64,000 bases of DNA from Arcobacter ellisii (GTDB lineage Bacteria; Campylobacterota; Campylobacteria; Campylobacterales; Arcobacteraceae). Positions 1-64,000 of the stretch are shown piece by piece. The DNA is taken from contig NZ_CP032097.1 in assembly GCF_003544915.1 (NCBI RefSeq), forward strand, positions 434,001 through 498,000, given 5' to 3'. The translations under genes and the position numbers were made by a program. The notes under the pieces were generated by a model. That model had not been told where the DNA came from. It did no database searches and was given only the letters and a program-made list of their open reading frames with translations. The stretch's first letter is position 1. Every line of letters starts with the position of its first letter.

Positions 1-928
1 AATTGATTTTATTTTTATACTCTTTAAAACTATTTTCAAAGAAATCCAAATCATCAACATTTTTTTCATGTAAATCTTTTTTAAATTGAGTTACTATTTT
101 TGTATATTCATCTTCAATCAAAATATCTTTTTGTTGTGCTCTTGATTCAAGTGCCATTCTTGCAGAAATAGGAACAACTTTAGCAAAATATTTTGAGAAT
201 TTTTCACTTACATATTTTGTAGTTGTTTCAACTTGTTCAGGAGTTAATTTATCCTTTTGATTTAAAACACATAAAGATTTATTTTTAAAGTGTTGCATAT
301 ACTCTTCTAAAACTTCAGCTTCTGATAGTTTTCCTGCATTATCAATAAGTGTTAACCAAATAATTCCACCAACATCTCTTAGAACTTTTCTAGTTGTTTC
401 TGTATCACTTTGCGATTGAGAATTAAGTCCTGGTGTATCAACAAATGAAATATCTTTTAATATATCCATTGGTGCATAAAGTGTTAGATATTTTATATCT
501 TTCATTTCATGTTGTCTTTGGTCTGTAAAATCAGCAATTGATTCAATAGGAGCAAACTCTTGTGCACCTGAATAATAAGTGATTTTTAGTTTATACTCTT
601 CACCATAATTTATAAAGTTAACTTTTGAAGTAACTGGCGTAATTCCTGTTGGTAAAATATTTCTTGAAAGCAAAGCATTTAAAAATGTAGATTTACCAGC
701 AGAAAACTGTCCTGTAATTGCAACTTCCATTGGATATCTTGCACGTCTTATTTGTTTATTTAAAATACCTTTTAATTGATTTGAAGGAAAGAATTTTTCA
801 TCAAGAAGTTTATCTTGAACCTTTTTTATATCTCCAACTAAACCTTCATCATAAACAATTTCTTCAATATTATAGGTCTCTTTATATTCGTTAATAAAAC
901 TTTTTAGGATATTTAGATTTGCACTCAT
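1..928 (-). CDS. Dynamin-like GTPase, first of a pair (partial, C-terminus outside window)
   Basis: Large GTPase of the bacterial dynamin family, probably acting on the inner membrane. About 309 N-terminal residues are visible and the frame is open to the window edge. The G1/P-loop GQFSAGKST lies near residue 71-79, G3 DTPGLNSQ near 161 and G4 NQKDK near 221. The start is ATG at 926-928, which overlaps the TAA of the upstream gene by one base (TAATG), so the two are translationally coupled. C. jejuni carries a comparable side-by-side pair (DLP1/DLP2) reported to form a hetero-oligomer that tethers membranes. Assigning this member to one of the two would be inference. The N-terminal part before the P-loop is short compared with its partner. 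Confidence 0.85.
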   Translation of the reverse strand, partial: MSANLNILKSFINEYKETYNIEEIVYDEGLVGDIKKVQDKLLDEKFFPSNQLKGILNKQIRRARYPMEVAITGQFSAGKSTFLNALLSRNILPTGITPVTSKVNFINYGEEYKLKITYYSGAQEFAPIESIADFTDQRQHEMKDIKYLTLYAPMDILKDISFVDTPGLNSQSQSDTETTRKVLRDVGGIIWLTLIDNAGKLSEAEVLEEYMQHFKNKSLCVLNQKDKLTPEQVETTTKYVSEKFSKYFAKVVPISARMALESRAQQKDILIEDEYTKIVTQFKKDLHEKNVDDLDFFENSFKEYKNKIN

Positions 929-3279
929 TAGTATAATCCTTTTATAGTTGTTGAAATATTTTCAAGTTTTTTAATGTTTTTATGTATATCAATCGATAAT
1001 TGTGCTCTGTTTTTATCATTTTCTTCAAATGTATTGATTTGATTTTGAAGTGTTTCTTCATCATTTTTTAATTTTTGTTCAAAAGATTTTAGTGGAGCAT
1101 TTAAAGTTTTGAAGAATGAATCAATCAGTAATGTACTAACTTTTTTAGCTTTTGATTTAATATCTTCTTCAATCGAAGTAAATTGATTTGATATAAATCC
1201 TTCAATTTCTCTATCTAGTTCATTTATTTTTGACTCTTTTGATTTTGAAACAGCTTCTGTGATTAAAGATACTAAAACTTCATTATTTGAAGTTAAAAAT
1301 CCTGATTTGAAATCATCTTGGAAAAATCCTCTTGCATCAAAGTTCTCATTTTTGTGACCAATTGTAAATCCCATATCATGATATTTTTGTTCACATTGTT
1401 CACCAATTGTTTGAGATTTTTTAATAAATTTATATCTATAATCTCTAATTACATCAATAATCCCATCTTTTATTGCTGTTTCAACAATAACTTTGATTCT
1501 ACTATTTTCAGGTCTTTTTTTAGTTTTTTCAAAAGAGTATCTAACATCACTTACAACTCTTTGTTTTATAACTGTTTGTAAGTCAATTAATTCACTTTGT
1601 AAAAAAGTTTCAAGTGAGTCAATATATGATTTTGCGTCATTTTTATAAAAATTGATATCTTCACTCATTGCTTGGAAAATTCTTGTATTTACCGCTTTTT
1701 TCTTATTAAACTCTTCTAACTCTTTTTCTAATTCATCTTTTGATTTTGATAAAAGTTTTAACTCATAGTTGTAAAATGATGTCTGTTTTTCAATAATTTT
1801 TTGTAGTTGATTTTTAGATGATTGAATTACAAGTTCACCTTTTTGTGAATTTGTTCCAAAAAGTGTTTCAGTTAAATATTTTTCAATCTCTAAAATTCCT
1901 GTATCTTCAAGTCTAAATCCAGCATCTAATGCCTCTTGAGCTCGACCAGTTCTATGTAAAAGTGCCATTCTTCCAGAAATAGGAATAAACTTAATAGTTT
2001 TTAAAATGTAATCAAGTTGAGAATCTTTATTTTGAGCTTTTAATTGTCGCTCAATTGATGATTTTGTATATTTAATAACTTCATCAAGTTGCTCTTTTGT
2101 AACTGTATCAGCACGTGTAATTACAATTAAAAGTTTTGAAATATTTTGGTATAAAACAGCATCAATGATAAACTCAACATCTTTTAAAGTTGCACTTTGT
2201 GATACATTCATTAGATGTAACATCATATCACATTGAGAAATATACTCTTTTGTTATCTCTTCTCTTTGAATAACTGGGTCATCAAGTCCTGGTGTGTCAA
2301 CTATTTCAATTCCATCACTTAAAAAATCAAGTTTTGAACCAAGTTCAACGTATTTTACAAGATTACATTTTTTCCCACTTGCTTCTGCTGATGTATAAGA
2401 AGATAAATCTTTTATATCAACTTCATCAAATCTTGAAACAGGTCTTATATAATTTTTTAGATTTTCACCAAAAATTCTATTTGTTTCATTTACGAACTCT
2501 CTCATAGATTCAAGTTGTTCAGCAGATTTTTTTATTCTATCCCACTCTTGAGTATTCCAGTAATAAACTTTTGCAGTATCTGTTGGATTATGTTTTACTA
2601 TTGTTAAGTTTGCAGTTTCTGGAACAACAGCACTTCCAAGAATTTCTCTTCCCATAAGGGCATTTAACATTGTTGATTTCCCAGCATTCATAACACCAGT
2701 AATTCCAATTGAGAATTTTTGATTATCTAAATAGTTTTTTGTATTTTCAAGTTCTTCTAATACTTCTTTATTTGAAATATCATTTTTTAATTCATTTATT
2801 AATTCTTCTAAAGTAGTTTTTAACTCTTTAAATGAAGATTTATTCTCTTCATCAATTTTTTCAACCTGATTATGAGATTGTTCTTCAACTAAATCAAGTT
2901 CTTTATATTCAAATAAAGATAATAGTTTATTATAGTGTTCGCTATTTATAATATTTTCATTTTTCAAATATTCAAAAGAAGAGTGTAAAATATTTATATT
3001 TTGTTTTGATTTATTTTGTAAGATAGTCTCTATAATATTGTGTTGTAAATGGTTTAATTCATTTAAGTTAGAAGGACTTTTTACTTTTATTTGTTGACAT
3101 AATGTTTTAAATGATGTAAGTGGTAAAAATTTATCGTAATTTTTTCTAGTTGCACTTATAATTAAAGCAAATATAGTAAATGTTTCCTCATTTATAGTTG
3201 CTTCTATTGGTTCAACATCTAAATTCTGTTCAAATGTGATACCGTGATATAATAAAAAGTAGTCATTTACTAAACTCAT
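928..3279 (-). CDS. Dynamin-like GTPase, second of a pair (783 aa)
   Basis: Second bacterial dynamin-like protein, transcribed first in the pair. A roughly 185-residue helical N-terminal extension with a coiled-coil look precedes the GTPase domain. G1 is GVMNAGKST (195-203), G3 is DTPGLDDP (about 325), and TRAD serves as G4. The C-terminal 300 residues are Lys/Glu-rich helices, as expected for the stalk and membrane-binding paddle of dynamin-like proteins. The ATG at 3277-3279 follows GGGAG at about 8 bases. The two proteins differ greatly in length (this one is much longer before its P-loop), consistent with non-equivalent subunits. Only a short hairpin-filled gap separates it from frdB upstream, so expression may rely partly on read-through. 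Proposed roles in membrane tethering, fission or stress come from the family, not from this sequence. Confidence 0.88.
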   Translation of the reverse strand: MSLVNDYFLLYHGITFEQNLDVEPIEATINEETFTIFALIISATRKNYDKFLPLTSFKTLCQQIKVKSPSNLNELNHLQHNIIETILQNKSKQNINILHSSFEYLKNENIINSEHYNKLLSLFEYKELDLVEEQSHNQVEKIDEENKSSFKELKTTLEELINELKNDISNKEVLEELENTKNYLDNQKFSIGITGVMNAGKSTMLNALMGREILGSAVVPETANLTIVKHNPTDTAKVYYWNTQEWDRIKKSAEQLESMREFVNETNRIFGENLKNYIRPVSRFDEVDIKDLSSYTSAEASGKKCNLVKYVELGSKLDFLSDGIEIVDTPGLDDPVIQREEITKEYISQCDMMLHLMNVSQSATLKDVEFIIDAVLYQNISKLLIVITRADTVTKEQLDEVIKYTKSSIERQLKAQNKDSQLDYILKTIKFIPISGRMALLHRTGRAQEALDAGFRLEDTGILEIEKYLTETLFGTNSQKGELVIQSSKNQLQKIIEKQTSFYNYELKLLSKSKDELEKELEEFNKKKAVNTRIFQAMSEDINFYKNDAKSYIDSLETFLQSELIDLQTVIKQRVVSDVRYSFEKTKKRPENSRIKVIVETAIKDGIIDVIRDYRYKFIKKSQTIGEQCEQKYHDMGFTIGHKNENFDARGFFQDDFKSGFLTSNNEVLVSLITEAVSKSKESKINELDREIEGFISNQFTSIEEDIKSKAKKVSTLLIDSFFKTLNAPLKSFEQKLKNDEETLQNQINTFEENDKNRAQLSIDIHKNIKKLENISTTIKGLY

Positions 3280-3292
3280 TTTCTAATCTCCC

Positions 3293-3344
3293 AAAAATAT
3301 AAAAAGTTAAATATCATTAATGATATTTAACTTTTTATATTTTT
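3293..3344 (-). terminator. 52-bp perfect palindrome, terminator of frdCAB
   Basis: A perfect inverted repeat centred on ATCATTAATGAT, with arms that end in A5 and T5 on either side, lies just downstream of frdB and 14 bases before the dynamin-like ORF starts. It can act in both directions. Its stem is almost pure A/T apart from two G/C pairs per arm, so termination may be partial and allow read-through into the GTPase pair. Confidence 0.65.
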
Positions 3345-3350
3345 TTATTT

Positions 3351-3371
3351 ACGAAGGAGGAAATCCTTCGT
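3351..3371 (-). other. GC-containing hairpin after frdB
   Basis: Stem ACGAAGGA / TCCTTCGT with loop ggaaa, directly after the frdB stop codon. On the minus strand it is not followed by a T-run. It is therefore more likely a 3'-end stabilising hairpin placed before the A/T palindrome at 3293-3344 than a terminator on its own. Confidence 0.45.
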
Positions 3372-3376
3372 AATAA

Positions 3377-4108
3377 TTATCTAAGTGCTACTAATTTTCT
3401 TCTTAAGTAAGCAATTTTGTTTTGTAATGGTAAGTGTTTTGGACAATGGTCTTCACAAGCCATTAAAGACATACAACCAAAGATTCCATCATCATCACCG
3501 ATTAATTCATAGAAATCTTCAGCAGTTCTTTTGTCATGTGGGTCAACTTCAAATCTTGCAACTCTGTTTAATCCAACAGGTCCAACGAAGTTAGGTCTCA
3601 TTAACATTGTTCCACAAGAAGCAACACAAATACCACACTCTATACATCTATCTAATTCAAATGTATCATTTGCAACATCTGGATCAATTCTTTCTTCCAT
3701 TTTTGTAATATCAGTCTCTTCATTTGTTACAATCCAAGATTGAACTCTTTTAGACATAGCATCCATCCATTTACCTGTATTTACAGATAAATCTTTGATT
3801 AATTCAAATGCAGGCATAGGCATTAATTGTAATTTTCCAGTTGGATAGTTAGCAATTAATGTTCTACACGCTAGTGATGGTTTACCATTTACAACCATAC
3901 CACAAGAACCACAAATACCAGCTCTACAAACGAAATCAAAAGATAAATCTGGATCCATTGTTTCTCTAATTTTCATTAATGCAATGAAAAGAGTCATCCC
4001 TGGAGTCTCTTCTAATTTGTACTCAACAAAGTGAGGTTTAGAAACCTTACTTCTTGGATTGAATTTTAGAACTGAAATAGTTATTTCTCTACCTTTTTCA
4101 ATACTCAT
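3377..4108 (-). CDS. frdB: Fumarate reductase/succinate dehydrogenase iron-sulfur subunit
   Basis: Electron-transfer subunit of quinol:fumarate reductase, bridging the flavin subunit and the membrane cytochrome b. The N-terminal [2Fe-2S] ligands are C61, C66, C69 and C81 (CRAGICGSC). Then come [11 protein letters not shown] for the [4Fe-4S] centre and [12 protein letters not shown] for the third cluster. The length of 243 aa matches Campylobacter/Wolinella FrdB. Its start overlaps the frdA stop by one base, and it is the last gene of frdCAB. The sequence cannot tell whether the enzyme works mainly as fumarate reductase or succinate dehydrogenase; the Wolinella-type layout and nitrate-respiring lifestyle allow both. 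Confidence 0.95.
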
Positions 4109-6093
4109 TATAAATCTCCTGCTCTTTCGTTTTTCTCTCTATAATTCATTGGTAAGCTAAATGGCATTAATGCATCTTGGATTTCGTGTCTATCTTTACC
4201 TTCAGCTTGCATTTTTTCTGTTACTTCATCAACAATTGCTTGTCTTTTTTCTGAATCTGGATGTTCTATAATCATACCTTTTGCACCATATCCTCTAAAT
4301 GCAGGAGGTAATTCCATAGTCATAATGTCTAATGGCTCATAAGATACTGTTGGAGTTGTTTGATTTTCATCAGGCCAAGAAGTTAATGTTCTATTTAACC
4401 AGTTAGCATCATCTCTTTTTAAGTAATCTTCTCTATAGTGTGCCCCTCTTGACTCAGTTCTTTGTAATGCACCTTTAGCAACACAAAGAGCAACTTTTAA
4501 CATTCTTGGAACTCTATATGCTTCTTCAAGTTCTGGGTTACCAGCTCTTTCTTTAGATTTTACATTGATTTGTTTTGTTTTTTTCAATAAATCTTCTAAC
4601 TCGTTAACAGCTGCTTCTAAGTTAACACCATCTCTAAAGATTCCAACTTTTTCATCCATTAGATTTTGCATTCTGTTTTTAATTTTGAAAATATCTTCAT
4701 TTCCATTATAAGCTAAAATTTCATCTAAATATTTATCTTGTTTGTCTAAGAATTTTTGAACAGTAGCAGTTGGAATATTTACGTCATTTGCTAAACAATA
4801 ATCAGCAAAATAGTTACCAATAATCATACCTGCAACAACTGTTTCAGAAACAGAGTTTCCTCCAAGTCTGTTAAATCCATGCATATCCCAACAAGCAGCT
4901 TCACCACAAGCAAATAGACCTGCTAAGTTTTGTGATTCACCAGTTGGTTTAGTTCTAATTCCACCCATTGAGTAGTGTTGCATTGGAAGAACTGGAGCCC
5001 ATCCTTTTCTACCTTCATCAGCTGGATCGATACCGTTAAAAATCATACAAATTTCTTGAACGTCTCTTAAGTTTCTTTCAATATGCTCTCTACCTAAGAT
5101 AGAAATATCTAACCATACGTGGTATCCATAAGGAGAAGGAACCCCTTTACCATTTCTGATATGCTCAATCATTCTTCTAGAAACAACGTCTCTTGAAGCA
5201 AGTTCTTTTTTCTCTGGCTCGTAATCTGGCATAAATCTGTGACCATCAACGTCTCTTAAGATTCCACCATCTCCTCTACAACCTTCAGTTAATAAAATTC
5301 CTGATGGTACGATTGGTGTTGGGTGGAATTGAACAGCTTCCATATTTCCTAAAGTTGCAATTCCAGTTTCAAGTGCAATAGCAGCTCCTGTACCTTCACA
5401 AATAACTGCATTAGTAGTTTGTTTAAATACTCTTCCATATCCACCTGTAGCAATACATGTACCTTTTGCAACGTAAGCTTCTAATTCACCTGTAATTAAA
5501 TCTCTTACAACTGCTCCATAACATCTTCCACCTTCGTGAATAATAGATAAAGCTTCTTTTCTATCTCTAATATCTACATTGTGTTTTAAAGCTTCATTTG
5601 CAACACCAAATAACATTGTGTGTCCAGTTGCATCAGCTGTATAACAAGTTCTCCATTTTTTAGTTCCACCAAAGTCTCTTGATGTAATTAATCCATGTCT
5701 ATCTTCATCTTCTGTAATTGTTGTTTTTTTAGCATTAATAACAGCTTCTCTTGTTCCAGCTTTAACTCTAGACCAAGGTACCCCCCAAGATGCTAATTCT
5801 CTAATAGCTTTTGGTGCAGTGTGAACAAACATTCTAGCAACAATTTGGTCACATCCCCAGTCAGAACCTTTTACAGTATCTGCAAAGTGTAAATCCTCAT
5901 TATCACCATCAGACATTTTTGAGTTACCTAATGAAGCTTGCATACCACCTTGTGCAGCAGCAGAGTGTGATCTTTTAACAGGTACTAAAGATAAAACTGT
6001 AGTACTTAATCCCTTTTTTTGTGCAGCAACAGCAGCTCTTAAACCTGCTAATCCTCCACCAATAACTAGTGCATCACAGTAATTAATTTTCAT
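4108..6093 (-). CDS. frdA: Fumarate reductase/succinate dehydrogenase flavoprotein subunit
   Basis: Catalytic subunit that interconverts fumarate and succinate. The N-terminal FAD-binding motif is [12 protein letters not shown]. The HSAAAQGG segment around residue 44 contains the His that covalently carries FAD in this family. At 661 aa it is in the epsilon FrdA size range and longer than E. coli FrdA. The start codon overlaps the frdC stop by one base and the stop overlaps the frdB start, so the subunits are translationally coupled. No missing catalytic segments were noticed. Confidence 0.95.
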
Positions 6094-6893
6094 TATGCAA
6101 TTCTCCCAACATTTTTATTTGAAATATTTAACTCCATAACTTTTGCTGTAGGAGTATATTTTTGTCCAACTGTTCCATTTTTAGCATTTTCCATACCAAT
6201 TTTCATATAAGCTGCAAGTGATGCAAAACCTAATACTAAGAAAAATACAGTTAAAGCCCATTTAACTTTTTTAAGTGCTTTTCTTGTTGCTTTTGGATTT
6301 TCTCCATCAAACCATCCCCATTTAACACATAATCTATAAAGACCAATTGTTCCATGGAATTCAACTGCTAATAATAAAAGAATATATAAAGGCCACATCC
6401 ACTCAGACCAGATTCTATCTGAACTCTCGTAAGGTCCGATATCAGCTGAGTTAGTCATAATGATATATAAGTGAACTGAACCTAAAAAGAACATCGCAAA
6501 ACCTGTGAATGCTTGAATAAACCAAAGTTTTGTATCATCATGTCCCATACTATTTGAGTGAGCTTTCATTACTTGGTATTGTTTAAAGTTACCAGGTAAT
6601 TTTCTCATACCTAAAGCAGCATGAACTATAAAAACTACAAATATTATTGCAGCAGCTATAGTAACTAATATTGGATTTCCACCTTCAAAAATAAAACTTC
6701 CCTCTAAAAGTTTTGTTACAGTGTACATAAAATCTTTCGAAATTAATATCGATGATACTAACAACATATGCGCCCACATAAATAAAGCTAAGAAACCACC
6801 AGTAAAACTTTGCATAAAATCAAGTTTTGCAGGTAATCTACTTTTCTTCCCTTCAACTGTTTTTCCTAAATAACCTTCTATTAGGTCACTCAT
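6093..6893 (-). CDS. frdC: Fumarate reductase cytochrome b subunit
   Basis: Single-chain, five-helix dihaem cytochrome b that anchors FrdAB in the inner membrane and reacts with menaquinol. At 266 aa it is close to Wolinella FrdC. His residues suited to haem binding occur within the hydrophobic segments (for example in [24 protein letters not shown] and [11 protein letters not shown]). This one-subunit anchor, as opposed to the FrdC/FrdD pair of enterobacteria, is the strongest sign of the epsilon type. It is the first gene of frdCAB, preceded by an AAGGAT ribosome site. A promoter region with two sets of 11-bp-spaced direct repeats lies upstream. Confidence 0.93.
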
Positions 6894-6925
6894 TTGCTAT
6901 CCTTTCTGCGATTTAGATTTTTTTG

Positions 6926-6945
6926 AATAATAGCAAAATAATAGC
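6926..6945 (-). promoter_or_regulatory. Candidate frdCAB -10 region with tandem AATAATAGC
   Basis: On the minus strand the motif GCTATTATT occurs twice with an 11-base period (plus strand AATAATAGC at 6926-6934 and 6937-6945). Each copy contains TATTAT, an acceptable -10 hexamer, so start sites near 6920 or 6931 are possible. No good -35 is visible, as is usual for Campylobacterota sigma70 promoters. Confidence 0.4.
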
Positions 6946-6997
6946 TTAAATCTTCTTCAAATATCTTTATTTTGTTTGTTTGATTGAGCTCTTTTAT

Positions 6998-7017
6998 GGT
7001 TACAAATTGGTTACAAA
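6998..7017 (-). promoter_or_regulatory. Tandem GGTTACAAA repeat upstream of frdCAB
   Basis: GGTTACAAA occurs at 6998-7006 and again at 7009-7017, one helical turn (11 bp) apart. This is the spacing at which OmpR-type response regulators commonly bind as head-to-tail dimers. The pair lies about 65-90 bp upstream of the candidate frd start sites, a reasonable activator position. The identity of the regulator is unknown. Confidence 0.4.
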
Positions 7018-7038
7018 ATCCCTTTTAAAGGGATTTTT
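7014..7038 (-). terminator. nuo operon terminator
   Basis: Inverted repeat AAAATCCCTTT / AAAGGGATTTT (7015-7025 and 7027-7037), about 66 bases past the nuoN stop. On the minus strand the stem closes with a TTTT run. It fits a rho-independent terminator for the long nuo transcript, and insulates frdCAB. Confidence 0.65.
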
Positions 7039-7103
7039 GATTAGATAGAGATTGACAAATTATTTGCTAGATTAAAAGTGTTGATGTTACTAATTAACAC
7101 AAA

Positions 7104-8624
7104 CTATTTTATAAATAATGATTGAACAGATAATTGTGATAAATTAATGATTGTATCAATGTTTATTACGGGAATAAAAAATACAATAGCTGAACCAATT
7201 CCACCCAAAATTGTTAAGATTGCAACAAATGCAATTGCATAAGTTGAAACTCTTTTATCATTAAATTCTTCTGTTTCAATATAATGAACTGAAGGATAAA
7301 AATACATCATTGCAATAAGTTTAAAATAGTAATAAACAGATACAATAGTTGCAATAATTGCAACTATTGTAAGTACAGTATAACCTGCATTTATAGCTTC
7401 TGTAAATACATAAAATTTACCAATAAATCCTATTGTTGAAGGTATTCCTGCAAGTGAAAATAAAAATATTGTCATCATTGCAGCTAAAAAAGGTCTTTGT
7501 TTTGCTAAACCTTTAAAATCATCATATGTAACTTTTACATTTGTTTCTGAAATAATATGAGAAGCTAATCCAAATGCACCAAGAGCAGATAATAAATAGG
7601 CAATTAAATAAAACATAATTGCATAAGCGGAGTCAATATTAATTAGTTGATTATCTTTATATCCAAGAGCAATAAAAGCTAAAAGTAAATAACCTGTATG
7701 AACTATAGATGAAGCTGCTAACATTCTTTTTACTATTTGTTGTGTAATTGCAAGCCAAGTTCCAAATACTAAAGTAAAAATAATTATTATTGAAATGATA
7801 CCATCCCAAAAATCAATAATAGGTGCTATATATCCTAAAATTATTCGTAAGAAAAATGAAAAAATTGCAATTTTAAATGTCGATGCCATATAAGCAGTGA
7901 TAATCATAGGTGCGCCCCTATAAACATCCAATAACCAAGATTGGAAAGGAAACGCTGCTATTTTGAATAGGAATGTAAATAAAATTAGAGTAAATCCAAT
8001 ATAAACTAAAACCATATTTTGTGAATCAGCATTATTTATAAATATTAAAATATCAGCTAAATTTGTACTTGTCGTTGCACCAAAAATTAGAACTACACCT
8101 AAAAGATAAAAAGCTCCAATAAATGAACCTAAAACTAGATATTTAAAAATTGCTTCAACTCTTTTTGTATCATCAGAGTTGTATCCAACCATAATATAAA
8201 CAGAAAAAGAGGCAATTTCAAGGGCAATATAAGCTGTTACTAACTCATTTGAGTGTGCTAATATCATCATTCCAAAAAGAGCAAATAATAATAAAGAGAA
8301 AAATTCCCCTTTAAAATAACTTCTATGTTGAAAATAGTGTTCACCAATTAGTAAAGTTAGTAATGTTCCAGCAATTAATAATATATTGAAAAAATTTGAA
8401 AAACTATCAAACGTTAAAACATCATTTAAAAAATGTGGAAAAGGTTGAACTGAATATGAACTATTTATATTCAGTAGTGTAAATCCTAATGCAATAATCA
8501 AAAAGAATGATGAAACAACGATGAAATTTTTAACACTAAATCTTTCATACATACTCATAAACATAAGAACCATTGCTCCAAGTAGGATTATTAAACTTGG
8601 AATTAGATACAAAAATTGATTCAT
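7104..8624 (-). CDS. nuoN: NADH-quinone oxidoreductase subunit N
   Basis: Antiporter-like proton-pumping membrane subunit of complex I (506 aa), hydrophobic throughout with about 14 transmembrane helices. Conserved family features are the buried acidic [14 protein letters not shown] segment (TM5 Glu), lysine-bearing helices such as [16 protein letters not shown], and the [13 protein letters not shown] loop. It is the last gene of the nuo operon, overlapping nuoM by four bases (ATGA), and is followed by a hairpin terminator. Confidence 0.95.
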
Positions 8625-10108
8625 TTTGCTGCTCCAATATGTAAGATGTCATTTAAGTAATGAGTAACGGTTGGTTCAAATTTATTAATAAAAATTTCTG
8701 GATAAAGACCCATTAAAAATACAAGAATAACCCAAGGAATTAATCCAATTATCTCTTTTATTTTTAAATCTCTCATTGTAAGTTCAGCAGAGCCTTCAGG
8801 TCTATCTTGCAAAATTGCTCTTTGAAACATCCACAACATATAAGAAGCTCCAATAATAACTGTAAGTGCAGCTACATATCCTAAAGATGTATTAAATTCA
8901 TAAATTCCAAAAATTATAAGTAATTCTGAAACAAAACCATTAGTTCCAGGTAATCCTACATTTGAAAATAACATAACAGCAAAAATAAAAGTAAATATTG
9001 GTGCCTTTTTTGCAATTCCACCTAAATCTTTAATTGTTTTAAATCCTGTTTGTTCTTGTAATAATCCAACAAGTAAAAATAGTGCACCAGTTGCGATTGC
9101 GTGAGCAATTATTAAATATAATGCTCCATTTATTCCATATGAGTTTAAAGAAAAAATACCAGCAGATATAAAACTTAAATGTGAAGCAGAAGAATAAGCA
9201 AACATCCTTTTAATGTCATCTTGCATAAGTGCAGCAATTCCAAAATAGATAAGCCCAAATAGACCAATTGCTACAAACCAAGTTGAAAATTCAACATAAA
9301 TATCTGGAAAAATTGGAATCATAAATCTAACAATTGCATAAACTCCAAGTTTAGCCATAATTGAAGACAATAAAAATACTGCACCAGTTGGAGCATTTTT
9401 ATATGTTTCCATAATCCAAGTATGAAGAGGGAAAATTGGAATTTTTATTGCAAATGCAGCTAAAAATGCTAAAAATAACCATACTTTTGTATTGTAATCA
9501 ATCGTTGTAATTGTCATTAATTTATCATATGCAAAAGACCAAGTTCCAAATTCATTGTGATATGCAACTCCTAAATATAAAATTGCAATAAACATTAAAA
9601 GAGAACCAACCATTGTATAAACAGTTACTTTAATAGTTGTAAAAACTCTATTTCCAAAACCATATTGTCCAATTAATAAAAAAACTGGTAAAAGCATAAC
9701 TTCCCAAAAGAAATAAAACAGAACAACATCTAAAGCTAGAACAGCACCAGTAACTCCTGTTTGAACTAAAAGCATATTTATCCAATAACCTTTAGTTTTT
9801 CCTTCCCATAAAAGTAAATATGAAGTTGGTATTAAAATTGCAATCATCATTAAAATTGTAAGAGAAAATCCATCTAATCCAATATAATAATTAATTCCAT
9901 AACTCTCAATCCAAGGTACATTTGTTAGAAATTGCATACCTGATGTTGGTTCAAATTCTATATAAATTTTTAAAACAAGTGCAAGAATAACAGTTGTAGT
10001 CAAAAAAGCTATATTTCTGATTGTGTTAACATCTCTTGTTGTTATCATCAAACCAAAAGCAACAACTGCAGGTAAAAATATAATAAATGAAAGAATATCT
10101 GCACTCAT
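8621..10108 (-). CDS. nuoM: NADH-quinone oxidoreductase subunit M
   Basis: Second antiporter-like subunit of the complex I membrane arm (495 aa), a likely proton channel. It shows the NuoM-typical [20 protein letters not shown] region with the essential TM5 Glu, [20 protein letters not shown] with the key Lys and His, and SSASHLSFI on the broken helix. It starts one base after the nuoL stop and overlaps nuoN by four bases. Length and motifs are normal for the family. Confidence 0.95.
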
Positions 10109-10109
10109 A

Positions 10110-11996
10110 TTATAATCCTAAAGTAATATATAAATATACAAAAATGCAAGTCATACCAACTAACATAAATGCTGCGTAAAATCTAACATTTGCATTTTGT
10201 ATCATTGCAACTTTTTTACCAATATTTATAAATGTTGTTGATGAACTCATTATAAATGCATCAATAATTTTATCATCAATAATTTTGTCTATAAAAGTTG
10301 ATAAAGCTTTTGTTGGTTGAACAAATAATGAATCATAAATTTCATCAATATAAAATTTATTTCCAATAAATCCAATCTCTTTCTCTGGTTTTGATAAATC
10401 AAAATTTGCATATTTTGCATAAGCTGCCATAATTCCTGTTGCTGCAACAATTATTGATAACGCCATCAATACATATTCAGTTGTATGGTCCATATGAATA
10501 TGTTTTGAATTTAATTGAGAAAGCCAAGTATCAACAAAATGATTTCCTCCAAAAATTGCAGGAAGATTTAAAAAACCTGCTCCAATTGCACCAATTGCTA
10601 AAATTAATAAAGGAATAGTAATAGTTTTTGATGTATAAACATACTCTTCATTGTGATGATTTGGTGCAACAAAAACAATAAAATACATTCTAAACATATA
10701 ATAAGCTGTCAAAAATGCTGTAAATAGTGCAATTGCCCAAATTAGATATTGCCCTTCTTGAAATGCTGCTGCTAAAATTGCATCTTTTGAGAAAAATCCA
10801 GAAAATGGAGGTATTCCTGAAATTGCAATAACTCCCACTAAAAAAGTAAATCCAATAATTGGAAGATTTGCTCTATGTTTTGCAATTTTAAAGATATTTT
10901 GTTCATGGTGTAGAGCGATAATAATTCCTCCTGCTCCCATAAATAACATAGCTTTAAAAAATGCGTGAGTAAATACATGGAAAAGCCCAGTTGAATAAAA
11001 TCCAAGACCAACAGCAATAAACATATAACCTAATTGACTCATTGTTGAATATGCAAGTATTTTTTTAATATCCGTTTGACGTGTAGCTATAATTGCAGCT
11101 AGTAGAGCTGAAATGGCTCCAATATAAGCAATAAATAAACCAATTTCTTCAATTCCACTATATAAAAAGTGAAATCTTGCAACCATGTAAACCCCAGCTG
11201 TTACCATTGTTGCTGCATGAATTAAAGCTGAAATTGGTGTTGGTCCTGCCATTGCATCAGGAAGCCAAACATAAAGTGGAATTTGTGCTGATTTTCCCAT
11301 TGCTCCAACAAATAATAAAAACCCTGAGATTACCAATAATTCATTTGAAACATTTGATATATTTGCTTCAATTGTTCCAAATGATAAATCAACTTGACCT
11401 AATGCAAAAAATAGAGTTACAACTCCTAGTAAAAAACCAAAATCTCCAACTCTATTTACTATAAATGCTTTATTAGCTGCAAGAACATTCTCTTTGTTCC
11501 CATAATAGAATTTGATTAGAAGATATGAACAAACTCCAACACCTTCCCAACCGATAAATAAGATTATTGGATTATCTGCTAAAACTAATATTAACATTGA
11601 AGCTAAGAAGAGGTTAAAATAAGCAAAGAACTTACCAAATCCTTCATCATTTTTCATGTAACCAATTGCATAAATATGGATTAACCAACCTACAAAAGTT
11701 ACAAACATTGACATAAATATTGAAAGATTATCTCCTAAAAAATTCATTTCAATATTTAACTTTTCTACATTTAACCATGTAAAAATATGTTGTTTAAATA
11801 TAACTTTCTCTTCTAACATTTGAAGAAATAAATTAAGAGTTATTAAAAATGAGATTAAAGGCGTAATTGTTCCAATTAGTGCAAAATATATCTCTGATAC
11901 TTTTTGCTTTTTTATATGATAAAAATATAAAAAAGCATTTGCTATTGCTCCTAATAATGGAGCTAAAATAATCCAAACTAATAAAGAGGTATTCAT
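10110..11996 (-). CDS. nuoL: NADH-quinone oxidoreductase subunit L
   Basis: Distal antiporter-like subunit of complex I (628 aa). Typical features are FIGWEGVGVCSYLLI (TM5 Glu), the KSAQIPLYVWLPDAMAGPTPISALIHAATMV region (written here as one conserved block around residues 230-265), and AYSTMSQLGYMFIA. The C-terminal extension after about residue 490 should contain the long lateral helix and last transmembrane segment that clamp NuoM and NuoN. It overlaps nuoK by four bases. Confidence 0.95.
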   Translation of the reverse strand: MNTSLLVWIILAPLLGAIANAFLYFYHIKKQKVSEIYFALIGTITPLISFLITLNLFLQMLEEKVIFKQHIFTWLNVEKLNIEMNFLGDNLSIFMSMFVTFVGWLIHIYAIGYMKNDEGFGKFFAYFNLFLASMLILVLADNPIILFIGWEGVGVCSYLLIKFYYGNKENVLAANKAFIVNRVGDFGFLLGVVTLFFALGQVDLSFGTIEANISNVSNELLVISGFLLFVGAMGKSAQIPLYVWLPDAMAGPTPISALIHAATMVTAGVYMVARFHFLYSGIEEIGLFIAYIGAISALLAAIIATRQTDIKKILAYSTMSQLGYMFIAVGLGFYSTGLFHVFTHAFFKAMLFMGAGGIIIALHHEQNIFKIAKHRANLPIIGFTFLVGVIAISGIPPFSGFFSKDAILAAAFQEGQYLIWAIALFTAFLTAYYMFRMYFIVFVAPNHHNEEYVYTSKTITIPLLILAIGAIGAGFLNLPAIFGGNHFVDTWLSQLNSKHIHMDHTTEYVLMALSIIVAATGIMAAYAKYANFDLSKPEKEIGFIGNKFYIDEIYDSLFVQPTKALSTFIDKIIDDKIIDAFIMSSSTTFINIGKKVAMIQNANVRFYAAFMLVGMTCIFVYLYITLGL

Positions 11997-12307
11997 GATT
12001 TTTCCCCTTGTGAAAGAGTTGTAAAGATATCAGTATCAAGAGATTTTCTTGATCTATATAATAAAATTATTACAGATAGAAAAATCGCAGCTTCTGCAGC
12101 AGCAATAGATATAACCATAACTGTAATTATTTGAGGATCTAAATTAAAATGATATCTTGCAAATGTAACTAAAAATAAGTTGATTCCATTTAGCATCATT
12201 TCAATTGACATATAAATAACAAAAATATTTTTTCTTGAAATAACACCAATTGCCCCAATAGAAAATAACATCATTGAAACAAATGCATAGGATGTTAGTG
12301 AAATCAT
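11993..12307 (-). CDS. nuoK: NADH-quinone oxidoreductase subunit K
   Basis: Small three-helix complex I membrane subunit (104 aa, family-normal). It has the two buried glutamates used in proton transfer: one in the IYMSIEMMLNGINL segment and one in SIAAAEAAIFLSVII. It sits two bases after nuoJ and overlaps nuoL by four. Confidence 0.95.
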   Translation of the reverse strand: MISLTSYAFVSMMLFSIGAIGVISRKNIFVIYMSIEMMLNGINLFLVTFARYHFNLDPQIITVMVISIAAAEAAIFLSVIILLYRSRKSLDTDIFTTLSQGEKS

Positions 12308-12309
12308 GT

Positions 12310-12831
12310 CTAATCCTCCTTACTATTTAGTTTAGATTTTCTTTTTTTTGCAAGAACAACTGAACCTACAAGAGCTATTAGAAGTAAAATAGAGATTAAC
12401 TCAAAAGAGATAATCCAATTATTATATAGTTCAAGTCCAACAGGTTTTATATCCCCAAAATCACTTTCACTTATTGATAAATCTTTTGAAGGTAGATTTG
12501 AAATAGCTTTTAAAACTAAAATATTTAAAGGTATCATAATAGCAACACCTAAAGCAATAAGTTTATATTTGTTTGGTTCTTTTGGTAAATCTTCATCTTT
12601 GATATTTAAAAACATCAAAATAAAAAGAATTAAAGTCATAATAGCTCCTGCATAAACTATTATTTGAACTAAAAATAAAAAAGTTGCATTTAAAAGAGCG
12701 AACATTCCAGCAACACTCATCATTGTAACTAGAACACCAAGTGCACTATACATTGGACTTTGGTAAACAATCATAGCAATAGCCCCAGTTATAGCAAAAA
12801 ATGCTAAGGCAATAAAAATTAAATCAGCCAT
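12310..12831 (-). CDS. nuoJ: NADH-quinone oxidoreductase subunit J
   Basis: Five-helix complex I membrane subunit (173 aa). The QIIVYAGAIMTLILFILMFLN segment (around residues 56-76) is the conserved TM3 with the pi-bulge that couples quinone reduction to pumping. The Lys-rich C-terminus is cytoplasmic. The start overlaps the nuoI stop by one base and the stop is followed directly by nuoK. Confidence 0.95.
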   Translation of the reverse strand: MADLIFIALAFFAITGAIAMIVYQSPMYSALGVLVTMMSVAGMFALLNATFLFLVQIIVYAGAIMTLILFILMFLNIKDEDLPKEPNKYKLIALGVAIMIPLNILVLKAISNLPSKDLSISESDFGDIKPVGLELYNNWIISFELISILLLIALVGSVVLAKKRKSKLNSKED

Positions 12832-13331
12832 TATTCTAAATCCTTTGCTCTTTCATTAGCCATTAAAGCTTTTTTATCTAAGACAAAATCTTCTCTTTTT
12901 GAACCTGTGAATGAAAAAATTCCAGTATCCATTCTAATTGCATCACAAGGACAAGCTTCAACACAATATCCACAAAAAACACACTCTAGTAAATCAATTT
13001 TAAACTCTTTTGGTCTTTTTTCATTGTGTTCATCAAATCTCTCTTCTGCTTCTATAAAAATACATTCAGCAGGGCATGCTGTTGCACACATAAAACAAGC
13101 AACACATTTTTCACTTCCATCATCAAATTTTGTAAGTCTATGAACACCTCTATATCTTTCATTCAAATCAGTTGGTTGAACTTCTGGATATTGCATAGTT
13201 TTTAAATTATCAATATCACTTAAATTTTTTATGAAATGTTTAAAAGTTGTTTTCATTCCTCCTGCAATTGCAGGTAAATATAACTTATCTTTAAATGATT
13301 TTCCATATCTTGGTACTACTTTTATTGCCAT
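12831..13331 (-). CDS. nuoI: NADH-quinone oxidoreductase subunit I
   Basis: Peripheral-arm ferredoxin-like subunit carrying clusters N6a and N6b, which hand electrons to NuoB near the quinone site. Two full [4Fe-4S] motifs are present: CVACFMCATACPAECI and CVFCGYCVEACPCDAI. At 166 aa it is normal in size. The N-terminal basic amphipathic stretch should lie on the membrane. One base separates it from nuoH and one base overlaps nuoJ. Confidence 0.95.
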   Translation of the reverse strand: MAIKVVPRYGKSFKDKLYLPAIAGGMKTTFKHFIKNLSDIDNLKTMQYPEVQPTDLNERYRGVHRLTKFDDGSEKCVACFMCATACPAECIFIEAEERFDEHNEKRPKEFKIDLLECVFCGYCVEACPCDAIRMDTGIFSFTGSKREDFVLDKKALMANERAKDLE

Positions 13332-13332
13332 T

Positions 13333-14607
13333 TTATTTTCCTACTACAACTATAATCGCAGTAACTACGATATTTAAAAGAGCTAATGGAATTAAAACTT
13401 TCCAACCCAACATTTGTAATTGATCATATCTAAATCTTAAAACAGTCCATCTAACCCAAATATAAACAAATGCCATCATAAAAAATTTAATTAAAAAAGT
13501 TCCTACTTGAATTACTGCAGTTGTAATATTTACACCATTTGTCCCAAGTCCTGTAAGTAAAAATGAGATTAAAAGAGCAACTACAACAAAACAAATTGAC
13601 CAAAATGCAATAGTTAAAATTTTTGTCTCTTTTTCTCTACTTTTATTTTCACCAATTGCTTTATTATTTTTTTTCATCCATCTTGTAAAAAAGAAAATTT
13701 TTAATGGAAGTATTATAATAATTGCTAAAATAACATAATTTATATTACTTTGAATTTGGTGAGTATCTAACCAAGGAATTTGATAACCTCCGAAAAATAA
13801 AGTCACAATTAAAGCACTTGAAGCACTCATTGCAGCATATTCACCAACTTGAAAAAGACCAAATTTCATTGCACTATATTCTGTATGATAACCTGCAACT
13901 AATTCTGATTCACCTTCTGCTAAGTCAAAAGGAGCTCTATTTGTTTCTGCAAATGCACAAACTATAAAGATAATTGCTGCAAGTGGTTGAATAAATATTC
14001 CCCACATTGGAATAAAACCAAGATAAGTTCCACTTTGTGCATTTACCATATCTGTTAAATGAATTGAACCATAAGAGATAATCATAGAAATAATAGCAAG
14101 TCCCATGGCTGCTTCGTATGAAATAACTTGAGCACTAGCTCTAATTGATCCTAAAAGTCCATATTTGCTCCCAGAAGAGTAACCTCCAAGAATTATTCCA
14201 TAAACACTAAGTCCAGCAAATGCTATAAACCACATAATTCCTAGTTCATTTGGAATAGCTTGCATAATATTTTCTTTTCCATCTATAACTAAAACATCAG
14301 CAAATGGAATAACTGCAAAAGTTAAAAAAGAACATAAAAATACAATTACAGGAGCAACTGTAAAGAAAAATTTATATCTAATATGAGAAGGAGTAAAATC
14401 CTCTTTAAAAACAAGTTTTAACATATCTGCAAAACTTTGAATTAATCCTCCAAGTCTAAAAGGTCCAATATTACATCTATTTGGTCCACTTCTATCTTGC
14501 ATAAATCCTGATACTCTTCTCTCCCACCAAACAAATAAAGGAGTTAATCCAACTGCTAATAATGCAGCTATTACAATATTTACTATAATTATAATTGTGC
14601 TACTCAT
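13333..14607 (-). CDS. nuoH: NADH-quinone oxidoreductase subunit H
   Basis: Membrane subunit linking the peripheral and membrane arms and forming much of the quinone chamber. The invariant loop segments FMQDRSGPNRCN and FAETNRAPFDLAEGESELVAG are present (the latter spans about residues 224-244). At 424 aa it is longer than E. coli NuoH (325); the extra length is a Lys/Glu-rich stretch around residues 310-330 plus additional C-terminal helices. ATG at 14605-14607 overlaps the nuoG TGA by four bases. Confidence 0.94.
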   Translation of the reverse strand: MSSTIIIIVNIVIAALLAVGLTPLFVWWERRVSGFMQDRSGPNRCNIGPFRLGGLIQSFADMLKLVFKEDFTPSHIRYKFFFTVAPVIVFLCSFLTFAVIPFADVLVIDGKENIMQAIPNELGIMWFIAFAGLSVYGIILGGYSSGSKYGLLGSIRASAQVISYEAAMGLAIISMIISYGSIHLTDMVNAQSGTYLGFIPMWGIFIQPLAAIIFIVCAFAETNRAPFDLAEGESELVAGYHTEYSAMKFGLFQVGEYAAMSASSALIVTLFFGGYQIPWLDTHQIQSNINYVILAIIIILPLKIFFFTRWMKKNNKAIGENKSREKETKILTIAFWSICFVVVALLISFLLTGLGTNGVNITTAVIQVGTFLIKFFMMAFVYIWVRWTVLRFRYDQLQMLGWKVLIPLALLNIVVTAIIVVVGK

Positions 14608-16040
14608 AGAGTTCCTTTTTCAATCATAGATTTAAGATTTTCTATAATTGTTGTTATAGTTTGCATTGGATTATTTTTATTCATTTTTGAAATAACTTTT
14701 TGTTTAATTCCATCGCAGTTGATATAAGTTCCAGATTTTTCATAAAATGAAGCAACAGGAACAGCAATGTTTGAATAACCAATTGTAAGACAAAGATGAC
14801 TGAAAAAAGAGATAACTTTTTTATTTTCTAATAATTTTGTATTGTTTTCAAAAAAATCATTTTCAATTATTACTACTAAAGAAGCACTATTTAAACTATT
14901 TTCAAAATACTCTTTTGTTTCATCTATATTTAATTCTTTAAAAGAGGCTCTATTTGAAGTTTTATCTTTTTGTCTTAAATAATCATCTCCAAAATTTTCA
15001 TCAATTGTGTTTGGTGAATATCCTGATAAATTAATATTTAATTTTGTTGCTAAATTTTTTACATTTAACATCTCTTCATAAGAAAGATTTGCACTTAATA
15101 CTATTAAAATATTTTTGTTTGTTGTTAATTCTTTAAAAATATTTGCAATAGTTGTATTTATATCTGAGATATTTTTATTAACTAAAGGAGTTTCAAATCT
15201 TTTTTCATTCTCTTTTGAATAAGACAGACGTCCTTCATCACACATAAACCAACCATTTATTGCTTTATTAACTCTTGGTCTAAATCTAAAAATTTGGTCA
15301 TCTTTATATTTTTCTTTTCTATGGTCAACAAAAATATTACAACCTTTTGAACAACCATTACAAATTGAATCAAAAGTTTCTAAAAACCAAACCCTTTGTT
15401 TAAATCTAAAATCTTTATTTGTTAAAGCACCAACAGGACATAAATCAATAACATTCATGGCATAAGGATTATTTAATGGTCGTCCTGGAAAAATTCCAAT
15501 AACTGAGTGGTCTGCCCGACTAATAACACCTAATTCATTTGTTTTTGTAATATCAGAACAGAATCTTACACATCTTGTACAAAGTACACATCTTTCTTGA
15601 TCCAACATAACATTAGACCCAATATCAACTCTTTTTCTTGCATGATTTTTTGAATCAACATTTATTCTTGATTCATAAAAACCTGATTCCATGTAGTAAT
15701 CTTGTAGTTTACACTCTCCAGCTTGGTCGCAAGTAGGACAGTCAATTGGATGATTTATAAGTTCAAGTTCAAGAATTTCTCGTCTAACTTTTTCGATATT
15801 CTCGCCTTTAGTTCTTACAATCATCCCATCTTTTATAGGAGTATCACAAGCAATTTGGGGTCTTTTTTGACCTTCAATTTCAACCATACACATTCTACAG
15901 TTTCCATCTTTTCCTAATGCTTGATGATAACAAAAGTGAGGGATATGAATGCTCTCATCCAGTAACTTATCAATCAACAAGCTACCTTTAGTAGCTTGCA
16001 TCTGTACACCATTGATTGTAACACTTACTATCTCAGCCAT
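14604..16040 (-). CDS. nuoG: NADH-quinone oxidoreductase subunit G, short form
   Basis: Iron-sulfur subunit of the complex I peripheral arm. Ligands are visible for N1b (CYHQALGKDGNCRMC, then C in IACDT), N5 with its His ligand (HPIDCPTCDQAGEC), N4 (CVLCTRCVRFC with a later CPVGAL) and an N7-type site (CNGCSKGCN plus a later Cys). I chose ATG at 16040, since AAGGGG lies five to six bases upstream; a GTG two codons earlier is also open. At about 478 aa it lacks most of the C-terminal molybdopterin-oxidoreductase-like domain that makes typical NuoG 700-900 aa. The last 200 residues look like a shortened remnant. Clusters needed for electron transfer remain. gltA precedes it by 33 bases. Confidence 0.92.
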   Translation of the reverse strand: MAEIVSVTINGVQMQATKGSLLIDKLLDESIHIPHFCYHQALGKDGNCRMCMVEIEGQKRPQIACDTPIKDGMIVRTKGENIEKVRREILELELINHPIDCPTCDQAGECKLQDYYMESGFYESRINVDSKNHARKRVDIGSNVMLDQERCVLCTRCVRFCSDITKTNELGVISRADHSVIGIFPGRPLNNPYAMNVIDLCPVGALTNKDFRFKQRVWFLETFDSICNGCSKGCNIFVDHRKEKYKDDQIFRFRPRVNKAINGWFMCDEGRLSYSKENEKRFETPLVNKNISDINTTIANIFKELTTNKNILIVLSANLSYEEMLNVKNLATKLNINLSGYSPNTIDENFGDDYLRQKDKTSNRASFKELNIDETKEYFENSLNSASLVVIIENDFFENNTKLLENKKVISFFSHLCLTIGYSNIAVPVASFYEKSGTYINCDGIKQKVISKMNKNNPMQTITTIIENLKSMIEKGTL

Positions 16041-16073
16041 AAACACCCCTTAGACTTAAGTTTTTTTTGTTTT

Positions 16074-17360
16074 TTAATTACCTGTATATAATTGTCTTGG
16101 TCTTGCAATTTTGTGTTTTGGATCTTGTTTTAATTCAGACCATTGTGCTAACCATCCTGGCGTTCTACCAATAACGAAGATTGGAGTAAACATCTCAACA
16201 GGAATTTTTAAAGCAGTTAAAATTACACCAGAATAGAAGTCAATATTTGGATATAAACCTCTTTCTTTGAAGTAATCATCACTTAATGCTGCTTCTTCTA
16301 CAGCTGCTGCAATATCAAGTAATTTAGAGTCTAGTTTTAACTCTTCTCTTAATTTGTCTTGTAATCCTTTTAATGTTTCAGCTCTTGGGTCTCTGTTTTT
16401 ATAAACTCTGTGTCCGAATCCCATTAATCTAAATGGATCATTTTTATCTTTTGCTTTTGCAATATATGTTGGTACATTTTTAACATCACCAATTAATTTT
16501 AATTGATCCATAACTTTTTCATTAGCACCACCATGAGCAGATCCCCAAAGTGCAGAAATACCAGAAGCAATAGCAACATAAGGGTGAGCTTCAGTTGAAC
16601 CAACGTTTCTTACAGTTGTTGTAGAAGCATTTTGTTCGTGATCAGCATGTAAAGTTAAAATAGCATCTAATGCATCGATTTCAACTTGTTTGATTTCATC
16701 ATTTTTACCATCACCTAAATATTTCATTCTTCCACCTGGATATGCTCTTAACATATATAAGAAGTTTTCAGTGAAATATCTATTTACATCTGGATAAATT
16801 AGTGGAGTACCAATTGAATTTCTATAAGCCATAGCAGCAATAACTGGCATTTTAGCTAAGATTCTTCTTCTCATCATTTTAAATTGTTCTTCATCTTCTA
16901 AATGTAAGTGATCTTTATAAAATGCTGCAAGTGCCATAGTAGCAGCTCCCATAGTTGCCATTGGGTGAGCACCATCTGGTAATGCATCAAATAATCTAAT
17001 GATTCCTTCATTTAAGAAAGATCTATGTCTGATTTCTAAATCGAAGTTTTTAGAAGCTTCAGGAGTTGGAAGTTTTCCTCTCATTAATAAATAAGAAACG
17101 TCTAAGAAAGAGTGTTTTCCAGCAAGTTCTGAAATATCATATCCTCTATATCTTAATTCTGAGTTTTCACCATCAATAAATGTGATTTTTGATTCACAAG
17201 ATGCAGTTGAAGTATAACCAGGGTCATAAGTAAACATACCTGAATCTTTATAAAAAGTAGATATATCTACAACGCTTGGTCCTCTTGTACCATCTATAAT
17301 GTTATATTCATATGATTTACCATTTCTATTGTCTGTCAACGTCATTGTATTTTTTGCCAT
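16074..17360 (-). CDS. gltA: Citrate synthase
   Basis: Type II citrate synthase (428 aa), condensing acetyl-CoA and oxaloacetate at entry to the TCA cycle. Catalytic segments are visible: GSAHGGANEKVM with the first active-site His, GFGHRVYKNRDPR with the second, and NIDFYSGVIL with the catalytic Asp. The gene lies inside the complex I operon in the same orientation, 31 bases after nuoF and 33 before nuoG, each gap holding a ribosome site. No promoter or terminator hairpin was obvious in these gaps, so it is probably co-transcribed with nuo. Placement is unusual; the enzyme itself looks ordinary. Confidence 0.96.
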   Translation of the reverse strand: MAKNTMTLTDNRNGKSYEYNIIDGTRGPSVVDISTFYKDSGMFTYDPGYTSTASCESKITFIDGENSELRYRGYDISELAGKHSFLDVSYLLMRGKLPTPEASKNFDLEIRHRSFLNEGIIRLFDALPDGAHPMATMGAATMALAAFYKDHLHLEDEEQFKMMRRRILAKMPVIAAMAYRNSIGTPLIYPDVNRYFTENFLYMLRAYPGGRMKYLGDGKNDEIKQVEIDALDAILTLHADHEQNASTTTVRNVGSTEAHPYVAIASGISALWGSAHGGANEKVMDQLKLIGDVKNVPTYIAKAKDKNDPFRLMGFGHRVYKNRDPRAETLKGLQDKLREELKLDSKLLDIAAAVEEAALSDDYFKERGLYPNIDFYSGVILTALKIPVEMFTPIFVIGRTPGWLAQWSELKQDPKHKIARPRQLYTGN

Positions 17361-17391
17361 TATTTCTTTTCTCCTATAAATAAATTAAATT

Positions 17392-18642
17392 TTAGTTTTT
17401 TAAATATGTTTTAAATTCGTCTGGGAATTTTTTAATAATACTTGAAATGATATCTTTTACTGCTGGTGCAAAAACACAAATTGTTTTTCCATTCATAGTA
17501 TTACAAACATCAAGTATAGTTTTTAAATCTTCGTTTGAAGCATCACCATTTAAGATTTTTCTTAAAATCTTATCTATCCATCCTGTACCCTCTCTACAAG
17601 GTGTACATTGACCACAAGACTCATGGTGATAAAATTCTATAATATTTTTTGCTACATCAACCATAGATGTATCTTCATCAATTACTATCATTCCTCCTGT
17701 ACCTAAAGTTGAACCAATATCCCACATTGATTCATAGTCTAATACGGCCTTTTCTACTTCAGAAGCGGTTAGTATTGGACAAGATGAACCTCCTGGAATA
17801 ATTGCTTTTAATTTTTTCCCATCTTTCATTCCACCACCAAGAATATTTAGAAAATCTATCATCTTATTTCCATATTCCATTTCATAAACACCTGGATTAT
17901 TAACAGGTCCTGAAATAGCAAAAAGCATAGTTCCTGGTGATTTTTCTGTACCATATTTTGTATAACCTTGCGCTCCATTTTCTACAATATTTGGAACAGA
18001 GGCAATTGTTTCTACATTATTTACAGTTGCTGGATTATCAAAGAACCATTCACACTCTTTACCATGTGGTTTAAGTCTTGGATGTCCACGTTTTCCCTCA
18101 AGTGATTCTATAAGTGCAGATTTTTCTCCACAAATATAAGCTCCACCACCTCTGTGAACTGTAATATCAAGTTTAAAATCATATTTGTCCATGATTTTAT
18201 CACCAATTATTCTATTTTCGTAAGCTTCTTTTATCGCTTCGTTTACTCTATCAATAAAAAATTTGTATTCACCTCTTATATAAATATAAGCATGGTGGGC
18301 ATTTATTGCATAACAAGTGCAGATAATTCCTTCTATTAAAAGATGTGGGTCATATTGAAAAATTTGTCTATCTTTAAAAGTTCCTGGTTCACTCTCATCC
18401 CCATTTACTATTAAATATCTAGGACGTTCATCAACTGGTGGCATAAGTTCCCATTTTGGTCCACAAGGAGCACCACCACCACCTTTTCCTCTAAGTCCAG
18501 ATTTAGTTACTTCAGCAGTAACTTCATCAGGAGTCATAGTAAAAAGTTTATCAATTGAAGAGTATCTACCATTTTCTAGAGCAACTTCAAGCTTATGTGA
18601 ATTTGGAATGTCAAAATTTTTACTTACAATTTTAGTTATCAT
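17392..18642 (-). CDS. nuoF: NADH-quinone oxidoreductase subunit F
   Basis: NADH-binding flavoprotein at the tip of complex I (416 aa). It shows the glycine-rich NADH/FMN loop LRGKGGGGAPCGPKW, the NGDESEPGTFKDR FMN segment, and the N3 [4Fe-4S] motif SCGQCTPCREGTGW with a later KTIC. Presence of true NuoF means the enzyme should take electrons from NADH, unlike the C. jejuni and Helicobacter complexes that replace NuoE/F. The glycine loop reads GGGGAPCGPKW where many homologues have GGAGFPTGLKW, a conservative local difference. It overlaps nuoE by 11 bases. Confidence 0.95.
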   Translation of the reverse strand: MITKIVSKNFDIPNSHKLEVALENGRYSSIDKLFTMTPDEVTAEVTKSGLRGKGGGGAPCGPKWELMPPVDERPRYLIVNGDESEPGTFKDRQIFQYDPHLLIEGIICTCYAINAHHAYIYIRGEYKFFIDRVNEAIKEAYENRIIGDKIMDKYDFKLDITVHRGGGAYICGEKSALIESLEGKRGHPRLKPHGKECEWFFDNPATVNNVETIASVPNIVENGAQGYTKYGTEKSPGTMLFAISGPVNNPGVYEMEYGNKMIDFLNILGGGMKDGKKLKAIIPGGSSCPILTASEVEKAVLDYESMWDIGSTLGTGGMIVIDEDTSMVDVAKNIIEFYHHESCGQCTPCREGTGWIDKILRKILNGDASNEDLKTILDVCNTMNGKTICVFAPAVKDIISSIIKKFPDEFKTYLKN

Positions 18643-19117
18643 TTTTGCACTCCTTTATAAGTTCATCAACTTTTTCTTTAGTTAATTTTTCGTGATACTC
18701 TCCATTTAATGCAAACATAGGTGCACCTCCACAAGCTCCAAGACACTCAACTTCACTTAATGTAAATAAGCCATCTTCACTTGTTTGTCCTGCATCAATA
18801 CCAATAGTTTCTTTTATATGTTGTTTTAATTCACGGCTTCCACATAACATACAAGAAACAGTTTTACAAAGTTCAATATGATATTTGCCAATTGGTTTTA
18901 AATTAAACATTGTATAAAAAGTTGCAACTTCATATACTTGAATAGGAGTTTTTCCTAATTTTTCAGCTACGTAAACCATAGCCTCAGGACTTACCCATCC
19001 CTCTTGTTCTTGAACTAGCCAAAGAGCTGGTAACATACAAGAATCAATTTTTGGATATCTACTTACATACTCTTGGAATTTTGCTTCATTCTCAGGTGTG
19101 TATTGAAATTTACTCAT
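18632..19117 (-). CDS. nuoE: NADH-quinone oxidoreductase subunit E
   Basis: Thioredoxin-like [2Fe-2S] subunit (161 aa) that carries cluster N1a beside NuoF. Ligands are in [11 protein letters not shown] and [10 protein letters not shown], matching the family C-x4-C ... C-x3-C pattern. It overlaps nuoCD by four bases and nuoF by 11, so translation is coupled. Confidence 0.95.
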
Positions 19118-20748
19118 CTATCAAACTCCCCTGCAATAAAATTCATACTAGCCATCGTAACAACAGCATCAGCAAGCATACCACCTTCAACAATTTTCGA
19201 ATAAGCTGCTAGTGAATAAAAACATGGTGGTCTACATTTAACTTTATAAGGTCTTCCACTTCCATCACTAACTATAAAAAATCCTAATTCACCATTTGCA
19301 GCTTCAGTTGAAGAATAATACTCACCTTTTGGAACTTTAATTCCTTCAAAAGTAAGTTTAAACTGGTTCATTAATCCTTCAATATTTCCATAAACATCTT
19401 TTTTTGAAGGAAGTAACACGCCTGGTGCATCAACATTTATAGCACCATCTGGAAGATTTTTCATTGCTTGTTTAATGATTCTAATAGATTGTTTCATCTC
19501 TTCAAATCTACACATCATTCGGTCATATACATCCCCATGACTTCCAATTACTACATCAAAATCAAAGTTTTCGTAACCATAATAAGGCAAATCTTTTCTT
19601 AAATCGTGTGCAACACCAGCTGCTCTTAAATTTGGTCCAGATATCCCATTTCTTAATGCAAAATCTGCTTTTATAACCCCCACATCTTGAGTTCTATCTA
19701 AGAAGATTTTATTATGTGCAATTAATGATAAAGCATCATCAATTGCAATTTCAACATCTTTTAAAACATCAAATAAATCTTCATTAAAGCCATCATACAA
19801 ATCAAACTCTAATCCACCAATTCTAGTATATGTATTTGTAAGTCTTGCACCAGTTAATTTTGATAATAATTCATAAGCTTTATCTCTTGGAGCAAATAGA
19901 TACCAAAAGTTTGTAAGTCCACCAAGGTCAACCATATTTGCTGCGTTACAAACTAGATGATCGATGATTCTGCTTAACTCTCCAATTATAACTCTTATCA
20001 TTTTGGCTCTTGGAGTTATATCAATTCCAAGCATCTCTTCAACAGCTTTTGAATATCCAATATTATTTAAAATAGCACTACAATAGTTCAATCTATCAGT
20101 ATATGGAATAATTTGAGAATAGGTATGATTTTCACAAGATTTTTCAAAACCTCTGTGTAAATACCCAATCTCAGTAACACAAGCAGTGATAGTTTCACCT
20201 TCCATAGCAACAAAATTTCTAATTGTTCCATGTGATGCTGGATGAGAAGGTCCAACATTTAAAAGCATTAAATCTTTTATCTCTTCATCATCATAATCTT
20301 TAGATTTAAGTAAAGGTAACATTTCATCCATCAAATCTTCAGTATTAGTACAGATTTGCCCTTTTGTTGTCTCATAATCTTTTCTTAGAGGATGACCAAC
20401 AAATTGATGATGATTTAAAACCCTTTTTAAGTTAGGATGACCAATAAATTTTATTCCATATTGGTCATAAGTTTCTCTTTCCGCCCAATTTGCTGATTCA
20501 TATAAATCACAAAGAGAATCGATTTCTAAAGTTTCATCATTTATAAAAGATTTAATAGAAATTTGTTTTTTAAAAGTTTCATCTCTTAATATGTAAACAA
20601 CTGCAAATCTTGAAGGAGTAATATCTGGAAATTTAGAGTAGTCAATTGCTGTAATATCAAGCAATATTGTATAATTTTCATCATTCTTAAGTTTAGAAAT
20701 AGTCGATTTTAAATCTTTAGAATCGATTAACATATCACAATTAAACAT
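19114..20748 (-). CDS. nuoCD: Fused NADH-quinone oxidoreductase subunits C and D
   Basis: Single 544-aa protein combining NuoC (about residues 1-140, ending in the diagnostic GHPLRKDYE) and NuoD (about 155-544, from [14 protein letters not shown], with the quinone-site His/Tyr region and GYLHRGFEK). NuoD lines the quinone cavity with NuoB. The fusion is known from E. coli and some other lineages. The NuoC part is short because the N-terminal portion of typical NuoC is reduced. The start overlaps nuoB by eight bases. There is no sign of a frameshift; the linker of roughly 15 residues is acidic ([12 protein letters not shown]). Confidence 0.94.
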
Positions 20749-21256
20749 CTAAAAATCCTTTATAATCTTTTACTCTATCTTTTAAAATCGACTCATCATT
20801 TGCTTTTTCTTGAATTCTTAAAATTGCATCAAGAACTGCTTCTGGTCTTGGAGGACAACCTGCAATGTATTCATCAACAGGAATTATTTGATCAATTCCT
20901 TGAACAGTTGTATAGTTATCATAAAAACCTCCACTACAAGCACAAGCTCCCATAGAAATAACCCATTTTGGTTCACACATTTGTTCATATATTTTTTTCA
21001 AAATCGGTGCTTGTTTGTATGAAATAGTTCCTGCAACTATTAATAAATCTGCTTGTCTTGGAGAAAATCTTACTACTTCTGCTCCAAATCTTGATAAATC
21101 ATATTTTGAACCAGCAACAGCCATAAATTCGATACCACAACAAGCAGTTCCAAATGCCATTGGCCAAAGTGAATATGATCTTCCCCAGTTTATAGCGTGA
21201 TCAAGTCTAGTTGTAACTATAGAATCACCTAATTTTGATTCAACTCCTAATCCCAT
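20741..21256 (-). CDS. nuoB: NADH-quinone oxidoreductase subunit B
   Basis: Carries cluster N2, the last iron-sulfur centre before quinone. Ligands are the adjacent cysteines of [10 protein letters not shown], the Cys in GACACSGG and the Cys of GCPPRPEA. At 171 aa it is family-normal. It overlaps nuoA by ten bases and nuoCD by eight. Confidence 0.96.
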
Positions 21257-21609
21257 GATAGCGCCTTTTTCTTATAGATATAAATTAATCCAGCAAACAA
21301 TAATCCCATAAATATAAACATTTTAACAAGACCATAATATCCTAATTCAGCCACATTTACTGCCCATGGAAACATAAAAACAATTTCCACATCAAATAAT
21401 AAAAAGGAGATGGCAACTAAATAAAACTTCACAGAAAATCTAATATTTGTATTTCCAACAGGATTCGTAATACCACTTTCGTAAACACTATTTTTTATTT
21501 CTGAATTTTCATTTTTAGGGCCTATAAATCTAGTTAAAACAAATACACCAGAAAGAATAAGTCCTATAGAAACAAAAATAACAGAAGCCAATATTAATTC
21601 AGTCGACAT
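21247..21609 (-). CDS. nuoA: NADH-quinone oxidoreductase subunit A
   Basis: Three-helix complex I membrane subunit (120 aa) with the family segment YESGITNPVGNTNIRFSVKF (about 44-63) and the acidic FLLFDVEIVFMFPW helix. It is the first gene of the nuo operon, with an AGGAAA ribosome site and a candidate -10 about 20 bases upstream of the start. Confidence 0.95.
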   Translation of the reverse strand: MSTELILASVIFVSIGLILSGVFVLTRFIGPKNENSEIKNSVYESGITNPVGNTNIRFSVKFYLVAISFLLFDVEIVFMFPWAVNVAELGYYGLVKMFIFMGLLFAGLIYIYKKKALSWD

Positions 21610-21629
21610 TTTATTTCCTATTTATTAAT

Positions 21630-21635
21630 ATTATA
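21630..21635 (-). promoter_or_regulatory. Candidate -10 element of the nuo operon
   Basis: Minus-strand TATAAT, placing the start of transcription near 21623 and giving a leader of about 14 bases. A perfect hexamer in the right place, but with no convincing -35. Confidence 0.4.
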
Positions 21636-21671
21636 AATTGATTGTACACTTTTTTTTTATACATAATAAAG

Positions 21672-21715
21672 TTTTTTCTCTATTTCCAAACTATTATAGA
21701 AATAGTGAGAAAAAA
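21672..21715. repeat. Imperfect palindrome between patB-like gene and nuoA
   Basis: TTTTTTCTCTATTTC (21672-21686) faces GAAATAGTGAGAAAAAA (21699-21715), a long stem with a one-base irregularity and a 12-base loop. It lies after the C-S lyase gene and before nuoA. The strand that would terminate the lyase transcript is followed by CTTTATT rather than a clean T-run, so it could be a weak terminator or an operator upstream of nuo. Confidence 0.4.
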
Positions 21716-21735
21716 TGTAATACTTTGTCAAAAAG

Positions 21736-22914
21736 TTACAATTTAAACTCTTTTGATAATTGTTCTAAGGCTATTTTTAGGGCATTTTGACTTAATGCAG
21801 TATTTAATCTAAAATATTTATTTCCATTGCTACCAAATGATACACCATCATTTAAAGCAATTTTGCATTTTGTTAATAATATATTTTTTATTTCATTATG
21901 AGATAGTTCTACTTTTGAAAAATCAAGCCATAATAAATAGGTTGCTTCAGGAACAAAAAAATCAATTTTAATCTCATTTTTTTCAAAATAATTTTTTGTA
22001 AATAAGATATTATTCATAATATAACTTTTTAACTCTTTTACAAAAAGTGAACCTTTTTCATAAGCTGCTTTTGTTGAAACATATCCAAAAAAGTTGATTG
22101 AATGAATCTCTCTTTTAATTGCAATTTTTTTAAATTTATTTAAAAGCTCTTCATTTTTACTTATGGCATAAGCACAATTAAGTCCAGCAATATTAAAAGT
22201 TTTTCCAGCACTATTTAAAGTTATTGTTTGATTTGCTATCTCTTTTGAAATAGAAGCTAATGGAGTGAATTTTTTGAATGTGATATCACTATGAATTTCA
22301 TCTGAAACTATTATGATATTGTGTTTTATACAAATATTTGCTAATTTTTCAAGTTCCTCTTTACTCCAAACTCGACCAACTGGATTGTGTGGAGAACAAA
22401 GAGCTAGAATTTTTGTTTTTGGGGTGATTTTTGATTCTAAATCTTCTAAATCCATAGTGTAATAACCAAACTCATCTTTTTTTAGTTCATTTACAACTAC
22501 TTTTCTTTCATTTGCTGTAACACATTTAAAAAGTGGTGGATAAATCGGAGTCTGAACTATAACTTCATCGCCGATTTCACTAAAAGCTTCAATACAAGCG
22601 CTATAAGCTGGAACTACACCGTTTATCATAAAAATATCTTGTTGTTTTATCTCCCAATTATGTTCATTTTTTTGCCAGTTTATAATTGAAGCATAAAGTT
22701 TAGGTGTATCAACACTATAACCATACAATGAGTTTGAAGCAGCTTTTATAATCTCATCATTTATAAAAGAGGGAGTTTTAAAATCCATATCAGCAACCCA
22801 AAGTGGATTTAGGTCTTCATATCCAAAATATTTTTTCAAACCATCGTATTTTGCACAATTTGTATTTTTTCTATTTATTTCTTCATCAAAATTGTATTCA
22901 ATATTATCAAGCAT
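21736..22914 (-). CDS. PatB/MalY-type PLP-dependent C-S lyase (cystathionine beta-lyase family)
   Basis: Fold-type I aminotransferase-like enzyme (392 aa). The PLP lysine is K238 in SAGKTFN, the cofactor Asp lies in VSDEIHSD (about 204-211), and SPHNPVGR (174-181) is the conserved Asn-Pro-Val-Gly block typical of the PatB/MalY branch. The LWVADMDFKTP N-terminal motif is also diagnostic of that branch. The likely reaction is beta-elimination from cystathionine or cysteine, giving ammonia, pyruvate and a thiol or sulfide. It stands alone, transcribed toward nuoA and divergent from the UbiD-family gene. Substrate cannot be settled from sequence. Confidence 0.82.
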   Translation of the reverse strand: MLDNIEYNFDEEINRKNTNCAKYDGLKKYFGYEDLNPLWVADMDFKTPSFINDEIIKAASNSLYGYSVDTPKLYASIINWQKNEHNWEIKQQDIFMINGVVPAYSACIEAFSEIGDEVIVQTPIYPPLFKCVTANERKVVVNELKKDEFGYYTMDLEDLESKITPKTKILALCSPHNPVGRVWSKEELEKLANICIKHNIIIVSDEIHSDITFKKFTPLASISKEIANQTITLNSAGKTFNIAGLNCAYAISKNEELLNKFKKIAIKREIHSINFFGYVSTKAAYEKGSLFVKELKSYIMNNILFTKNYFEKNEIKIDFFVPEATYLLWLDFSKVELSHNEIKNILLTKCKIALNDGVSFGSNGNKYFRLNTALSQNALKIALEQLSKEFKL

Positions 22915-23004
22915 ATGTAAAACCTCTATTATAAACTATATTTTATAGATAAAATGATATAAGATTTTAACTTAATTAACTGATGAACTAGATTTGAGGG
23001 AAAA

Positions 23005-24816
23005 ATGAAAGAAGCTATTGAATTATTGAAAAGAAATGATTTGTTAAGAGTTATTGATGATGAATTGGATATTTATTTAGAAATTCCACATATTGCTTAC
23101 ATAGAAGTAAAAAAAGAGGATTCTAAAGCTCTATTATTCACAAATGTTGTAGATACAAAGAACAATAAAAAATTTGATATTCCAGTATTGATGAATGTTT
23201 TTTGTAATGAAAAAGCAGTGAAACTTTTTATTGGAGATGGGGATAAAATTGGAGCTGAAATTGAAGGGCTTTTAAAAATGAAGCCACCAACAACTTTTAG
23301 CGAAAAGTTATCTACTTTTGGAAAATTATTTGCTCTAAAAAATACTATACCTAAAAAATTAAAAGGAAAAGGTGAGTGTCAACAAGTAATAAAGCTTGGA
23401 AGTGATGCAAAACTTTCTGATTTACCAATTCTTACAACTTGGGAACAAGATGGAGGTCCATTTATTACAATGGGGCAAGTGTACACAACTTCTTTAAATG
23501 GTGAATTAAAAAACCTTGGAATGTATAGACTTCAAGTTTATGATGACCAAACTTTAGGAATGCACTGGCAAATTCATAAAGACTCAAATCATTTCTTCCA
23601 TGAGTATAAAAAAGCTGGTAAAAAGATGCCTGTAAGTATAGGAATTGGTGGAGATCCTATGTATATTTGGTGTGGACAAGCTCCTCTTCCAATTGGAATT
23701 TTTGAGCTTATGTTATATGGTTTTGTAAAAAATAAAAATGCTGAGCTTGTAAAGTCAATTACAAATGATATTTATGTTCCAAAAGATAATGATTTTATAA
23801 TTGAAGGTTTTGTTGACCCATCAAAACTAAGAATTGAAGGACCATTTGGAGACCATACAGGTTATTACACACTAGAAGAAGAGTATCCATTTATGGAAGT
23901 TACTGCTATTACAAGTAAGAAAAATCCTACTTATCTTGCAACTGTTGTTGGAAAACCGCCACTTGAAGATAAATATATGGGGCATGCAACGGAGAGAATT
24001 TTTTTACCACTTTTAAAAACAACTGCTCCTGATTTAGTTGATTATTATATGCCTGAAAATGGAGTTTTTCATAATCTAATTATTGCAAAAATTAAAACAC
24101 TTTATCCAGGACATGCAAGCCAGATGATGCATGCATTTTGGGGAGTAGGGCAAATGAGTTTTGTTAAACACGCTATTTTTGTAAATGAGGATGCACCTGA
24201 ACTGACTTCTCATGAAGAGATTACAAAATATATTTTAAATAGAATAAATATTGATGATATGCTTGTATCAAAAGGTGTAGTTGATGCGCTTGACCACTCA
24301 AGCCCAAAATTTGCAGTTGGTGGAAAACTTGGACTTGATTGTACTGGTGATGAGGTTACTGAACTTGGAATTACTCTTTTAGATGATGTTGAATTGCTTC
24401 AAAAAATGCAAAATATTTCAACTGAAATAAAAGCTTTAAAACAATACTTCAAAGATACAAAAAATCCAATTTGTGTGATAAGTGTAGAAAAAACAAGAAA
24501 TCAAAAATATCTTTTTGAAGAATTAAAACCATTATTTGAACATATTAAAATATTAATTATTGTTGATAGTGCAAAAAATGATGTGAATAATCCTTATATG
24601 CTTGTTTGGAGGGTTTGTAATAATATTGACTCAAATAGAGATTTATTTATTGACGAAAATATTATGTGTTTAGATGCAACAGATAAAAATGCACACGATA
24701 ACTTTAAACGAAGATGGCCTGATGATGTTGATTGTACAAAAGAGGTTATTGAGTCATTAAGAGAAAGAAAAATTATTGATGTAAGTGATGAATTTATCAA
24801 AAAATTCTACTTATAA
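23005..24816 (+). CDS. UbiD-family decarboxylase, probably menaquinone biosynthesis
   Basis: Prenyl-FMN-dependent aromatic carboxylyase of the UbiD family (603 aa). The signature EGPFGDHTGYY (about residue 278) contains the catalytic Glu/Asp region, and the N-terminal part carries the manganese/prFMN-binding residues (MHWQIHKDSNHF). E. coli UbiD is shorter, about 497 aa; the longer form is common in Campylobacterota, which make menaquinone by the futalosine route and lack ubiquinone. Removal of the carboxyl from a dihydroxynaphthoate intermediate is therefore the likeliest job (inference). It starts at ATG after GAGGGAAAA. It is convergent with the ThrE pair. Confidence 0.82.
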   Translation: MKEAIELLKRNDLLRVIDDELDIYLEIPHIAYIEVKKEDSKALLFTNVVDTKNNKKFDIPVLMNVFCNEKAVKLFIGDGDKIGAEIEGLLKMKPPTTFSEKLSTFGKLFALKNTIPKKLKGKGECQQVIKLGSDAKLSDLPILTTWEQDGGPFITMGQVYTTSLNGELKNLGMYRLQVYDDQTLGMHWQIHKDSNHFFHEYKKAGKKMPVSIGIGGDPMYIWCGQAPLPIGIFELMLYGFVKNKNAELVKSITNDIYVPKDNDFIIEGFVDPSKLRIEGPFGDHTGYYTLEEEYPFMEVTAITSKKNPTYLATVVGKPPLEDKYMGHATERIFLPLLKTTAPDLVDYYMPENGVFHNLIIAKIKTLYPGHASQMMHAFWGVGQMSFVKHAIFVNEDAPELTSHEEITKYILNRINIDDMLVSKGVVDALDHSSPKFAVGGKLGLDCTGDEVTELGITLLDDVELLQKMQNISTEIKALKQYFKDTKNPICVISVEKTRNQKYLFEELKPLFEHIKILIIVDSAKNDVNNPYMLVWRVCNNIDSNRDLFIDENIMCLDATDKNAHDNFKRRWPDDVDCTKEVIESLRERKIIDVSDEFIKKFYL

Positions 24817-24831
24817 ATTATAAAGCTAAGA

Positions 24832-24856
24832 AGTAAAGAGAGTTTTTCTCTTTACT
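24832..24856. terminator. Hairpin between convergent ubiD-like and ThrE genes
   Basis: Perfect 10-bp stem AGTAAAGAGA / TCTCTTTACT with loop gtttt. It overlaps the stop codon of the minus-strand gene. There is no long T-run on either side, so efficiency is uncertain. Confidence 0.45.
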
Positions 24857-25325
24857 AAATAATTGGTCTATTTAATCTCATAAAATATAAAGAGGGTAAT
24901 GCTAATCCAAAACTAATAGCTCCCAAAATAGAGACTGCTTTTAATCCATTTTGAATAAAAATATTTATTAATTCTGGTGTTACCCCATGGCTATTCATAT
25001 CAACTAAACTTATCATAGCTGCAAAAGCATAAGTTCCAGGAATCATAGGAATAATTGAAGCAACAGTATAAACAGGTCTTGGAATAAGATATTTTCTTGA
25101 CCATTTAAGAGCAACAATTCCTATAAAAGTTGAAGCTAAAAAAGTCGATATCTCTATTCCTAAACCTACGTGTAAAAACATAGTTCTAGCTATATATGTA
25201 ATTGCCCCACCAAATGCACAATAAATAAGTGTATGTTTTGGAACATTAAAAACCATGGCAAAACCAACAGATGCAATACTTGCAAATATAGATTCAATAA
25301 GCATTTTAAATATCAATTCTGTCAT
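24855..25325 (-). CDS. ThrE-type threonine/serine exporter, C-terminal half subunit
   Basis: Small membrane protein (156 aa) of the ThrE_2 type with four to five hydrophobic segments and the conserved RPVYTVASIIPMIPGTYAF region (about residues 82-100). In Corynebacterium ThrE the two halves are one polypeptide that exports threonine and serine; here they are separate adjacent genes, an arrangement common in many bacteria. Only one base separates it from the upstream half, so both are translated together and probably form one transporter. Substrate is inferred from family only. Confidence 0.75.
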   Translation of the reverse strand: MTELIFKMLIESIFASIASVGFAMVFNVPKHTLIYCAFGGAITYIARTMFLHVGLGIEISTFLASTFIGIVALKWSRKYLIPRPVYTVASIIPMIPGTYAFAAMISLVDMNSHGVTPELINIFIQNGLKAVSILGAISFGLALPSLYFMRLNRPII

Positions 25326-25326
25326 T

Positions 25327-26100
25327 TTACCAACCTTTCATATTTAAAATAGCCATAGCTATAATAATTCCAATTGAAGTTGCAATTGTAAGTAACACTC
25401 CATCCATCCAACGTCCCCAACCCATCATCAAATAACCTTTTAAAGAGTCTAAAAATGAGTTCACAAAGGCAAATCCAGGAGCAAGTAATAATACACTTGA
25501 TGCTAAAGCTATATTTGGAGTTGCACTAACTCCTGCTATTTGAGAAATACTTGCAATCATAGTCGCTACAAAGGCTGTAACTCCAAAAGTAATAATAAGA
25601 ACAAATTTTCTTTTTGCTAACTCTTGTCTTACAAACATTGCGGTACTTGAAGCTAAAAATGTTATAAAAAATGCATTTATATCACTTCCTTGTAAATAAG
25701 CAAAAGAAGCACAAGCAATTCCTACCATAAAAACTACAAGCCATCTATCATAGTAATTTGGTTTTAAATTTTTTAAAATTTCATCAAGATATTCAATATC
25801 ATGTTCATATTTTTCTATATCAATAACAATTTTTTGGATTTCACAAACAATAGACATATTTATTGGTTTATGATGAACTCTTCTTGTTGTTGTAACTGAT
25901 TGATTGTTATATAAAGTTGTTAAAACAATTGCTGATGGAATCAGAGAAATTTCGACAGAATCAACTCCTAAAGCTTTCCCTAATCTTTGAGCTGTTTGTT
26001 CAATCAAAATAGATTCTGCTCCAAATTCTGACATTAAAACAGCAGCTTTTATGATTCCTCTTGTAATAATTGTTTGGTCTTGATAACTTAAAGTATCCAT
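25327..26100 (-). CDS. ThrE-type threonine/serine exporter, N-terminal half subunit
   Basis: DUF1212/ThrE N-terminal-type protein (257 aa). A cytoplasmic region of about 115 residues (with GAESILIEQTAQRLGKALG and a TTRRVHHKPIN segment) is followed by about five transmembrane helices. The partner half follows after one base. The pair is divergent from the hypothetical-coaX-hisG cluster, across about 110 bases that should hold both promoters. Confidence 0.75.
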   Translation of the reverse strand: MDTLSYQDQTIITRGIIKAAVLMSEFGAESILIEQTAQRLGKALGVDSVEISLIPSAIVLTTLYNNQSVTTTRRVHHKPINMSIVCEIQKIVIDIEKYEHDIEYLDEILKNLKPNYYDRWLVVFMVGIACASFAYLQGSDINAFFITFLASSTAMFVRQELAKRKFVLIITFGVTAFVATMIASISQIAGVSATPNIALASSVLLLAPGFAFVNSFLDSLKGYLMMGWGRWMDGVLLTIATSIGIIIAMAILNMKGW

Positions 26101-26211
26101 ATTCCCTTTTTAATTAGTGATTTTGTTATTATTATAGCTAATTGATATGTCAAAATTGTGATAATTTAAAAGAGTTTATTGGATATAATCTATACCATAA
26201 AGGAAAAGATA

Positions 26212-26544
26212 TTGAAAGAACTAACAACATATTACACAAATAAAAATATATTATTTAAAGAGATTAAACAAATTTTTCCAAAAGAGTTAGATAGTAGAAA
26301 AAAAATAGATATTTATGGTGCAACTACTATTGATTCAAAATTTTATGCAATATTTATAGTGGATTCAAAAAGTAGATTTATAAGAAAAAATGCCGATGAT
26401 TTAATGGAACTTTGTGAAAAGTTAGCAACTTTTTTAGGACATAATTTTAAGAAAAAAGAGTTACTAATAACTAGTCCACTTTGTTCAAAAGCAAAAGAGT
26501 ATTTAAAACAAAATGATTGGAGTGTGAGCGTTGATTTTATGTGA
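26212..26544 (+). CDS. Hypothetical protein, 110 aa, first gene of a coaX-hisG cluster
   Basis: I do not recognise a family. I prefer the TTG start at 26212 because AAGGAAAAG lies about four bases upstream; an upstream TTG at 26179 in the same frame has no ribosome site. The product is soluble and Lys-rich, with an alternating strand/helix look (IDIYGATTID, FYAIFIVDSKSRF, then a helix and KKELLITSPLC). This resembles a small nuclease-like or regulatory alpha/beta fold, but no catalytic motif is certain. Its 3' end overlaps coaX by 14 bases, so it is co-translated with pantothenate kinase. Confidence 0.6.
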   Translation: MKELTTYYTNKNILFKEIKQIFPKELDSRKKIDIYGATTIDSKFYAIFIVDSKSRFIRKNADDLMELCEKLATFLGHNFKKKELLITSPLCSKAKEYLKQNDWSVSVDFM

Positions 26545-27157
26545 TATAGGAAATACAACTTATCATTTTTTGATAAATGGCAAACATAAAAAATATTTTT
26601 TAGATGAAAAAGTTCCAAAGTTTGATGATGAAATTTATTTTGTTTCCGTTAATGAAAAAGCTACAAAAAAGTTACTTAAAAAAAATTCTCATGCAAAAAA
26701 TATAAATAAATTTTTGAAATTTTCTACTGCATATCAAGGGTTAGGAATAGATAGGGCAGTTGCTTGTAGCTTTCAAGATAATTGTGTAATTGTTGATGCA
26801 GGAAGTGCAATCACAGTTGATATTATGGAAGAGGGTGTTCATAAGGGTGGATTTATTCTATTGGGATTACAAAGATTTAAAAAAAGTTATCCAAAAATTT
26901 CAAAAAAATTAAAGTTTGATTTTGAAAAAAATATAAATTTAGATAAAATACCGCTTCGTACGTTTGATGCTATACAATATGCTATGCTAAAATCTATCAT
27001 TTTACCAATCAAAGAAGTAAGTTTAAATAAAAATATAATATTTACTGGTGGAGATGGAGAATTTTTAAGTAAATATTTTGAAAATAGTACATATAAAAAA
27101 GATTTAATATTTGAGAATATGAAAAGGATAATTGATGCTAACAATTGCATTGCCTAA
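26531..27157 (+). CDS. coaX: Type III pantothenate kinase
   Basis: Phosphorylates pantothenate in the first step of coenzyme A synthesis. The acetate/sugar-kinase fold motifs are present: the N-terminal phosphate loop CDIGNTTYHF, the substrate segment GLGIDRAVAC and the second Asp motif VDAGSAITVD, followed by GGFILLGL and FTGGDGEFL. At 208 aa it is shorter than most CoaX (about 250), as is usual in Campylobacterota. The start is TTG with GGAG eight bases upstream, inside the preceding ORF. The 3' end overlaps hisG by about 23 bases. Confidence 0.88.
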   Translation: MILCDIGNTTYHFLINGKHKKYFLDEKVPKFDDEIYFVSVNEKATKKLLKKNSHAKNINKFLKFSTAYQGLGIDRAVACSFQDNCVIVDAGSAITVDIMEEGVHKGGFILLGLQRFKKSYPKISKKLKFDFEKNINLDKIPLRTFDAIQYAMLKSIILPIKEVSLNKNIIFTGGDGEFLSKYFENSTYKKDLIFENMKRIIDANNCIA

Positions 27158-27743
27158 GGGAAGAATTGCTGAGGAGACTCTTGATAAATTTGAAAAAGCT
27201 TTTGGTGAAAAGTTTGTTTTTGAAGATAGAAAATTAATACTAAAAAAAAGTGGTTTTACTTTTTTAAATGTTAGAAATCAAGATGTACCAACTTATGTAA
27301 TGCACGGAGCAGCTGATTTAGGGGTTGTTGGACTTGATGTTTTAGAAGAAAAAGAGTACGACCTAATCAAACTTTTGGATTTAGAGTTAGGAAAATGTAA
27401 AGTTGCTTTTGGACTTAGACGTGGTGAAAAACTAAATTTTGACAAAAGTAAAATCACAATTGCTACAAAACATGAAAAAATTGCTAAAAAATTCTTTGAA
27501 CAAAAAGCGATGGCAGTTGAAATTATCAAACTTTATGGTTCTATTGAACTAGCACCTTTAGTTGGACTTTGTGATTGTATTGTTGATATTGTTGAAACAG
27601 GTGAAACAATGAAACAAAATGGTCTTGAAGTAGGACCAACTATTATGGAAAGTAGTGCCCACTTAATTGCAAATAAAAACTCATTTTATGCTAAAAAAGA
27701 TTTAATTTTAGATTTAAAAGAAAAAATAGAAGTGCATTTATAA
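27135..27743 (+). CDS. hisG: ATP phosphoribosyltransferase, short form
   Basis: First enzyme of histidine synthesis, joining ATP and PRPP. Typical segments are IALPKGRIAEETL at the N-terminus, the GAADLGVVGLDVL block, and the PRPP loop DIVETGETMKQNGL. The ATG at 27135 is preferred over a TTG one codon earlier. The protein is 202 aa, the short form lacking the C-terminal regulatory domain of the roughly 300-aa HisG. Short HisG needs the HisRS-like partner HisZ, which is not in this window and must be encoded elsewhere if the family rule holds. It overlaps coaX at its start and the methyltransferase ATG at its stop. Confidence 0.93.
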   Translation: MLTIALPKGRIAEETLDKFEKAFGEKFVFEDRKLILKKSGFTFLNVRNQDVPTYVMHGAADLGVVGLDVLEEKEYDLIKLLDLELGKCKVAFGLRRGEKLNFDKSKITIATKHEKIAKKFFEQKAMAVEIIKLYGSIELAPLVGLCDCIVDIVETGETMKQNGLEVGPTIMESSAHLIANKNSFYAKKDLILDLKEKIEVHL

Positions 27744-28438
27744 TGGGATTAGATTTATATGCAAAAATTGAACCTTATTTAGATTTTGAAGAAGAAGTTT
27801 ATACTTTACATAAAGAGTTTTTACGATTTGTAATGGTAAATGACCTAAACAATATTATTGATATTGGTTGTGGTCAAGGATATTTTTTAGAAAATCTAAA
27901 AGTAAATAAAAAGAACTATTTTGGAATTGATTTAAGTGTAGAGCAAATCAAAGTTTGCCAAGAAAAAAACTTAAATGCTCAAGCAATTGCTCTAAAAGAT
28001 GTAAAAGAAAAATTTGATTGTGCAACAGCAATATTTGATGTTCTAAATTATATTCCTAAAAATGAATTAAAAACATTTTTAAAAGAGACTAATCTTGTTT
28101 TAAATCAAGGTGCTTATTTTATTTTTGATGTAAACTCGTATTTTGGTTTTGATGAGATTGCTCAAGGGTGTATTACAATTGATGTTGAAGATAAATTTAT
28201 AGCAATTGATGCAAACTTTGAAGATGAAAAACTTCAAACTGATATAACTTTATTTGAAAAACAAGAAAATGGTCTTTTTTCAAAAGAACAAGATTCAATA
28301 ATACAAGAATACCATTCAAAAGAGTTTTTAACAAAAGCTCTTAATGAAACAGGATTTGAATTAGTAGAGATAAAAGAGTTTAATTTACATACCCAAGAGA
28401 TAGCCGATAAACTAATTTTTATTTGTAAGAAAAAATAG
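27743..28438 (+). CDS. Class I SAM-dependent methyltransferase
   Basis: 231-aa Rossmann-fold methyltransferase. Motif I is NIIDIGCGQGYFLENL (about 36-51), with the acidic ribose-binding residue in YFGIDLS, and a motif IV-like AIFDVLNYIPK. Substrate is unknown; the fold resembles small-molecule methyltransferases more than rRNA enzymes. Its ATG overlaps the hisG stop, so it ends a tightly coupled four-gene cluster. No histidine- or CoA-specific function is evident from sequence. Confidence 0.8.
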   Translation: MGLDLYAKIEPYLDFEEEVYTLHKEFLRFVMVNDLNNIIDIGCGQGYFLENLKVNKKNYFGIDLSVEQIKVCQEKNLNAQAIALKDVKEKFDCATAIFDVLNYIPKNELKTFLKETNLVLNQGAYFIFDVNSYFGFDEIAQGCITIDVEDKFIAIDANFEDEKLQTDITLFEKQENGLFSKEQDSIIQEYHSKEFLTKALNETGFELVEIKEFNLHTQEIADKLIFICKKK

Positions 28439-28470
28439 ACTAACACAAAGTTTTGAATCTTTGTATTAGT
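28438..28470 (+). terminator. Hairpin after the coaX-hisG cluster
   Basis: ACTAACACAAAG faces CTTTGTATTAGT across an eight-base loop, a 12-bp stem with one mismatch, directly after the methyltransferase stop. It is followed by ATAAAATT rather than a T-run. It may be a weak terminator or a leader hairpin of the FmdE-like gene, which starts 27 bases later. Confidence 0.35.
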
Positions 28471-28496
28471 ATAAAATTCCAACACAAAGGTTCAAG

Positions 28497-29099
28497 ATGA
28501 CTTACCCACAATTTTTTGACAAAATACCAACTATTATTTTAAAAGATGATTTAGCTTCGTTTTTAGGAGCATTTGAAGATGGAATTATTGAATTTTCATA
28601 TTTAGACCTTGTAAAAAGTGCAGGGCATTCTTGTCCTACTGTTTTAGGTGCATATCTAATAACAAGTGAAGGTTTAAAAGCTTTATTTGAAAATGAAATC
28701 CCAAAACGTGGTGAGATTATTGTTGAATTTAAAGAAAAACAAAATGATGGAGTTGCTGGAGTAATTGGAAATGTAATTATGAATATTACAGGTGCAACTA
28801 CAACAAATGGTTTTAAAGGAATAAACGGAAAATTTGATAGAAACTATTTGATGAAATTTGAACAAGATATAAATGGTGCAAATGTAAGATTTACAAGAGT
28901 TGATACTCAAAAATCAGTAGATGTTTTTTATAATCCAAATGAAATAAAACCACATGAAGATATGAATTTTTTAATGCAAAAGTGTATGCAAGGAAATGCA
29001 ACAAATGAAGAAAAAATAGAGTTTGGAAAACTTTGGCAAAAAAGAGTTGAAGATATTTCAAATAACGTAAATAGAGTTATAAAAGTAAATCTTTTATAA
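28497..29099 (+). CDS. FmdE-like protein
   Basis: 200-aa protein resembling the FmdE family, first named from the formylmethanofuran dehydrogenase operon of methanogens but widespread in bacteria without methanogenesis. The diagnostic segment is AGHSCPTVLGAYL (about 41-53) with conserved His and Cys, a likely metal-binding site; GDGVAG-like NDGVAGVIGNVI and TGATTTNGFKG follow. It lacks the C-terminal zinc-ribbon seen in some members. Cellular function is not known; in other bacteria relatives occur near molybdenum enzymes. It is convergent with the CBS-GGDEF gene with only two bases between stops. Confidence 0.55.
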   Translation: MTYPQFFDKIPTIILKDDLASFLGAFEDGIIEFSYLDLVKSAGHSCPTVLGAYLITSEGLKALFENEIPKRGEIIVEFKEKQNDGVAGVIGNVIMNITGATTTNGFKGINGKFDRNYLMKFEQDINGANVRFTRVDTQKSVDVFYNPNEIKPHEDMNFLMQKCMQGNATNEEKIEFGKLWQKRVEDISNNVNRVIKVNLL

Positions 29100-29101
29100 C
29101 T

Positions 29102-30439
29102 TTACTCTATCTCAACTCTATTTCTTCCTGCATTTTTAGCTTTATATAAAGCAGAATCTACTCTTTTAAATAGAGTGTCTTTATCTTCATTTCTTTGAAA
29201 TTGTGTAACACCAATTGAACAAGTTATATGTTTTACTTCATCAAATTTGTGTTTTTCTATAGTAACTCTTAATTTTTGAGCAACTAAAAAAGCTTGTTCT
29301 ACATTTGTTTGTGGAAGCATTAAAATAAACTCTTCTCCTCCCCAACGAGCAACAATATCTGTATCTCTTGAACAAATAGTTAATATTTTGCTAACTTCTT
29401 GAAGAATATTATCTCCAACTAAATGTCCATGAAAGTCATTTACATTTTTAAAATAATCAATATCTATAAGTAATAAAGATAAAAATTCCTCTTTATATCT
29501 ATTTGCTTTTGATATTTCATATTCTAAAAAAGTATTAAATTTTCTTCTATTATAAAGTTTTGTTAAAAAATCAAAAGAGGCTTTCTCCTCTAAAATTGAA
29601 GTTTTTGAAAGTAACTCTTCATTCATTTTAGAGATTTTATCTGCTTCCTCTTTGATAAAATCAATCCATTTATTATATATGATTCTTAAAAGCTCTTTTT
29701 GAGTTAGAATACCAATTATCTCTTCATCATCATTTGTAACAACAATTCTTTTGAAATGTTTATCTCTTATAAAATCAATTGCTTCTGAAATAGTTGCACT
29801 TTCATTTAAAGTATAAACAGGATTACTCATAAATAAATTTATAGGTTTATGTAAATTTGAATTTTTATGAATTAGATTTATAAAATCTTTTGTTGTAAAA
29901 ATTCCAATAGCTTTATGGTCATCATTTATTATAATAATAGAATCACTATTATTATCTTTCATCATTTTTATTGCTTGAATTGTTGAAGTATTTTCATAAG
30001 TTGTTGTTGCTTTGTATTGTAAAATCAAAGTTGCAATGGTCTGTTTTTTCATCAAAATTTTTGGGTCAATATTATTTATAATATCTGTATAAGATAATAT
30101 TCCAATTAACTCATCATTTTCAACAATAACCATATATTTATCAGTTGTTTCTACTTCATTTAAAACATTTAAGATGTTTAAATCTTTTTTTAGAATTTTT
30201 GCTTTTGTAAGTTTTAAATCTTTTAATAAAATCTCTTCATCAATATTATCTAGTTTATAATTGATTAAATCAGAAATAGTAAGTAAATAAAAATTTTTGT
30301 GATTAACAGGAGTGTTTTCAATAACAACAATATTTCTAAGATTTGAAGAAGCCATTCTTTTTATGGCTTCTTTTAAAGGTTTTGTTATCTCTATTGATAA
30401 AATAGATTTAACTGCAATTTCTTCAATTGTTGGCATCAT
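29102..30439 (-). CDS. Tandem-CBS diguanylate cyclase
   Basis: Soluble 445-aa c-di-GMP synthase. Residues 1-125 and about 140-260 form two CBS-pair (Bateman) modules that normally bind adenine nucleotides. A short helix (260-285) leads to a GGDEF domain. The active motif is GGEEF (367-371), and R358-x-x-D361 is spaced correctly for the inhibitory I-site, so it should be active and feedback-inhibited. No transmembrane segment or signal peptide. Control by ATP/AMP or similar ligands, coupling energy state to motility or attachment, is inference. It is 12 bases downstream of trpS on the same strand. Confidence 0.88.
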   Translation of the reverse strand: MMPTIEEIAVKSILSIEITKPLKEAIKRMASSNLRNIVVIENTPVNHKNFYLLTISDLINYKLDNIDEEILLKDLKLTKAKILKKDLNILNVLNEVETTDKYMVIVENDELIGILSYTDIINNIDPKILMKKQTIATLILQYKATTTYENTSTIQAIKMMKDNNSDSIIIINDDHKAIGIFTTKDFINLIHKNSNLHKPINLFMSNPVYTLNESATISEAIDFIRDKHFKRIVVTNDDEEIIGILTQKELLRIIYNKWIDFIKEEADKISKMNEELLSKTSILEEKASFDFLTKLYNRRKFNTFLEYEISKANRYKEEFLSLLLIDIDYFKNVNDFHGHLVGDNILQEVSKILTICSRDTDIVARWGGEEFILMLPQTNVEQAFLVAQKLRVTIEKHKFDEVKHITCSIGVTQFQRNEDKDTLFKRVDSALYKAKNAGRNRVEIE

Positions 30440-30451
30440 GAATTGCCTTTA

Positions 30452-31417
30452 TTAGATTAAACCAACTGCATCTCTAATAATTTCCATTTTAGCAGATGCA
30501 ATTTTTTTCGCTTTTGAAGCTCCATAAGCTAAAATCTCTCTAACTTCTTTTTTGTTGTTTAAATAATATTCTCTTTTTTCTTCATAAGGTTTGAAATACT
30601 CTTCAATTTTTTCTAAAAGAGTAAGTTTAAAATGCCCATAACCTTCACCTGGAGTTGCATATCTTTTTTGTAAATCTTTTAATTCATCTTCATTCATAAA
30701 TAGTTTACATAAAGAGTAAATATTACAATTTTCCCACTCTTTTGGTTCATCTAATTCTCTTGAGTCTGTTACTATTCCCATAACTTGTTTTTTTCTTTGT
30801 TTTGGTGTTGTAAACATATCAATTGTATTATTGTATGATTTAGACATTTTAGCTCCATCTGTTCCTGGAACTGTTGCTACTACTTCATCAACTTTTGACT
30901 CAGGTAAAACAAAAATTTCTTTCCCATAAGCGTGATTAAATGAAGTTGCAATATCTCTTGTCATTTCAACATGTTGAATTTGGTCTTTTCCAACAGGAAC
31001 AATATTTGAATCAAAAAGTAAAATATCAGCTGCCATCAAAACTGGATATGAAAATAGTCCATGATTTGCTTGAATACCTCTTGAAGTTTTATCTTTATAA
31101 GAGTGAGCTCTTTCTAATAGTCCCATTGAAGTATGATTTGATAGTATCCAATATAATTCAAGAACCTCTTTTACATCGTGTTGAACCCAAAAAGTTGATT
31201 TTTCTGGGTCCATTCCAAGTGCTAAAAAGTTAATCGCAGCTTCATAAGTATTATTTTCTAAAGCTGCTTTATCTTTTACTGATGTTAAAGCATGATATGA
31301 TGCTAAAAATGCGAAAAGTTCACCTTCATTTTGTGACTCTATCATCTTTTTTATCATACCAAAATAGTTTCCTATATGTATTGTTCCTGATGGTTGAATA
31401 CCTGATAAAATTCTCAA
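30452..31417 (-). CDS. trpS: Tryptophanyl-tRNA synthetase
   Basis: Class I aminoacyl-tRNA synthetase charging tRNA-Trp (321 aa, normal). The HIGN motif is at 14-17 (SGTIHIGNYFG) and KMSKS is at 190-194. DILLFDSNIVPVGKDQIQH is the tryptophan-pocket region (about 131-149). It is followed closely by the CBS-GGDEF gene and divergent from the CDF exporter. Confidence 0.97.
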   Translation of the reverse strand: MRILSGIQPSGTIHIGNYFGMIKKMIESQNEGELFAFLASYHALTSVKDKAALENNTYEAAINFLALGMDPEKSTFWVQHDVKEVLELYWILSNHTSMGLLERAHSYKDKTSRGIQANHGLFSYPVLMAADILLFDSNIVPVGKDQIQHVEMTRDIATSFNHAYGKEIFVLPESKVDEVVATVPGTDGAKMSKSYNNTIDMFTTPKQRKKQVMGIVTDSRELDEPKEWENCNIYSLCKLFMNEDELKDLQKRYATPGEGYGHFKLTLLEKIEEYFKPYEEKREYYLNNKKEVREILAYGASKAKKIASAKMEIIRDAVGLI

Positions 31418-31458
31418 ATCAAAATCCTTCTTTTTTTGGTCAGATTATATCGAAAGTT

Positions 31459-31477
31459 ACTAAAATTAATTTTTAGT
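31459..31477. promoter_or_regulatory. Palindrome in the trpS/CDF divergent promoter region
   Basis: ACTAAAA (31459-31465) and TTTTAGT (31471-31477) flank five bases. It lies between divergent trpS and the metal exporter and could be an operator for either gene. No regulator family can be assigned and A/T bias makes chance plausible. Confidence 0.25.
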
Positions 31478-31552
31478 AGTTGTTTATTTTGGGGAATAAA
31501 TATAGCATATTCGTTGTAAGATAAGAAAAAATTTTGAATTAATGGAAATAAA

Positions 31553-32560
31553 ATGGAAAATTGTAGATTTGGTCTGAATGACCATAAACCATATCTAGAA
31601 CAAAAACATCATCATCACCATCATGACCATGAAGAACATGAAGAACATGAACATCATCATGATGAATACCATTGTTCAAGTCATCATCATGATGAACATC
31701 ATGAACATGGACACTCTCATGACCATAGAGGAACAGATAAAAAAGTTTTAAAATGGGCTTTGAGTATTACTTTAGTTACGATGTTTTTAGAGTTTTTTTA
31801 TGGATTTATGTCAAATTCTTTAGCTCTAATTTCAGATGCAATTCATATGTTTACTCACTCATTTGCATTGATTATTTCATTAATTGCAATAATAATAGCA
31901 AGTAAAAAAGCACCAATAGCTAAAACCTTCGGTTTTTATAGAACAGAAGTGCTAGCAGCTTTTATAAATGGAATAACAATAGTTTTATCAATTATTTGGA
32001 TTTTATATGAAGCTGTGATGAGATTTTTAAATCCTCAAACAATAGATATAAAAACTGCAATGATAGTTGCAATTATTGGACTTATTGTAAATATTATCAC
32101 AGGTGTTATTTTGATGCAAGGTGATAAAAACAATATCAATTTAAAATCAGCTTTTGTTCATATGTTAAGTGATGCTTTATCTTCAGTTGCAATTATTATT
32201 GGTTATATAGTAATTCATTTTACATCTTGGTATTTTATAGATGTTATCTTAGCTGTAATTGTTGCAATTGTTATTGGGAAATGGGCAGTTGATATTTTGA
32301 AAAACTCAACAAATACTTTGCTTGAAAGTTCTCCTTTAGATATAACAATGGTTAAAGAGTTTATAGAAAAAAATGAAAAAGTAATAGAGTTACACGATAT
32401 TCATATTTGGGAAATTACACAAGATATGTATAATATGACTGCACATGTAAAAATAGACAAAAAAGATTTAGAGCATTACGAAGAGATTTTACATCAAATA
32501 AATCATGATTTAAAAGAGAAGTTTAAAATAGTTCATACAACTTTTCAGTTTGAGTGGTAA
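31553..32560 (+). CDS. Cation diffusion facilitator, zinc-exporter type, with His-rich N-terminus
   Basis: Inner-membrane Zn2+(or Cd2+/Co2+)/H+ antiporter of the CDF family (335 aa). Residues 1-58 contain 23 histidines plus Asp/Glu and Cys41, a likely metal-collecting tail. Six transmembrane helices follow. The metal site is built from SDAIHMFTHS (TM2) and HMLSDALSSV (TM5), the HxxxD pattern typical of zinc transporters. The C-terminal cytoplasmic domain (about 250-335) ends with HDIHIWEITQ and related beta-strands. The start is ATG after GGAAATAAA. The small Cys/His protein 67 bases downstream may be connected. Confidence 0.9.
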   Translation: MENCRFGLNDHKPYLEQKHHHHHHDHEEHEEHEHHHDEYHCSSHHHDEHHEHGHSHDHRGTDKKVLKWALSITLVTMFLEFFYGFMSNSLALISDAIHMFTHSFALIISLIAIIIASKKAPIAKTFGFYRTEVLAAFINGITIVLSIIWILYEAVMRFLNPQTIDIKTAMIVAIIGLIVNIITGVILMQGDKNNINLKSAFVHMLSDALSSVAIIIGYIVIHFTSWYFIDVILAVIVAIVIGKWAVDILKNSTNTLLESSPLDITMVKEFIEKNEKVIELHDIHIWEITQDMYNMTAHVKIDKKDLEHYEEILHQINHDLKEKFKIVHTTFQFEW

Positions 32561-32627
32561 ATAAAGGTAAAAGAAGTTTCTAATCTCTTTATGATAAAAT
32601 TGCAAAAATTTTATAAAGGATTAAAAT

Positions 32628-32834
32628 ATGGCAACAGTTATAGTTGAAAAAGCATGTGGTTGTTTTAGAAATTCAGATTTCGAACAAGAAACACATTTTG
32701 ATACAATTGAAGAAGCATTAGAAAAAGCAAATGAAATGTGTATAATTATGAATGAAGATTTCTGTCACAAACACAAATTTAGAAGTGAATATGTTGATGG
32801 AAATGTAATCATCAAAATGGAAATGAACGGATAA
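32628..32834 (+). CDS. Small conserved-looking Cys/His protein, 68 aa
   Basis: No family recognised. A 68-residue acidic protein starting at ATG after AAAGGAT. It has CGC at residues 10-12, C38, and C46-H47 with H49, a set that could form one metal site. The middle (residues 24-45) is a predicted amphipathic helix between short strands. It lies between a CDF metal exporter and serS, each with its own apparent promoter. A metal-handling role is inference from the residues and neighbour only; a housekeeping role is equally open. Confidence 0.6.
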   Translation: MATVIVEKACGCFRNSDFEQETHFDTIEEALEKANEMCIIMNEDFCHKHKFRSEYVDGNVIIKMEMNG

Positions 32835-32874
32835 ATTTAAAATATCATCTAATCTCTTTGTAGTTTTTTTTAGC

Positions 32875-32880
32875 TATAAT
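32875..32880 (+). promoter_or_regulatory. Candidate serS -10 element
   Basis: TATAAT in GCTATAATG, 30 bases before the serS start codon, with a T-rich stretch just upstream as in Campylobacterota promoters. CTCTTTGT (32854-32861) and ACAAAGAG (32897-32904) form an inverted repeat around it. Confidence 0.5.
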
Positions 32881-32909
32881 GCCCTCAAAAAATAACACAA
32901 AGAGCAAAG

Positions 32910-34148
32910 ATGATAGATATAAAATTACTACAAAAAGATTTTGAATATGTTGCAACAGCTTTAGAAAGAAAAGGTGTTGATAACGAACTTTTAAATGACC
33001 TTAAAAACTTAGCATCTGCTGCAAAACAAAAAAGACAAGAGATGGAAGATGTTACAGCTGAGCAAAATGTACTTTCAAAAGATTTTGGAAGATATAAAAA
33101 AGAGGGTTTAGATGTAGCTTCTTTACAAGAAAGTATTAACAATCTAAAAATCAAAAAACAAGAATTAGAAGAAAAAGTAAAAGATTTAGAAGAACAATTA
33201 ACTTCAATTATTTTAGGTGTTCCAAATATTCCAGATGAGAATGTTCCAGTTGGTGCAGATGAAAATGAGAATGTGATTTTAGAAGTAATTGGTGAAAAAC
33301 CAACTTTTAATTTTGAACCAAAAGAACATTGGGATTTAAACAATGGTTGGTTAGATTTTGAAAGAGGTGTTAAGTTAGCAAAATCTAGATTTAGTGCAAT
33401 TAGAGGTGAAGGTGCTAGGTTAGAGAGAGCTTTAATCAACTATATGCTTGATTTTAACCGTGAGAGAGGATTTCATGAGTGGTATGTTCCATTTATGGCA
33501 AATTCAAATACTCTTCAAGGAACTGGGCAACTTCCAAAATTTGCGGATGATTTATTTAAAATTGAAGGTGAAGATTTATATTTAATCCCAACTGCTGAGG
33601 TTAGTTTAACAAACCTTTATAATGATGAAATTATTGATGTTAGTGAATTACCATTATTACTTACATCTTATACTCCTTGTTTTAGAAAAGAAGCAGGAAG
33701 TGCAGGAAGAGATACAAGAGGATTAATTAGACAACATCAATTTGATAAAGTTGAAATGGTTGCAATCACAACTCAAGAACAATCAGATGAAATTTTTCAA
33801 AAAATGGTAAATTGCGCAAGTGATTTATTAACTTCTTTAGGACTTGCTCATCAAAAAGTACAATTATGTACGGGAGATTTAGGATTTAGTGCAGCTGTAA
33901 CTATAGACTTAGAAGTTTGGTTACCTGGACAAAATAAATATAGAGAAATTTCATCTATTTCAAATACAAGAGATTTCCAAGCAAGAAGGGCAAAAATTAG
34001 ATATAAAGAAGATAAGAAAAATATCTTAGCTCATACTTTAAATGGTTCAAGTTTAGCTGTTGGAAGAACTTTAGTTGCAATTATGGAAAATTATCAAAAC
34101 GAAGATGGAAGCGTTAGAATTCCAGAGGTATTAAAAAAATATATATAA
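32910..34148 (+). CDS. serS: Seryl-tRNA synthetase
   Basis: Class II aminoacyl-tRNA synthetase for tRNA-Ser (412 aa). The N-terminal arm (about 30-105) is a long antiparallel coiled coil that contacts the tRNA extra arm. Motif 2 is [20 protein letters not shown] (about 256-275) and motif 3 is [17 protein letters not shown] (about 378-394). It is followed by a strong terminator. Confidence 0.97.
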
Positions 34149-34169
34149 ATATATAAAATTAGAGAAATA

Positions 34170-34205
34170 AAAAAAGGGAAGTTGGTTAGACTTCCCTTTT
34201 TTTTT
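34170..34205. terminator. Bidirectional rho-independent terminator after serS
   Basis: GGGAAGT (34176-34182) and ACTTCCC (34190-34196) with loop TGGTTAG, flanked by an A-run on one side and a T-run on the other. The stem extends through the A/T tracts. It works for serS on the plus strand and equally for any transcript arriving leftward from the 34206-34473 gap. Confidence 0.9.
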
Positions 34206-34381
34206 AAGTTTTATTAAAAAAGTGTAAATTAAATACAAAATAAAACTTAAATTACTTAAACAGAACGACTTTTAATTGGTTAAACCAAATTTAAAATAAA
34301 GAAGTTTCATCCTAAAAAATAGTCACAATTGCTACAATTTTTTAACTAAGGAGAGATAAGTATAGATAAAACCTCTTAATT
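34170..34381 (-). ncRNA. Candidate small RNA (speculative)
   Basis: A minus-strand extended -10 TGTATAAT at 34388-34395 predicts a start near 34381. The first strong terminator leftward is the bidirectional one at 34170-34205, giving a transcript of about 210 bases containing at least two inverted repeats. The only frame with a start and stop of note encodes 12 codons. It rests on one hexamer and one terminator. Confidence 0.25.
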
Positions 34382-34473
34382 TATGAAATTATACACCCTC
34401 TAAACTTAAAGAATGCTATTTTAATGCTACGTTTATAAAAAAAATCTTAATTTTTTTTACTAAATTTATAAAT
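34206..34473. other. Gene-free 268-bp gap between serS terminator and nrfI
   Basis: No ORF of credible length. It holds an inverted repeat AAGTTTTATT / AATAAAACTT (34206-34215, 34239-34248), an odd palindrome TTGGTTAAACCAA near 34280, a tandem AATGCTA near 34415, and a minus-strand extended -10, TGTATAAT (34388-34395). A Shine-Dalgarno-like AAGGAGAG near 34348 has no start codon behind it. No tRNA-like fold was seen. Confidence 0.5.
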
Positions 34474-37400
34474 TTATATAACTTTCCTGTTTTTAAAAGA
34501 AAAAATTATCACAAAAACAAGAACAATTAAAGAGACATATACAAAATTTGGTATTTGTATTGGATCACCTGCAGCGTAAGAGTGTTTTCCACTTAAAAAA
34601 TAGTTTACTCCAAAATAGGTCATAATTATAGAAAAATAACTTATCACAGATAATAGACTTAATAAATAGTCATTTAAAATACCTTTTATATATTTTAGAT
34701 GAATTATAACTGCATAAATAATGATTGAAATTAGTGTCCAAGTCTCTTTTGGATCCCAACCCCAATATCTTCCCCAAGACTCATTTGCCCAAATTCCACC
34801 TAAAAAATTTCCAATTACAAGAAAAACTAAACCTATTAAAATAGCCATTTCATTGATTCTATTTGACTCTTTTATACTAAGAACAATTCTAAAAAATCTA
34901 TCATTTTCATTTTTTGGGTTTAAAAATATAAATAAACATAAACAGATAAATCCAAGTAAACAACTAAGTGCTAAAAATCCATAACTTGCAGTAATTACAC
35001 TTACATGAATTGTAAGCCAATATGATTTTAAAACAGGTGCTAAAGTTGTGATTTGTGGCTCCATCCAACTTAAATGGGCAACAAAAAGTGTAATTCCACT
35101 TAAAATTGAAGTAGCTGCAAGTGCTAAGTGTGATTGTTTTGAAAAATATATTCCAGAAAGAACTATTGCCCAAGCAATATAAATCATAGATTCATATCCA
35201 TTTGACCAAGGAGCATGACCTGAAATATACCATCTTAAAGCTAACCCAACTGTATGAAAAATGAAACCAATAATCAATAAGTAAAAAGTTATTTTAGTGA
35301 TTTTTTCTATTTTAATATTTGGATTAAAAATATTTACAAATACTAAAATAATCAACACAAATCCTAAAATCAAATAAAAGGGAGTTAATCTTTCAAAAAT
35401 ATTAAATTTGTTAAATAAAAGTTCAACTTTTGTTTTTAGCTCATTTGGTAAAATATTTGAAGCAAGCTCTTTTTGATAAGTTTTTATATCAAATAAAAAC
35501 TCATCAGCCTTTTCCCAATTATTAGTTTTTGTTGCTTCTAAAAGTGAAAAGTAGTAGTTTTTTACTAATTTATTAATAACATCTGCTTGTTCATTTTCTA
35601 TTTGCATAGCTTCATTTATATTTAGCCATTTGTTGTTTATATCATCTTTTAAAGGGAAAACTTTGAAAAAATCACCTATAAATAAAGAGTACGAGATATT
35701 TAACATTTCATCAATTTTTATCAACTCTTTATCAAAATTATCCCTTGTAGAACTTGGTTTATTATTTGCTATTTCTAAAGCATTTTCAAGTTTATAAGAA
35801 CCATATTTTTCAAAAATATCATTAAATGCAAAATATGAAGTTTCTTTATCTATTCCTAATAATTTTTTTATATTTTCATCTTTAACTTTATAAATAGGAA
35901 TTGTTTTCCAAATTTCTGGATATAACATCATACTTATAAAAAATTGGTTTGCATCTAGGTTTTTTATCTCATTTTTTTTTGAAATTTTGTTTGTTATTTC
36001 AATAGCAAGTGAATTAAGTGGTTTTAATCTTCCTTGGTAATCTTGGATTATCAAACTTCCTAATTTTTCACTATGTGTTTTATCTATATTAAAAACAAAA
36101 TCATTTGAATTAGCATTTTGTGGTGTAAAAATAAGAAAAGAGAGTAAAAATAGATAACTTACACCTTTTTTTAAATAGTAGCTTTTTTTGATATCTTCCA
36201 AACTATATTTTTTAGAACTAAGTTTTTTAAATCTACTATTTTTTATAAAAAAAGTTAAAAAAAGGCCAACAAAAAGTAAAAAATATCCAATATAAGTTGG
36301 GATTTTTCCAGGGTCTTTATTTACTGATAAAATTGTTGCACTCTCGTCCATTTTATATGAAGATTGAAAAAATCTATAACCTTTATAATCCAAAACATTG
36401 TTCATAAAAATTTTATATTCAAAAGAGTGATTCTCTTGTTTATCATAAACTTTTATATCACTTGAAAATTCTGATGGAGAGTTTGAACCAGGATACCTTT
36501 TTAGTATAAAATCATTTAATAAAATTGAAAAGGGTAAAACAAACTCTTTACTTCCCCATTGTAACTCTATATTTTTATTTTCAATAGTCAATTTTTTTAT
36601 AATTCCTTTGTTTTGTCCACCTTTGCCATAAAGTGGAATTTTTGTAGTTTTATTATCATAAATCAAATCAACAACAACTGCATTTAAACGCTCTTCTTTT
36701 GGAATTTCATTTAAGTTTTCACTTACAATTTTTAATTCTGCTTTTAAAAATGCATCTAAAATTTTAAATTGAGTTTGACCTATTTTGTAAATTTTATTTA
36801 ATTCTATTTTTGTTTTTGTATTTGGTTTTAAAACTAATTCTTTTTGTAAATCATTTGAATAAATTGTTAACTCTATATTTGAACTAACAAAAAACTCTTT
36901 TTCATTAGTTGTGAAATTTACTGTTGGTTTATTTGTATTTATATTTTTATTTAATGTAAAAGTTAAAAAATCTCTATTAATTTCTTGTTTATCTTCTAAA
37001 TTTATATTTGTTGTTCCCATCATTTCAGAAATTAAAATATCCATTAAGGTTTTTCCATTTTCACTTGGAACAACTTTTTCTTTAGCATTTTGAACAAAAG
37101 TATCAAATTTTACGATTAGTGGTTTATTATTGATTTTTGTTTCATATTTAAAATCTGTTTGATTAAGTGGAGTCATTAAAACTTTTTTATCAAAAGTTTC
37201 ATTTTCTATTTTGATTTGAATATATTCATCAGTTGAATATATCCTATTTTCCATACTTCCTTCAGGAATAGTCATAATTGCTTCATAACCTAAATATCTA
37301 GTAAGTGCTGAACCTACAAAAATAAAAACTAAAGAGATATGAATCATAAATATAAAAAACTTCTCTTTTTTATACATCTTAAACCAAATAATGTTAAATA

Positions 37401-37584
37401 TAACTCCGATTGTTAAAATTAACATTATCAATTCAAACCAAGTTTGCCCATAAATAAATGATTTTGAACCAAGTGGTCCAAAATCATTTTCGATAAATGT
37501 AGCAACTGCACAAGATAAAGCTAAAAATATCATAAAGACACTCATAACTTCCAGTGAGAAAACATTTTTTAAAATTTTGTTCAT
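34474..37584 (-). CDS. nrfI: NrfI, fused CcsBA-type cytochrome c haem lyase
   Basis: A 1036-aa fused cytochrome c biogenesis protein (system II). The N-terminal ResB/CcsB part has helices near residues 10-80 and 435-485 enclosing a large periplasmic domain. The C-terminal CcsA part carries the tryptophan-rich haem-handling motif with WGWDPKE at about 941-947, and His residues in flanking helices. It transfers haem to apocytochromes outside the membrane. Position directly after nrfA, with 13 bases between, matches Wolinella NrfI, the lyase needed for the unusual CxxCK haem of NrfA. A housekeeping CcsBA may exist elsewhere, or this copy may serve all c-type cytochromes; the window cannot decide. 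Confidence 0.9.
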   Translation of the reverse strand: MNKILKNVFSLEVMSVFMIFLALSCAVATFIENDFGPLGSKSFIYGQTWFELIMLILTIGVIFNIIWFKMYKKEKFFIFMIHISLVFIFVGSALTRYLGYEAIMTIPEGSMENRIYSTDEYIQIKIENETFDKKVLMTPLNQTDFKYETKINNKPLIVKFDTFVQNAKEKVVPSENGKTLMDILISEMMGTTNINLEDKQEINRDFLTFTLNKNINTNKPTVNFTTNEKEFFVSSNIELTIYSNDLQKELVLKPNTKTKIELNKIYKIGQTQFKILDAFLKAELKIVSENLNEIPKEERLNAVVVDLIYDNKTTKIPLYGKGGQNKGIIKKLTIENKNIELQWGSKEFVLPFSILLNDFILKRYPGSNSPSEFSSDIKVYDKQENHSFEYKIFMNNVLDYKGYRFFQSSYKMDESATILSVNKDPGKIPTYIGYFLLFVGLFLTFFIKNSRFKKLSSKKYSLEDIKKSYYLKKGVSYLFLLSFLIFTPQNANSNDFVFNIDKTHSEKLGSLIIQDYQGRLKPLNSLAIEITNKISKKNEIKNLDANQFFISMMLYPEIWKTIPIYKVKDENIKKLLGIDKETSYFAFNDIFEKYGSYKLENALEIANNKPSSTRDNFDKELIKIDEMLNISYSLFIGDFFKVFPLKDDINNKWLNINEAMQIENEQADVINKLVKNYYFSLLEATKTNNWEKADEFLFDIKTYQKELASNILPNELKTKVELLFNKFNIFERLTPFYLILGFVLIILVFVNIFNPNIKIEKITKITFYLLIIGFIFHTVGLALRWYISGHAPWSNGYESMIYIAWAIVLSGIYFSKQSHLALAATSILSGITLFVAHLSWMEPQITTLAPVLKSYWLTIHVSVITASYGFLALSCLLGFICLCLFIFLNPKNENDRFFRIVLSIKESNRINEMAILIGLVFLVIGNFLGGIWANESWGRYWGWDPKETWTLISIIIYAVIIHLKYIKGILNDYLLSLLSVISYFSIIMTYFGVNYFLSGKHSYAAGDPIQIPNFVYVSLIVLVFVIIFSFKNRKVI

Positions 37585-37597
37585 ATCTTTTCTTTAT

Positions 37598-39088
37598 TTA
37601 GTATGAAGTTTTAGTCTCAATACCTTTTGTTGATTCAGGGTTATAAACACCTTTTTCTTGAGCCTCTTTTTTCCAATCTTGCATTAAACCATTTTGGAAT
37701 TTCTTTTTCTCTTCAATACTTTTATCAAGAGATAAACCTGTTAATTCTTGAGCTTGTTTTTTATCCGTAATTTGAGGAGCTTTATAATCAGCTGCTCCAT
37801 GTTTTGCTAAAACTCTTGCAAGTTCAATTCTTGCATTTCCAGCTTTTTCTATAGCTGTTCCTAGAACTCTTAAAGTCTCTTCAGGAGCATGGAAAAATGC
37901 AGGGTGAGAAGCAACAGCAAAATCCCATCTCCATTGAGCATGTCTTATATTTGTTAAAATAGGTTTCATCTCTTCTTCAGTAGCTCCAACTTCCCAAGCT
38001 TTTCCTGCTTCAAAATGTGCATCAGATAAAAGTTTGATAGCTTTTGCTTGAAGTTCATCTTTTCTATCTCTTTTTTCTTTAATATTATCAAGTAGAGATT
38101 TTTCACTCACTCTATGACAATTCATACAAGTTTTATCCATACTATCAAGTGGATTCCCAATTTTATGGTCAGTATATTTTACTCCACCTTCTTGAGTATA
38201 AGGCATATGACAATCTACACAAGATACATTGTTTTTCCCATGTGCTCCTGTTTTCCACATTTCATAACCTGGGTGTTGAGCTTTTAACATTGGAGTTTTA
38301 GATATAGGGTGTACCCAATCACTAAAGTTGATATTGTCATAATATTTTTCCATATCTTCAACTTTAGTACCTTCTGCCCAAGGAAGAGTAACAGCCATTG
38401 CAGTTTTTCCATTTGTTAAAGGTGTTTTTTTGAAATAGTATTCAACGTGACATTGAGCACAAACCATTGTTCTTAAATCTTGTTGAGTTGCATTTTCAAG
38501 TGTAACACTATGACCTTCAGCTTTTAGCCCTTCATTTAAATAGTTTCTATTAACTTGAAGTTCCATTGTTTCTGGATTATGACAATCTACACAACCAATA
38601 GGATTAATAATATCTGAACCGTATTTAGCCCATTTACCTGTATAATACTCTTCATCTCCATCTTTTTTCATAATTCTTGGAACATCAGGAGATTTACATG
38701 TCCAACAAGCTGTTGGCATAGGACCTGTGTTTTCATCAGTTGGTGCACCAGTTCTTAATGTATTTCTATTATCTTCAACAGCATAGAAGTGACCTCTTGG
38801 TGCATTATAATCTTTTGCAAAACCATATCCAGCCCAAAGAACTACTAATTCAGGATATTTTTTTAACATATCTTCTATAGCATCAGACTCTTTTGTTTGT
38901 TTCCATGAGTCATACTCTCTTGGATAAAATTTTCTAAACTCTTCATTTTTAGTTTCCCATCTTTCAATTTGAGGAACTTTTTGAAGTTGTTCTTTTTCCT
39001 CTTTTTTTTCATTGATTGAAGCTAATAACGCAGTCATTAATCCTATTGCAATAATTGAAATTGCAAACAATAATTTATATTTTCCCAT
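37598..39088 (-). CDS. nrfA: Pentahaem cytochrome c nitrite reductase
   Basis: Periplasmic enzyme reducing nitrite to ammonium with six electrons (496 aa). Five haem sites are visible: C128-W-T-C131-K132 with the diagnostic lysine ligand of the catalytic haem, then CxxCH at C166, C210, C290 and C321. An N-terminal hydrophobic segment (about 5-24) serves as signal or anchor. QHPGYEMWKTGAHG (270-283) is the conserved active-site and calcium region. It is nine bases after nrfH and 13 before nrfI. Confidence 0.97.
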   Translation of the reverse strand: MGKYKLLFAISIIAIGLMTALLASINEKKEEKEQLQKVPQIERWETKNEEFRKFYPREYDSWKQTKESDAIEDMLKKYPELVVLWAGYGFAKDYNAPRGHFYAVEDNRNTLRTGAPTDENTGPMPTACWTCKSPDVPRIMKKDGDEEYYTGKWAKYGSDIINPIGCVDCHNPETMELQVNRNYLNEGLKAEGHSVTLENATQQDLRTMVCAQCHVEYYFKKTPLTNGKTAMAVTLPWAEGTKVEDMEKYYDNINFSDWVHPISKTPMLKAQHPGYEMWKTGAHGKNNVSCVDCHMPYTQEGGVKYTDHKIGNPLDSMDKTCMNCHRVSEKSLLDNIKEKRDRKDELQAKAIKLLSDAHFEAGKAWEVGATEEEMKPILTNIRHAQWRWDFAVASHPAFFHAPEETLRVLGTAIEKAGNARIELARVLAKHGAADYKAPQITDKKQAQELTGLSLDKSIEEKKKFQNGLMQDWKKEAQEKGVYNPESTKGIETKTSY

Positions 39089-39097
39089 GATGAACCT

Positions 39098-39640
39098 CTA
39101 TTTTAAGTTTTCTTTTATTCCCAAATTATAAGGGGTTGAAGTTAAACTTCTAACTTTTCCATGTGGCACATATTTGTGGCACTCCCAACATTTACGTTGA
39201 TTATCAATCTCCCCATTGTTGTGGGCATTATGATATTTATCAGCATTTGCTTTTAGTGTCTCATTTATACTTGTGTGACATCTAATACAATTTGCTTGAA
39301 CACGATTTGCTGCATCTTCACTTATCCGAATATTATTTTTATAAGTGTTTAAAGTAAAAGCAACAGAATGATTCCAGCCATCTCTTGCTTTTGCTTCATA
39401 TTTGGCGATTTCATCTCCAACAGGAAGATGACATTCTATACATGTTGCCACATTTTTATGTGAACTTTTTTCCCAAGTTGAATAAGCTGAATCCATTACA
39501 TGGCAGTTTATACAAGCTTTAGGGTCACTAGAAAGATAAGACAACATTTGAGATGCATACACAGTGTAAATAAATAATCCCGCAGCAATTAAAACACTAA
39601 CAATTGTCCCGTAAATGATTATTTTCTTATTTTTTTCCAT
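39098..39640 (-). CDS. nrfH: NrfH tetrahaem quinol dehydrogenase
   Basis: Membrane-anchored NapC/NrfH-family cytochrome that passes electrons from menaquinol to NrfA (180 aa). One N-terminal helix (about 7-28) is followed by four haem motifs, at C43 (CINCHVM), C67 (CIECH), C118 (CIRCH) and C151 (CWECH). CxxCHxM at the first site is the mark of NrfH, where Met ligates haem 1. It is the first gene of nrfHAI, with an AAGGAT ribosome site. Its promoter carries a Crp/Fnr-type box at -41.5. Confidence 0.96.
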   Translation of the reverse strand: MEKNKKIIIYGTIVSVLIAAGLFIYTVYASQMLSYLSSDPKACINCHVMDSAYSTWEKSSHKNVATCIECHLPVGDEIAKYEAKARDGWNHSVAFTLNTYKNNIRISEDAANRVQANCIRCHTSINETLKANADKYHNAHNNGEIDNQRKCWECHKYVPHGKVRSLTSTPYNLGIKENLK

Positions 39641-39658
39641 TGTATATCCTTGTAAGAC

Positions 39659-39707
39659 ATATGAAAGTATAGGTAGTTAAAAGTTTTATTTAATTGACTT
39701 AAGTCAA
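39659..39707 (-). promoter_or_regulatory. nrfHAI promoter with Crp/Fnr-type box at -41.5
   Basis: TTGACTTAAGTCAA (39694-39707) is a perfect palindrome with the TTGA-N6-TCAA core. On the minus strand a -10 TATACT lies at 39666-39671, which places +1 at 39659 and the box centre at exactly -41.5, the class II activator position. A second palindrome lies further upstream at 39713-39728. Confidence 0.6.
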
Positions 39708-39712
39708 GAAAA

Positions 39713-39728
39713 ATGAATAACTATTCAT
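39713..39728. promoter_or_regulatory. Second palindrome upstream of nrfH
   Basis: ATGAATA-AC-TATTCAT, a perfect 7-2-7 inverted repeat centred at about -61.5 from the predicted nrf start site, two helical turns upstream of the Crp/Fnr-type box. It may bind a second regulator or a second dimer. The arm order is opposite to the NarL/NarP 7-2-7 consensus. Confidence 0.35.
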
Positions 39729-39778
39729 ATCGTATTATCTTAAATTATAACGATTTTATGGTATAAGATAGAAAAAGT

Positions 39779-39816
39779 CCTATTTTATAGTAAAATAAAT
39801 TTTACCATAAAATAGG
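39779..39816 (-). terminator. Long hairpin downstream of the 127-aa secreted hypothetical
   Basis: CCTATTTTATAGTAAAAT faces ATTTTACCATAAAATAGG, an 18-bp stem with one mismatch. On the minus strand it is followed by ACTTTTTC, a short T-run, 83 bases after the hypothetical gene's stop. AAGTCC/GGACTT at 39775-39780 and 39853-39858 could close a larger fold. The rest of the 39641-39898 gap is the nrf promoter; nothing else was seen. Confidence 0.55.
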
Positions 39817-39898
39817 TGTTGGAGTAGGATTTATTAAAGCTTTTAAATAAGAAGGACTTATATGTTAAAAAATAATAAATAATAAAAATTTTTAGAAA

Positions 39899-40282
39899 TT
39901 ATTTTACAAAAACTTTTGTATCATAAAGTTTGTTATTAATTTTGACTTGAAAATAGCCCTTTGAAACATTATAATGTTCAAAAGTTAGTTCATCACCAAT
40001 TTTTATTTTGCGTTCATTAAATATAGGTATTTTACTTTTGTAATATCCTAATGAATTCCCAATTTTAACATCAATTTTTGAGTGATTACCATAATTTCCA
40101 AATATAACAATCTTTGAAAAACAAGTTCCGTTATAATCTTGGTCTGTGATTTTTTTATGTTGAATATTTTCACCCATTCCATTTTCATGGAAAATTCCAA
40201 TAGCATAAGAAGCTTGAATATTTGAATCAAAAGAGAATAATTTACAAATAGATAAAAGTGTGATTAGTATAAATTTTTTCAT
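39899..40282 (-). CDS. Hypothetical exported protein, 127 aa
   Basis: No family recognised. I start it at ATG 40282 because this gives a classical signal peptide (MKKFILITLLSICKLFSF); a TTG five codons upstream has no ribosome site. The mature part is about 108 residues, rich in beta-strand patterns and Lys, with a single Cys in TCFSKIV. It lies between the nap and nrf operons on the same strand, 62 bases past a divergent DUF2249-like gene. A periplasmic role near nitrate/nitrite reduction is only a guess from position. Confidence 0.55.
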   Translation of the reverse strand: MKKFILITLLSICKLFSFDSNIQASYAIGIFHENGMGENIQHKKITDQDYNGTCFSKIVIFGNYGNHSKIDVKIGNSLGYYKSKIPIFNERKIKIGDELTFEHYNVSKGYFQVKINNKLYDTKVFVK

Positions 40283-40359
40283 GGAAAAATAATACAATTT
40301 TTTAGTGGAATTTTTGTATAAAGAGTCTAAAATTTAAAATATTAAATAAGGAAAAAGAT

Positions 40360-40686
40360 TTGATTATTCCTACAGATGCAAAAGAGATAGAAGTAAAAGA
40401 TTCTACAGTTTCTTTTTATAAGTTTGAAAATATTTATTATTTTGATACAAGCCAAACAGCAGTTCCTGAACCTATGATAAATGCAATTGCTGGACTTAAA
40501 CTTCTTGATGAAAACTCAAAATTGGTAATGATAAATCATAAAATTCCAATGGGATTATTTCCTAAAATAGAGGCTTTTTTTGATTATGAAGTTGAAGAGT
40601 TTGAAGATTTTGTAAAAGTTACATTTTCAAAGAAAAAAGAGATAATAACCAATTTAGACAATATTGATTCAAACTGTCAAGGGTAA
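40360..40686 (+). CDS. DUF2249/TusA-like small protein
   Basis: 108-aa cytosolic protein starting at TTG after AAGGAAAAAG. The pattern YYFDTSQTAVPEPMINAIAGL (about 26-46) followed by LVMINHKIPMGLFPKIEAFF resembles the DUF2249 domain, a TusA/SirA-fold module with the Glu-Pro-Met turn and the His-x-Pro segment. DUF2249 proteins often sit near denitrification, nitrite or hemerythrin genes in other bacteria, which fits the location between nap and nrf. It lacks the TusA catalytic Cys in the N-terminal helix. Specific function is unknown. Confidence 0.55.
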   Translation: MIIPTDAKEIEVKDSTVSFYKFENIYYFDTSQTAVPEPMINAIAGLKLLDENSKLVMINHKIPMGLFPKIEAFFDYEVEEFEDFVKVTFSKKKEIITNLDNIDSNCQG

Positions 40687-40699
40687 ACCTTGATAGTTT
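40671..40699. terminator. Hairpin between convergent DUF2249-like and nap-PAS genes
   Basis: AAACTGTCAAGG / CCTTGATAGTTT around loop gtaaa, a 12-bp stem with one G-T wobble, overlapping both stop codons. It probably ends the nap operon and the opposing gene. Confidence 0.65.
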
Positions 40700-41141
40700 A
40701 TTGATAAACCACTTTTCTTATTGGTTCGTTGTTTTGTTTTTTTAATTCATCATAAAGAAGTTGATATTTTAATTTTTCATCAAAAGAGATAGGTGTTCTA
40801 ACTGATTTATATTCAACTAATTTCCCATCTTTGAAAACTCCTGAAATTTCTGCGAAAACCCAGTAAAACCCTTCATCTTTTCTAAGATTTTTTACAATCC
40901 CACTCCAAGAACCTTTGCTTTTTAAATCTTCCCAAAGTTCTTTGAAAATAACTTTTGGCATATCTGGATGTCTTACAATATTGTGTGAACGACCTATTAA
41001 TTCATCTACTTCATAACCTGAAATCAAAGCAAAAGTTTCATTTGCATAAGTGATATTACCTTTTAAATCAGTTCTTGACACTATTAGTTCACCTTTTGGA
41101 ACAATAGTTTCACACAAAAAATTTCCGCTTAAGAATTCCAT
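40698..41141 (-). CDS. PAS-domain protein at the end of the nap operon
   Basis: 147-aa protein made of one PAS domain. ATG at 41141 is preferred over an earlier frame start because AGGAAA lies about six bases upstream and it follows napD by one base. Segments TYANETFALISGY, GRSHNIVRHPDMP and KDEGFYWVFAEI match the Aer/CetB type of PAS, whose members bind FAD and sense redox state. There is no output domain, so it needs a partner, as C. jejuni CetB needs CetA. Co-transcription with nap suggests nitrate- or redox-linked energy taxis (inference). Confidence 0.8.
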   Translation of the reverse strand: MEFLSGNFLCETIVPKGELIVSRTDLKGNITYANETFALISGYEVDELIGRSHNIVRHPDMPKVIFKELWEDLKSKGSWSGIVKNLRKDEGFYWVFAEISGVFKDGKLVEYKSVRTPISFDEKLKYQLLYDELKKQNNEPIRKVVYQ

Positions 41142-41142
41142 T

Positions 41143-41529
41143 TTATTTTCCTGTATTATCAAATGTTCTTGCAAAACCTTCTAAATCTTTTTTCTTTAAA
41201 TCCCCATTATAAACCATATCTGCTACATTAACTGTATTATCATTTAAAACTTTTGGCACAGCATCAGCATTTTCTAAAACTTCTATATGAGAACTTAACT
41301 CCTCTTCACTATATGCCATTTGCATCTCTGCACTAATTACATGGGGAATTGCTTCAATTACTTTTAATTTTTTTAGCTCTTCTTGAACACCATTTCCTTC
41401 AATCGTAATAATAATTCTTCCTTTTTCATCGTGCATATGATAATCACACACCTCTGACTTTTTTAGTGAGTCTATTACTTTATCTAGATATTTTGGAAGA
41501 GTTTGTACAACAATACTTGAAATATTCAT
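41143..41529 (-). CDS. napD: NapD chaperone
   Basis: Cytoplasmic chaperone that binds the NapA twin-arginine signal peptide and holds back export until the cofactor is in place. The N-terminal half (MNISSIVVQTLPKYLDKV through HVISAEMQMAYSEEEL) matches the ferredoxin-like NapD fold. At 128 aa it has a C-terminal extension of about 40 residues beyond E. coli NapD (87 aa). It lies 11 bases after napL, as in the epsilon nap operon. Confidence 0.85.
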   Translation of the reverse strand: MNISSIVVQTLPKYLDKVIDSLKKSEVCDYHMHDEKGRIIITIEGNGVQEELKKLKVIEAIPHVISAEMQMAYSEEELSSHIEVLENADAVPKVLNDNTVNVADMVYNGDLKKKDLEGFARTFDNTGK

Positions 41530-41540
41530 TTTTAATCCTT

Positions 41541-42497
41541 TTAGTTTAATTTATAGAAATTAATTTTTTTGTCATCACTTGAAACAATAATTTCATTTTC
41601 ATTTATAAATAAAATATTTGTTAAAGTGCTTCTATTTTGAGTTAAATTACAAATGTTCTCTTTTGAGTTTACATTAAAAACCGTCACATTATTCTCTTCA
41701 TCACTTGCAACTGCTGCTAAAGTTCCACTTGGACTTAATCCTGCACTATAAATCAAAAAACTGAACTCTTTATAATAAGAAATTCTTCCATCAAGGCTAT
41801 AAACAGCACTTCTTCTATCTTGTCCAGCAGTTAAGATAATATCATTTTTTATATCAACTTGAAAAACATTATCTAAATTTTGATTTTTAAAAGTTTTGAT
41901 AATCTCAAAAGTTTTAGAATTAAGCATTGTTAAAATACCACTTTCATCAGAAACTACAACTTTTGTTTTATCACTTGTAAGTTTAAAATTTGAAAACTTT
42001 GATTGAGATATTTGAAGCTCTTTTAAAATTTTTTTATTTTTAATATCATAAAGATAAATTTGATTTGAAAGCAGAGCAAAAATCAGATGATTTTCATCTA
42101 AAAATTTTGCACGTGCTATAAATAATCTCTCTTTATCTTCAATTAGATTAAAAATTTTTCCATTATTAAAAATAGATAAATTTCTTCCTCCCTTTTCACC
42201 TTGTGAAACAAGTAAGATATTATCTTCTAAAACATCAACACTATAAATTTTTGAATCTATTATATCTCCTGTAAAATCTTTAATTTTAGAAGTTTTTATA
42301 GAATCTATTTTTTCTTTTGTGTTTATGTCAAAAATATCAAGGCTTGAAGCAGTTGTAGCAACATAAAGTTTTTCTTCTTTTAAAACTAAATCAGTAACTG
42401 CGCCACTTGCAATTAATGAAAAATTTGGTTCTAAATCTTTTGCGTTTAAGTTTAAAAACAGTATTAAACAAAAAAATAGAGTTTTTAAAATATTCAT
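41541..42497 (-). CDS. napL: NapL, beta-propeller-like periplasmic protein
   Basis: 318-aa protein with an N-terminal signal peptide (about 1-19, cleaved near LNA) and repeated strand segments typical of WD40/YncE-like propellers (for example KEKLYVATTASSLDIFD, TSDKTKVVVSDESGIL, PSGTLAAVASDEENN). NapL is found in epsilon nap operons between napF and napD. Its molecular function is not established; in Wolinella it was dispensable for nitrate reduction. Identification rests on operon position plus propeller pattern. Confidence 0.82.
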   Translation of the reverse strand: MNILKTLFFCLILFLNLNAKDLEPNFSLIASGAVTDLVLKEEKLYVATTASSLDIFDINTKEKIDSIKTSKIKDFTGDIIDSKIYSVDVLEDNILLVSQGEKGGRNLSIFNNGKIFNLIEDKERLFIARAKFLDENHLIFALLSNQIYLYDIKNKKILKELQISQSKFSNFKLTSDKTKVVVSDESGILTMLNSKTFEIIKTFKNQNLDNVFQVDIKNDIILTAGQDRRSAVYSLDGRISYYKEFSFLIYSAGLSPSGTLAAVASDEENNVTVFNVNSKENICNLTQNRSTLTNILFINENEIIVSSDDKKINFYKLN

Positions 42498-42508
42498 AAA
42501 TTTACCTT

Positions 42509-42997
42509 TTATTCAACTATTTTTATAGCATTTGTTGGACAAGTTTTTATACAAAATCCACATGAAGTACAGTTATTGTTTATACTTGGTCTAAACATTG
42601 CTAAAAATTCAATTGCATTTTCAAAACAAGGGTCTTTACATGAAAAACACATTGTTTTATTCCACGACAAACAAGATAAAATATCTATTTCAATTTTAGC
42701 ATTTATATTTCTTTTATTTTCAACTTTTAAAACACCATTTGGACAAATTTTTGCACACTCATCACAATAAGTGCAACCTGAAATGGAAAAATCCAATTTA
42801 GGAGTAGAATCTTCTTGAATTATAATAATATTTTCTTCACAAACAGTACCACATAATCCTTCGCAATTTATACAGTTTGTCAAAAAAAGTGAATCATCTT
42901 CTTTTATTGAATAGTATGGAGGTCTTAAAATTTTCTCTTGTTTCTCTTTTTTTGAAAAAGAGGAAGCAAGAGAACTAAAAAGTTCTCTTCGTTCCAT
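42509..42997 (-). CDS. napF: NapF ferredoxin-type protein
   Basis: Cytoplasmic iron-sulfur protein (162 aa) with four Cys-rich groups: CINCEGLCGTVC, CTYCDECAKIC, CLSWNKTMCFSCKDPC and CTSCGFCIKTC. It helps load the [4Fe-4S] cluster or mature NapA before export. The first and third groups depart from the regular CxxCxxCxxxC spacing, as in other NapF. It overlaps napB by one base. Confidence 0.88.
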   Translation of the reverse strand: MERRELFSSLASSFSKKEKQEKILRPPYYSIKEDDSLFLTNCINCEGLCGTVCEENIIIIQEDSTPKLDFSISGCTYCDECAKICPNGVLKVENKRNINAKIEIDILSCLSWNKTMCFSCKDPCFENAIEFLAMFRPSINNNCTSCGFCIKTCPTNAIKIVE

Positions 42998-43596
42998 TAT
43001 TTTTTCTTTAAGGTATCTAAATCGTCTGTTAAAACTTCATGCCAAGTAGATTTATGTTGACCATCTTCTCTTGTGAAATCAGGTTTAAATGTATTTTCAA
43101 CAGCTAAATCTCCCGTACTTTGAGGTGCATGACAAGCATTACAATTAAATCTTGCATTTGAAATTGTATCAATAGGTTTAATTGAAACTTCATTTTTCAT
43201 ATTGTCTATAGATTTTACAAACTTTTCACCTTCAAGTTTATGTTTTGGTCTAAAATCAATATAGTGTGATTTAGGAATAGGAGTAGCCCCCATAGACTCA
43301 GCAACAGCTGCATCGTGACAACCAATACACGCATTATTATCACGAGTAATATTTAACATTCCTTCAACATCATGTGGAATCATAGGTGGTGCATTTTGGT
43401 ATGCTCTATCTATTTTATATCCACTCATAGGTTGAGATGTTCCATATTTTGTCTCATCTGGAGCCGCTTTCTCTTCTGATAATAAATCAACTTTTCTTAA
43501 ACCAATTGACTCATCATCTATAACATTTTTTGTATTAGCAGCTATTAGAATTGATGCTGCTAATGATACTGCTAAAGTTAATTTACCTAACTTCAT
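42997..43596 (-). CDS. napB: NapB dihaem cytochrome c
   Basis: Periplasmic electron-transfer subunit for NapA (199 aa). Signal peptide at 1-20 (ending LIAA). Two CxxCH haem sites at C90-C93 and C152-C155, each with spaced His residues (H75, H111, H119 region) able to act as distal ligands. It overlaps napH by 14 bases. Confidence 0.94.
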   Translation of the reverse strand: MKLGKLTLAVSLAASILIAANTKNVIDDESIGLRKVDLLSEEKAAPDETKYGTSQPMSGYKIDRAYQNAPPMIPHDVEGMLNITRDNNACIGCHDAAVAESMGATPIPKSHYIDFRPKHKLEGEKFVKSIDNMKNEVSIKPIDTISNARFNCNACHAPQSTGDLAVENTFKPDFTREDGQHKSTWHEVLTDDLDTLKKK

Positions 43597-44404
43597 TTTG
43601 TCTTTCCTTAATTAAATTTTTTATTGAAAAATTAAGAGCATCATCATCACAAACTTCTACGCATCTTCCGCAGTTTGTACATTCACCACTTAATACAGGC
43701 ATAGAAGTTTTTGTAACCATGTGTAAAACTTGATTTTCAGGACAAACTTCTTTACATTTCATACACGCTGTACAATTAGGTGCATTATGATGAACTCTAA
43801 TAAAACTAAATCTTCCAATTAGTGAATAAAATCCACCAAGAGGGCAAATGTGTCCACACCAACCATTTTTTAAAACAAACAAATCAAAAAGAAAAATTAC
43901 AACCATAGTTGCCCAACCAAAACCTAAACCAAAAATAATTCCTCTATGAACCATCGAAACTGGAGAAATCAGTTCAAATGCTGCAATTCCCATTATAAAT
44001 GATAGAACAAAACTTATTGCAATTACCCAATATCTTATGTTTCTTGATGCTGGTTGTTTTTTTTGAATTTGGTTAAATCCAAATTTTCGTCTTAAATAAT
44101 TTGCCAAATCTGTAATCATATTAACTGGACAAATCCAAGAACAAAATGCGCGACCACCAACAATCATATAAAACATTGTTATAAAAAAAGCACCCAAAAG
44201 AATATCAAATGATAACACTGCACCTGCAAATGCCATTTGTAAAACAGCATAAGGATCACTTAATGGAATAGTATTTAAAAGCAATGATGAACTTAAATTC
44301 CCCATCAAAATATTTATTCCATATACATTTGCAATAACATACAAAACCATAATAGCGATTTGTGTAACTCTTCTTGCGATTAAGAATCTATATTTTTTTA
44401 TCAT
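43583..44404 (-). CDS. napH: NapH membrane ferredoxin-type protein
   Basis: Inner-membrane quinol oxidase component (273 aa) with four transmembrane helices and two cytoplasmic CxxxCP motifs (CSWICPVN and CGHICPLG), plus two C-terminal [4Fe-4S] ferredoxin sites (CTACMKCKEVCP, CTNCGRCVEVC). With NapG it passes electrons from menaquinol to NapB, replacing NapC in Campylobacterota. It overlaps napG by four bases and napB by 14. Confidence 0.93.
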   Translation of the reverse strand: MIKKYRFLIARRVTQIAIMVLYVIANVYGINILMGNLSSSLLLNTIPLSDPYAVLQMAFAGAVLSFDILLGAFFITMFYMIVGGRAFCSWICPVNMITDLANYLRRKFGFNQIQKKQPASRNIRYWVIAISFVLSFIMGIAAFELISPVSMVHRGIIFGLGFGWATMVVIFLFDLFVLKNGWCGHICPLGGFYSLIGRFSFIRVHHNAPNCTACMKCKEVCPENQVLHMVTKTSMPVLSGECTNCGRCVEVCDDDALNFSIKNLIKERQNEVR

Positions 44405-45213
44405 TTTAATAAATCCTCCATATCTTTAGAGCTATTCAAGGAATCAACTGCACTATCTTTACTAAGTTTTGTTTTTGTTGTACTGCTTGTAGCATTTTGT
44501 ACTCTTTTTTCGTCTTCTTTATTCCAACCTTGAACATAATGATCACCTGCAACTCCTAAAGCTACATTTCTTGGCAGAACAAAAATTGCTGCTTTTTGAG
44601 TAACACAGGCTTTTTCGCATAAACCACAACCTGTACAAACATCTGTATGTACAACTGGTTTTAAAAATGCGTGTTTTCCTGTTCTTTCATTTTTTGAATA
44701 TTCAATACTAATTGCTTCTCCTAAAAGAGGGCAAGCTCTATAACAAGCATCACATTGAATCCCCCAAAAAGCTATACAAGAACTATCATCAATAACTGCA
44801 ACACCCATTTTTGCTTTTGAAATATCAAGTTTCCCATTTTCATTTTGTACTGATTTGATATTTAGTGCATCTGTTGGACAAACAGGAACACATGGAATAT
44901 CTGTACACATATAACAAGGAACTTTTCTTGGCTCAAAAAAAGGTGTTCCAAGAGGTTTATTATCACCTGGTTTTGCTAATTTTAATGTATCAAATGGACA
45001 GGCTTCAACGCACATCCCACATTTAATACAAGTTGCTAAAAAATCATTTTCATCAAGAGCCCCTGGTGGTCTTAAAATCAACGAAGTAGCTTTTACTTCA
45101 CTAACATAAGCACTCCAAGTTAATCCCCCAAGCACTGCAAGACCCGCAGCTCTTGCAATACTTAAAAAGAATTTTCTTCTTTCATTAATTGGTTGGTTTC
45201 TTGATGTATCCAT
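44401..45213 (-). CDS. napG: NapG periplasmic ferredoxin
   Basis: Exported 270-aa protein with a twin-arginine signal (ERRKFFLSIARAAG, about 11-24) and four [4Fe-4S] groups (CIKCGMCVEACP, CYMCTDIPCVPVCP, CDACYRACP, CTGCGLCEKAC). Partner of NapH in quinol oxidation. The C-terminal tail of about 40 residues is Ser/Lys-rich. It begins 17 bases after napA. Confidence 0.93.
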   Translation of the reverse strand: MDTSRNQPINERRKFFLSIARAAGLAVLGGLTWSAYVSEVKATSLILRPPGALDENDFLATCIKCGMCVEACPFDTLKLAKPGDNKPLGTPFFEPRKVPCYMCTDIPCVPVCPTDALNIKSVQNENGKLDISKAKMGVAVIDDSSCIAFWGIQCDACYRACPLLGEAISIEYSKNERTGKHAFLKPVVHTDVCTGCGLCEKACVTQKAAIFVLPRNVALGVAGDHYVQGWNKEDEKRVQNATSSTTKTKLSKDSAVDSLNSSKDMEDLLK

Positions 45214-45230
45214 CTATTTTTCTCTTTTTA

Positions 45231-48041
45231 TTACGCTTGATAAATTTTTACTGCACACTTTTTAAAATCTGTTTGCCCTGATTGTGGACAAGTTGCATCT
45301 AAACAAACTTTGTTGATAAATACTTTTTCGTCAAACCAAGGAACAAATACTAAACCTCGAGATGGTCTATTTCTACCTCTTGTTTCAACCCTTGCTTTTA
45401 CTTTTCCACGTCTACTTTCAACCCAACAAAGTGAACCTTGTTTTACACCATAAGTTTTTGCATCTTCTGGGTGCATATAACAAAGTGCTTCAGGAACTGC
45501 ACGATATAGTTCAGGAACCCTCATAGTCATAGTTCCACTATGCCAATGCTCTAAAACCCTTCCTGTACTTAACCAAACTGGATATTCAGCATCTGGAACT
45601 TCAGGTGGATCCATATATGGTCTTGCAAAGATTTTAGCTTTATTTGTTAAAGCTTTTTTAGTTTGGTCTTTAATTCCAGTTAAATCACCTTGTGCTAACT
45701 CTTTTGCTAAGTGTCCATAGAATGCAAAATCACTATCTGGATTTGCTTTTTTAGCATAAGGGTCATATTTAGTATTAAATCTCCATTGAGTCTCTTTACC
45801 ATCAACAACTGGCCATTTAAGTCCTCTTACTCTATGGTAAGTATCAAAGTCAGCTAAATCGTGTCCATGACCTCTACCAAAATCAGCATACTCTTCAAAT
45901 AGATATTTTTGGATAAAGAATCCATATCCTTTCCAAGGTTTTCCATCACTACCAATAACATTTCTTGAATCTCCAGATCCATCAGTGTTATCATAACCAG
46001 CTTGAACAGGGTCTTTTGGATCTATTTTATAAGATTTTGCTTTTTTATTTGCAAATAAGATTTCATACATAGTTGTATTTTCATCATATCCCATAGCTTT
46101 AGCTGCTGCAATTACATCTGGAAGTTTAGTTTCACCTTTTGTACTATTAAGTGATTGTTCACCCCATAAATCTTTTACTGTAAATCTTTTTGAAAGTTCA
46201 ACCCATTGCCATGTATCAGACATTGCATCTCCAACTGGAACTACTTGTTGTCTCCAAAGTTGAGTTCTTCTTTCAGCATTTCCATATCCACCCCATTTTT
46301 CATAAATCATAGCAGATGGTAAAATTAAGTCAGATACTTTTGCAGAAATTCCAGGATATCCATCACTTGTTACGATGAAATTATCCATTTCCCTTGCTGC
46401 TTTTACCCAGTGTGTTGCACTTGCTGTATCTTGATATGGATTACAAACATTTACCCAAGCAAATTTGATATTTCCATCTTCGATATCTCTGTGGATTTTC
46501 ATAATATGTTGGTCACCTTTTGGATTTAAAGTTCCAGCAGGAATATTCCACGCTTTTTCAGTAACTGCTCTATCTTTTGGATTTGCAACCATCATATCAG
46601 CTGGAAGTCTATGAGTAAATGTTCCAACTTCTCTTGCTGTTCCACAAGCACTAGGTTGACCTGTTAGTGAGAATGCACCACTTCCTGGTTTTGCTTGTTT
46701 ATTTAATAAGAAGTGAACATTATATGAAAGTGTATTTACCCATGTTCCTCTTGTATGTTGATTCATTCCCATTGTCCAGAAAGATACAACTTTTCTATTT
46801 TTTTCAATATATAAATCAGCTAAAGTTTGAAGTTTTTTCTTAAACTCTTCAATATCTTCATCAGGATTTCCTTTTGAAATTTTTGCCACATAATCAAGTG
46901 TATAAGGCTCTAAAGATTTTTTATAATCTTCAAAAGAGATTTCCCAGTGTGCTAAACCAGTATTTTTGTTTACAAGTTTATCTCCTGCTTTATATCCATA
47001 TGGAGCAAGTGCTGGAGCTTCAGTTTCAGAAACAATTTTTTCCATCTCTTTAGAAATAGTTTGCATCTCTAAATCTGTATATTTTCCATCTTTGATAGAT
47101 TTTTCATCACTTCTTCTCATACCATAACCAATATTAACTGGACTTGCTGCAAATACGATATGTTCTTTTACGAAATCCCAATCAATTGATTCTGGGTGAT
47201 TATATACGATTTCTCTTGCAATATAATTCCATAATGCTAAGTCAGTATTTGGAGTAAAAATAATTTCAATATCAGCTAAATCAGAAGTTCTGTGAGTGTA
47301 TGTTGAAAGATTGATAACTTTTACTCTTTCTGGGTCACTTAATTTTCTATCAGTTACCCTTGACCATAAAATAGGGTGCATTTCTGCCATATTTGAACCC
47401 CAAGTTACAACTGTATCAGTTAATTCGATATCATCATAACATCCAGATGGTTCATCTATTCCAAAAGTTTGATAAAACCCAGTTACTGCTGATGCCATAC
47501 AATGTCTTGCATTTGGGTCAAAAGCATTTGATCTAAATCCTGCTTTCATCATTTTTAATGCAGCATAACCTTCCATAATTGTATATTGACCTGAAGCAAA
47601 AATTCCAATCCCTTCTGGACCTTTTTCTTTTAGTGCAACTCTTATGTGTTTTTCCATCTCATCAAAAGCTCTTTGCCAAGAAACAGGTGCAAAATCACCT
47701 TTTTTGTCAAATTCACCTTTTGAATTAACTCTTAATAAAGGTTGTTTTAATCTATCTGCTCCATACATAATTTTTGCATTGAAGTAACCTTTGATACAAT
47801 TAAGTCCTCTATTAACTGGTGCTGCTGGATCACCTTTTACTGCAACGATTTTTCCCTCTTTAGTAGCTAGCATAATCCCACAACCAGTTCCACAGAATCG
47901 GCAAGCTGCCTTATCCCATCTCCATCCACCTTCAGCTGCATTTGCTTGTGCTTGTAAATCAGCAGGTACTGTCATACCAATTGCTGCTGCTGCACTTGCT
48001 GCTGCTGAGCTTTTTAGGAAGTCTCTTCTTGAAAGCGACAT
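45231..48041 (-). CDS. napA: Periplasmic nitrate reductase catalytic subunit
   Basis: Molybdenum bis-MGD enzyme reducing nitrate to nitrite in the periplasm (936 aa, the longer epsilon type; about 100 residues more than E. coli NapA). Tat signal SRRDFLK at 4-10. The [4Fe-4S] ligands are C47, C50, C54 and C82. The Mo-binding Cys lies in ARHCMASAV (about residue 181). It is the first gene of napAGHBFLD-PAS, with an AAGGAGAAA ribosome site and a promoter carrying a Crp/Fnr-type box at -41.5. Confidence 0.97.
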
Positions 48042-48071
48042 AATTTCTCCTTTTATGAAATAAATTCTTTA

Positions 48072-48124
48072 ACACTGAATTGTAACGATAAAAAAAAGAA
48101 ATAGAATTGACCTATATCAATTCT
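48072..48124 (-). promoter_or_regulatory. nap promoter with Crp/Fnr-type box at -41.5
   Basis: Inverted repeat AGAATTGA-N6-TCAATTCT (48103-48124) contains the TTGA-N6-TCAA core at 48107-48120. A minus-strand -10 TACAAT at 48079-48084 puts +1 at 48072 and the box centre at -41.5, the same geometry as at nrf. The leader is about 31 bases. Confidence 0.62.
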
Positions 48125-48138
48125 TTTAAGATTAAATT

Positions 48139-48155
48139 AAGACTAAAAGAGTCTT
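48139..48155 (-). terminator. Short hairpin after the PAS-GGDEF-EAL gene
   Basis: AAGACT-AAAAG-AGTCTT, two bases past the stop codon, followed on the minus strand by AATTTAATC. Weak T-run, so possibly an inefficient terminator. Confidence 0.35.
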
Positions 48156-48157
48156 AT

Positions 48158-49780
48158 TTATAAAATTTTAGTTGGTTTACCTGTGTAATAACCTTGAGAA
48201 AAATCCACACCAATTTTTTGAACCATATTAAATACTGCTTCATCAACAACGAATTCAGCGATAGTTTTAGCACCTATTTTTTTTGAAAATTCAACAATTG
48301 TTTCAACAATAATTTTATGTCTATCATTTTTGTCAATATTTTTTATTAGTGAACCATCAATTTTTATGTAATCAACATGTAATTTTAAAATATGTTCAAA
48401 GTTTGAGTATCCTGTTCCAAAGTCATCAATTGCAATTTTTGCACCAAGGGCTTTTACTTGAGTTATAAAATTTGTAATCTCATCATAATTTTCAATTCCT
48501 TCAGATTCTAAAATCTCAAAAATGACTTTATTTGAAGTTTTTGTTTTTATTATTGTTTGAATAATCTCTTGAAGAGTAGTTAAATCTTTTATATCGTCAA
48601 TTGATAAATTCACAGAAAAAGATTCGTTTCTATCTTTAAAAGTATTACAGGCTTGATGAATTATCTCTTTTGTTAAGTGCGAATATAATTTTGTTTTTTT
48701 TGCAATACTTAAAAAATCTAAAGGAAGAATTAGTTGGTCGTTCTTATCAACCATTCTAACCAATGTTTCATACTTTTTAATCTCTTTAGTCTCTAAATCC
48801 ATAATTGGTTGATAATAACAAACAATTCTATTATCTAGTAATGCTTCTCTAATAGAAGTTGCAAGAGCAATATTTTTTTTGTAAGTTTGTTCAATATTTG
48901 CTTTTTCTTCATATATTGCAATTTTTTCTTTATTTTCTTTTGCATAATGAACTGCAATATCAGCTTTTGTTAGTAAATTATGTTTTTGTTTTGCAATACC
49001 AACTGAAAATCTAATATGAATATGTTCTTCTTCAATATGAAAAAGTTCTTCTTCAAATAAAGACAAAATATTTTCAATATTATGTTTTAAAATTTCAACA
49101 GGATAGTCATCATAAAATAAAATTGCAAATTCATCTCCATCAATTCTATATGTTGTAAAATCAAGTTTTAAAAACCAATTTGCAATCTCTTGTAAAATTT
49201 TGTCTCCACTATTTGTTCCAAAAAAATCATTTATCTCTTTAAATTCATCTATATTAAAAATAGCACAGGCTGTTGGGGATTTTTTTGAAATATCTAAAAG
49301 AATTTTTTGTCTATTTGGTAAAGAGGTTAGTTGGTCATAGTATGCAAGTTTTTCAGCTTTTTTTTCAAGTTTTATCTGTTCAGTTATATCTCTTCCACTT
49401 CCAATAGTTCCTATTAGTTTTCCTGTTTCATCATGTAAGGGAGCTTTATGAACTTCTAAATAGACAAGTTCACCTTTGATATTTCCATACTCTTCAAATA
49501 TCATAGGTTTCATCTCTTCTAAAACAATTAAATCAGAATTTGCACATAACTCTCCAAAAGTGTGCCATTGTTCATTTTCAGGATGTTTAGACCTCTCTCT
49601 TTTTGCGAAATAAACATCATTTTTTCCAGTGACTTCATTAGGAGTTGCCATAAGTAGACTTCTACAAATAGAATCATTTGCATATAAGTAATTCCCTTCT
49701 AAATCTTTTGCCCATAACATATCAGGTAGATGTTTTGAGATTAATTTAAGAAAATTTTCTGATTGAAGAGAATTATTCAT
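48158..49780 (-). CDS. PAS-GGDEF-EAL protein with degenerate GGDEF motif
   Basis: Soluble 540-aa protein. The PAS/PAC sensor is at about 10-137 (WAKDLEGNYLYAND, TIGSGRDITEQ). The GGDEF domain (about 142-290) has D214-G-D-E-F in place of GGDEF, which usually abolishes cyclase activity. The EAL domain (about 305-540) reads E338-T-L with other catalytic parts visible (NLSID, FEILESEG, DDFGTGYSN, DYIKID), so phosphodiesterase activity is plausible, perhaps gated by GTP binding at the GGDEF domain. No transmembrane helix. It precedes the nap promoter on the same strand. A signal sensed by the PAS domain is unknown. Confidence 0.87.
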   Translation of the reverse strand: MNNSLQSENFLKLISKHLPDMLWAKDLEGNYLYANDSICRSLLMATPNEVTGKNDVYFAKRERSKHPENEQWHTFGELCANSDLIVLEEMKPMIFEEYGNIKGELVYLEVHKAPLHDETGKLIGTIGSGRDITEQIKLEKKAEKLAYYDQLTSLPNRQKILLDISKKSPTACAIFNIDEFKEINDFFGTNSGDKILQEIANWFLKLDFTTYRIDGDEFAILFYDDYPVEILKHNIENILSLFEEELFHIEEEHIHIRFSVGIAKQKHNLLTKADIAVHYAKENKEKIAIYEEKANIEQTYKKNIALATSIREALLDNRIVCYYQPIMDLETKEIKKYETLVRMVDKNDQLILPLDFLSIAKKTKLYSHLTKEIIHQACNTFKDRNESFSVNLSIDDIKDLTTLQEIIQTIIKTKTSNKVIFEILESEGIENYDEITNFITQVKALGAKIAIDDFGTGYSNFEHILKLHVDYIKIDGSLIKNIDKNDRHKIIVETIVEFSKKIGAKTIAEFVVDEAVFNMVQKIGVDFSQGYYTGKPTKIL

Positions 49781-49829
49781 AACGTTCCTTGATTAAAAAA
49801 TTATTTTATTATTCTATCAAAGATTTTGC

Positions 49830-50564
49830 CTAAATATTGAACCAATTGATTTTTTCTTTTAAATTTACAACTTCACCTATTACAATCATCACAGGTGTTT
49901 CTAATCCATAGGATTTTTCAACAATATTTTCTAAAGTTCCAACAACTACTTTTTGCTCTTTTGTTGTCCCTTTTGAAATAACTGCACAAGGATAATTTTT
50001 TCTTTTTCCCAAAGTTATTAGTTTTGAAGTGATTAATTCTAAATTATGATAACCCATTAAAAAAACTATGGTTTCATCATTTAAAAAAGTTTCCCACTCT
50101 ATTTGAGAGATTTTTTTCTTTGGATTTTCATGTCCTGTTACTACTCTAAAAGAAGTTGTTATTCCCCTATGAGTTACTGGAATTCCTGCATATGCTGGAA
50201 CAGCAATAGCAGATGTAATTCCAGGGATAATTTCAAATTGGATGTTTCTATCATGTAAGTATAAAGCTTCTTCTCCACCTCTTCCAAAAACAAAAGGGTC
50301 ACCACCTTTTAGTCTTACAACATTTTCGTATTTAAGGGAAGCTTGATAAATTAGTTCGTTTATTTCTTCTTGAGGAAGAGTATGTTTTTTGTCCTCTTTC
50401 CCTACATAAATTAATTCGCAAGATTTTTTTGCAAGTTCTAAAATTTCTGGGTTTACCAATCTATCATAAATTAAAACATCTGCATTTTTTATAACTCTTA
50501 CAGCTTTTAGTGTTAGTAATTCCACATCTCCTGGACCTGCTCCAGTTAGATAAACTTTTGACAT
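49830..50564 (-). CDS. cobA: Uroporphyrinogen-III C-methyltransferase
   Basis: SAM-dependent SUMT that makes precorrin-2, the branch toward sirohaem and cobalamin. MSKVYLTGAGPGDVELLT at the start, DRLVNPEIL, VRLKGGDPFVFGRGGEE, and GIPVTHRG are all family-typical. About 244 aa, the single-domain form without the CysG dehydrogenase part. The ATG at 50564 matches the usual family start; a GTG three codons earlier is also in frame and AGGA is between the ideal spacings for the two. It follows the sensor gene by about 55 bases on the same strand. Confidence 0.9.
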   Translation of the reverse strand: MSKVYLTGAGPGDVELLTLKAVRVIKNADVLIYDRLVNPEILELAKKSCELIYVGKEDKKHTLPQEEINELIYQASLKYENVVRLKGGDPFVFGRGGEEALYLHDRNIQFEIIPGITSAIAVPAYAGIPVTHRGITTSFRVVTGHENPKKKISQIEWETFLNDETIVFLMGYHNLELITSKLITLGKRKNYPCAVISKGTTKEQKVVVGTLENIVEKSYGLETPVMIVIGEVVNLKEKINWFNI

Positions 50565-50618
50565 AATAATCACTATTCCTTATATATATTATTTAGATAA
50601 ATTATATCTAAATAATTT

Positions 50619-51632
50619 TTAAGCTTCAGAAGATACTGAATTATTACAAGATTTTAAGATTTTATCTAACTCTTTTTTTAATTCTTGAAGTCTTTTTGTT
50701 GAATTTATTAGATACTCTTGAGATTGAATAACAATATCTTCACTTCTATTTAATTGTTTTGAAATATCTGCTGAATTTGTTAAATCATAAATGATTTTAC
50801 CAAATTCATCTGTTAACTCTTCAAGTTTTAAAGAGGCATTTTTTGATTGTTCAATTGCATCTGCTGAATAATTCATAACAGAATTTATTTTTTCAATAAA
50901 ACAATTTATAGTTTGTGTTGCTTCAACAATCTCATTTTCCCCTTCAATTTTTATAGGAGTTAATGGTTTAGTTACATTTTGTTCAACAATTTTTTTAGAT
51001 TCTTCTAGGAATTTTTTAGCATTTTCTTCCATAGATTTTAATTGTATAAAGCCATAAATTATTAATATCACTATTAAAAGTGCAAAAAAGTATTGCATAT
51101 ATCTTATATCATTAGTTTTTTCTTCACTGTAAATTGTGTACATATAAACTAATTTATCAACTTCTTCTAATAAAACTGGATTTGTTGTATAAATCAAATC
51201 TATGATATTTTCTAATGAATTTTTTGAAGAGGAATCATTCTTATTTATTAATTCTTTAAAATCAACAATATTTTGAAAAAAACTTTTCCATAAAATTTCA
51301 ATTTTCATAATTTGATTTGCAATCTCTTTTGTTGGAGCTTTTTGTATTTCTGATAGTTCATTTCCCTCTTTTAAAGAGTTTAGATTATAAATAAATTCTG
51401 TTGTTGAGTTTTCAAGTTCTACAAAAGATGAATTTTTATGTTGAGATAAATAAAAAATATTTTTTGAAATATTTTGAGTCAACATTCTTTGCTTCCCTGC
51501 AATATTTATAATCAAAGCATCTTTTTTATTTTTGTTATTTAGGTAAATAGTTGTTGCTATTACACTTAGCATTAAAACAAAAAATAGAATCCCTAATGAT
51601 TTTATTTTTGTACTGATTTTATTTTTATTCAT
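50619..51632 (-). CDS. NarX/PilJ-like membrane sensor without output domain
   Basis: 337-aa protein with two transmembrane helices (about 13-31 and 180-196) enclosing a periplasmic helical domain. Residues 40-57, including NIAGKQRMLTQNI, match the type IV pili methyl-accepting/NarX-like N-terminal domain, whose P-box binds nitrate or nitrite in NarX and NarQ. After TM2 comes a HAMP-like stretch (about 210-250) and a coiled coil to the C-terminus. There is no kinase domain and no chemotaxis hairpin, so the output is not conventional. Its start overlaps the Crp/Fnr gene's stop by four bases (ATGA). Nitrate binding is inference from the P-box-like segment and location. Confidence 0.75.
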   Translation of the reverse strand: MNKNKISTKIKSLGILFFVLMLSVIATTIYLNNKNKKDALIINIAGKQRMLTQNISKNIFYLSQHKNSSFVELENSTTEFIYNLNSLKEGNELSEIQKAPTKEIANQIMKIEILWKSFFQNIVDFKELINKNDSSSKNSLENIIDLIYTTNPVLLEEVDKLVYMYTIYSEEKTNDIRYMQYFFALLIVILIIYGFIQLKSMEENAKKFLEESKKIVEQNVTKPLTPIKIEGENEIVEATQTINCFIEKINSVMNYSADAIEQSKNASLKLEELTDEFGKIIYDLTNSADISKQLNRSEDIVIQSQEYLINSTKRLQELKKELDKILKSCNNSVSSEA

Positions 51633-52294
51633 ACTCCAACTCCTTTGAAGATAGAGATTAAACTCTCTTCATCATTTATTAATACATCGCCATTTTCTAT
51701 AGAAATTATGTTATCTCTTGATAATCTTTTTAAAACTCTTGATAGGGTCTCAGGTTGAATATGTAACATAAAAGAGACCTCTTGTCTTTTTAGTTTATTA
51801 AACATTTCTAAATCATTTTTTAGCATAAACGCCACTTTTGCAGTTGCATCAAATACTAATTCTCTATTTACGATACATTGTAATTGATGGGTTTTATCTA
51901 ATAAAACTTCCATTAATTCAGTTAATAAAATATTTTTTGATAAAAAGTGTTCATGAAGCTTTTCAAAATTTACAGATAAAATCACTGAATCTTCTATAAA
52001 TTCTGCATTTGAAAAACAATAAATCTCTGTAGATTTTAAAGAGGAGAGTTCACTAATCATGGAGTTTTTGTAAATATGATATAAAAAAATTTCATTTCCA
52101 AATTTATCATATTTATATATTTTAATTAAACCTTCAACTAAAAAAAGAAGATGGTTTTTTGTATCACTCTCATAAAATAATATAGAGTTACTTTCATATT
52201 TAGAAACAGTTGAAATTGAAGATATTAATCCTATTTCTTCTTCATCTAAACTATTAAAAAAACTTATTTTTCTGATGGTTTCAAGTAAATTCAC
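51629..52294 (-). CDS. Crp/Fnr-family transcriptional regulator
   Basis: 221-aa regulator: cyclic-nucleotide-binding-like beta-barrel (about 10-115), dimer helix (120-150), winged helix-turn-helix (about 165-215). The recognition helix contains E182-T-L-S185-R186, the E-x2-S-R set that in FNR reads TTGA half-sites. Only C93 and C140 are present, with no N-terminal Cys group, so it is not a [4Fe-4S] oxygen sensor; it is closer in type to DNR/NssR-like regulators. Boxes of type TTGA-N6-TCAA occur at nap and nrf. It is translationally coupled to the NarX-like sensor gene. Confidence 0.88.
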   Translation of the reverse strand: MNLLETIRKISFFNSLDEEEIGLISSISTVSKYESNSILFYESDTKNHLLFLVEGLIKIYKYDKFGNEIFLYHIYKNSMISELSSLKSTEIYCFSNAEFIEDSVILSVNFEKLHEHFLSKNILLTELMEVLLDKTHQLQCIVNRELVFDATAKVAFMLKNDLEMFNKLKRQEVSFMLHIQPETLSRVLKRLSRDNIISIENGDVLINDEESLISIFKGVGV

Positions 52295-52381
52295 ACTAAC
52301 CTTTGTTGATGGTTTTATTTAAGCAATTGTATATTATCCTTGTAAAAAGATTAATTAAATAAGAAAAGAAATAGGTAAATA

Positions 52382-53299
52382 ATGAATTTTAAAAAATATA
52401 TAAAAGCTGTGGGGACAGGTGTAAAAGGTAATAGAGATTTATCAAAAGATGAAGTTTTTGATGCAACTGAAAATATTTTATTAAATAGAGCAACACAGGC
52501 TCAAATAGGAGCTTTTTTAATTGGTTGGAGAACAAAACTTGAAACAAATGAAGAGTTAAGTGGAGCAATTGAAGCTTTAAGAAAATATATAAAATTTAAA
52601 AAAGTAGAAGACTCAATTGAACTTGGATATTCATTTGATGGAAGATGTGAAAATCCATTTTTATTCCCTTTATTTGAAAATATTTTAGAAGAGTTTTATA
52701 AAAAGAATTCAGATGTTAGAAGATTGAATTTAGTAATTTCAGGAGATTATCTACAACCTGCAAAAGTTGGACTTACAACAAAAGAGATTTATCAAAATAT
52801 TGACAAAGGTCAATACATACATTTTTTTGATAGGGTAGAATACTTAAAAGAGTTAAGTGACATTACATCTTTACGACATGAATTAGGTTTAAGAACTGCA
52901 TTTAATACAGTTGAAAAACTTTTAAATCCAGCTTTGAGTGAATATGGTGTGACAACAGCATTTCATAAACCTTATGTACAAAAATATTTAGAGATTTTTG
53001 CACCATATTTTAAAGAAGTAGTAGTTGTAAAGGCAAGTGAAGGAAGTCCTGAAGTATTTAAAGATGGAAAATATTGGAAAATGAAAGATACTCAAATCGT
53101 TGAAGAGAGTTTTTCTTTAAAAGATTTTGGAGTTAATTATTCTAAAGAGTTTGAAAATATCACTTTAGAAGAGTCTTTAAATATTGTAAAAAATCCTGAC
53201 GATGAGATTTTAAAACTTGCAAAATTTAATGTGGCTTTATATCTTTTATTTTCAAATAGAGTTACTTCATTAGATGAAGCGTGGCAAAGATTAAATTAA
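52382..53299 (+). CDS. TrpD2-like (anthranilate phosphoribosyltransferase-related) protein
   Basis: 305-aa protein of the glycosyltransferase family 3/TrpD superfamily. The N-terminal helical domain (LSKDEVFDATENILLNRATQ, then QIGAFLIGWRTK) is clear, and the C-terminal part carries EYGVTTAFHKPYV. It lacks a clear GTGGD PRPP-binding motif and LGPL-type segments of true TrpD, so anthranilate activity is unlikely. E. coli YbiB is a relative that binds nucleic acid. It lies upstream of moaA by 20 bases and is divergent from the Crp/Fnr gene. Confidence 0.7.
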   Translation: MNFKKYIKAVGTGVKGNRDLSKDEVFDATENILLNRATQAQIGAFLIGWRTKLETNEELSGAIEALRKYIKFKKVEDSIELGYSFDGRCENPFLFPLFENILEEFYKKNSDVRRLNLVISGDYLQPAKVGLTTKEIYQNIDKGQYIHFFDRVEYLKELSDITSLRHELGLRTAFNTVEKLLNPALSEYGVTTAFHKPYVQKYLEIFAPYFKEVVVVKASEGSPEVFKDGKYWKMKDTQIVEESFSLKDFGVNYSKEFENITLEESLNIVKNPDDEILKLAKFNVALYLLFSNRVTSLDEAWQRLN

Positions 53300-53319
53300 T
53301 AGAGATAAAAAGGTAAAAA

Positions 53320-54291
53320 ATGTTAATAGATGGATTTGGAAGAAAGGTTGATTATCTAAGGGTTTCAGTAACTGAAAGATGTAATTTTAGATGTCAATAC
53401 TGTATGCCAGAAAAACCTTTTTCTTGGGTTCCAAAAGAGAACCTTCTTTCGTATGAAGATTTATTCAAATTTATAAAAGTTTCAATAGATGAAGGAATAA
53501 AAAAAGTAAGAATAACAGGTGGAGAACCACTTTTAAGAGAAGGTTTGGATATTTTTATAAAAATGGTATTTGATTATAAAAATGATATTGATTTAGCTTT
53601 AACAACAAATGGATTTTTACTTCCAAGAGTTGCAAAAAAACTAAAAGATGCAGGATTAAAAAGAATAAATATTTCACTTGATACTTTAGATCATGCAACA
53701 GCTGCTAAAATGGCGCAAAAAGATGTATTAGAAACTGTTTTAGAAGGAATTCAAGCAGCTGATGATGCAGGACTTAAAATAAAAATAAATTGTGTTCCTG
53801 TAAAAGGAATAAATGATAAAGATGTTCTTGAGGTTTTAGAGTTTTGTAGAAAAAAAGGTTATGTTGTTAGATTTATTGAGTTTATGGAAAATTATCATGC
53901 AAAAGATAGTATTAAAGGGTTAAACTCAGATGAATTAAAAGCAATTATCTCTTCAAAATATCCAGATTTTGAAATGGTTCCAAGGGACACAAGTTCTCCT
54001 GCTCAATATTATAGATTTGAAGATGGATATGAATTTGGAATAATTGAACCACATAAAGATGATTTTTGTTCTGCTTGTAATCGTATTAGATTAACAGCAG
54101 AGGGGTATTTAATTCCTTGTTTATATTTTGAAGATGCAATGAGTATAAAAGATGCTGTTCAAAATAATAGAATAGATGAAGCAGTTGATATTTTAAAAAA
54201 AGTTTTACAAAATAAACCAGAAAAAAATAAGTGGTCAGTAAAAGATGATAATGAAGTTTCAACAAGAGCTTTTTATCAAACAGGTGGATAA
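53320..54291 (+). CDS. moaA: GTP 3',8-cyclase MoaA
   Basis: Radical-SAM enzyme that starts molybdopterin synthesis from GTP (323 aa). The SAM cluster ligands are C21, C25 and C28 (CNFRCQYC). The C-terminal second cluster is built from [10 protein letters not shown] and a later PCLY. It ends in Gly-Gly, the tail needed for activity. Its product is required by NapA, encoded 5 kb away. Confidence 0.96.
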
Positions 54292-54311
54292 AGATTAAAG
54301 TAAAAAAAAGA

Positions 54312-54317
54312 TATAAT
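54312..54317 (+). promoter_or_regulatory. Candidate -10 of sbtA-sbtB-purK-purE
   Basis: TATAAT in AGATATAATTT, 32 bases before the sbtA ATG, after an A-rich stretch. A GGAGATTA ribosome site follows. Confidence 0.5.
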
Positions 54318-54348
54318 TTCCAAATTTGTCAAAAAAAATAGGAGATTA

Positions 54349-55323
54349 ATGGACTTAAGTTTAATAGCCCAGAATATTTTAAATCCGCCGATTTTATTCT
54401 TTTTTTTGGGAATGTTAGCTGTATTTTTAAAATCAGATTTAACCATTCCCCAACCTCTTCCTAAACTCTTCTCTTTGTATCTATTGATTGCTATTGGTTT
54501 ACATGGTGGTTATGAATTATCAAAAAGTGGTTTAGATTTATATATTTTAAAAGCTCTTTGTTTAGCTATTTTTATGGCTATTTTAGTACCTATTTATAGT
54601 TTTTTTATTTTAAGAGTAAAACTTGATACTTATAATTCAGTTGCACTTGCAGCTACTTATGGTTCTATTAGTGCAGTTACTTTTATAACTGGAATTACAT
54701 ATTTACAAACAATTGGTGTTGAATATGGTGGTTTTATGGTCGCTGCTATGACTTTAATGGAATCGCCAGCTATTGTGATAGGTCTTGTATTTGCAGCACT
54801 TTTTACAAAAAAAGATAACAACTCATCTTCAACAAATTGGAAAGAGATATTTAAAGAAGCTTTTTTAAATCCATCTGTTTTTTTACTAATGGGAGCTTTA
54901 ATTATAGGAATTTTAACAGGTGAAAAAGGTTGGACTTCAATGGAGCCACTTTTTGGAGCTTTATTTAAAGGAATACTTGCATTTTTCCTTTTAGATATGG
55001 GACTTGTTGCAGCAAAAAGAATTTATGAACTAAAAAAACTAGGATATTTCTTAATCGCTTTTGCAATATTAATGCCAATATTTAATGCAACTGTGGCAAT
55101 GGGCTTAGGATACTATTTCGAAATATCAAAAGGAGATGCTTTTTTACTTGCACTTTTAAGTGGAAGTGCTTCATATATAGCAGTTCCAGCAGCTATGAGA
55201 TTATCAGTTCCTGAAGCAAATCCAGGAATTTATCTTCCTTTGAGTTTAGCAATTACTTTTCCTTTTAATATCTCAATTGGAATTCCTTTATACTACTTTT
55301 TAATAAATCTTTTTTGGAGCTAA
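54349..55323 (+). CDS. sbtA: SbtA-type sodium-dependent bicarbonate transporter
   Basis: Hydrophobic 324-aa protein with about ten transmembrane segments in two halves. LNPPILFFFLGMLAVFLKSD at the N-terminus, the GLHGGYEL segment, TLMESPAIVIG, and ASYIAVPAAMRL are conserved in SbtA/DUF897 permeases, which take up bicarbonate with sodium in cyanobacteria. The two-gene link to a PII-like SbtB downstream supports the assignment. It is the first gene of a four-gene run with purK and purE. Confidence 0.85.
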   Translation: MDLSLIAQNILNPPILFFFLGMLAVFLKSDLTIPQPLPKLFSLYLLIAIGLHGGYELSKSGLDLYILKALCLAIFMAILVPIYSFFILRVKLDTYNSVALAATYGSISAVTFITGITYLQTIGVEYGGFMVAAMTLMESPAIVIGLVFAALFTKKDNNSSSTNWKEIFKEAFLNPSVFLLMGALIIGILTGEKGWTSMEPLFGALFKGILAFFLLDMGLVAAKRIYELKKLGYFLIAFAILMPIFNATVAMGLGYYFEISKGDAFLLALLSGSASYIAVPAAMRLSVPEANPGIYLPLSLAITFPFNISIGIPLYYFLINLFWS

Positions 55324-55326
55324 AAT

Positions 55327-55617
55327 ATGAAAAATATGAAAAAAATCGAAGTTATAGTTGAGTCGGTTTATTTAAGTAGATTATTAGATTTATTTAAACA
55401 AAAAGGAATTACAGGTTACACAATCATACGAGATATTGAGGGTTGTGGAGGACATGGTCTAAAAATGGCTGATGAAGTTACTGATGTATTTAGTAATAAC
55501 TATATTTTTACAGTTTGCAATGAAGAGAAATTTTTATTTATGATAGAAGATATTAGAGCTTTTATAAAAAAATATGGTGGTAAATGTATTATCACAGATG
55601 TTATGTTATTACAATAA
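55327..55617 (+). CDS. sbtB: SbtB-like PII-family regulator
   Basis: 96-aa PII-like protein with ferredoxin-fold strands (KKIEVIVESVYLSRLLDLF, GITGYTII, CIITDVMLL) and the glycine-rich loop EGCGGHG that marks SbtB-type proteins. SbtB binds adenyl nucleotides including cAMP in cyanobacteria and controls SbtA by direct contact. It starts three bases after sbtA. It is not a GlnB/GlnK: the uridylylated T-loop tyrosine region is absent. Binding of a particular nucleotide here is inference. Confidence 0.8.
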   Translation: MKNMKKIEVIVESVYLSRLLDLFKQKGITGYTIIRDIEGCGGHGLKMADEVTDVFSNNYIFTVCNEEKFLFMIEDIRAFIKKYGGKCIITDVMLLQ

Positions 55618-55638
55618 AAAATAGGAGAAGATTAATTA

Positions 55639-56790
55639 ATGGATAAAAACTTCAATTACTCTAGTTTAAAACTAGGTATTATTGGTGGGGGGCAATTAGG
55701 TAAAATTATGTCTCAAAAAGCAAAAAAGATGGGATTTCATGTAACTATTTTAGACCCAACAATAAATTGTCCAGCAGCTCAAGTTTCAGATAGACAAATA
55801 GTTGGTGGCTTTTATGATAAAGAAAAATTAACTCAACTTGTAAAAGAATGTGATGTTACAACTTTTGAGTTAGAACATATTGATACTCAAGTTTTAAAAG
55901 AGTTGTATGATAAAGATTATAGAATTTTTCCATCTCCTTATGTTATGGAGTTAATTCAAGATAAATATGAACAAAAAAAACTTCTTGATGAAAAAGGAAT
56001 TCCAGTTCCAAAATATAAAAGTGTACAAACAAAAGAAGATTTAATAAGTTTTGGTTTGCCAGTTATTCAAAAAGCCAAAAAAGGTGGATATGACGGTAAA
56101 GGTGTAATGCTTTTAAAAACCGAAGAAGATTTAGAAAATTGTATTAAAGTTGAATCTTTTATTGAAGAGTTAGTGGATATAGATAAAGAGTTAGCAATTA
56201 TAGTTGCAAGAAATATTGAAGGTCAAATAGCAGCTTATCCAGTAGTAGAAATGCTTTTTGATGAGAGAGTAAATATCTGTGATATTGTTATGGCACCTGC
56301 TAGAATTAGTGAAGAGATAGAAAAAAAAGCAAAAGAGATAGCAATAAAATCAATTGAAGTTTTAGATGGGGTTGGAATTTTTGGTGTGGAGATGTTTTTA
56401 ACAAAACAAGGTAGAATTTTATTAAATGAAATTGCTCCAAGACCTCATAATTCAGGACATTACACCTTTGAATCATGTGCAACTTCACAGTTTGAACAAA
56501 TAATCAGAGCAGTTACAAATCTTCCATTGGGTTCAACAAAACTGATTTCCCCATCAGTTATGGTAAATCTTTTAGGTGAAGAAGGATATGAGGGAGAGCC
56601 TTTTATTGAAGGAATTCATGATGCTTTAGAAATTCCTGAGTTATCTTTTCATTTTTATGGAAAAAAAGAGACAAAACCATTTAGAAAAATGGGACATATT
56701 ACAGTTTTAGATGAAAATCTTGATGTTGCACTAAAAAAAGCTTTAAAAGCAAAAGATATATTAAAAATTAAAGGGAGTAAAAAAATATGA
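55639..56790 (+). CDS. purK: N5-carboxyaminoimidazole ribonucleotide synthase
   Basis: ATP-grasp enzyme (383 aa) that joins AIR, bicarbonate and ATP in purine synthesis. N-terminal [20 protein letters not shown], the ATP-grasp loop [13 protein letters not shown], and [16 protein letters not shown] are family signatures. It overlaps purE by four bases. Its direct use of bicarbonate makes the neighbouring SbtAB transporter noteworthy. Confidence 0.96.
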
Positions 56791-57311
56791 AAAAACCATT
56801 AGTTGGAATTATTATGGGAAGTGATTCAGACCTTCCAGTTATGAAAGAAGCTGCAAAAATGTGTGAGTATTTTGGAATAGAGTATGAAGTTTCAGTGGTT
56901 TCTGCTCATAGAACTCCACAAAGATTATTTAAGTATTCAAAAGAGGCTGATAAAAGAGGAATTAGAGTAATAATCGCAGGAGCTGGTGGGGCTGCACATT
57001 TACCAGGAATGGTAGCTTCAATTACGCCACTTCCAGTTATTGGTGTTCCTGTTAAAACTTCATCTTTAGAGGGAATGGATTCACTTTTATCAATTGTTCA
57101 AATGCCAGGAGGAGTTCCTGTTGCTACAGTTGCTATTAATAATGCAAAAAATGCAGGAATTTTAGCAGCTCAAATATTGGGTGTTAAAGATAAAGAGATT
57201 AGAAAAAAGATTAAAGATTATAAAAAAGAGATGAAAGAAGAAGTTGAGAAAAAAGCAGAAAAATTAGAAGAAATAGAGTATGCTGAATATTTAAAACTTA
57301 TGGGAAAATAA
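56787..57311 (+). CDS. purE: N5-carboxyaminoimidazole ribonucleotide mutase
   Basis: Class I PurE (174 aa) converting N5-CAIR to [19 protein letters not shown] (about 9-23), [10 protein letters not shown], and [12 protein letters not shown] are the active-site loops. PurK next door confirms the two-step bacterial route. The C-terminal 30 residues are Lys/Glu-rich. Confidence 0.96.
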
Positions 57312-57349
57312 TTAAAGTAAAATAAAGTTAACTTTAAGTAAAATTCGCG

Positions 57350-57369
57350 TTCATTTTATTGTAAATGAA
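57350..57369 (+). promoter_or_regulatory. Hairpin in the rpsO leader
   Basis: TTCATTTTA and TAAATGAA around a three-base loop, 30 bases before the rpsO start; TAAAGTTAACTTTA (57323-57336) is a second palindrome upstream. S15 represses its own mRNA through leader structures in several bacteria, so this is a candidate site. Confidence 0.3.
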
Positions 57370-57399
57370 AAATTAACATATACCTATTAGGAGGTCAAC

Positions 57400-57672
57400 A
57401 TGGCTTTAGATCAGGAAGTAAAAGCAGCTATAATTGCAAAATACGGAAAAAAAGATGGTGATACAGGTTCATCAGAAGTTCAAATTGCTTTATTAACAGA
57501 GCAAATTAAAATTTTAACTGAACACTTAAAAGTTTTCAAAAAAGATCACTCTTCAAGATTAGGTCTTTTAAAAATGGTTGGTAAAAGAAAAAGATTATTA
57601 GCTTATTTAAGAAGAACAAACTATGCTGGATTCGTAGAATTAGTAGCTTCTTTAGGAATTAGAGCTAAATAA
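57400..57672 (+). CDS. rpsO: 30S ribosomal protein S15
   Basis: 90-aa ribosomal protein binding the central domain of 16S r[20 protein letters not shown] and the [20 protein letters not shown] block (about 49-68) are signature segments. ATG follows AGGAGG at seven bases, the strongest ribosome site in the window. A perfect terminator follows. Confidence 0.98.
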
Positions 57673-57695
57673 TTTTGTTTAAATTATTAAGTTTT

Positions 57696-57730
57696 AAAGG
57701 GTTGTAGTTATAACTACAACCCTTTTTTTT
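57696..57730 (+). terminator. rpsO terminator
   Basis: Perfect 30-bp palindrome AAAGGGTTGTAGTTA / TAACTACAACCCTTT followed by a T-run to 57730. Confidence 0.93.
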
Positions 57731-57827
57731 TAATTAAAAATTTTTATTTAATTGATTTTAATAACGAATCTTAATAATACTTCTTGTAAAATATATACAA
57801 AATATAAAAAAATTGGAAAATTATAAT

Positions 57828-58226
57828 ATGTTATTAACAAAAAAAAGTGAATATGCATTACTATCATTAATCTGCATTGCAAAAAGCGATGAGCCTATGA
57901 ATGTAGATGTTTTATCAAAAGAGTTAGATATATCAAAATCATTTTTAGCAAAGATTATGCAAAATTTGGCAAAACATGAATTAGTTATTTCACACAGAGG
58001 TGTAAATGGTGGATTTGCACTTAAAAAATCTTGGGAAGAGATAACGATACTTGAAATTGTAGAAGCAGCAGAAGAGAGAATGCCTATGGTATTTGAGTGT
58101 GCTCCGTCTGCTCAAAGTTGCCCAAATCATAAAGCTATGTCTTGTACAATTTGGCCTTTATTAAACAATCTTCAATTTAAAGTGAATGATTTTTTAGCTA
58201 AATTAACTTTAAAAGATATTGCTTAA
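57828..58226 (+). CDS. Rrf2-family regulator with IscR-like cysteines
   Basis: 132-aa winged-helix regulator. The ATG at 57828 gives the family-standard start MLLTKKSEYAL; a TTG five codons earlier is open but unlikely. The HTH is at about 26-50 (LSKELDISKSFLAKIMQNL), with wing RGVNGGFAL. C91, C98 and C106 lie where IscR/NsrR bind an Fe-S cluster, with slightly wider spacing (six and seven residues). It should therefore sense iron-sulfur status, NO or redox; which one is not decidable here. The stop overlaps the DHH gene's ATG. Confidence 0.85.
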   Translation: MLLTKKSEYALLSLICIAKSDEPMNVDVLSKELDISKSFLAKIMQNLAKHELVISHRGVNGGFALKKSWEEITILEIVEAAEERMPMVFECAPSAQSCPNHKAMSCTIWPLLNNLQFKVNDFLAKLTLKDIA

Positions 58227-59272
58227 TGAAACTTTTTCATATTTCTCATACTGATTTAGATGGATATGGATGTCAATTAATCACAAAAGAGTTCTTTAAA
58301 GAAGGCTATTTCTATAATGCAAATTATGGAATAGAAGTAAAATTAACAATAAAAAAAGTTTTGGAAGATATAAAAAATTTTAAAGATGAAGAGATACTTT
58401 TTTTAATTAGTGATTTGAACTTAACTTTTCAAGAATCAACTGATTTAGATGTTGATATCAATAAAATGATAGCAGAGGGTTATAAAATTAAACTTCAACT
58501 ATTAGACCATCATATAAGTGGAAAAAAAAGTGCTGAAAATTTCTATTGGTATTTTTTAGATGATAAAAGATGTGCTACAAAAATAGTTTATGATTATATG
58601 TTTGAGGAGTTTGAAGGTTTTGACTGTACAACAAGTGCTTGGTTAAAACCATTAGTTGATGCAATTAATGCAGTTGATATTTGGCTAGAAAATGAAATCA
58701 AAAATTTCGAATTTGGAAAAGTTTTAATGTCAATGGTAACAAAAGTAAAAGAGATTAATAATATTTTATTTGCAGACCAAAATAGAGAATTAAAATTTTA
58801 TCTGTTAAAAGAGGCATCAAAATTTTTAGATGAAGTTGATGGACATATAAAACTTGACAATGAAATTCATTTTATGAAAAAAGAGTTTTTAAAACTAAGC
58901 CATAAAGATGATACCTTAGATAATTTAAGTGCAAAATTTTTAGTTAAAACTTTAGAAGATGTAAAAGAGGAATTAACTGTTCTTTACAAAGGACAAAAAG
59001 GTTTATTAACTTATTGTTTAGGTTCTATTTCAATTCCTGCAAATGCATTTTTAAAAGAAAATCCTGATTATGACTTTTTTATTGATATAAATAAAAAAGG
59101 AAATGCTTCATTTAGAGCAGATGGAAAACTTGATGTTTCAATTTTAGCTACAAAACTTGCAAATGGTGGTGGACACGTAAATGCAAGTGGTGGAAAATTT
59201 GAAGATTTCAAAGAAACAATTGATTTCCAAGAAGTAAGAAACTATATTCAAAATAAATTAGATAAACTCTAA
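58226..59272 (+). CDS. DHH/DHHA1-family phosphoesterase
   Basis: 348-aa manganese-dependent phosphoesterase. Metal-binding motifs are HTDLDGYG (8-15), the Asp in LISDLNL, and LDHHISG (about 93-99). The C-terminal DHHA1 motif is NGGGHVNASGG (about 313-323). Relatives include NrnA-type oligoribonucleases and c-di-AMP/pAp phosphatases; the substrate is unclear. Coupled to the Rrf2 regulator by a one-base overlap. Confidence 0.82.
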   Translation: MKLFHISHTDLDGYGCQLITKEFFKEGYFYNANYGIEVKLTIKKVLEDIKNFKDEEILFLISDLNLTFQESTDLDVDINKMIAEGYKIKLQLLDHHISGKKSAENFYWYFLDDKRCATKIVYDYMFEEFEGFDCTTSAWLKPLVDAINAVDIWLENEIKNFEFGKVLMSMVTKVKEINNILFADQNRELKFYLLKEASKFLDEVDGHIKLDNEIHFMKKEFLKLSHKDDTLDNLSAKFLVKTLEDVKEELTVLYKGQKGLLTYCLGSISIPANAFLKENPDYDFFIDINKKGNASFRADGKLDVSILATKLANGGGHVNASGGKFEDFKETIDFQEVRNYIQNKLDKL

Positions 59273-59310
59273 TTTATATCTTTTTAGCATTCTTTTAAAT
59301 ATATTTTCTT

Positions 59311-59316
59311 TATAAT
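59311..59316 (+). promoter_or_regulatory. Candidate -10 of the CoA-binding gene
   Basis: TATAAT after a T-rich stretch, 28 bases before the start codon of the CoA-binding protein gene, with AAAGGATAT as ribosome site. Confidence 0.45.
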
Positions 59317-59343
59317 AGAACAATTTATTATAAAGGATATAAA

Positions 59344-59772
59344 ATGGAGTGCGAATTCCCAACTGTAAATTCAAAAAGTGAAGAAATATTAGAAATTTTT
59401 AAAAATACAAAAACTATAGCAATAGCTGGACTTTCACCAGATTCTGACAAAGCTTCGAATATGGTTGCAGTTTATTTACAAAATGCAGGATTTAAAATTG
59501 TTCCAGTTTATCCTAAAGAAGAGACTATTTTAGGTGAAAAAGTTTATAGAAGTATAAGTGAAATACCTTTTAAAATTGATATGGTTGATATTTTTAGAAA
59601 ACCTGATGCAATTGCTCAAATTGTTGATGAAGCAATAAAAAGAGGAGATGTTGATACAGTTTGGTTTCAACTTGGACTTGTAAATAATGAAGCAGCTTCA
59701 AAAGCAAAAGAGGCGGGTTTAAAAGTTGTACAAAATAAATGTACAAAGATAGAGCATAGAAATCTATTTTAA
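59344..59772 (+). CDS. CoA-binding domain protein (YccU type)
   Basis: 142-aa Rossmann-fold protein. TIAIAGLSPDSDKASNMVAV (about 22-41), VPVYPKEETILGEKVYRSI and DVDTVWFQLGLVNNEA are typical of the CoA_binding_2 family; a C-terminal Cys in NKCTKIEHRNL is usual. Cellular role unknown, though binding of CoA or acyl-CoA is likely. Its stop abuts the stop of the convergent histidine kinase in TTAATTAA, with no room for a terminator between. Confidence 0.8.
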   Translation: MECEFPTVNSKSEEILEIFKNTKTIAIAGLSPDSDKASNMVAVYLQNAGFKIVPVYPKEETILGEKVYRSISEIPFKIDMVDIFRKPDAIAQIVDEAIKRGDVDTVWFQLGLVNNEAASKAKEAGLKVVQNKCTKIEHRNLF

Positions 59773-61050
59773 TTAATCATTTTTTGATGTGTTGTTAAGT
59801 ATAAGTTTAGCAACACATCCAGATTTTCCATCTTCTCTATTTTTTATACTTATATTTGCTCTTAATGCGTCAGCTGCATTTTTAGCTAAAAAGAGTCCTA
59901 ATCCAACACCACTTTGATTTCCAACTCTTTTAAATGGTGCGAATAAATCAATATTTTCATCAATACCAATACCTTCATCAGTTACAGTAATGATAATCTC
60001 TTTTTTTGTTTTTCTAAGACGAATATCAATTGTTTTTTCATTTGGAGTAAATTTAATTGCATTTTGAACAAAATTTTGTAATATTTGATTAAATAGTGTT
60101 AATTGAATAGATGTATTTAGATGATTTACATTTGAGAAAAATGTAATTATTATATTTTTTTGTGCACTTAACATTCTATAATCGTTTGCTTTTTTCTTAA
60201 TATATTCAACTAAATCAATTTCTGTCGTTTGTTCAAATTGAGCACCTTCTGTTCTTCCAATATCTAAAATAGATGAAATCATAATATTCATATCATCAAT
60301 TGATTTTATTGTAAGTCTTAAAGTCTCTTCATATTGTTCAATTTCTCTTTTTTTCTTTAATGTAACTTCATTTTTTAATTTCATAACTGCAAGTGGTGTT
60401 TTAAGCTCATGTGCAGCACCTATAAACAACTCTTTTTTGAATTTTACATAAGTACCTATTCTATTTGTTAAAGAGTTAATAGAGTTGGCTAAAGAGTGAA
60501 ATTCAATAGGTAAATCTTTTGTATCAATTTGAGATAAAGAGTGTTCATCCATATTTGCAAGTTTTTTATTGATTTGCATAATTGGTTTTAAAAGTGATTT
60601 AGAAACCACTAAAGAGTATAAAAGCATTAAAATAAAACCAGGAATTGCCAAAATAAAAAGATTTTTGAAAATAACAGAGTATAAAAGTTCTCTCTCTAAA
60701 CTGATATTTTTTATGATTTGTAAAAATTCTTTATTCTCTAAATTAAATGGATAAAGTAGTTTTATATAATATTTCCCACCCATTTGATAATTAAAAAATT
60801 TAATCTCTTGTAGTTCACTATTTTTAACAACATCAATAGTTTGAAATTGCGTTTTTACAGAAGTGAATTTATCAAAAGAGATATAGTTTTTTTGAATTTG
60901 TTTTGCTTGTCCAAGCATATTTTCTTGGATATCATCATAAACAGTACTTCTAGCATATTCATAAAAGATAAAAGAGAGAGTGATAATAAAAAGCGAAGTA
61001 GCTATAATCAATTTGTTGTAAAATTGTCTATAAATACTTTTGCTTTCCAT
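59773..61050 (-). CDS. Membrane sensor histidine kinase
   Basis: 425-aa two-component kinase. TM1 is at about 12-32, a periplasmic loop spans about 33-128, TM2 is about 129-150, followed by HAMP (about 150-200). The H-box GAAHELKTPLAVMK has the phospho-acceptor H214. N-box NFVQNAIKF, G1 DEGIGID and G2 GVGLGLFLAK follow. The signal is unknown; the periplasmic sensor of about 95 residues shows no recognised fold. It lies 22 bases after its response regulator. Confidence 0.92.
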   Translation of the reverse strand: MESKSIYRQFYNKLIIATSLFIITLSFIFYEYARSTVYDDIQENMLGQAKQIQKNYISFDKFTSVKTQFQTIDVVKNSELQEIKFFNYQMGGKYYIKLLYPFNLENKEFLQIIKNISLERELLYSVIFKNLFILAIPGFILMLLYSLVVSKSLLKPIMQINKKLANMDEHSLSQIDTKDLPIEFHSLANSINSLTNRIGTYVKFKKELFIGAAHELKTPLAVMKLKNEVTLKKKREIEQYEETLRLTIKSIDDMNIMISSILDIGRTEGAQFEQTTEIDLVEYIKKKANDYRMLSAQKNIIITFFSNVNHLNTSIQLTLFNQILQNFVQNAIKFTPNEKTIDIRLRKTKKEIIITVTDEGIGIDENIDLFAPFKRVGNQSGVGLGLFLAKNAADALRANISIKNREDGKSGCVAKLILNNTSKND

Positions 61051-61072
61051 TTTTTAATACCGTACAGAGAAA

Positions 61073-61762
61073 TTATTTAAGTTTAGTGTCTTCCGCTGCA
61101 TTTGGATAACAGAATCTATAACCTCTTCTTCTAATTGTTTCAATTGTAGAGATATTTAATGGTTTATCCATTTTTTGTCTAATTTGGTTGATCGCAACTT
61201 CAATTACATTTGGAGTAACTAATTCTGGTTCTTCCCAGATTGCATCTAATAATTGTTCTTTAGAAACGATTTGATCTCTATGTCTTGCTAAGTGAGTTAA
61301 AACTTCAAAAGGTTTACCTTTTAATTCAATCTCTTCTCCCGCATATTCGATTTTTTCTTCATCAGGATTAATTACTAAATCATCAATTTCGATTACGTTT
61401 GTTCCACCAAATCTTAATCTTGCTTCAATTCTTGCAAGTAAAATATCAAAATCAAATGGTTTTTTAATAAAATCATCAGCACCAGATTTTAGTGCTTCAA
61501 TTTCAGATTCTTTATCATCTCTTGCTGAGATAATAACAACAGCTGTTCTTGAACTTCTATTTTTTACAATTTTGCAAAGTTCAATACCGTCACCATCTGG
61601 TAACATCCAATCAGTTAATACTAAATCGTAGTTTCTAATATCAATGAAATATTCTGCATCTTTGTAGTTCTCAGCAGTATCAACTTGATATCCAAAGTCA
61701 GTTAGACCTTCTTGTAGTGTTCTATTTAGTGTAATTTCGTCTTCAATAATCAAAATTCTCAT
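61073..61762 (-). CDS. OmpR/PhoB-family response regulator
   Basis: 229-aa regulator with receiver domain (acidic pair EDE at 7-9, phospho-acceptor D51 in LTDWMLPDGDG, Lys in IKKPFDFD) and a winged-helix DNA-binding domain (about 125-220, ending RRRGYRF). Such proteins bind tandem direct repeats, of interest because an 11-bp-spaced repeat lies upstream of frdC. Divergent from the PEB4-like gene. Confidence 0.93.
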   Translation of the reverse strand: MRILIIEDEITLNRTLQEGLTDFGYQVDTAENYKDAEYFIDIRNYDLVLTDWMLPDGDGIELCKIVKNRSSRTAVVIISARDDKESEIEALKSGADDFIKKPFDFDILLARIEARLRFGGTNVIEIDDLVINPDEEKIEYAGEEIELKGKPFEVLTHLARHRDQIVSKEQLLDAIWEEPELVTPNVIEVAINQIRQKMDKPLNISTIETIRRRGYRFCYPNAAEDTKLK

Positions 61763-61978
61763 AATATTCCTTAAATTTAAGTTAAATTTAATTTTGGCTG
61801 GAATTGTATCATAAAAAATAGAAAATTTAAAGCTTTTTTAAGCTAAATTTTTAAATTTCTAAAATATAAAAAAAATTTCTAAAAATTATTTTACAAACTT
61901 GCAATTTATTTACAAAAAATCAACTATTTATTAACTATGAAAAGATAAAATACGCCAAATATAATTTCAAGGAATAAA
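61763..61978. other. Divergent promoter region, response regulator / PEB4-like gene
   Basis: 216-bp, extremely A/T-rich. It contains a CTTAAATTTAAG palindrome near 61770, AGCTT-TTTT-AAGCT near 61834, and a plausible -10 TAAAAT about 30 bases before the rightward gene. No ORF or RNA gene was seen. Confidence 0.5.
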
Positions 61979-62788
61979 ATGAAAAAAATAGTGTCTAGCT
62001 TCGTTGCATCAGTTGCTTTAATTACAACTTTAAATGCAGCTGATTTTTATGCTACAGTTGATGGTGAACAAATCACTAAACAAGATATCTCAATGGCTTT
62101 ACAAGATCCAAGAATCGATTTTGATAAATTACCAGAGAATGCAAAAAAACAAGTTTTAGAGCAAATAATTAATAGAAAATTATTAGCTAAAAAAGCAATT
62201 GAGGATGGAATTGAAAAAGATCCACAATATATTGAAACAATTACAAAAATCAAAGAAGATTTAGCTTTCCAAGTATGGCAAAAAAATCAAATTGAAAAAA
62301 TCAAATTTACAGATGCAGAAAAAAAAGATTTCTATGAAAAAAACAAAGAAAAATTTGTTATGCCAGAAACTTTAGAAGCTAGTCACATTTTAGTAAAAAC
62401 TGAAAAAGAAGCTTTTGATATTATCAAACAATTAGATAAAGCTACAAACAAAGAAGAAAAATTTAAAGAGTTAGCATTAGCAAAAACAGAAGATCCAACT
62501 GGTAAAAAAAATGGTGGATATTTAGGTAAATTTGCAGCAGACCAAATGGTTCCAGAATTTTCAAGTGCAGCTAAAGCTTTAACTAAAGGTTCTTATTCAA
62601 AAGTTCCAACTAAAACACAATTTGGTTATCATATTATTTACTTAAAAGATAAAATTCCTTCAAAATCTTTAACTTTCAATGAAGTTGAAAGTAATATTTC
62701 TCAAATTTTATTAGGAAATACATATAATAAAAAAGTTAAAGAATTAACAGACGAATTAAGAAAAGACGCAAAAATAGTTATTAAGTAA
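61979..62788 (+). CDS. cbf2: PEB4/Cbf2-like periplasmic peptidyl-prolyl isomerase
   Basis: 269-aa SurA/PpiC-type chaperone for outer-membrane proteins. Signal peptide at 1-20 (TLNA cleavage). An N-terminal SurA-like helical domain (about 25-125) is followed by a parvulin domain (about 130-235, with EASHILVKTEKEA, GKKNGGYLG and FGYHIIYL). Order peb4-fba is the same as in C. jejuni. Its stop is ten bases before the fba start. Confidence 0.9.
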   Translation: MKKIVSSFVASVALITTLNAADFYATVDGEQITKQDISMALQDPRIDFDKLPENAKKQVLEQIINRKLLAKKAIEDGIEKDPQYIETITKIKEDLAFQVWQKNQIEKIKFTDAEKKDFYEKNKEKFVMPETLEASHILVKTEKEAFDIIKQLDKATNKEEKFKELALAKTEDPTGKKNGGYLGKFAADQMVPEFSSAAKALTKGSYSKVPTKTQFGYHIIYLKDKIPSKSLTFNEVESNISQILLGNTYNKKVKELTDELRKDAKIVIK

Positions 62789-62798
62789 GGAGATTAAA

Positions 62799-63866
62799 TT
62801 GGGTGTATTAGATGTAGTAAAACCAGGTGTTTTAACTGGTAGTGAAGCAAAAAAACTTTTTAATTATGCAAAAGAGAACAATTTTGCAATTCCAGCTGTT
62901 AATGTTGTAGGAACTGATTCTGTTAATGCTGTTTTAGAAGCAGCTGCAAAAGTTAATTCGCCAGTTATTATTCAATTTTCAAATGGTGGAGCAGGATTTT
63001 ATGCTGGAAAAGGTTTAAAAACTAGTGATGCAGCAGTTCTTGGTGGAATTAGTGGTGCAAACCATGTTCATACAATGGCAAAAGCTTATGGTATTCCAGT
63101 TATTTTACATACTGACCATGCAGCAAAAAAACTTTTACCTTGGATTGATGGATTATTAGATGCAGGTAAAAAACATTTTGAACAAACAGGAAGACCTTTA
63201 TTTACTTCTCATATGCTTGATTTAAGTGAAGAAAGTCTTGAAGAAAATATTGAAATTTGTGTTGAGTATTTCAAAAAAATGAATGCACTTGATATGATGA
63301 TTGAAATTGAACTTGGAATTACTGGTGGTGAAGAAGATGGTGTTGACAACTCTGATGTTGATAATGCTTTACTTTATACACAACCAGAAGAAGTTTGTTA
63401 TGCTTATGAAAAATTAAAAGAAGTTGGAGATAATTTTACAATTGCTGCATCTTTTGGAAATGTTCATGGTGTATATAAACCAGGAAATGTTGTTTTAAGT
63501 CCAAAAATCTTAGATAATTCACAAAAATATATTCAAGATAAATTAAAAACTTCTGATAAACCAGTTGACTTTGTTTTCCATGGTGGTTCAGGTTCACTTT
63601 TAAGTGAAATTAGAGAAGCTATCTCTTATGGTGTTATTAAAATGAACATTGATACAGATACTCAATGGGCAATGTGGGATGGTGTAAGAGCTTATGAAGC
63701 TAAATACCATGATTATTTACAAGGACAAATCGGAAACCCAGAAGGTGAAGATAAACCAAATAAAAATTACTATGACCCAAGAAAATTCTTAAGAGCTGGT
63801 CAAGAAACAATGATAGCTAGACTTGAAGTTGCTTTCTCTGATCTTTGTGCTTTAAATAAAAACTAA
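62799..63866 (+). CDS. fba: Class II fructose-bisphosphate aldolase
   Basis: Zinc-dependent aldolase (355 aa) cleaving or forming fructose-1,6-bisphosphate; in Campylobacterota it serves mainly gluconeogenesis. Zinc and active-site segments are HTDHAAKKLLPW, ELGITGGEEDGVD, FGNVHGVYK and VFHGGSGS. The start is TTG with TAAGGAGA seven bases upstream; no ATG is nearby. Followed by a bidirectional terminator. Confidence 0.96.
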   Translation: MGVLDVVKPGVLTGSEAKKLFNYAKENNFAIPAVNVVGTDSVNAVLEAAAKVNSPVIIQFSNGGAGFYAGKGLKTSDAAVLGGISGANHVHTMAKAYGIPVILHTDHAAKKLLPWIDGLLDAGKKHFEQTGRPLFTSHMLDLSEESLEENIEICVEYFKKMNALDMMIEIELGITGGEEDGVDNSDVDNALLYTQPEEVCYAYEKLKEVGDNFTIAASFGNVHGVYKPGNVVLSPKILDNSQKYIQDKLKTSDKPVDFVFHGGSGSLLSEIREAISYGVIKMNIDTDTQWAMWDGVRAYEAKYHDYLQGQIGNPEGEDKPNKNYYDPRKFLRAGQETMIARLEVAFSDLCALNKN

Positions 63867-63867
63867 A

Positions 63868-63898
63868 AATTTAAGAGGTTCAACCTCTTGAATTTTTT
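63868..63898. terminator. Bidirectional terminator between fba and the leftward gene
   Basis: AAGAGGTT / AACCTCTT stem within flanking A/T arms (AATTTAAGAGGTT opposite CCTCTTGAATTTTTT), ending in a T-run on the plus strand. Confidence 0.8.
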
Positions 63899-64000
63899 AT
63901 TCAGGTCTTTCCACCATATAACCACTTCCTCTTATATTTTTAATAAAATCTTCTTTTAATACAGTTTTTACTCTATTTACTTCTGCTCTAATAGTTGCAT
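63897..64000 (-). CDS. C-terminal tail of a winged-helix regulator (partial)
   Basis: The frame is open to the window edge; 33 residues are visible, ending IRAEVNRVK...NIRGSGYMVERPE. The pattern resembles the end of OmpR-type DNA-binding domains, where an Arg-rich recognition helix is followed by a hairpin with RGxGY. The family call rests on this short stretch only; the N-terminal part lies outside. It is convergent with fba. Confidence 0.6.
   Translation of the reverse strand, partial: ATIRAEVNRVKTVLKEDFIKNIRGSGYMVERPE

Follow-up and report, generated by a model that had tools for sequence, protein, structure and literature searches.

A conserved pair of a Crp/Fnr regulator and a kinase-less PilJ receptor as a putative nitrate-sensing switch in Campylobacterota

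Examination of a 64,000-nucleotide stretch of DNA (the window; positions 434001-498000 of a 2.80 Mb Arcobacteraceae chromosome) revealed a gene pair, crp-pilJ, in which a Crp/Fnr-family regulator apparently of the NssA type is joined to a PilJ/NarQ-like membrane receptor (Table 1). A direct link from receptor to regulator is the most economical reading of the data, and we think it likely that the receptor governs the Crp/Fnr protein paired with it through direct contact, the two proteins forming a nitrate-sensing switch. Such a pair probably accounts for nitrate sensing without a classic two-component relay in many Campylobacterota; direct contact, activation and the direction of control are what we infer. 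A literature search, which did not reach Kern and Simon 2016, yielded no description of the pair, in line with the first-pass annotation of this DNA, to which none was known.

Table 1. Features of the crp-pilJ locus and of its putative targets (window coordinates).
Feature	Position	Strand	Remarks
Crp/Fnr-family regulator, NssA type (by sequence)	51629..52294	-	221 aa, GTG start, recognition helix QPETLSR
PilJ/NarQ-like membrane receptor without kinase	50619..51632	-	337 aa; P-box R49, HAMP-like linker, C-terminal hairpin
ATGA overlap, regulator stop and sensor start	51629..51632	-	4 nt common to both ORFs
cobA (uroporphyrinogen-III C-methyltransferase)	49830..50573	-	adjoins the sensor downstream in some close relatives
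napA	45231..48041	-	first gene of the nap operon, which extends to about 40698; putative target
nrfA (37598-39088) and nrfH (39098-39640)	37598..39640	-	putative target
Perfect TTGA-N6-TCAA palindrome TTGACCTATATCAA	48107..48120		upstream of napA
Perfect TTGA-N6-TCAA palindrome TTGACTTAAGTCAA	39694..39707		upstream of nrfHA

The four-base overlap of the two ORFs that had been reported at the outset was confirmed on the minus strand. Downstream of the sensor come cobA, a gene for a PAS-GGDEF-EAL protein, the nap operon, nrfHA and a gene for cytochrome c maturation; cobA is outside the crp-pilJ module. At its 3' end (40698-41174), the nap operon encodes a small Aer-like PAS protein whose position is kept in many nap operons of the class. 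Elsewhere in the window, an SbtA-like bicarbonate transporter gene (54349-55617) is followed by one for a PII-like protein, with purK and purE adjoining.

Co-occurrence across Campylobacterota had been proposed as a check on the pairing, and the scan carried out here found the pair conserved, linked to nap and duplicated as a unit. It covered one genome per species and gave 256 matches, of which 80 loci were listed; these loci belong to Arcobacter, Malaciobacter, Sulfurimonas, Sulfurospirillum, Sulfuricurvum, Helicobacter and others, apparently all Campylobacterota apart from a few assigned only as 'bacterium'. Of the 80 listed loci, 78 have the regulator gene immediately upstream of the sensor gene, the remaining two beginning at contig edges, and nap genes are present in 53 of the same 80, often in the order crp-pilJ-napA. 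All fetched loci together provided 138 distinct pairs with gaps of -56 to +43 nt, and the -4 nt overlap occurs in 54 of them. Within the genus of the window the sensor is found in 28 of 30 genomes, at every occurrence abutted by the regulator; of the two genomes devoid of it, one is 54% complete and the other, complete, also lacks NapA. The pairing of crp with pilJ is not due to chance. A class-wide sample of 397 genomes, in which a sensor was called from a model match with an E-value of 1e-30 or better, contains 122 sensor bearers, and NapA is encoded by 119 of these versus 211 of the 275 genomes without sensor (Fisher test, 2e-8, kinship ignored). The pair thus implies Nap, yet many Nap bearers, probably including Campylobacter, do without the pair.

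PilJ (PF13675) is the sole Pfam family above cut-off in the sensor (residues 30-126, E-value 4e-16, 59.4 bits for a cut-off of 26.6). No kinase, receiver, GGDEF or MCP domain was found by Pfam, and the phospho-acceptor histidine and ATPase domains of the NarX/NarQ kinases are likewise absent from the Pfam result; NCBIfam gave nothing above cut-off for either protein. No invariant histidine is seen in the alignment of 50 sensor relatives, nor any hidden output domain in their tails except for one weak MCP match (E-value 0.003), the window sensor itself having none. The tail was accordingly rejected as a kinase, receiver, GGDEF or chemotaxis output, there being no family match. In the AlphaFold model, TM1 leads into a periplasmic bundle of four helices, after which come TM2 (to residue 217), a short HAMP-like linker and a cytoplasmic hairpin of two long helices (233-286 and 290-334), the tail being predicted with medium to low confidence (pLDDT about 50-75). 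The protein had been described earlier as a two-helix membrane protein with no kinase, receiver or chemotaxis module; both transmembrane helices and the lack of output were recovered, and the HAMP-like part had been overlooked. Comparison by VIA-align placed the nitrate ligand-binding domain of McpN first (Z 18.1, rmsd 1.9 A over 124 residues) and matched the sensor-TM-HAMP fragment of NarQ to residues 1-253, with about 220 of them aligned at a Z of about 15, scores to be read in the knowledge that helical bundles generally score high; the sequence profile of the sensor likewise finds PilJ, McpN and, weakly, NarQ. As modelled, a helical hairpin replaces the post-HAMP kinase of NarQ. The most conserved cytoplasmic block is 298-307 (EDIVIQSQEY, conserved motif EDIxIQSxE), in nitrate-type and nosZ-type sensors alike, and it falls just beyond the predicted hairpin turn, a placement as expected for a docking tip in the model. 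When regulator and sensor were subjected to direct coupling analysis on 103 pairs (effective number 73), tail contacts were not enriched; signals inside each protein were weak too, and the number of sequences was too small for a real test.

The resemblance of residues 40-57 to the NarX/PilJ P-box that had been noted earlier was borne out by a P-box at I42-N-I-A-G-K-Q-R-M-L-T-Q53. Its R49 is equivalent to R61 of McpN, the residue needed for nitrate, through which nitrate is held on the dimer axis with G58 and M62 close by (PMC6381276). All 83 of the nitrate-type single sensors have the equivalents of the McpN G, R and M (G46, R49 and M50), a figure that is partly a matter of construction since the nitrate type was defined by the G-x-x-R-M pattern; the three residues are invariant also in alignment A3, whose 50 members were selected without this pattern and which is independent apart from the scan seed. 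From these residues we infer that the sensor would bind nitrate.

The regulator carries cNMP_binding (PF00027, E-value 5e-9) and HTH_Crp_2 (PF13545, E-value 3e-8) domains, both above cut-off, and its fold matches Crp, FNR and DNR, placing it in the Crp/Fnr superfamily. It had been annotated as a Crp/Fnr protein devoid of Fe-S cysteines but equipped with the E-x2-S-R recognition set, and both points hold: C93 and C140 are its only cysteines, so that the Fnr-type 4Fe-4S set is absent and the protein is not Fnr proper, and the set is read within the recognition helix. The helix QPETLSR is shared by the paired regulators examined, and among Crp paralogues the sequence is nearly always TPETLSR, SPETLSR or one like these; unpartnered proteins with QPETLSR come from one locus (L039) and from three loci truncated at a contig edge. 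The closest solved relative by profile is DNR of P. aeruginosa (E-value 5e-18), with CRP next. Judged on the cAMP contacts of E. coli CRP (Arg82, Ser83, Thr127 and Ser128), it is not a cAMP-responsive CRP, the position of Arg82 being occupied by a non-Arg residue in the profile alignment. The two cysteines align with A84 (C93) and E129 (C140) of E. coli CRP, beside the cAMP pocket, and accompany each other with hardly an exception (103 regulators with both, 3 with one, 57 with neither). A redox or metal input through them is possible, and a regulator with its own conserved cysteine pair may sense something itself.

One genome of the set (G208) is that of a candidate W. succinogenes DSM 1740, its nosZ being interrupted as in that strain. 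The window regulator is 44% identical to the nap-linked Crp protein of this genome and 31 and 26% identical to its other two. Two order-level Crp proteins, located upstream of nap and linked to PilJ, show 45, 29 and 26-28% identity to the three G208 proteins, a pattern that resembles the published identities to NssA, NssB and NssC (44.8, 29.2 and 26.1%), the 45% partner being the nap-linked protein. This match identifies the nap-linked protein of G208 as NssA with fair confidence on sequence grounds. It adjoins napA and is partnered by a 460-amino acid tandem-PilJ protein, while no PilJ neighbour was found for the NssB- and NssC-like proteins of G208. NssA is the closest characterised relative of the window regulator, which, being nearest to NssA among the three and linked to nap, can be assigned to the NssA type by sequence. 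In W. succinogenes, this Crp/Fnr regulator was reported to mediate the nitrate response by raising nap and nrf (PMC6682613, PMC8139620), and how the Nss regulators sense nitrate, NO and N2O is unexplained according to a review (PMC8139620). The statement that C. jejuni uses NssR and many epsilonproteobacteria NarXL-like systems or none omitted NssA (PMC6682613, PMC8139620) and needs correcting. The initial view of a NarX-like sensor coupled to the regulator stands as regards the likeness to NarQ and McpN and the replacement of the kinase; it had missed the class-wide conservation and the NssA type.

TTGA-N6-TCAA is the consensus reported for Nss/Dnr-type proteins (PMC11539149). Four perfect copies lie in the 64 kb window, two of them at napA and nrfHA (Table 1), and the chance that four random sites hit both 250-bp upstream regions (napA and nrfH) is about 2e-4; the copies at 24389 and 52800 fall within ubiD-like and trpD-like genes and were discounted as probable chance occurrences. 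Among related loci, with expectations drawn from mononucleotide shuffles, a perfect site is present upstream of napA in 50 of 67 (0.7 expected) and upstream of crp in 14 of 133 (1.5 expected), and upstream of nrfH it is found in 4 of 5; the control regions upstream of napG (0/76) and pilJ (4/139, 1.4 expected) were poor in such sites. The fuller motif reads TTGAC-N4-GTCAA. Other Crp/Fnr proteins with an E-T-x-S-R helix are present in most of these genomes, and such paralogues could use the same sites.

In Sulfurimonas and relatives, a sister crp-pilJ pair immediately precedes nosZ in 19 of 20 loci (the 18 fetched loci L134-L151 and L037), the remaining member (L033) having no nosZ adjoining, and a perfect TTGA-N6-TCAA site precedes nosZ in 19 of 20 (0.2 expected). 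All 20 sensors of this nosZ type have Lys at the position of R49 and none has G46, which is Asn in 17; E298, D299 and I302 of the tail are kept, and the partner regulators lack both C93 and C140. An equivalent change, R50K, is the one carried by the apo NarQ structure 5jeq. The nosZ type forms a monophyletic clade in both trees, with the same 20 members and a support of 1.0, which indicates that the pair was duplicated and retuned together. In this pair the switch would have been adapted to a different signal in the control of nosZ, and by its sequence the sensor is a candidate sensor of another nitrogen oxide.

Under the mechanism that we propose, periplasmic nitrate would be bound by the PilJ receptor at the dimer-axis Arg R49, as by McpN and NarQ, and the resulting change would pass via TM2 and the HAMP-like linker to a dimeric helical hairpin standing in place of the kinase core, the tip of which (E298-D299-x-x-I302-x-S304-x-E306) would touch the NssA-type Crp/Fnr protein of the same operon. 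The nitrate-free receptor would most likely retain the regulator at the membrane or keep it inactive, and nitrate would free it to bind TTGA-N6-TCAA sites and switch nap and nrf on. We lean somewhat towards such hold-and-release rather than co-activation. One locus (L039) has kept the regulator and a perfect napA site without any sensor, and this single case hints that the regulator is able to work alone and that the receptor restrains it. It speaks, as one case, against a receptor that acts as a positive partner, its nitrate-bound form activating the regulator at the membrane or stabilising the active form; this arrangement we hold to be rather unlikely, although protein co-activators of Crp-family regulators exist, such as PipX for NtcA.

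Two further explanations dispense with a direct contact. The regulator might respond to a signal of its own, be it redox, NO or a different ligand, with C93 and C140 as one possible route, and the PilJ protein would then be an independent nitrate device with nothing but the operon in common. The co-occurrence of these cysteines and their place beside the cAMP contacts of E. coli CRP agree with this, as does the kinship with DNR, a known NO and haem sensor; it is nonetheless improbable in our estimation, as the genes of regulator and sensor were copied together and have co-diverged, as a receptor without output has no evident purpose alone, and as the loss of the nitrate Arg from the sensor goes with the absence of both cysteines from the regulator in 20 of 20 nosZ-type pairs, so that sensor and regulator changed together. 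The receptor could also act through some other protein, for instance a histidine kinase, a chemotaxis array or a separate PilJ kinase with which it would form mixed dimers, leaving Crp only downstream. Its HAMP-plus-hairpin layout recalls chemoreceptors and kinases, and the genome of the window does encode another PilJ protein, a complete histidine kinase (452 amino acids, L203:6879-8237, at about 2.576 Mb). This kinase gene is far from nap, unlinked and without an adjoining response regulator, and was set aside as a partner for the sensor; 49 of 50 members gave no match of the tail to an MCP or kinase-dimer family, and the constant neighbour is a Crp gene, not a kinase gene, all of which makes action through another protein very unlikely. 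Direct control of the regulator by the receptor being preferred, we advance as a tentative generalisation, for which the balance is slightly unfavourable, a phosphorylation-free signalling class in which a NarQ-like receptor with a docking hairpin directly controls a Crp/Fnr protein, paired duplication having given one version for nitrate and nap-nrf and another for a different signal, perhaps N2O or NO, and nosZ.

Each component of the pair has relatives in known systems. With the NarX/NarQ kinases of the NarL/NarP systems the sensor shares a four-helix bundle of nitrate-sensor type, the P-box Arg, TM2 and a HAMP-like segment, but it has neither a kinase core nor a paired response regulator. 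McpN of Pseudomonas aeruginosa has the same PilJ ligand domain, is the best structural match and has its nitrate-site residues G, R and M conserved in the window sensor (PMC6381276), whereas it feeds the Che pathway through a chemotaxis signalling domain that the window sensor lacks. In Thermus thermophilus, DnrS/DnrT with DrpA/DrpB similarly combine a Crp-like regulator of nitrate respiration with separate sensing proteins, one of them in the membrane, and no phosphorelay (PMC6282519); DrpA and DrpB are, however, different proteins, are encoded in an operon of their own and bear no recognised nitrate-binding motif, and the system is not built as a two-gene unit of Crp and PilJ. DNR of Pseudomonas and NarR of Paracoccus are also Crp/Fnr proteins without Fe-S cluster that control nitrogen-oxide respiration, but they are described as one-component sensors of NO or of nitrate/nitrite that lack a partner receptor in the membrane. 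NssR of Campylobacter jejuni is another Crp/Fnr protein, the Nss proteins being described as homologous (PMC8139620), but its regulon is one of nitrosative stress and no PilJ partner is described in the literature found. NssA itself belongs to the same family as the window regulator and is reported to raise nap and nrf upon nitrate, with TTGA-N6-TCAA as its site (PMC6682613, PMC8139620, PMC11539149); no sensor partner is named for it in the literature found, and the partner in G208 has two PilJ domains versus one in the window sensor. The pair is a concrete candidate receptor for the nitrate branch of Nss regulation, and its nosZ-type sister a candidate signal input for nosZ, the N2O-removing enzyme. 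If true, the proposed switch would extend nitrate sensing beyond two-component systems in a phylum important for nitrogen cycling at vents and redoxclines.

Variation in the number of PilJ domains was also encountered. Six partner sensors (L031, L032, L034, L035, L036 and L133) carry two PilJ domains in tandem, as does P. aeruginosa PilJ, and that of L036 has a complete P-box in the first domain only. Finally, two loci (L043:2377-4068 and L044:3267-4958) encode 563-amino acid proteins that have a signal-like start and consist of four PilJ domains in tandem, with neither a membrane anchor nor an output module, and which by their sequence are possible periplasmic nitrate-binding repeats.
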